DNA from: a virus
DNA: 22,097 nucleotides
Reading direction: 5' to 3' (one strand)
IMG/VR virus record: IMGVR_UViG_3300042295_000322
Location: 1-22,097 of that record
Of the stretch, positions 1 to 22,097 are shown one piece after another (position 1 is the first letter of the stretch; each line of letters starts with the position of its first letter). The notes beneath the pieces are model-generated. The model had not been told where the DNA came from and ran no database searches. It saw only the letters and a list, made by a program, of their open reading frames with translations. The translations under genes and the position numbers were made by a program.

Positions 1-274
1 CTGCAGTGTCTAAATAATTTTCACGAGTGTTGAGATCTGTACGGAAGGCCAGTGCCTGGCCCATAAACGCCATTACATCCAGCAAGGCAATAAATTCACT
101 AGACTCAATATAGTCGTTGAATGTTTCTGGGTAGTACAGTCGTATGTAATCAACAAAACTCTTGCGAAGAGTTTCAAAGTCATAACTTTGGAAGTTGGCT
201 TCTTGGTAGGTTTGATAGATTCGTTTCCAATCTTCAACACCAAATACCGCAGTTTGTCTAGTAGTTTTTGCCAT
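1..274 (-). CDS. 6: Baseplate wedge protein gp6, N-terminal part
   Basis: The minus-strand frame opens with ATG at 274 and stays open to the window edge, giving the first 91 residues, beginning MAKTTRQTAVFGVEDWKRIY. Segments such as ESSEFIALLDVMAFMGQALA and AFRTDLNTRENYLDTA are the N-terminal signature of T4 gp6, the wedge subunit that forms the inner ring of the baseplate and drives its conformational change on infection. In T4-like phages gene 6 follows gene 25, as here (53 bases after the gp25 stop). It has its own late promoter element at 294-301, so it can be transcribed separately from the upstream operon. The rest of the gene lies outside the window. The identification is from remembered family sequence and order and is firm. 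Confidence 0.88.
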   Translation of the reverse strand, partial: MAKTTRQTAVFGVEDWKRIYQTYQEANFQSYDFETLRKSFVDYIRLYYPETFNDYIESSEFIALLDVMAFMGQALAFRTDLNTRENYLDTA

Positions 275-293
275 AATAATCCATCTTGTAGAT

Positions 294-301
294 TATTTAT
301 G
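294..301 (-). promoter_or_regulatory. T4-type late promoter element for gp6
   Basis: Read on the minus strand these bases are CATAAATA, one mismatch from the T4 late promoter TATAAATA recognised by gp55. The element ends 20 bases before the gp6 ATG at 274, almost the same geometry as the GATAAATA ahead of the first gene of the operon (18 bases). A GATGGAT stretch between it and the ATG can serve as a weak ribosome site. The transcript leader would be very short. Confidence 0.6.
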
Positions 302-327
302 GCGAAAATAAACCACCCAGTTTATGT

Positions 328-702
328 TTACACGTAGCCCGCAGTTTGATTTTGCTGATCAAAAAACAATGACAAGAACTGTGTTGTTTGACCAGGCACT
401 GTGGTCAGTGCAATCTGTATGAGTATACCGTTGTCTTGCGGAAACAATTCAACATTTTGAATATAGATTCGAGGATCTAATCCGGCCACACGTTGTATTT
501 CTGCCAGGATTGCTCGTTCAGTGTCTTGTGTTTGATTTTCAAACAGATAACTCCAGATCACTGTGCCGTACCCAGGGCGGCCAACCAGTTGCCCTTGCTG
601 TATGTTAAATGCATTTAACAAGTCACGCTTGATCAATTCAAAGTCTACCAGAGTAAACTTCTTTGGTTGGTTGATTGTGTTAAATCCTACAAATGTTGTC
701 AT
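328..702 (-). CDS. 25: Baseplate wedge protein gp25 (gp25-like lysozyme fold)
   Basis: A 124-residue protein, close to the usual length of T4 gp25 (about 130). The central RPGYGTVIWSYLFE stretch (about residues 42-55) followed by an acidic/hydrophobic helix (TERAILAEIQRV) and the strand region DPRIYIQNVELFPQDNGI is the characteristic GPW/gp25 domain pattern. gp25 forms the sheath-initiating wedge part and carries a handshake-type fold like sheath proteins. Despite the family's historical name, enzymatic lysozyme activity is not established for it. It lies 15 bases after the stop of the Gly/Ala-rich gene and directly before gp6, the standard T4-like order 25-6. There is no good ribosome site, only a TATAATAA stretch upstream. 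Confidence is high from sequence and context together. Confidence 0.88.
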   Translation of the reverse strand: MTTFVGFNTINQPKKFTLVDFELIKRDLLNAFNIQQGQLVGRPGYGTVIWSYLFENQTQDTERAILAEIQRVAGLDPRIYIQNVELFPQDNGILIQIALTTVPGQTTQFLSLFFDQQNQTAGYV

Positions 703-717
703 ATTGTACTTATGTTA

Positions 718-2181
718 TTATACAGTTGCGTTGGCCAATAGTGCCCGTATTTCTGCCAACAGTGCCTGAGCCCTGGGATCGGCTCTGCCAACCTTGGCTA
801 TTAGTTCTTCATATTCATCTTGCAATTTTAATGCTTTGCTTGCGTCAGCAAACCTGGCAGCTCCTGGGTCTGGATTTAATCCTACTCTTTCACGTGTTAT
901 TGAATCTGTGCTTGAAGCTAATGCACCTAACCCACTGGCAGCGCCTAACGCACCCGACAGACTTCCTGCTAGGCCACCTAATCCGCCCAAGCTGCCCACG
1001 CCACCTAATCCGCCTAGAGCACCTGCGGCCAAGCCACCTAACGCACCTAATCCGCCCAGGCCACCTAGCGCACCTGTAGCTTTGGACAACAGTCCACCAG
1101 CATCTAGTCCACCAGATAGCAATCCTTTGGCTTTACTTGCGGCATCAGTCAATGCAGATGTATCAACTGCTTGCGGGCTAAAGTCAGGCAATGCTATTTT
1201 ATCACTGCCAATTAATTTGGCAGTTGCCGCATTCAATGTGGACCTGTCAATAGTGCCTTTAAATCCAGCAGCAGGAACTATGCCAGCCACAGCAGAAGGC
1301 AATTTAGTATCACTAAAGTTAACTGCAAACTCTCCCTGTTTGGCCAACGAATCCATTTTAGATGTTAACCCAGATGTTAATTTACTAGCGGCGCCAGTTA
1401 ATGCTCCGGCGGCACCACCGAGTGCTCCTGACAACGCACCTGATGCTCCAGCCAATGCACCGGCAGCGCCTCCAGACAATACATTGGCTATGCCTGATGC
1501 GCCGCCAGATAATGTGGCAGTAGCACCTGATAATGTTCTAGACAATGCGCCAGTGGCGCCTGATGTAGTTTTGGCCCATTCAACTGCTGTGCCAACTCCA
1601 TATTTACTGGCATTTGCTAACAGGCCACCAAGTTGTGCTGTACCATTGTCAGCCAATGCTGACACACTGCCTAAGTTACTAGTGATACTGCTGAGTGCTC
1701 CAGTAGCACCTCCTGCTAATCCACCAAGTGCACCAGTAACACTTCCTAGTGCGCCCGTCAATGCTCCAGTAGCACCTCCTGCTAATCCACCAAGTGCACC
1801 AGTAACACTTCCTGCTAATCCACCAAGTGCACCAGTAACACCTCCTAGTGCGCCCGACAACCCGCTGGTTAAACTAGATAAACTGCCAGAAGCTATACTG
1901 CTCAATTCTCTAGGAAGTTCTACTAGACCAGCACTGGGAGATATCAAACTTTTTCCCGCATTGGCGGCCGCATTATACAGCAGTCCTGTTGGTGCTTTTA
2001 AATCAGTACCTGGGGTCACAATTTCTCCAGTTTTAACCAAAGTGTCAAAACTAGACTTCATTAATCCAAACTGTATTTTGTCCTGTAGTGGAGGATTTTT
2101 CAACAAGTCTGCAACCCCGGCGACTCCATCTTTGCCGGTCCATACACTGGGACTTTTCAATACATCAGTTAATCCAATCAT
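718..2181 (-). CDS. Gly/Ala-rich repetitive baseplate-region protein, unknown function
   Basis: A 487-residue protein with three parts. Residues 1-80 form an ordinary globular or helical start containing SPSVWTGKDGVAGVADLL. Residues about 80-400 are dominated by Gly-Ala-Leu repeats (GALGGLAGGATGAL and variants, partly in 22-residue periods) resembling glycine-zipper helices. Residues about 420-487 are a charged helical tail (LQDEYEELIAKVG). It starts with ATG inside the stop of the 183-aa gene (ATGA, 4-base overlap) and ends 15 bases before gp25. Position between the gp5-like spike and gp25 points to a virion or baseplate role. The repeats could suit a hub-lumen or membrane-contacting part, but that is only inference. 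From memory, related phages carry the VWTGKDGV segment in one chain with the AGYLK segment that ends the preceding gene. I do not recognise a named family. Confidence 0.75.
   Translation of the reverse strand: MIGLTDVLKSPSVWTGKDGVAGVADLLKNPPLQDKIQFGLMKSSFDTLVKTGEIVTPGTDLKAPTGLLYNAAANAGKSLISPSAGLVELPRELSSIASGSLSSLTSGLSGALGGVTGALGGLAGSVTGALGGLAGGATGALTGALGSVTGALGGLAGGATGALSSITSNLGSVSALADNGTAQLGGLLANASKYGVGTAVEWAKTTSGATGALSRTLSGATATLSGGASGIANVLSGGAAGALAGASGALSGALGGAAGALTGAASKLTSGLTSKMDSLAKQGEFAVNFSDTKLPSAVAGIVPAAGFKGTIDRSTLNAATAKLIGSDKIALPDFSPQAVDTSALTDAASKAKGLLSGGLDAGGLLSKATGALGGLGGLGALGGLAAGALGGLGGVGSLGGLGGLAGSLSGALGAASGLGALASSTDSITRERVGLNPDPGAARFADASKALKLQDEYEELIAKVGRADPRAQALLAEIRALLANATV
1697..1860 (-). 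repeat. 22-residue (66-base) in-frame repeats in the Gly/Ala-rich gene
   Basis: A block containing GCTCCAGTAGCACCTCCTGC (plus strand) at 1697 recurs at 1763, a 66-base period. A shorter part of the same unit follows up to about 1860. The period is a multiple of three, so the repeats encode near-identical Gly/Ala-rich stretches on the minus strand. Near-identity at the base level suggests recent slippage or unequal recombination. Confidence 0.7.
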
Positions 2182-2729
2182 TGTTGTTGTCCTAAAAATC
2201 TAGCAGTGGTGCCGCATTTTAAATATCCAGCGTCTTCTAATTGTTGCGCACTTAGTCCATACTTGCCAACACCTAGTTCGTCGGTTACTACATCAGCAGG
2301 TTGACACACACTGGCCGCAACAGCAGCCATAACAGCCTGCACCTGTGACGTTGATAGCGGACCAATTCCTTCTGTCACAGTTGATTGGCCCACATAATCT
2401 GCCACTGTGATGCCGTTGTTAATGGGCACATTGGTAAGAACTGGCAATGAAGATATAATTGTTTGGTTAGACCCAATGGCGCCACCTTTATAAATTGCCA
2501 ACAATGGAATATCTGGAACACCTGCTGTGCCTCGATCAAGACGAGATTGAGTGAACTGTATTAGTGTTGTTTCAATTGATTGTAACTGGTCTCCTGACCG
2601 TAATCCAACAAATACGCCAGCTGCCAACTGTTCAAGATATATTTTCTCTGCTTGTGCTATAGTGGCACCTGCAGGACCTTCTAATGTAAACAACTGCCCG
2701 TTTGGCAATGTAAATGTAAACTTAGCCAT
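2178..2729 (-). CDS. Baseplate-operon protein of unknown function (183 aa)
   Basis: I take the ATG at 2729 (MAKFTFTLPNGQLFTLEGPA), preceded by AGG nine bases upstream, rather than the in-frame GTG three codons earlier. The N-terminal 45 residues look like a small beta/alpha domain followed by a helix (TIAQAEKIYLEQLAAGVFVG). The C-terminus carries GKYGLSAQQLEDAGYLK, a motif I recall from larger virion proteins of T4-like marine phages, where it is followed by segments resembling the start of the next gene. It overlaps the gp5-like gene by 8 bases and the Gly/Ala-rich gene by 4, so translation is probably coupled. A structural role is likely from context; no enzymatic motif is visible. See the finding on a possible frameshift at its 3' end. 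Confidence 0.75.
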   Translation of the reverse strand: MAKFTFTLPNGQLFTLEGPAGATIAQAEKIYLEQLAAGVFVGLRSGDQLQSIETTLIQFTQSRLDRGTAGVPDIPLLAIYKGGAIGSNQTIISSLPVLTNVPINNGITVADYVGQSTVTEGIGPLSTSQVQAVMAAVAASVCQPADVVTDELGVGKYGLSAQQLEDAGYLKCGTTARFLGQQQ

Positions 2730-4251
2730 TTGACGCACCTGTTACTGTTCCTGCCCAACCTGATGGCAATGGCGGAGTGTTTGGAGGTGTAGTCGGCTGT
2801 CCTTCTTCCATTGGTATTTCAACATTGACACCTTGATTGTGGAATGGCCATGGTTCGTGGGTGGGAGCTCGTGTTACAATGCTTTCTAATCCTGTGGCTG
2901 ATATTTGCCAGCCTGTGGCATTGTTAAATTCAGTGTCGGGCATTATGCGTTTTTCTAACTTGACAGGAGGTTGTACATTTTCAGCTGATCCGCCATTGAG
3001 ATCAATTCCGCCGGCTCGCAACACCATTGCACCACCTGCGTTCCAAGATCCATTGTTGCTGACCACAGCAAGACTGCCGTCAGCACGTACACCAATGCGA
3101 GCCTTGCTGTAAAGAGTCATTTCAGCATTGCTGGATAGGGTTATTGTTCTTTCACTTTCTAACGTTGTGCCGGTCATACTTTTCATATTGATTGTGCCGC
3201 CGGCAAACATGTTGATATCTTTGTCTGCGTGTAGATTAATTGTGCCTTGTGTGCGAACATTAACTGAGTTTGTGGCATACACATCAATTGTGCCTTCTTG
3301 TCCAAATTCTAACCACGCTTGTCCATTGGCATGTATGATGTAAAAGAAGTTGCCGTCATCACTCATGGTGATTTGATGTCCACCAGCAGTGCGAATTCGT
3401 ACCAGTTGATCGTCGCCTTCCAAGTTGCCATCATCCAGCACAATACTGTGACCGCCCTTGCGGCCAATTACATTGACATCCGCGGCAGCAATCGACCCGG
3501 CAGCAATACGTTTTTTAATGTCAGATTCAGTTAGGCCGCCTTGGTATACTGGGCGACCTGGAGTGCTTACTCCAAACACAGAACTAGGACTTTCTCGCTG
3601 ACTGGTTGATCCTATAGGACCACGTTGTGTATCGCCAAGTGTTCCTTGCTGGAACATTTCTGCGGCTAGAAAACTGTGTACAGGCTTTGGCTGGTTAAAG
3701 AACTGTGGGTTATCATCAATTTTAGAATTGTTTGGATTGATTTCAGTCACCGGCAACACTGTGGCACCATTGTAATAGCTTTTTTGATCACTGTTTTGCA
3801 GGTCAAACGCCTTGCTTGATCCAATTGCAGGAACCATATGCGTTATGCCTGCGTTAGGAATACAACCTATATAATATCCCAAACTTGGGTCGCCGCCAGC
3901 AAATACGCACAACACACTAACTCCAACATCAGGCGGTGTAAACCACATGCCGTAACTTTGTGGATTACCGTCAAGGTATCCGCCAACGCTGGTGGTGTCG
4001 CCTTTTTTGCCAGGGCTCGGTGGAGTAGATCCATAAAACCCCGGACAATAACTCACTGTACGCCATAGTGTTTTATCTTCTGGGTCTGGTCCAGCAAACT
4101 GCTCAATGTAAACTTGTAGTCGACCTTGTCTAGTAGGATCAACATTATTTTTTACTACACCAACAAATGGTCCAAAGTCTGCTGGCGTGCCGCCACGATC
4201 AAGTTTGTAGTTTTGGGCAGTGCCCCCATTTCTAATAATATTATCTGACAT
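2722..4251 (-). CDS. 5: gp5-like baseplate hub/spike protein with OB fold, no lysozyme domain
   Basis: A 509-residue protein. Residues about 28-135 (GPFVGVVKNNVDPTRQGRLQ, then the VGVSVLCVFAGGDPSLGYYI region) match the OB-fold domain of T4 gp5 and VgrG-type spikes. Residues about 265-420 contain short alternating strands ending in Gly or Asn (GTINLHADKDINMFAGGTIN; SNAEMTLYSKARIGVRADGS), the pattern of the gp5 triple-stranded beta-helix needle. The conserved tail near 455-480 (IVTRAPTHEPWPFHNQG) is familiar from gp5-like proteins of marine T4-like phages. In T4 a lysozyme domain lies between OB fold and helix; here residues 135-260 are low-complexity linker with no lysozyme motif. It would form the trimeric membrane-puncturing spike under the hub. 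The start overlaps the preceding stop by one base (TAATG). Confidence 0.8.
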   Translation of the reverse strand: MSDNIIRNGGTAQNYKLDRGGTPADFGPFVGVVKNNVDPTRQGRLQVYIEQFAGPDPEDKTLWRTVSYCPGFYGSTPPSPGKKGDTTSVGGYLDGNPQSYGMWFTPPDVGVSVLCVFAGGDPSLGYYIGCIPNAGITHMVPAIGSSKAFDLQNSDQKSYYNGATVLPVTEINPNNSKIDDNPQFFNQPKPVHSFLAAEMFQQGTLGDTQRGPIGSTSQRESPSSVFGVSTPGRPVYQGGLTESDIKKRIAAGSIAAADVNVIGRKGGHSIVLDDGNLEGDDQLVRIRTAGGHQITMSDDGNFFYIIHANGQAWLEFGQEGTIDVYATNSVNVRTQGTINLHADKDINMFAGGTINMKSMTGTTLESERTITLSSNAEMTLYSKARIGVRADGSLAVVSNNGSWNAGGAMVLRAGGIDLNGGSAENVQPPVKLEKRIMPDTEFNNATGWQISATGLESIVTRAPTHEPWPFHNQGVNVEIPMEEGQPTTPPNTPPLPSGWAGTVTGASNG

Positions 4252-5933
4252 TATGTTTCTCTATTAATTTGTTGGATTGGAGCAGTCCCAGCTGGCCCAA
4301 TGCTTTGTTGTGCTACAATCAGTGCCTCTTCTGGTGTTGCACCTGCGGCCAGTGCATTTTGATACGCGGCAGTTGATTCAAGTGATGTTGTGTTGGCACC
4401 TAGACTTTGTTGTGATACAACCGCTGCTTCTTCTGGTGTTGCACCTGCGGCCAGTGCATTTTGATACGCAGTAGTTGACTCAACCTGCTCTGGTGTTGGG
4501 TTAACTGTTTGTGGAGGATTGGTTAATGTTTCAGTTGGAGTATTAGCAAGAACTGTGGCAGCGTAATTACGTTCTGCTTGTTCTGCCTGATCAGGCAGTG
4601 CCGGTGTGGCGATTGCATTTTCTAATGCTGCCGGACGAACACCAGGATCAAACACACTTTCGGCCACATCGGCTCGTTCTACTTTTGCTGCCGCTGTTGC
4701 GGCTTTGGCAGCACCGGCTGGATCTAATAGATCAATGAACACGCCTTTGAGATTTTGTTCAAATTTACCTCTGCTGAATTTGCTAACACAGTGTGATGCT
4801 TTGTATGTATAAATGGCCTGTGGTGCGCTAGAAACATTGGGGTTTGCTAATCCAGTGCCTGTCAAGTCATAATCTACACCTGGATTCCATTGTAGATCGA
4901 AAATAATTTCCTGAGCGTCAAAGTTAATTGAGCCGTCAGCATTGAACGGATTAAAATTATAATTTGTTGAACTGATTCCTGTGGCAGCTTCGCCCTGTTG
5001 TAGCCAAGCCGGATCGCCGACAATAGTTAACTCGCAGTTGGCAATGTCTGTTTTGCTGTACAGGTAATCAGCGGCTGATGCACCCACTGCGTTGGCCTGG
5101 CCTTCGGCACCTTGATTACTGCTGCCGGCCACTGCTGCCTGAAATTCTCGTGGTGGTGACTCTCTGTTGTTTTGTATTCTGGCGTCGGTTAAGATTTTTG
5201 GATTGGTAAAAGTTGTAGCATATAACTTATTAAACTTTTGTTCAAATTTAAGAACCTGTGTGTTCTGTCCAGTGAACCAGTATTTGTAACTTTTGTGGCG
5301 TCCGCGGATCTTGCTTGCTGGAAAATATTCACTTTGCATACTGTTTATAGGATATGCAGAAATTACATAGGTGATATCATAGGCAAAATCATTGCGTTTG
5401 TTATCGCGCGGCAGTATTGGTGTGGTTCGTACGGAAATTTTATACCACACTAGATCACCCAGGGGTTTTTGAGGTTTTACTTCAGTAGTGACTTCATCGT
5501 TGATATACGCTGCCTGATCAGCAATGTACGTGCTGTTTTTTAATATTTCATTGAGAATAACCACAACTGGTGTGCCAGCACGAAAGTCAAATGTTCTAAC
5601 ATCGTAATCAGCAGAGTTGCTTGCAGGGTTCACTTTGTCTGCAGGATTTTTTGCCTGTTGCATTGGAACTTTGGCTTTGTTGGGCTTTCCACCTTTGGTA
5701 ACACGAGCGTCACCCAGTGCTGCCGGGGCAAATTCTACACTGTACCGGTTTGCTACTTCCCACACACCTTGTTTAACTAAATCGGCTTCTGTGTTGTTTA
5801 GTGCTTCTATTAGGCCAACTGCAATATTTTTGCTGACGCTAGGGGCCGCGTTGGCCTTGGGTGGTGCTGCCGCGGCTGGAGTGCTGGCATCTATGGCATT
5901 GTCAATACTTCGTACGCTTGCTTGTGTTGCCAT
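4251..5933 (-). CDS. Baseplate hub protein, C-terminal half of a split family protein
   Basis: A 560-residue protein. After an Ala/Pro-rich leader (1-35), residues about 36-400 form a folded region with GLIEALNNTEADLVKQGVWE, TPVVVILNEILKNSTYIADQ, a DLVWYKISVRT strand, and KSYKYWFTGQNTQVLKFEQK near 214-233. I recall this series from the second half of about 1000-aa hub or structural proteins in T4-like aquatic phages. Residues 405-480 are Ala-rich linker containing AESVFDP (424-430), also present in the gp48-like protein. Residues 485-546 are two copies of a 34-aa repeat around AYQNALAAGATPEEA. It starts one base after the stop of the 486-aa gene (TAACATG) with AGGAG upstream. A hub role next to the gp5-like spike is inferred; no enzymatic motif is seen. 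Confidence 0.75.
   Translation of the reverse strand: MATQASVRSIDNAIDASTPAAAAPPKANAAPSVSKNIAVGLIEALNNTEADLVKQGVWEVANRYSVEFAPAALGDARVTKGGKPNKAKVPMQQAKNPADKVNPASNSADYDVRTFDFRAGTPVVVILNEILKNSTYIADQAAYINDEVTTEVKPQKPLGDLVWYKISVRTTPILPRDNKRNDFAYDITYVISAYPINSMQSEYFPASKIRGRHKSYKYWFTGQNTQVLKFEQKFNKLYATTFTNPKILTDARIQNNRESPPREFQAAVAGSSNQGAEGQANAVGASAADYLYSKTDIANCELTIVGDPAWLQQGEAATGISSTNYNFNPFNADGSINFDAQEIIFDLQWNPGVDYDLTGTGLANPNVSSAPQAIYTYKASHCVSKFSRGKFEQNLKGVFIDLLDPAGAAKAATAAAKVERADVAESVFDPGVRPAALENAIATPALPDQAEQAERNYAATVLANTPTETLTNPPQTVNPTPEQVESTTAYQNALAAGATPEEAAVVSQQSLGANTTSLESTAAYQNALAAGATPEEALIVAQQSIGPAGTAPIQQINRET
4296..4481 (-). repeat. Two 34-residue (102-base) tandem repeats in hub protein tail
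   Basis: Residues 485-512 and 519-546 of the 560-aa protein share AYQNALAAGATPEEA, followed by VVSQQSLG or IVAQQSIG. On the plus strand the common core is TGTTGCACCTGCGGCCAGTG, at about 4336 and 4438. The predicted structure is a short helical hairpin per unit at the extreme C-terminus. Confidence 0.75.
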
Positions 5934-5934
5934 G

Positions 5935-7395
5935 TTATGCTCCTACGTAATCGCCAAGAGTTCCAGCACCTACATCTTGCCCGGCCTCGCCAGTGATCAC
6001 CAGAGTCTGAGGTGTTGTGGTTGATGCGGCAGCTGGGGCGGCTGGCTTGGCAGGCGTTGGAGTTGGTTTTCTTCCGTCGGCTGGTGATACTTCAGCCACT
6101 ACAACTCCTTTGGTTAATAAATCTTTTACAGTGGCACCTGAAATTTCAATATTTGATTTGATCACGCCTAAGTTTGTTCCAAATCCCACTGTGTACGGAA
6201 CTGCAACTCCTTTAACGTGATACTCAATCAACTTGTTAGACACTGTAAAGTCAATGTCAGCCAACTTGAACGGTATGATTTTTTCAACAACGGCATTTTT
6301 GTTATCAGAGTCGCTGGCTTGAACAATTTTTCCATTTTCGTCATAGCCGTAAAATCGTATGACCAGTGCATATATTGCGGCTGAATATGATATCTTGGAA
6401 TCTTTGTATGCGCCCTTCACTGCTTTCCAGAGATTGTCAATCAGTGTTATGGCTGCAGTTTCAGTCACTGTAAAACTCAGTTCTGCGGCATTGTGTGCGC
6501 TGTTGCTTCCTTTGCCAGTGATAACACTTTTTATTTCCAAGTTATCAAAATAGTAATCCAGGCCAAAAAATGGATTTCTTCCAGCAGACTGTGAAACCCC
6601 GGCCACTGCGCCGCCGGTTGTTAATTCAGGTTGTACTCCTTCGACAGTTGATGGTGCACCTCCACTTTGAATCAATAAATTATATTGACTTATTGTTATT
6701 TTACTGGTTTTTTGCAAAGCAGTGTATTGTTCAGGTGTCAGTAGATACCAACCAATGTTGTAGGTATAACTGGCGTATTGATCCAATACATTATCTCTTG
6801 GGGCAAATGCTGATTGGTTGGCCTGTGTGGCCGCTATAATTTGTTTGGTGTTTGCCGCGGTTGATCCATCTTCGCCTTTGGCACCCACACCCGGAGCGCC
6901 ACCAGGTCGTCCTTCAGTCTCGTTGCCGGTGTTGGCTGGCGGTACACTCTGTGTTTCTGTTAGGGTCTTTACCGGAGGATTGGTCCCGGTTTCTGTATTC
7001 TGTGCCAAGGTGGCAGCTTCGGTGGTTGTGAGTCGTCCGGTACTGGCTGGAGCTGGTGCCGGATTCTGTGTGGCACCGGCGGCACTGTTGGCAACATCTG
7101 CGGCCGCAGATGCGGTCGGCGATGTGGTTGCTTCTTTCTCAGCAGCTTCAGCAGCCACGGCAGCATCAAGTTCTTTTTTTAATGCAGTAAGTTTTTGATT
7201 TTCTGCGTTAAACGCCAGTCTGGCCGCTTCTACTGCGCCAACTTGACCCAATGCCACTCGTTCGGCTTCTGTGCCATTTTGATAGGCAGCAGATTGTGCA
7301 ACGGCTGCTTGAGCAGCAGTGAGTTCTCGCCGCAATGCCAGCACTATCTGATATTGTGCTTCCCAACGTGCATCTAATTCTGCTACTGTTGCCAT
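5935..7395 (-). CDS. Baseplate hub protein, N-terminal half of a split family protein
   Basis: A 486-residue protein. Residues 1-90 form a charged, Ala-rich coiled coil (RRELTAAQAAVAQ, ALKKELDAAVAAEAAEKEA). Residues 90-195 are Ser/Thr/Pro/Gly-rich and probably disordered. Residues about 200-435 are folded, opening with DQYASYTYNIGWYLLTPEQY and containing GLDYYFDNLEIKSVITGKGS and VIRFYGYDENGK. This SYTY...LLTPEQY...YYFDN...GYDE series matches, from memory, the first half of large hub or structural proteins in T4-like aquatic phages. Its second half is the next gene in this window. The last 45 residues are a Pro/Ala/Thr linker. It begins 3 bases after the gp53-like stop and ends with AGGAG feeding the next start. 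It is probably part of the central hub; the exact T4 counterpart (gp27-like?) is uncertain. Confidence 0.75.
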   Translation of the reverse strand: MATVAELDARWEAQYQIVLALRRELTAAQAAVAQSAAYQNGTEAERVALGQVGAVEAARLAFNAENQKLTALKKELDAAVAAEAAEKEATTSPTASAAADVANSAAGATQNPAPAPASTGRLTTTEAATLAQNTETGTNPPVKTLTETQSVPPANTGNETEGRPGGAPGVGAKGEDGSTAANTKQIIAATQANQSAFAPRDNVLDQYASYTYNIGWYLLTPEQYTALQKTSKITISQYNLLIQSGGAPSTVEGVQPELTTGGAVAGVSQSAGRNPFFGLDYYFDNLEIKSVITGKGSNSAHNAAELSFTVTETAAITLIDNLWKAVKGAYKDSKISYSAAIYALVIRFYGYDENGKIVQASDSDNKNAVVEKIIPFKLADIDFTVSNKLIEYHVKGVAVPYTVGFGTNLGVIKSNIEISGATVKDLLTKGVVVAEVSPADGRKPTPTPAKPAAPAAASTTTPQTLVITGEAGQDVGAGTLGDYVGA

Positions 7396-7398
7396 CGT

Positions 7399-7698
7399 TT
7401 AAAACCCCAGTACTGAACGCAGTGTGCTCAACTTGGGCACGTAGATAAACGTATTGATTTTAAAATCCAATGGCGGCTTGGTCAGTGTGTTGGGATTGCG
7501 TTGATAGAACACCCACCACAGTCCGCCATTGTCGTACAGGTCAAATGCCAATAGGTCTGGACGATACTGGTAGGTTTGATTGATTGTGAATGGCAAGTCA
7601 TCGCTCTGGCTGGGTATTGGTCTATTGACCATGGCATCCAAAAAGAACTGACTGTATCCTGTGGTATAGTACGGACTGGTTGCGTTGTAAGTTGCCAT
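7399..7698 (-). CDS. 53: gp53-like baseplate wedge protein
   Basis: A 99-residue protein, shorter than T4 gp53 (about 196 aa) but similar in size to gp53-like proteins I recall from aquatic T4-like phages. The core YRPDLLAFDLYDNGGLWWVF (about residues 46-65) is the typical gp53/LysM-like turn in which a short chain resembling a LysM repeat packs against tail tube or wedge partners. The ending (FIYVPKLSTLRSVLGF) also fits a LysM-type strand-helix close. It overlaps the upstream gp48-like stop by one base (TAATG), so translation is probably coupled. The role is to link wedges to the hub. It could instead be a tail-tube-completion protein of the same fold; I favour gp53 from gene order. Confidence 0.7.
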   Translation of the reverse strand: MATYNATSPYYTTGYSQFFLDAMVNRPIPSQSDDLPFTINQTYQYRPDLLAFDLYDNGGLWWVFYQRNPNTLTKPPLDFKINTFIYVPKLSTLRSVLGF

Positions 7699-9791
7699 TA
7701 CCAGAATCCTCCTTTGAGTAGGTCACCATTGGCATACTGTCGTAAACTGAACTGCTGGCTTTGTTGCTTGCGACTTTGAACCGGCAGCAGTGATATGGCT
7801 ATGGTCATTTTGGTCGGCACATAGGTTGGAGTATTTTGACCAAATGATGCAGGCGCAGGTGGTTTGCTCATTCCGCCTTTGGGCAATCCAGCGTTGGCCA
7901 AGCGATTGATGGCTCCACCTAAGACATTTCCTAGTATGCCGCCACCAAAGGTTGTACCTGGACCTGTGGGATTGCCACTTTGACGTTTGTTAAGCATGTT
8001 ACTGTTGTTGACGTTGGGACTACGAGCACGTATATAGTCCACATCCACAGGCAGGTCGTAAGTAAACGACTGCACCACACAGGGATGCTCATTGAATTGA
8101 AATTCACCCAGGCCGGTGAGATACACCAGGGGCGGCGGTGTGCCACGTTGAGGATCTTGACCATAGAACATTTTTGTCACTGATTTGAAAAAATGTATCA
8201 CTGCCAACAGGTACTCAGCTTCCACTGTGCTCTGTGCAGTAAATGGGCAACTCAGCGACACTGGCTCAACTGAACTGCTTTGATAGTAGTAGCCTTTGTA
8301 GTTGCTGTGTGTGAGGTCGTAACTTGAATACGTGGCTTTGTACGAAGTGTTGATGGTGGGTGTATAAGGAAATATTATTCCTGTGCCTTTTAACGGATTT
8401 AATATTCCAGGTTCTGGAGCGTTGTACAAATAGTCAGCACCGGGTGCTAGTCTTAGCTTAACACGCCAGTCACCGTTGTTGGGATTTCTACGCTGGTTGG
8501 CAATGGTGTTTTGTGCTCGTGCCTTGTCCAGTGTGCCTTGCTTGATGGCAGCATTGAGATTGTCACGTTCGGCTTCTTCATTGGCATTGAATGCAAAGTC
8601 TCCGGAAGGAGTTGCCGCCGGCAACGGGTCTGGTGCAAATATTGCCGCACCTTCTGCTTCACGCAGTTGTGCTAACTCGGCCTCATTGGCTGCATCTATT
8701 GCTTCATCACCTGAGCCTAACACAGGATTAGGTGCAAATATTGCCGCACCTTCTGCTTCGCGTATCTGTGCCAGTTCGGCTTCGTTGGCTGCATCTATTG
8801 CTTCATCACCTGAGCCCAACACAGGATTAGGTGCAAATATTGCCGCACCTTCTGCTTCGCGCAGTTGTGCCAGTTCGGCTTCGTTGGCTGCATCTATTGC
8901 TTCATCACCTGAGCCCAACACAGGATTAGGTGCAAATATTGCCGCACCTTCTGCTTCGCGTAGTTGTGCCTGTTCCGCTTCTAATCTTGCATCAATCCCA
9001 TCAGGATCAAATACTGATTCTGCAACTTCGGTTGGCGGCGGAGTGCTTACACTCTCATTGGTTTCAACATTGGCAGGCACTGACTTAACGTTTGAAGCAC
9101 CAACTGCAACTCCTAGGTTTGTTTCGGTTTGTTGATTTATAGAAGCATCTGCACCCACAGGCGACTGAACTGCTGTGTTTGTTGAAGTTGTGCCAGTGGT
9201 TACAGTGCGTGTAGTTGTGGTTGTATTGGGTACAGTAGTTATTGTGCCGGGTGTAGAGGTTTCGGCATCTATCTTTTTATTGTATAGTTGACTCTGTTGA
9301 TCTTGAAGTGTGTTTAGCTTTGCATTTCTGGCTTCGGTCTCTTCAGGACTAAGTGGCGGCAGACCTTGCCTTTTGCGAGCAAGGTTGCTGGGATTATCTT
9401 TAATAAACTGATCAATTTCGGCTTGTTTGGCAGCGCCTTCGGCTGCATATTGTCGACTTTCTGCTGTGGGAATTTTTGGACCAGCAACTTCCGAAGTAGA
9501 GCCGCCGCCACTCACAGTTTCTGTGCTGGTGGTGTTATAGGTCGACGAAGTTTTTGTGCTCACTGGCGCATCTGCTTTTACAGCGTAAGTTGCCTGTGCC
9601 ACGTTTGGAAGTGTTTCTACCCCGGGCCTAGCAGGTGCGCCGACTACTAGTGCGCCTACCTGACCGTTGAGTCCAATGGCATAACTGTAATCGTTAGGAG
9701 GAATTCCAGCCTGCGCAAACGCGGCATCTTCACTCATACCTCCTTGAATTAATTTATTAACTTCCGCTGCTTTTTTTGGATCGTACGGCAT
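7698..9791 (-). CDS. 48: gp48-like baseplate/tail-tube junction protein with long repeat-bearing extension
   Basis: A 697-residue protein, about twice the length of T4 gp48. The conserved part is C-terminal, about residues 440-600: GADYLYNAPEPGIL, THSNYKGYYYQSSSVEPVSL, LAVIHFFKSVTKMFYGQD, and PPPLVYLTGLGEFQFNEHP. I recall this series from baseplate tube-cap proteins of T4-like phages, in which a tube-like fold starts tail-tube assembly. Residues 1-250 are low-complexity (Thr/Ser-rich around 80-100 and 180-215), 257-263 carry AESVFDP, and 273-391 hold 33-aa tandem repeats. It is the first gene of the leftward operon, with SD AGGAAA eight bases before the ATG and a late promoter just beyond. 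The extension is unexplained. The gp48 name rests on domain recall and gene order (gp54 is the alternative). Confidence 0.65.
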   Translation of the reverse strand: MPYDPKKAAEVNKLIQGGMSEDAAFAQAGIPPNDYSYAIGLNGQVGALVVGAPARPGVETLPNVAQATYAVKADAPVSTKTSSTYNTTSTETVSGGGSTSEVAGPKIPTAESRQYAAEGAAKQAEIDQFIKDNPSNLARKRQGLPPLSPEETEARNAKLNTLQDQQSQLYNKKIDAETSTPGTITTVPNTTTTTRTVTTGTTSTNTAVQSPVGADASINQQTETNLGVAVGASNVKSVPANVETNESVSTPPPTEVAESVFDPDGIDARLEAEQAQLREAEGAAIFAPNPVLGSGDEAIDAANEAELAQLREAEGAAIFAPNPVLGSGDEAIDAANEAELAQIREAEGAAIFAPNPVLGSGDEAIDAANEAELAQLREAEGAAIFAPDPLPAATPSGDFAFNANEEAERDNLNAAIKQGTLDKARAQNTIANQRRNPNNGDWRVKLRLAPGADYLYNAPEPGILNPLKGTGIIFPYTPTINTSYKATYSSYDLTHSNYKGYYYQSSSVEPVSLSCPFTAQSTVEAEYLLAVIHFFKSVTKMFYGQDPQRGTPPPLVYLTGLGEFQFNEHPCVVQSFTYDLPVDVDYIRARSPNVNNSNMLNKRQSGNPTGPGTTFGGGILGNVLGGAINRLANAGLPKGGMSKPPAPASFGQNTPTYVPTKMTIAISLLPVQSRKQQSQQFSLRQYANGDLLKGGFW
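8619..8975 (-). repeat. 33-residue (99-base) tandem repeats, 3.6 copies
   Basis: Residues 273-391 of the gp48-like protein consist of units of the form LREAEGAAIFAPNPVLGSGD then EAIDAANEAELAQ, with period exactly 33 aa. The base sequence ATTGCCGCACCTTCTGCTTC (plus strand) recurs at 8641, 8740, 8839 and 8938. Copies are almost identical at the base level, so amplification is recent. Each unit looks like an acidic helix plus a short hydrophobic loop (AIFAPNPV). Confidence 0.92.
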
Positions 9792-9808
9792 ATCATTTTC
9801 CTATACGA

Positions 9809-9816
9809 TATTTATC
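9809..9816 (-). promoter_or_regulatory. T4-type late promoter element for the baseplate operon
   Basis: On the minus strand the bases read GATAAATA, one mismatch from the T4 late consensus TATAAATA. The ATG of the gp48-like gene follows 18 bases downstream with AGGAAA in between. This predicts a leader of roughly 12-15 bases, typical of T4 late transcripts. It faces away from the gp55 promoter in the same intergenic region. Confidence 0.65.
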
Positions 9817-9848
9817 GCAGAAATAAACTGGCCACATAATGATAAAGG

Positions 9849-9876
9849 TTGACAACGCAGTAAAAAGTGTTATAAT
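9849..9876 (+). promoter_or_regulatory. Consensus sigma70-type promoter for gp55, overlapping a late-like element
   Basis: TTGACA at 9849-9854 and TATAAT at 9871-9876 are separated by 16 bases, a perfect match to both bacterial boxes. AATAAATA at 9874-9881 overlaps the -10 box and resembles the phage late element, so the late sigma gene may be expressed both from host polymerase and from gp55 itself. The gp55 GTG lies 27 bases beyond the -10 box. Confidence 0.75.
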
Positions 9877-9887
9877 AAATACATTAC

Positions 9888-9893
9888 GAGGAG
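9888..9893 (+). promoter_or_regulatory. Ribosome binding site fixing the GTG start of gp55
   Basis: GAGGAG lies nine bases before the GTG at 9903. No ATG with an equally good site is nearby, so the GTG start is chosen. Confidence 0.7.
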
Positions 9894-9902
9894 ACACTGC
9901 CT

Positions 9903-10895
9903 GTGGCAACATCTAAACGAACGGCATCCACCCTGGATCCGTCAAAATCAATATCATCAACCCCCACTGCACCAAAAGTAAACTATCTCAACAACAGAGA
10001 CATTCTCAAAGAGATACATGCCAGTAAAAACACCTACTGCTACTATGCGGATCCTACTGTAGACAGCCAGTACGACATTATTTTGCCCAGTTTGGACAAA
10101 ATAAACCAACGCACCATAGCCGAAGCTAGACGCAATCGTGCTGATCGACTCAAGCGTGAAGGCACCATTATGGACCCTGTGAAGATTCCCAATACAGACC
10201 TAGTGTTCCGTATCAGTTGCTGGGATCATATCCCAATGGCTGAGAAAAAGATTCCAAAATCTGCACAAAAGAAAAAACAAAAAATTGAGGATCTGCTGGA
10301 GTTTGAAGACGAGCCCATTGACGATTCCCTGGACGAACTGCTGGATGACGTGGTGTTGAACCCGGTGCGACAGCGTTTAAACTTCCCGCCATTTGAACAC
10401 TGGCGCTTAGACGAAAACAAAGAACGGTTTTGTGTGGGCCGCAGTCACTGGCTAGGCGATTTAGAAACCGGCTATTTCAGTAAAGATCACGGCGACATGA
10501 CACGTAAGTTGGCACACATGTTTATGAAACTGTGCGAAAGATATGCTACCAGGAGTAATTGGCGTGGATACACATACAACGAAGAAATGCGAGGACAGGC
10601 CTTGCTACAGCTCAGTCAAATTGGACTACAGTTCGATGAATCAAAATCGCAGAACCCTTTTGCGTATTATACTGCCGCTATCACTAACAGCTTTACTCGC
10701 ATCCTTAATTTAGAAAAGAAAAGTCAGAACATCCGTGATGACATTTTAGAAATCAATGGCTTGAGCCCTAGTTGGACACGCCAGAATGCTTCCAAGCCCA
10801 GTATGGCCGCACTGAGTGGTCCTGTTACCATTACCACATACATTGTGGATAAGCCGGTGGAAGCAACTGAATCAGACCCGGCCAATACCGTTTGA
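9903..10895 (+). CDS. 55: Late-transcription sigma factor gp55
   Basis: A 330-residue protein starting at GTG with a strong GAGGAG site. Residues 26-36 (VNYLNNRDILK) match the T4 gp55 N-terminal YNYVNNKELL. Residues about 200-275 (KLAHMFMKLCERYATRSNWR, GYTYNEEMRGQALLQL, FDESKSQNPFAYYTAAITNS, FTRILNLEKK) match the sigma region-2 core that recognises the TATAAATA late element. Between them lies an insertion of about 150 residues absent from T4 gp55 (185 aa). It contains DSQYDIILPSLDKINQRTIA, a Lys-rich helix (116-128) and a very acidic segment (129-150). The T4 C-terminal clamp-binding motif (SLDFLY) is not visible; the chain ends PVEATESDPANTV. It drives late genes such as the leftward baseplate operon, whose promoter elements are seen here. 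Confidence 0.9.
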   Translation: MATSKRTASTLDPSKSISSTPTAPKVNYLNNRDILKEIHASKNTYCYYADPTVDSQYDIILPSLDKINQRTIAEARRNRADRLKREGTIMDPVKIPNTDLVFRISCWDHIPMAEKKIPKSAQKKKQKIEDLLEFEDEPIDDSLDELLDDVVLNPVRQRLNFPPFEHWRLDENKERFCVGRSHWLGDLETGYFSKDHGDMTRKLAHMFMKLCERYATRSNWRGYTYNEEMRGQALLQLSQIGLQFDESKSQNPFAYYTAAITNSFTRILNLEKKSQNIRDDILEINGLSPSWTRQNASKPSMAALSGPVTITTYIVDKPVEATESDPANTV

Positions 10896-10965
10896 ATCTT
10901 GCCATAACGGTTGTTTCTCAGCAACACAGGTAGTACAATAATATTTGGTATTACCTTATATAACT

Positions 10966-11982
10966 ATGTCCAATCTATTTAAAAAAGCCGCAATATTCAC
11001 TGACATACACTTTGGCTTAAAGTCAAACAGCACGTTGCACAACGAAGACTGTTTGGCTTTTGTCAAGTGGGCCACTGCCAAAGCCCGAGCAGAAGGATGT
11101 GACACCTGTTTGTTTCTAGGCGATTGGCACAACAACCGATCCAGCCTGAACATTGTCACACTCAACTACAGTCTACAAGCTCTGGAGCACATGAACAACA
11201 ATTTTGATCGTGTGCTTTTCATCCCTGGTAATCATGACTTGTATTATCGCGATAAGCGTGATATACAAAGTGTAGAATGGGCCAAACACTTGCCAAACAT
11301 TGAAATATGCAACGATTGGTTTAGTGATGGCAATGTCATCATTGCTCCTTGGCTGTGTGGCGACGATCATAAGAGGATACCCAAACTAAAGGGCAAGTAC
11401 ATGTTTGGGCACTTTGAACTGCCGGGCTACTTGATGAATGCCATGGTAGAGATGCCAGACCATGGTGAGATCCGCAGAGAAGACTTTAACAACTTTGAAC
11501 ATGTGTTTACCGGACACTTCCACAAACGTCAAACCAAGAAAAACATCACCTACATTGGCAATTGCTTTCCGCACAACTATGCCGACGCCGGAGACGACGA
11601 ACGTGGCATGACAGTGTTAGAGTGGGGACAGGAACCTGTGTATCACGCTTGGCCTGCACAGCCACGCTATCGTGTGCTGGGACTGAGCTCAGTTATCGAC
11701 AATGCTGCCACACTGTTAGCCAAAGACATGCACGTTCGCGTACAACTAGACATTGAAATCTCATACGAAGAAGCCAATTTCATCAAAGAAACTTATATTA
11801 AAGACTATGGACTGAGAGAAATGGCTCTTATCCCAAATAAAAATGCCGGCGTTGACACAGACATGGCGCCTGGTGAAGTCAAGTTTGAATCAGTAGATCA
11901 AATTGTCACAGACCAGCTTACAAACATTGAATCTGAATTCTATGATCCAAAACTGTTGTTAAAAATATATCAGACACTATGA
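10966..11982 (+). CDS. 47: Recombination endonuclease subunit gp47 (Mre11/SbcD-like phosphoesterase)
   Basis: A 338-residue protein from the ATG at 10966. An in-frame TTG seven codons earlier is possible but less likely; no strong ribosome site is seen for either. The metallophosphoesterase motifs are complete: D13-x-H15 (FTDIHFG), GDW at 52-54 (D53), GNHD at 88-91, GHFE with H149, and GHFH with H184 and H186. These bind two metal ions in the Mre11/SbcD/gp47 family. With gp46 it forms the nuclease-ATPase complex that resects DNA ends for recombination-dependent replication and degrades host DNA in T4. Its stop overlaps the start of the amidinotransferase gene (ATGA), so its partner gene 46 is now separated from it by two accessory genes. 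Confidence 0.92.
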   Translation: MSNLFKKAAIFTDIHFGLKSNSTLHNEDCLAFVKWATAKARAEGCDTCLFLGDWHNNRSSLNIVTLNYSLQALEHMNNNFDRVLFIPGNHDLYYRDKRDIQSVEWAKHLPNIEICNDWFSDGNVIIAPWLCGDDHKRIPKLKGKYMFGHFELPGYLMNAMVEMPDHGEIRREDFNNFEHVFTGHFHKRQTKKNITYIGNCFPHNYADAGDDERGMTVLEWGQEPVYHAWPAQPRYRVLGLSSVIDNAATLLAKDMHVRVQLDIEISYEEANFIKETYIKDYGLREMALIPNKNAGVDTDMAPGEVKFESVDQIVTDQLTNIESEFYDPKLLLKIYQTL

Positions 11983-13031
11983 TCAGTCCCAATAGTAATA
12001 GCGGATTTCAACCGCTGCAAACTTGCCTGGTAGGTCAATGTTATCCGCCTGATTTTTTTAGTTTTATTCAAGATGCACGATTAAGATCTATCTTTGAACG
12101 GATTTCTATAGAAACAGAAGAAGACTACCAGAAATTAATATCAGTTTTACAAAAGTTTAACGTAAAAGTTATACGGCCAGAAATTTCATCCAACTATGGA
12201 ATGTATTTGTACACTGCTGATACCGGCCAAGAAATTTATAAGCGACCCCCGATGCAACCAAGAGATGATATGATTGTTATTGGCCAAACTCTTCATGCCA
12301 TACACAACGGGTTTGGAGACGGCTATGTTGATCCTTGGAATAGTTTTATTGATTCGGTGAACCCGACACAGTTATTAGATCATCGAAAAGATGAAGACGT
12401 GTGGAAGAAAGTGGCACCACCTTGTATTACCAGGGTAGGTAAAGATTTGTTTTTTGATTTTTATAGTCATGATCCCACATATCACAAAAAAGACTATTTT
12501 AAATTATTACAATCTAAAATTATACCGAATTATTTTAACAAATATAAAATCCACTATGTGGATTGCGGGGGACACAGTGATGCAGTGTTTTCTCCTGTTG
12601 TTCCTGGGTTGATTGTAACTTATATGAATCCGTTGACGTATAAAGATAGTTTTCCCGGGTGGGAGGTTATACAGGTGCCCTGGCATTCACATACTGACAA
12701 TGATCAGGCACTGAGATCTCTAAGAGCAACTCAAGGACAATGGTGGATCAAAAATCAAGAATTAGATCCAGCATTGATTGATTTGGTCAGCACCAAGTTT
12801 AATTCCTGGGTAGGATATTCAATGGAAACACAATTTGATGTTAATCTTTTTATGATCAATCAACAGAATGCTATCATCAATAGCCATAATCCTGCTATTA
12901 TTTTGGCTCTGGAAAGACATGGAATTACCCCACATATCGTTCCATTCAGACATAGATTTTTTTGGGATTGTGGTCTACACTGCGCGACCCTAGACATTGT
13001 GCGAGAAGGTGATTGCATTGACTACTTCTAA
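11979..13031 (+). CDS. Arginine:X amidinotransferase-like enzyme (GATM/StrB family)
   Basis: A 350-residue protein of the amidinotransferase/arginine deiminase superfamily. The region around VDCGGHSDAVFSPVVPGLIV holds the catalytic His199 (and D201) and aligns with the MHIDATFNIIGPG motif of vertebrate glycine amidinotransferase. The C-terminus aligns with GFHCWTCDVRRRG and gives catalytic Cys335 in GLHCATLDIVREG. FDVNLFMINQQNAI (286-299) matches the SMNVLMLDEKRVMV segment. Members transfer the amidino group of arginine to an amine, forming guanidino compounds and ornithine. The Asp that supports the His in GATM sits in FDAADF, but the equivalent here reads VAPPCI, so activity or acceptor may differ. 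The family rules out an ordinary T4 core gene. It overlaps gp47 by 4 bases, overlaps the next gene by 14, and is visibly more AT-rich than gp46/gp47. Confidence 0.82.
   Translation: MISPNSNSGFQPLQTCLVGQCYPPDFFSFIQDARLRSIFERISIETEEDYQKLISVLQKFNVKVIRPEISSNYGMYLYTADTGQEIYKRPPMQPRDDMIVIGQTLHAIHNGFGDGYVDPWNSFIDSVNPTQLLDHRKDEDVWKKVAPPCITRVGKDLFFDFYSHDPTYHKKDYFKLLQSKIIPNYFNKYKIHYVDCGGHSDAVFSPVVPGLIVTYMNPLTYKDSFPGWEVIQVPWHSHTDNDQALRSLRATQGQWWIKNQELDPALIDLVSTKFNSWVGYSMETQFDVNLFMINQQNAIINSHNPAIILALERHGITPHIVPFRHRFFWDCGLHCATLDIVREGDCIDYF
13006..13011 (+). promoter_or_regulatory. Ribosome binding site fixing the TTG start at 13018
   Basis: AAGGTG lies six bases before TTG at 13018, inside the end of the amidinotransferase gene. 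It favours this TTG over the in-frame TTG at 12997 and GTG at 13009. Confidence 0.55.
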
Positions 13032-13872
13032 TATTTATTGTGTGTGGTATCCAAGTGGTGGGTTTGGTCACTTTGTCAATGCTATACTAACTTTACACGG
13101 TGATAATTTTGTCCGCCCTAAAAAATCTTTGGATTTTTCATCAACTGGTGATAGTCACAGTTTGGATTTAATTGTGCCTAAATATCTTCACGAATGCTGG
13201 CCTGGTGGCATTGAGTTTGTCAACAATCAAAACTATTGTGTGCTAATTGATAACGGAATCAACAACGAATCTGAGAATTTTAAAAACACATTTGCCAATG
13301 CAACTGTGATTAAAATTTGTTATTCTAATCACAGTTGGCCAGTGGTTGCCCGAACCATGATTGAAAAAGGCATGCAAAGCACCCTTCAACAACAACTACC
13401 GGTTGATCAATGGGAATCTGACGAGCCCTGGGCACAACGTGAAAAATACTTTTTGTATTTGCGAGATCATCCACTCCGGCATGTCTGGAAGTCACGGAAC
13501 AAACATACGCTACTTGACACTGAGTTAGATATAGCCGAATTATACCAGGATTACAAGGAATGTCATGCTGTAATAAATGCTATTGCAAAAACAGATGATT
13601 TTTATAGTATTTGGAAAGAGTGGCGCCTGGCAAATTCTAAATATATCGATCCTGTGATAACTGCAAAGAATGTGTTGTCTCTAGCAACAACTAACAACCG
13701 CACAGATCTAACACATATTACAGATATTTGGACTCAAGCAGTGGTATACTATTACATCTGGGTAAAGTACAACATTGAAGTTCCGCACAATGATTATTCT
13801 AACTGGTTTACAAACACTGCTGATATTGTTAAAATGTTAAAAGAACACGGAGTAGATATTGATTCAAATTAA
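13018..13872 (+). CDS. Conserved-looking protein of unknown function (284 aa)
   Basis: I start this gene at TTG 13018 because AAGGTG lies six bases upstream and because translation then opens with the striking motif IYCVWYPSGGFGHFVNAILT. No ATG is available. The N-terminal strand followed by a GGFGH turn and helix looks like the first strand-loop-helix of a Rossmann-like or glycosyltransferase-type fold, but this is only a resemblance. Other notable pieces are FSSTGDSHSLDL, NYCVLIDNGINNE and VIKICYSNHSWPVVARTMIE. The C-terminal half is helical and Trp/Tyr-rich. There is no signal peptide or membrane segment. It overlaps the amidinotransferase stop and the gp46 start by exactly 14 bases each, so it is probably translated with both. 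A joint role with the amidinotransferase is plausible from coupling; no function can be named. Confidence 0.72.
   Translation: MTTSNIYCVWYPSGGFGHFVNAILTLHGDNFVRPKKSLDFSSTGDSHSLDLIVPKYLHECWPGGIEFVNNQNYCVLIDNGINNESENFKNTFANATVIKICYSNHSWPVVARTMIEKGMQSTLQQQLPVDQWESDEPWAQREKYFLYLRDHPLRHVWKSRNKHTLLDTELDIAELYQDYKECHAVINAIAKTDDFYSIWKEWRLANSKYIDPVITAKNVLSLATTNNRTDLTHITDIWTQAVVYYYIWVKYNIEVPHNDYSNWFTNTADIVKMLKEHGVDIDSN
13849..13852 (+). promoter_or_regulatory. Ribosome binding site fixing the TTG start of gp46
   Basis: GGAG lies six bases before TTG at 13859, inside the 3' end of the 284-aa gene. The resulting N-terminus MIQIKNLTVKNFMSVG is the normal gp46/SbcC opening strand, which supports the TTG start independently. 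Confidence 0.65.
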
Positions 13873-15940
13873 AAATCTCACTGTCAAAAACTTTATGAGC
13901 GTGGGCAATGCCACGCAAGGTATTGACTTTGATCGCAACGACCTTACACTGGTCCTGGGCGAGAATCTTGACTTAGGCGGTGACGGGTCACGCAACGGTA
14001 CAGGTAAAACTACTATCATTAATGCCTTAAGTTATGCATTGTACGGGCAGGCCTTAAGTAATATACGTAAAGACAATCTTGTTAACAAAACCAACGGTAA
14101 GAACATGCTGGTGAGCCTGGACTTTGTCATTGGGGGTCAAGAGTACAAAATTGAACGTGGACGCAAACCCAACGTGCTACGATTCTATGTCAACAACGAA
14201 GCACAAGTGTCTACTGACGAAGCACAAGGCGATAGCCGCGAAACACAAGATGCAATTGAACGTGTGATGAATATGAGTCATGACATGTTCAAACATGTGT
14301 TGGCACTGAACACTTATACCGAACCGTTCTTGAGTTTAAAAGCCAACGACCAACGCAACATCATTGAGCAGTTGTTGGGTATCACCTTGCTGAGCGAACG
14401 TGCAGACGCTATCAAAGAACTCAACCGGCAGACCAAAGACAGCATTTCACAAGAAGAATTCCGTATCCGTGCCGAACAAGAAGCCAACAAGCGCATTGAA
14501 GAACAGATCGAAAGTTTGAAACGCAGGCAAGTGCTTTGGCAAAAGAAATACGATAGTGATGTGGCGTACCTTGTGGCACAGTATGATGACCTAGCCAAGA
14601 TTGACATCGAAGTAGAACTGCTGGCTCACAAAGATCTAGCTGTGTGGACCACAAGGAAACAACAACAAGATGCGTATACCGCTCTAGTTGGTCGACAAAC
14701 TGCTTGGAAACAAAAACAACAAAAAGATATCAGCGAGTTGGAACTAACTTACAACAATCTCAGCCATATTGATATCACAGCTGAACTACAAGCACATGTA
14801 GACTTGGCTGCTTACACACAACGATCTAAAGACATTACTGACCTTGAGAAACTGATTGCCAGGTGTGTTGCCGACGAAGCTCGAGAACAAAAAGTCATTG
14901 ATAAACTCAAAACCGAAATTGAAGAACTAAAAAATCACAAGTGTTATGCTTGCGGACAAGACTTCCATGACGCCAATCACGAAACAGTGTTGGCAACAAA
15001 AGAGAAAGCCCTACAAGAGTCTGCACTGCAGGCGTTGAGTACTAATGGTCAATGGATGGAAAATACAGATGCATTGACTGCATTAGGTGTGCTGGGTGCA
15101 AAACCTACCACACACTATCGAACAGAAACAGAAGCTATTCGACATTCCAGTGAGTTGGAAAACATTCAACACAAGATTGATGCCAAACGTGCAGAAACAG
15201 ATCCCTATGCTGAACAACTGGCAGAGCACACACCTGTAGAAGTTGGCACACAGCCTGTTACACATTACGATACAGAAGCACAGGCAGTTGATCATCGTAG
15301 TCGTATGAACACCCTGCTGACACAGATTGCTACCAAAGGCGAGGAACGGGATCCGTACACAGAACAGATTACAGAAATGCAACAACAAGCCCTGCAAACT
15401 GTCAGCTACGATGCACTCAATGATCTCACAAGATTACAAGAACATCAAGACTTCTTGCTCAAACTGTTGACATCAAAAGATAGTTTTGTACGCAAGAAGA
15501 TCATTGATCAAAACTTGAGTTATTTGAATGCACGCCTTACACACTATTTGGATCGTATTGGCTTGCCACACACTGTGAAGTTTCAAAACGATCTGAGTGT
15601 GATGATTGAAGAACTAGGTCGTGAACTAGACTTTGATAACTTGAGTCGCGGAGAACGCAATCGACTTATCCTATCAATGTCATGGGCATTCCGTGACGTA
15701 TGGGAAAGTTTGTACAGCCCAATCAACTTGTTGTTCATTGACGAATTGATTGACAACGGACTAGACACACAGGGTGTGGAAAATGCCCTGGCTCTGCTAA
15801 AGAAGATGAGTCGTGAACGCCATAAGAGTATATGGCTTGTTAGTCATAGAGACGAACTTGCTGGTCGTGTAGAGAACATTCTCAAAGTAATCAAAGAGAA
15901 TGGCTTCACCAGTTATAATACGGATATAGAACTAGCGTAA
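13859..15940 (+). CDS. 46: Recombination endonuclease subunit gp46 (Rad50/SbcC-like ATPase)
   Basis: A 693-residue SMC-type ATPase. The N-terminal half-site has the opening IKNLTVKNFMSVGN and a Walker A around SRNGTGKTT (K50; note Ser at the usual Ala/Gly position). Long charged coiled coils follow, about residues 180-540, with a zinc hook CYAC at 362-365 near the middle. The C-terminal half-site has the ABC signature LSRGERNRL and Walker B LLFIDELIDNGLD, then the switch His in WLVSHRDE. Length is somewhat above T4 gp46 (560 aa) because of longer coils. With gp47 it resects DNA ends during recombination-dependent replication. The start is TTG with GGAG six bases upstream, overlapping the previous gene by 14 bases. 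Its base composition matches gp47 rather than the AT-richer gene before it. Confidence 0.93.
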   Translation: MIQIKNLTVKNFMSVGNATQGIDFDRNDLTLVLGENLDLGGDGSRNGTGKTTIINALSYALYGQALSNIRKDNLVNKTNGKNMLVSLDFVIGGQEYKIERGRKPNVLRFYVNNEAQVSTDEAQGDSRETQDAIERVMNMSHDMFKHVLALNTYTEPFLSLKANDQRNIIEQLLGITLLSERADAIKELNRQTKDSISQEEFRIRAEQEANKRIEEQIESLKRRQVLWQKKYDSDVAYLVAQYDDLAKIDIEVELLAHKDLAVWTTRKQQQDAYTALVGRQTAWKQKQQKDISELELTYNNLSHIDITAELQAHVDLAAYTQRSKDITDLEKLIARCVADEAREQKVIDKLKTEIEELKNHKCYACGQDFHDANHETVLATKEKALQESALQALSTNGQWMENTDALTALGVLGAKPTTHYRTETEAIRHSSELENIQHKIDAKRAETDPYAEQLAEHTPVEVGTQPVTHYDTEAQAVDHRSRMNTLLTQIATKGEERDPYTEQITEMQQQALQTVSYDALNDLTRLQEHQDFLLKLLTSKDSFVRKKIIDQNLSYLNARLTHYLDRIGLPHTVKFQNDLSVMIEELGRELDFDNLSRGERNRLILSMSWAFRDVWESLYSPINLLFIDELIDNGLDTQGVENALALLKKMSRERHKSIWLVSHRDELAGRVENILKVIKENGFTSYNTDIELA

Positions 15941-15942
15941 TC

Positions 15943-17442
15943 ATGTTTGCAATTATTTTATCTGTTCCAAGAATTGCCGCATTGCGACCAGCGGCGGCGC
16001 CAAGTATCATAAAATCTTTATTGCAGAAGCGTGGCCTTGATTCTAAAATATTAGATATTAATTTAGATTTTCATAGTAACTTTAGAAAATTACATGGAGA
16101 AAAATTATTTTGGAAACTTGATGATTACTTTTTTAATTATCAGATTAATTTAGATCAAGATGAACTGAGGTTATACACTGATTGGATGACCGAGTGGGTT
16201 TACAGAATTAAAAAGTATAATCCTAATTGGCTAATGGTTAGTGTGTTTACCTGGCAGGCGCAAAGATTTACTAGAGATTTTTTATCTCTTTGGAAACAAC
16301 ACACAGACATTCCAGTTGTTATCGGCGGTCAAGGGTTAGTTCGTTGCGAAAATGGAAGTTACGCTGATCGACCCGAGTTTGCATACGAACTAAAACAAAA
16401 AGGATTAATTGCCCATTGGGTAAGAGGCGAAGTTGAAACCACTATAGATTCATTAATATCAGGCAAGTTTGATGCACTAGGGATTGATTCAGATAACTTT
16501 GCTGAGAGGAGTGACGTCAACGCCCACGAGTTTATGAACTTTGACGACTTTGATATTAAAAAATATTACAGCGGATATGAAAATGGTGTGCTACCAATGG
16601 AAACCAGTCGCGGGTGTGTTCGCAACTGTATGTTTTGCGATATTCCTACTATGCACGGAGGATATAGGTATAAAACAGGTGAACGGTTGTTTAACGAACT
16701 AGTACACTACTATGAAAAGTACGGAGTTCGTGACTTTTTCTTTCATGATGCTTTATGTAACGGAAGTGTCAAAGATTTTAGAATATTCAATCGTAAACTT
16801 ATTGAATATTACGAAAAACATAATCTTCCCGATCGCTATTTCAAATATAGTAGCCACTACATTGTTCGCAGTGAGCAGATGATGCAGGAGCGAGACTATG
16901 AATTAATGGGAAGAGGTGGAGCCGAATGTATGGTCATTGGCGTTGAATCAGGAAGCGACCGTGTAAAAGAACATATGAGAAAAGGGTTCACTAACATTGA
17001 TTTAGACTTTACTATGAAGATGTTTAGTAAGCATGGAGTTAATGCTTATTTTCTTATTATTGTTGGTTTTCCCACAGAAACTCGAGAGGACTTTGACCAA
17101 ACACTTGACATGTTGCGTAAATATCAGCCATATGTTGCTGATGGTACCATTATAGGTGTAAACTTAGGAACTACCTTGACAATCGAAGAAGGTACTCCAA
17201 TTTGGTCAGAGTATCCATTACTTAACATAGTAGGAGTTAATGGAAATAGACCCGAGGGACCTGATTGGAAATGTTTGGATAATCCTACACTTAGTTACAA
17301 AGAGCGCATTCATCGTAGAATTGAAGCACAAGAAGTAGCAGTTAAGTTAGGGTATACTTTCTGGAAAGGTGACGACCAACTCAAAGTGTTAATGGACAAC
17401 TATAAAAGTCGCCTTGACCGATTAGCAGGAGTGATTCATTAA
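15943..17442 (+). CDS. Radical SAM enzyme with cobalamin-binding-like N-terminal domain
   Basis: A 499-residue protein. Residues 1-190 have the layout of a B12-binding (BchE-type) domain: PRIAALRPAAAPSIIKSLLQ, a KILDIN strand, WLMVSVFTWQA, VVIGGQGLVR and WVRGEVE. The cobalamin-ligating DxHxxG signature is not visible, so cobalamin binding is doubtful. The radical SAM core follows, with the iron-sulfur motif C225-x3-C229-x2-C232 in SRGCVRNCMFC, then VIGVESGSDRVKEHMRKGF and YFLIIVGFPTETREDFDQTL, both typical of this class. Family members methylate or rearrange unreactive carbons; the substrate here is unknown. It starts 2 bases after gp46, and its stop overlaps the next ATG by one base. It is AT-rich compared with gp46, like the amidinotransferase, suggesting separate acquisition. 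Confidence 0.85.
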   Translation: MFAIILSVPRIAALRPAAAPSIIKSLLQKRGLDSKILDINLDFHSNFRKLHGEKLFWKLDDYFFNYQINLDQDELRLYTDWMTEWVYRIKKYNPNWLMVSVFTWQAQRFTRDFLSLWKQHTDIPVVIGGQGLVRCENGSYADRPEFAYELKQKGLIAHWVRGEVETTIDSLISGKFDALGIDSDNFAERSDVNAHEFMNFDDFDIKKYYSGYENGVLPMETSRGCVRNCMFCDIPTMHGGYRYKTGERLFNELVHYYEKYGVRDFFFHDALCNGSVKDFRIFNRKLIEYYEKHNLPDRYFKYSSHYIVRSEQMMQERDYELMGRGGAECMVIGVESGSDRVKEHMRKGFTNIDLDFTMKMFSKHGVNAYFLIIVGFPTETREDFDQTLDMLRKYQPYVADGTIIGVNLGTTLTIEEGTPIWSEYPLLNIVGVNGNRPEGPDWKCLDNPTLSYKERIHRRIEAQEVAVKLGYTFWKGDDQLKVLMDNYKSRLDRLAGVIH

Positions 17443-17987
17443 TGCACTTAATAATTGATTTTGAAATTGGTGACCAGTTGGGCACTCCTTTAATTAAAAT
17501 TCTAATAGATGATTATATAATCTTGTACGAAGGTCCGGCAATACCACAATTTAATCGTGAATTTGATATTGGCTACAGCGAACACGAACTTAAAATTGTA
17601 CACTTTGGCAAAACAGACACTGATCATCTTTACAATCCTGATGGGTCAATTGCTGTGGACAAATATGTTTACATCAAGTCTATCACAATCGACCAGGTAC
17701 GACTGACTGACACTGAGTTACAGATTGGTCAATTTTGGCCAGTATATGGTCTGTCCTACATTTCAGATATGGTAGATTCTGGTCAAGAATTACCTTCGTA
17801 CATAGCCCCTAATTTATATCTAGGGCACAACGGCACATGGCGGTATACATTTTTCTACCCTTTCATTGATTGGATTATTGAATGCCGCAAAAAAGATAGG
17901 CTAAGTCTGGATAATACTATTTTTAAAACTAGTGCATCTGTGTTGCAAGAAGCTAAAAATTTTTTCAAAGATTTACCTGAGATTTAA
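17442..17987 (+). CDS. Protein of unknown function (181 aa) between two radical SAM genes
   Basis: I do not recognise the family. The chain looks mostly beta: alternating strands such as HLIIDFEIGD, IKILIDDYIILYEG, ELKIVHFGK, VYIKSITIDQVRL. It continues with GQFWPVYGLSYISDM, then LYLGHNGTWRYTFFYPFIDW and a helical tail ending KNFFKDLPEI. The first 120 residues could be a jelly-roll or carbohydrate-binding-like sandwich, an impression from strand pattern only. There is no signal peptide or catalytic motif. It is joined to the upstream radical SAM gene by TAATG and sits 3 bases before the rSAM-SDR fusion. It is therefore co-translated with both and may be a partner, scaffold or substrate. A substrate role would need post-translational modification, which is speculative. 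Confidence 0.7.
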   Translation: MHLIIDFEIGDQLGTPLIKILIDDYIILYEGPAIPQFNREFDIGYSEHELKIVHFGKTDTDHLYNPDGSIAVDKYVYIKSITIDQVRLTDTELQIGQFWPVYGLSYISDMVDSGQELPSYIAPNLYLGHNGTWRYTFFYPFIDWIIECRKKDRLSLDNTIFKTSASVLQEAKNFFKDLPEI

Positions 17988-17990
17988 AAA

Positions 17991-19697
17991 ATGTTCGATT
18001 TTAATGTTATTGACGAGTACCAGATTGAAGTAACCACTTACTGCAATGCCGCGTGTCCGCAATGTCCTCGCAACGTCAATGGTGGTGTGCTTAACCCATA
18101 TCTTAAACTTGAACACCTTCCTAGGCAGGTAATAGACCGTGCGTTTACTGAAGAACTATGCAATCGATTAAGACAAGTGTTCTTCTGTGGCAGTTACGGT
18201 GATCCTATTATGCATCCAGAATTCCTGGATATCTTGCGTGACTTTAGACGCAAGTGTCCTACACTTTGGTTATACATACACACCAATGGTAGCGCACACG
18301 ATACAGAATACTGGACCGAGATGGCCAAGATTATCGGTGGCTTCGGGCAAATAGATTTTAACATTGACGGTCTTGCTGATACCAACCACTTGTATAGACG
18401 CAACACTGACTTTGACAAGATTATCAGCAATGCCACTGCATACATTACCGCAGGCGGCCGTGCAGTATGGAACTACATTATATTTGAACATAATCAACAT
18501 CAAGTCAATCAGGCACAAAAGTTAAGTGTCAGTCTAGGCTTTCGAGATTTTAAATATCGTGCCACTGGTAGATTCTTAAACCACAACACCATGGAAGAAT
18601 TTTCAGAGTGGCCTGTACAAAATCGGCAAGGACAAACAGAGTATGTTATAAAACCCACTGCTCTACCGCAATACAAAAACAAAAGCATTAATATACTGCC
18701 AGATTTAAAAAAACAATACCCAAATATTAAAGAATACTTTGCCAACACAGAAATTTGTTGTGACTCACTAAAAGGCAACAAAGTTGCTATTAATGCCGCA
18801 GGACTTGTGTTGCCGTGCAATATGTTAAATCACAATCTTAGTGACGCTAGGTTCCGTGATCAATCTGTGCTGCCGTGTAGTAATGATTTAAGCACAGTGG
18901 ATGGAGAGAATCAAGTACAAGAATTTGTCAACCGCCACGGTGCTGACAACTTAAACATACATCATCGTTCACTGGAACAGGTGTTTACTAACTCTTTTTG
19001 GGTAGACCTTGTGAACAGTTGGAAGTATAATACATTTCCTGAGCGACTGTTTGAATGCGCACTAACCTGCGGCAAGCAGTTTCAAAAGGTATGGGATCAA
19101 ACAAAAATGAACAAAACATTCTTAATCACTGGTGGTAATCGTGGCCTGGGGCTACAGTTGGTACAGACCTTTGGTGGAACTAGTATTAGCCGTACGCAAG
19201 GTTACGACATTACCAAACATGCCAAAGAAATTGCAGAAATAAGTTTAGACTTTGATGTGTTTGTTAACAATGCATTCGACGGTCCACCACAAGAAGACTG
19301 GGCTAACTTTGCACAATCACAAATATACATGGCTGTGTACGATGCATGGAAAACAGCAAGAAAAACTGGGCATATCATTAACATTGGCAGCACAGGCAGC
19401 AAAAGTATTGTTGCTCCCGAGCCTCGTTTTGAAACATATAGAATTAGCAAGGCAGCATTAGAACACGCAAGTCGTCAAGGCACACAGGCATTTAAACAAA
19501 ACATTGTACCATTTAAAACAATACTTATTACATTAGATAGACTAGATACAGAACTTAGTCGTAGCCGGCCCAATTGGACTGGCAACGGCGTTAATTTAAA
19601 CGACATCAGCAACTTTATACAATACGCTACCGCAGTCAGTTCAAATACTGTGATAGAAGAGGCAACTTTTTACGTAAACTTTGATCATAAGGCATAA
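17991..19697 (+). CDS. Radical SAM/SPASM enzyme fused to a short-chain dehydrogenase (SDR)
   Basis: A 568-residue two-part protein. Residues 1-365 form a radical SAM enzyme: C18-x3-C22-x2-C25 (TYCNAACPQC), FFCGSYGDPIMHPEF, LYIHTNG, DFNIDGLADTNHLYRRNTDF. A SPASM-like cysteine set follows at C256, C257, C276, C296, C356 and C360, suited to extra iron-sulfur clusters. Residues 373-568 form an SDR domain: TGGNRGLG (380-387) for the nucleotide, NNA at 426-428, Ser467, and Tyr483-x3-Lys487 in YRISK. Both active sites look intact. SPASM enzymes commonly modify peptides or nucleosides, and SDRs oxidise alcohols or reduce carbonyls, so a two-step modification on one substrate is plausible. Met373 (ATG at 19107) begins the SDR exactly, so separate initiation is possible. 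It sits 3 bases after the 181-aa gene. Confidence 0.85.
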   Translation: MFDFNVIDEYQIEVTTYCNAACPQCPRNVNGGVLNPYLKLEHLPRQVIDRAFTEELCNRLRQVFFCGSYGDPIMHPEFLDILRDFRRKCPTLWLYIHTNGSAHDTEYWTEMAKIIGGFGQIDFNIDGLADTNHLYRRNTDFDKIISNATAYITAGGRAVWNYIIFEHNQHQVNQAQKLSVSLGFRDFKYRATGRFLNHNTMEEFSEWPVQNRQGQTEYVIKPTALPQYKNKSINILPDLKKQYPNIKEYFANTEICCDSLKGNKVAINAAGLVLPCNMLNHNLSDARFRDQSVLPCSNDLSTVDGENQVQEFVNRHGADNLNIHHRSLEQVFTNSFWVDLVNSWKYNTFPERLFECALTCGKQFQKVWDQTKMNKTFLITGGNRGLGLQLVQTFGGTSISRTQGYDITKHAKEIAEISLDFDVFVNNAFDGPPQEDWANFAQSQIYMAVYDAWKTARKTGHIINIGSTGSKSIVAPEPRFETYRISKAALEHASRQGTQAFKQNIVPFKTILITLDRLDTELSRSRPNWTGNGVNLNDISNFIQYATAVSSNTVIEEATFYVNFDHKA

Positions 19698-19728
19698 CTA
19701 TACAGCAAGGATAAATCGCATACAACAC

Positions 19729-20157
19729 ATGACATGGTTATATCAAGATACCCCAATCGAGACGTTGCCCGAAGAGTGTGTTGGATTTGTTTACTTGATT
19801 ACAAATAATCTCACTGGTCGCAAGTACATAGGCAAAAAATTAGCAAAATTTAGCAAAACAACTTACAAAACTGTAAAACAAAAGAACGGCACAAAGAAGA
19901 AGAAAAAGATACGATCAAAGGTCGACTCAGACTGGAGAGAGTACTATGGGTCAAGCCCAGAATTGACTTCAGACATCGAAAAACTAGGCACCGAAAACTT
20001 CACTAGAGAAATACTTTACTATTGCAACTCAAAGTCAGAATGTAGTTACATTGAGGCAAGAGAACAATTCGCAAGACAAGTATTGGAATCACGAGATTAT
20101 TACAACGGCCACATACAAGTGCGTGTGCATGGCTCTCATATAATAAACAAACTGTAA
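19729..20157 (+). CDS. GIY-YIG nuclease, SegE-like
   Basis: A 142-residue protein from ATG 19729 (MTWLYQDTPIETLPEECVGF). Upstream in-frame codons give no family residues. The GIY-YIG module is VYL at 21-23 and YIG at 33-35 within FVYLITNNLTGRKYIGKKL, followed by a basic Lys-rich loop (48-64), SDWREYYGSS and the catalytic-type Glu near 109 in SYIEAREQF. This exact layout is widespread in T4-like marine phages as a stand-alone SegE-like nuclease of unproven function. Some Seg nucleases promote their own spread between phage genomes. It is the last rightward gene, 31 bases after the rSAM-SDR stop, and is followed at once by the structured non-coding stretch. That combination is notable because GIY-YIG genes often travel with RNA elements. 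Confidence 0.85.
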   Translation: MTWLYQDTPIETLPEECVGFVYLITNNLTGRKYIGKKLAKFSKTTYKTVKQKNGTKKKKKIRSKVDSDWREYYGSSPELTSDIEKLGTENFTREILYYCNSKSECSYIEAREQFARQVLESRDYYNGHIQVRVHGSHIINKL

Positions 20158-20471
20158 GGCAACGATTACGACACTGTGTTGGGCGATGTGGCTCAACTCC
20201 ATTGAGGATTGGTGAGATACCCAATTCAGACTTGGACGTCAAAGGCAATTGCTAACTTAAGGCAACAAATGGTCGGGGATATGTGAAAAAGATACAACCC
20301 CAGCTCATAGGACTTGGATCTATATCGGGTTACTAGGGTTCCGTTGATATGTGAAGCTTGAGTAGGGGGTACCGGTCAACCGCCTCCGCGTAGGAAACTA
20401 CAATCTCATTACGATAGATGACTGCTATACTCAGATAATGGCGTTTTTTGTTCACCGTGCATACGGTGAAC
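20158..20471 (+). ncRNA. Candidate structured non-coding RNA, no known family
   Basis: No convincing reading frame exists here, but many paired segments do. There is an outer stem 20178-20183/20220-20225 enclosing CTCAA/TTGAG (20192-20196/20202-20206), and GGGG/CCCC at 20275-20278/20298-20301. CTCA/TGAG (20304-20307/20359-20362) encloses ATATC/GATAT (20322-20326/20346-20350). A hairpin at 20365-20387 has a five-pair GC-rich lower stem, a UAC bulge and CGG/CCG closed by UCAA. GTAG-GAAA-CTAC at 20390-20401 has a GNRA tetraloop. A perfect 9-bp hairpin with loop GCAT lies at 20450-20471, just after six Ts at 20444-20449. GATATGTGAA occurs twice (20278, 20346). I could not match it to tmRNA, RNase P RNA, group I intron core or tRNA. 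Strand is inferred from the gene upstream. Confidence 0.45.
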
Positions 20472-20520
20472 TATGACCACGTAATCTAGATAATAGCTTA
20501 AATCGCTTCGCTCAAGAATT

Positions 20521-20551
20521 AAAAAAACATTGACGAGCAAAGCGAGTCAAT
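20521..20551 (-). terminator. Rho-independent terminator for the leftward right-end genes
   Basis: On the minus strand a stem ATTGAC/GTCAAT (20546-20551 with 20529-20534), extended inward through tandem mismatches to GC pairs and a three-base loop, is followed by G and seven Ts (20527-20521). It lies about 30 bases past the stop of the DUF6614-like gene. The rightward direction lacks a T run here. Confidence 0.7.
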
Positions 20552-20571
20552 AGAACTTCGTTAGAAGTTCT
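20552..20571. other. Perfect 8-bp hairpin next to the terminator
   Basis: AGAACTTC at 20552-20559 pairs perfectly with GAAGTTCT at 20564-20571 around the loop GTTA. It lies 9 bases past the leftward stop codon and directly before the terminator stem. It has no adjacent T run of its own, so it may protect the mRNA end or act as part of a tandem terminator. Confidence 0.6.
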
Positions 20572-20579
20572 TGAATGTG

Positions 20580-20918
20580 TTAGACAAATGTATCTGGCCA
20601 ATCACGAAACAATGCATGTTGAATTGTTCCCGACACAAATTGATTGAATGACTTGTGTTTAGATTCTAGTTCTCCTGACAACGGAGCAACACGTCGAAAT
20701 GCTTCATCCATTTGAGCCATGTCTCGAAACTCCATCAGTATCATCCATTCAGGCATGTCAGCAATACTACGGAAACCCATTTTACAACGAGTAATACGAT
20801 AGTCTTCCATCTTGCCTTCTGATTTCAAATGATCAAAGAAACTTTTCATTCCGTTAACCCAGTCCAAGTCTGAGATGTCGCCTTCTTTGTCTGCCCAAAT
20901 TGTGTATAAGTCTGCCAT
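20580..20918 (-). CDS. Small alpha/beta protein, DUF6614-like
   Basis: A 112-residue protein from the ATG at 20918 (MADLYTIWADKEGDISDLDW). The longer frame upstream overlaps the previous gene and is rejected. The layout is strand, helix (WVNGMKSFFDHLKSEGKM), strand (YRITRCKMGFR), strand (EWMILMEFRDM), then helix (AQMDEAFRRVAPLSGELESK). This is a dimeric alpha/beta-barrel (ferredoxin-like) pattern and resembles the DUF6614 family of alphaproteobacterial proteins as I recall them. Function is unknown. It begins one base after the stop of the GNAT-like gene (TAACATG), so the two are coupled, and it ends just before the terminator. A bacterial-type small protein in a phage suggests a captured host gene. 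Confidence 0.65.
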   Translation of the reverse strand: MADLYTIWADKEGDISDLDWVNGMKSFFDHLKSEGKMEDYRITRCKMGFRSIADMPEWMILMEFRDMAQMDEAFRRVAPLSGELESKHKSFNQFVSGTIQHALFRDWPDTFV

Positions 20919-20919
20919 G

Positions 20920-21351
20920 TTATAGTGGTCCAAGTATTTCAAAACCTTCAAGGTCCTGTTTGTACAAGTGCGCTTGATCCAAGTACAAGTACTCAAATCC
21001 TCGCTCTCTGTAAATTGCACACTCTGTTTGTAAGCTCGTAATACCCAGACGTAGTCGAGGTTGACGATAGTTCCAAGCAAACTGTGCGGCTAATAAATTT
21101 TTGTTGTCATAGCGTTTCATCATGGAAAACGCTACTAATTCGTTGTTGTCTCTGTAGCCAATGAGATCCATTCCAGGCTCTGTGAACTGGCTGTCAAACA
21201 ACGGCATTACACTGCTAAAGTGTTTGTAAATGCAATAGGTTCGGTAGATATCTTGTAGTTGGGCAATGTTGGGTTCGGTAATGTAGAACCAATCCACCCG
21301 GGGCTTATATGTTGTTTTTTCTAGATTAATACGTGCAAACTGGTAAGTCAT
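20920..21351 (-). CDS. GNAT-fold protein resembling arginyltransferase C-terminal domains
   Basis: A 143-residue protein from the ATG at 21351, which overlaps the previous stop as ATGA. The C-terminal half has the GNAT/Ate1-type series: DLIGYRDNNELVAFSMMKRY, then AAQFAWNYRQPRLRLGITSL, then ECAIYRERGFEYLYLDQAHL. In arginyl-tRNA-protein transferases and related GNAT acyltransferases this region holds the strand-helix pair that binds the acyl or aminoacyl donor. The N-terminal part (VDWFYITEPNIAQLQDIYRT) is short, so the N-terminal Cys-rich domain of true Ate1 is absent. It may transfer an acyl or aminoacyl group to a protein or small molecule; donor and acceptor are unknown. It sits between an unknown gene and the DUF6614-like gene in a coupled set downstream of a gp26-like gene. 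Confidence 0.6.
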   Translation of the reverse strand: MTYQFARINLEKTTYKPRVDWFYITEPNIAQLQDIYRTYCIYKHFSSVMPLFDSQFTEPGMDLIGYRDNNELVAFSMMKRYDNKNLLAAQFAWNYRQPRLRLGITSLQTECAIYRERGFEYLYLDQAHLYKQDLEGFEILGPL

Positions 21352-21854
21352 AGTCTGGGATCTTTCCTGTGCTGGAACAGTGCTGTGAGATAGTCCTCGG
21401 GCCACGAGTCATAAAAACCTTTTGACGCCATTTGCTGTGCTTTGGTGTTGAGGTCACTGAGACTTTGCACCAGTGCCAGTGCATAAGTGCCTTGATTCAT
21501 TGAAACGCCGTTGACTATTTCTACATCAGCAGGGTGATCTTCCAACACTAGTATGTCTGCTGTGAGCAAAAACTCACGATTGGCCTGATCCAGACTGGAT
21601 GCAAACAGTTCGTGTGGCCATTCTACAGGATCGTATGCGTACACAATCACTTCCAGATTGCCCATGCCCCACCTGGCTCTGTTCTTGAGATCGTAGTAGG
21701 GATCCGTACCAATGTACACTGCATAGCTATTCTTCAATCGTGCTGATCGCGCATAAGGACAGGGCGGAAATCCGCCCAGTGCAGGATGTGGAACTTCCAC
21801 AAAGTTCACAATCCATTGTTCAATATCTTGTTTGACTTGATCTATGTTCAGCAT
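21348..21854 (-). CDS. Protein of unknown function (168 aa)
   Basis: I do not recognise this protein. It begins MLNIDQVKQDIEQWIVNFVE and continues PHPALGGFPPCPYARSARLK, a Cys/Pro/Arg-containing segment that looks like a conserved functional loop. Further segments are YAVYIGTDPYYDLKNRARWG, LEVIVYAYDPVEWPHELF and ADILVLEDHPADVEIVNG. Alternating strands and helices suggest a compact alpha/beta fold; no signal peptide or membrane segment is seen. It starts 6 bases after the gp26-like stop, and its stop overlaps the GNAT-like start (ATGA), so the three are probably on one leftward message. The coupling to the GNAT-like protein suggests a shared task, for example making or presenting a substrate, but nothing in the sequence proves it. 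Confidence 0.75.
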   Translation of the reverse strand: MLNIDQVKQDIEQWIVNFVEVPHPALGGFPPCPYARSARLKNSYAVYIGTDPYYDLKNRARWGMGNLEVIVYAYDPVEWPHELFASSLDQANREFLLTADILVLEDHPADVEIVNGVSMNQGTYALALVQSLSDLNTKAQQMASKGFYDSWPEDYLTALFQHRKDPRL

Positions 21855-21860
21855 GATGTT

Positions 21861-22097
21861 TTAGAAAAACGGCAGTCCTGATTTTTTAGTTGTTTCTAAA
21901 TTGTCTTTGATGATTTCAGAAACAGCATTGCGTTCTTCAAAACTGAGATTTAATGCAGCCTCATAACTCAGGCCTCCGCGCATGTACCATACCATTTTTA
22001 ACGCTTCTGATTTTATTGCTTTGGCCTCTTTGTCTAATTGGTCGACCCATTTGGAAATTTGGTCAGAGTCCAGTACTAGGAGGCGTCCGCGAAAAAA
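21861..22097 (-). CDS. 26: Baseplate protein gp26-like, C-terminal part
   Basis: The frame enters from the right edge and ends at TAA (21863-21861), giving 78 visible residues. The segment SEALKMVWYMRGGLSYEAAL followed by NLSFEERNAVSEIIKDNLET and the end TTKKSGLPFF is the characteristic C-terminus of the small T4 gp26-like baseplate hub assembly proteins found throughout cyanophages and other marine T4-like phages (T4_baseplate family as I recall it). The protein acts in assembly of the central hub. Its start is beyond the window. It heads the leftward cluster of three small genes that follow. The identification is from remembered family sequence; the gp26 name is less sure than the family. 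Confidence 0.7.
   Translation of the reverse strand, partial: FFRGRLLVLDSDQISKWVDQLDKEAKAIKSEALKMVWYMRGGLSYEAALNLSFEERNAVSEIIKDNLETTKKSGLPFF

What the first reader, a model, noticed from the sequence alone, without database searches (positions are those of the whole stretch)
17991..19697. Radical SAM/SPASM enzyme fused to a short-chain dehydrogenase in a phage
One frame encodes an intact radical SAM core (C18, C22, C25), a SPASM-like cysteine set, and a full SDR domain with TGGNRGLG, Ser467, Tyr483 and Lys487. I know no T4 core gene like it. The fusion suggests radical chemistry followed by a redox step on one product. The SDR begins exactly at an internal ATG (19107), so the protein may be made both as a fusion and as a free SDR, or may have arisen by loss of a stop between neighbours.
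Basis: partly seen in the sequence, partly recalled or inferred. Interest (0 to 1): 0.75.

Follow-up and report, generated by a model that had tools for sequence, protein, structure and literature searches.

The report
Phage radical-SAM enzyme fused to reductase
In a large bacterial virus, two enzymes that most of its relatives make as separate neighbouring proteins have been joined into one by a one-base change, at or close to the spot where related viruses swap genes.

Summary
ORF 17991-19697 (568 aa) has an intact radical SAM (rSAM) core and an intact short-chain dehydrogenase (SDR). It is no artefact: of 109 contigs from two scans, 27 are fused, 78 split, 4 partial. All 78 split pairs overlap by ATGA, so the fusion is a one-base frame change at a stop/start overlap. 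Fused rows are one clade on the rSAM tree (100/100). L265 is a second fusion, without the internal ATG, perhaps independent. Four accessory cysteines are conserved: Twitch-like, not SPASM. In the pairs compared, viruses have swapped DNA at, or within about 150 bases after, the junction, so the upstream cassette seems to decide whether the resident SDR is fused. Five of 7 bacterial SDR relatives have such an rSAM neighbour, but 5 of 6 bacterial genomes with the rSAM lack the SDR. Best reading: radical chemistry, then NAD(P)H redox, probably on a sugar. Fusion and origin are shown; substrate is inferred. A free internal SDR is neither shown nor excluded. By gp46 the phage resembles PA5oct-like jumbo phages.

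The parts
17991..19697 (+). fused rSAM-SDR gene, 568 aa plus stop
   Evidence: fused in 27 of 109 contigs, the window included
17991..19085 (+). rSAM half, residues 1-365 (radical SAM core plus C-terminal auxiliary-cluster domain)
   Evidence: PF04055; model of residues 1-372 pLDDT 92.1, pTM 0.90; fold matches SuiB, SkfB, BlsE, MoaA, DesII, BtrN
18042..18065 (+). radical SAM motif C18-x3-C22-x2-C25
   Evidence: invariant in A2, 29 rows
18186..18188 (+). C66 in FFCGSYGDP, invariant, role unknown
18759..19070 (+). span holding four invariant cysteines C257, C276, C356, C360: ligands for one auxiliary Fe-S cluster (inferred)
19086..19106 (+). linker KVWDQTK; in split relatives the rSAM C-terminus just before its TGA
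19107..19110 (+). internal ATG(A), relic of the ATGA stop/start overlap; start codon of the SDR in split relatives
   Evidence: ATGA in 78 of 78 split pairs; ATG-A kept in 27 of 27 fused contigs
19107..19694 (+). SDR half, residues 373-568, 196 aa
   Evidence: PF00106 just below cut-off; fold match 3tfo Z 17.7, 2.5 A over 169 residues
19128..19151 (+). TGGNRGLG dinucleotide-binding motif
   Evidence: 20 of 20 fused representatives
19389..19451 (+). span holding S467, Y483, K487, the catalytic set
   Evidence: 20 of 20 fused representatives; invariant in A3, 26 rows
19681..20157 (+). SegE-like GIY-YIG endonuclease gene next to the SDR; possible driver of gene conversion over the SDR (inferred)
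   Evidence: PF19835 E 2e-33; SDR plus segE tract shared by L081 and L075
15943..17442 (+). second radical SAM gene, cobalamin-binding kind by its profile matches; part of the upstream cassette
   Evidence: PF04055 E 1.8e-17; NCBIfam matches all below their cut-offs
17442..17987 (+). 181-aa protein that travels with the second radical SAM gene (cluster c6, 46 of 109 loci)
   Evidence: no Pfam match

Best explanation
The gene encodes a bifunctional enzyme made by translational fusion of two partner enzymes. The N-terminal half is a radical SAM enzyme with, by its cysteines, one accessory Fe-S cluster (Twitch-like); the C-terminal half is a short SDR that should bind NAD(P)H. In most relatives the two are separate genes joined by an ATGA stop/start overlap. 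In the window's lineage the ribosome-binding site inside the rSAM 3' end is gone and one more base stands before the ATG, putting the SDR in frame (shown by junctions and tree; the order of steps is inferred). Mechanism, inferred: the radical SAM half abstracts a hydrogen from its substrate and leaves a dehydrated, dehydrogenated or epimerised carbonyl compound, which the SDR half reduces (or the SDR oxidises first), as AprD4 and AprD3 do as two proteins. The substrate is most likely a sugar (nucleotide-linked, lipid-linked or on a glycan), for modifying phage or host surface glycans.
For: Catalytic sets intact and both halves under purifying selection; confident models. Of 109 contigs 27 fused, 78 split, 4 partial; 78 of 78 split with ATGA. 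Of 61 further loci tested, 15 repeated DNA already held; of the other 46, 44 were split with ATGA, 1 fused (L265), 1 cut by the contig end. Fused rows one clade, 100/100; their nearest group, rSAM ending WDQT(K/R)*, also lacks the Shine-Dalgarno (support 94/87, not starred; unresolved). Bacteria: 7 of 290 genomes of one phylum have the SDR at E <= 1e-15, and 5 of the 7 have an rSAM of this family as neighbour; one of the 5 is G001, from which the search started. Sugar context: GDP-mannose dehydratase, epimerases, FkbM and asparagine-synthase-like genes around the phage pairs L046-L048, L053, L054, which are close kin; Polysacc_synt (PF01943), epimerase and two glycosyltransferases by L161 and two family-2 glycosyltransferases by L159. 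Fold matches include BlsE (Z 18.3), DesII (17.8), BtrN (16.1), sugar or cyclitol enzymes as I recall (BlsE also from the abstract start). Precedent AprD4/AprD3: PMC5461906, passages only.
Against: Peptide- or protein-modifying enzymes score as high or higher: SuiB 19.6, SkfB 18.4, anSME 17.8, so fold does not pick the substrate. Of 6 bacterial genomes with the rSAM, 5 have no SDR at E <= 0.001, and phage genomes hold further rSAM relatives without it, so the rSAM family does not need this SDR. Two of the 7 bacterial SDR relatives have no rSAM of the family nearby. In the window's group the gene lies between gp46 and segE with few named sugar genes, and the L235-L242 loci, kin of L046, showed no named sugar gene among those scanned. 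SDR halves are exchanged between rSAM types, which argues against a tightly matched substrate channel. pTM 0.70 gives no firm placing of one domain on the other.
Confidence: 0.45

Rival explanations
1. The pair modifies a protein or peptide (for example a tail fibre): the radical SAM half makes the change and the SDR adjusts it by redox.
For: Highest fold Z-scores are peptide- or protein-modifying enzymes SuiB and SkfB; the pairs in L235, L237, L238 and L241 lie a few genes upstream of long repeat proteins that look to me like tail fibres (my reading, not searched).
Against: I recognised no precursor-peptide gene in the loci listed, but made no search for one; sugar genes beside some pairs fit small-molecule chemistry better.
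Confidence: 0.25
2. The pair acts on a nucleotide or pterin-like small molecule rather than a sugar.
For: MoaA scores Z 18.3 and viperin-like enzymes about 15.5; a PTPS-family gene lies upstream of the pair in L235, and ORFs with a like N-terminus in L237, L238 and L240 (by eye).
Against: No such cluster was noticed in the loci, which was not searched with a PTPS profile; these fold scores are no higher than the others.
Confidence: 0.15
3. The fusion has no meaning for catalysis: the halves work on their own, and a free SDR is also made from ATG 19107.
For: ATG followed by A kept in 27 of 27 fused contigs, although residues 374-378 after it all vary; SDRs move between fused and split loci.
Against: No Shine-Dalgarno in 27 of 27 fused contigs; residues 366-371 before it are invariant too, so the Met may be kept as part of the linker; fusion L265 has no ATG at the junction, only a GTG. 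A promoter-like site at 19003-19031 is no more than chance gives (7 found, 8.0 expected).
Confidence: 0.3
4. Assembly or sequencing error joined two genes.
For: A single base separates the two states.
Against: 27 contigs of IMG/VR, in 20 groups at 97% identity, share the frame with differing linker codons.
Confidence: 0.01

Closest known systems
AprD4 / AprD3 (apramycin C3 deoxygenation)
   Same: A radical SAM enzyme with an NADPH-dependent reductase partner, on an amino sugar (PMC5461906, passages).
   Different: Two separate proteins; AprD4's NCBIfam model NF033070 did not match this protein at E <= 0.001 (it matched the upstream radical SAM gene at 19.7 bits, cut-off 500).
BtrN, DesII, BlsE (radical SAM enzymes of sugars and cyclitols; substrates partly recalled)
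   Same: Fold: Z 16.1, 17.8, 18.3 to the rSAM half; four accessory cysteines as recalled for BtrN.
   Different: 16, 11 and 18% identity in the aligned parts; no SDR fused to them (recalled).
NF033640 N_Twi_rSAM (twitch-domain radical SAM proteins)
   Same: Sequence match E 7.2e-9, residues 9-183.
   Different: 35.2 bits against a cut-off of 170.
Split rSAM plus SDR gene pair of related phages
   Same: Same two enzymes, rSAM 46-65% and SDR 57-90% identical to the window's.
   Different: Two proteins, ATGA overlap, in 57 of 78 a GGAGG inside the end of the first gene.
FabG-like and other classical SDRs
   Same: Fold, TGxxxGxG motif and S, Y, K.
   Different: About 194 residues, shorter than the usual ~250 (recalled); 3rkr was the only PDB sequence match of the profile at E <= 0.001.

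Membership tests
Radical SAM superfamily | CxxxCxxC cluster motif in a partial TIM barrel | tested here: met
   PF04055 37.9 bits, cut-off 29.5; motif invariant in 29 rows; fold
SPASM subfamily | about seven cysteines for two auxiliary clusters (definition recalled) | tested here: not met
   beyond the core motif only C66, C257, C276, C356, C360 are invariant in 29 rows; PF13186 not among matches at E <= 0.001
Twitch-domain radical SAM enzymes | one auxiliary cluster in a half-SPASM domain (definition recalled) | tested here: inconclusive
   four-Cys count fits; MoaA and BtrN among fold matches; the cluster itself cannot be seen; NF033640 below its cut-off
Classical SDR | TGxxxGxG motif with S, Y and K of the active site on a Rossmann fold | tested here: met
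   motif positions and S, Y, K invariant or nearly so in 26 rows; fold Z 17.7 to 3tfo; PF00106 25.0 bits, cut-off 26.6, just missed
Classical SDR | catalytic asparagine of the N-S-Y-K set | not tested
   not located; only the NNA motif (residues 426-428) was checked
AprD4-type radical SAM diol dehydratase | score above the cut-off of NF033070 | tested here: not met
   no match at E <= 0.001 for this protein
Tungsten-cofactor oxidoreductase maturase (TIGR04317) | score above 380 bits | tested here: not met
   51.7 bits
Two-step radical SAM / reductase enzyme | SAM cleavage and NAD(P)H turnover on one substrate | not testable with these tools
   needs the purified protein

The most novel reading that the evidence does not exclude
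The rSAM/SDR junction, give or take about 150 bases, is the border between an exchangeable gene cassette (after gp46, ending with the rSAM gene) and a resident SDR-segE block. Each incoming cassette therefore decides, by the frame of its last codons, whether the resident SDR is made as a free enzyme or as the tail of a fusion enzyme; SegE-driven gene conversion may supply the exchange. Fusion has arisen at least once, perhaps twice.
Probability: 0.5. Interest if true: 0.65.

Novelty: new variant of a known kind. Interest (0 to 1): 0.55.

Why it matters
A maintained fusion is strong circumstantial evidence that a radical SAM enzyme and a short SDR serve the same substrate, and the split pair occurs both in phages and in some bacteria with unknown function; either could now be tested. 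The junctions also give a natural series (Shine-Dalgarno plus ATGA, ATGA alone, fusion) for how overlapping genes become one protein.

Tried and rejected
Rejected: assembly error (27 contigs); full SPASM domain; a conserved programmed frameshift on the A run before the ATG, because codon 372 is CGA in 2 and AAG in 1 of 20 representatives. No Rfam match in 15900-20200; promoter-like and terminator-like sites in 17300-20300 no more than in shuffles.

Led nowhere: profile of the rSAM half against PDB sequences (0 matches at E <= 0.1); Pfam on 20 phage genes named 6 of them, and many of those none; the phage collection gave 4 records with partial matches and 0 covering 80% of the query; in BFVD the rSAM half's best match is 28% identical to a 204-aa protein. 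The AU test does not reject one clade of the fused rows plus L265 (p 0.235). Paper searches: searches found nothing; some searches listed papers, of which I saw listings and, for two, passages; none of what I saw describes this fusion. The library holds open-licence PMC papers only.

Rows dropped: L001 and ten loci from contigs already held before the count of 109; 15 of 61 loci as repeats; pairs with dS of 0 or 3 and over before dN/dS. The rows of A2, A3 and the 50-row tree were chosen by me for spread (8 of 20 fused representatives), and the DNA pairs because the trees disagreed there. Changed on checking: best-explanation confidence from 0.5 to 0.45, because 5 of 6 bacterial genomes with the rSAM lack the SDR, left out at first.

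Full report
What is there. Window 17991-19697 is one ATG frame of 568 codons. Residues 12-163 match PF04055 (E 2.7e-9) and residues 447-506 match PF00106 (E 1.5e-5, just under that family's cut-off). C18, C22, C25, TGGNRGLG (380-387), S467, Y483 and K487 are present. AF2 gives pLDDT 90.0 and pTM 0.70 for the whole protein and pLDDT 92.1, pTM 0.90 for residues 1-372 alone. Beyond the core motif, the cysteines invariant in 29 rSAM proteins chosen from 69 are C257, C276, C356 and C360, plus C66 in FFCGSYGDP. As I recall the families, that is a one-cluster count, so I call it Twitch-like and not SPASM.

Is the fusion real. Two scans of IMG/VR gave 109 distinct contigs with the SDR, the window included. 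Of these, 27 are fused, 78 split and 4 partial; one partial, L068, also reads open across the junction. In 78 of 78 split contigs the rSAM stop and SDR start overlap as ATGA; 57 have GGAGG within 20 nt upstream of the ATG and 21 have none of the motifs tested. In the fused set 0 of 27 have it, and 27 of 27 keep ATG followed by A. From two more scans I tested 61 loci: 15 repeat DNA already held, and of the other 46, 44 are split with ATGA, one is fused (L265) and one has the SDR at the contig end. The scans return only the best 80 of 313 and 306 matches, so these counts are not a census.

How it arose. Junctions form a series: WDQGGSIR* with GGAGG and ATGA; WDQTK* with ATGA only; WDQTK-MNK fused, one base longer before the ATG. 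On the rSAM tree of 69 representatives the 20 fused rows are one clade at 100/100. In a second tree of 50 chosen rows the group ending WDQT(K/R)* is their nearest neighbour at 94/87, just short of a starred branch; one search leaves that fork open. The order of loss and gain is inferred from this. L265, on a 194,522-base contig, is fused by a different junction (WDQNKTVANTYRYYITG) with no ATG there. The tree sets it apart from the other fused rows (95/80), but it sits on a long branch and an AU test does not reject one fused clade (p 0.235).

Exchange at the junction. On the SDR tree the fused label needs 4 changes, at least 3 forced by starred branches. I compared DNA along pairs picked for this conflict. 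Window against L028 (split): 54% in the last 150 bases before the SDR ATG, 81% in the first 150 of the SDR, then 87-96% over the next 900. L028 against L119 (both split): 95-98% over the 1050 bases up to the junction, 67% just after it; the 94-98% stretch reaches back about 3 kb. L024 against the window breaks near base 150 of the SDR. L081 (fused) and L075 (split) also break near base 150 and share mainly the SDR and segE, up to about 1.5 kb after the ATG. So one case breaks at the junction and two within about 150 bases after it: the rSAM gene goes with the variable cassette, the SDR mostly with the block to its right. SegE is a GIY-YIG endonuclease by PF19835, a plausible driver; that part is inference.

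Selection and dual products. Median dN/dS is 0.066 for the rSAM half (73 of 190 pairs usable) and 0.065 for the SDR half (138 of 190); dS is near saturation, so the values are crude. The internal Met is invariant in 20 of 20 representatives. The six residues 366-371 before it are invariant too, while 372 and 374-378 vary; codon 374 always begins with A. That is mixed evidence for internal initiation. With no Shine-Dalgarno in any fused contig and no ATG in L265, a free SDR is possible but not supported. A promoter-like site at 19003-19031 is no more than shuffles give.

What it may do. Foldseek ranks BlsE first for the rSAM half (E 8.7e-12). VIA-align gives SuiB 19.6, SkfB 18.4, BlsE 18.3, MoaA 18.3, DesII 17.8, anSME 17.8, BtrN 16.1, viperin-like enzymes about 15.5: peptide and sugar enzymes are close, so fold does not decide. 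The SDR half matches 3tfo at Z 17.7, 2.5 A, 169 residues. Context leans to sugars in part of the family. The phage pairs L046-L048, L053 and L054, close kin of each other, lie among epimerase, GDP-mannose dehydratase, FkbM and asparagine-synthase-like genes. Against this, their kin L235-L242 showed no named sugar gene among the genes scanned; L235 has a PTPS-family and an Fe-S assembly gene instead. The window's own locus lies between a gp46-like gene and segE (gp46 named from recall and from the annotation of the hits), with few named sugar genes. An amidinotransferase-like gene, with four genes between it and the fusion, has weak similarity to HsvA, inosamine-phosphate amidinotransferase and SxtG over its last 60 or so residues.

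Bacterial relatives. A scan of genome contigs with the rSAM profile gave 31 loci. Of six of these genomes searched with the SDR profile, one (G001, Bacteriovoracales) has the SDR and five do not, so the rSAM family often works without it. Of 290 genomes of the phylum of G001, 7 hold the SDR at E <= 1e-15, G001 among them. Five of the 7 have an rSAM of this family as neighbour: L152, L154 and L156 directly on the same strand, L151 with a 106-aa ORF between, L153 convergent. L155 and L157 do not, nor within the 15-16 kb read around them. Near L161 are a Polysacc_synt gene, an epimerase and two glycosyltransferases, three of the four on the other strand; L159 has two family-2 glycosyltransferases. 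L123 and L145 have the rSAM with glycosyltransferases close by but no SDR in the genome.

Known precedent. The two-protein precedent is AprD4 with AprD3 (PMC5461906, passages). PMC5332604 reports a T4-like ocean virus genome with 12 radical SAM genes (passage), so radical SAM genes in phages are not new. Two papers seen only as titles and abstract starts (PMC10666635, PMC6728339) deal with coupling across overlapping genes; the first title says such pairs often encode subunits of heteromeric complexes.

Host lineage. In the phage collection the window's gp46 scores best against Pseudomonas jumbo phages of the PA5oct kind (44.6%; 12 of 2979 records seen), and fused contig L081 is part of a 338,510-base record.

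Verdict. A real fusion enzyme built from a gene pair that recurs in phages and some bacteria, with a well-documented one-base origin and a position at or near a recombination border. The chemistry and the substrate are inferred, a little under even odds (0.45).

Noticed in passing
window 18957-20150; L028, L119, L024, L081, L075: Recombination breakpoints at or within about 150 bases after the rSAM/SDR junction; the SDR-segE block is shared between otherwise different viruses.
   Followed up: yes
window 11979-13031: Amidinotransferase-like protein: weak C-terminal similarity to HsvA, inosamine-phosphate amidinotransferase and SxtG; no Pfam match.
   Followed up: partly
window 15943-17442 and 17442-17987: A second radical SAM gene and a small protein of unknown kind travel together in the cassette (clusters c4 and c6).
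   Followed up: partly
L240:5254-8582: Two neighbouring radical SAM genes, each beside a short SDR-like gene (the first SDR only E 0.0073 to PF00106): perhaps a second kind of rSAM-SDR pair in one phage.
   Followed up: partly
L265:4522-15563: Six other genes with a CxxxCxxC pattern around the second fusion, in a 194-kb contig.
   Followed up: no
L235:4678-5010: An iron-sulphur cluster assembly gene (PF01521) just downstream of the pair, which may serve the radical SAM enzyme.
   Followed up: no
L159: A bacterial locus with several radical SAM genes and two SDR relatives near glycosyltransferases.
   Followed up: partly
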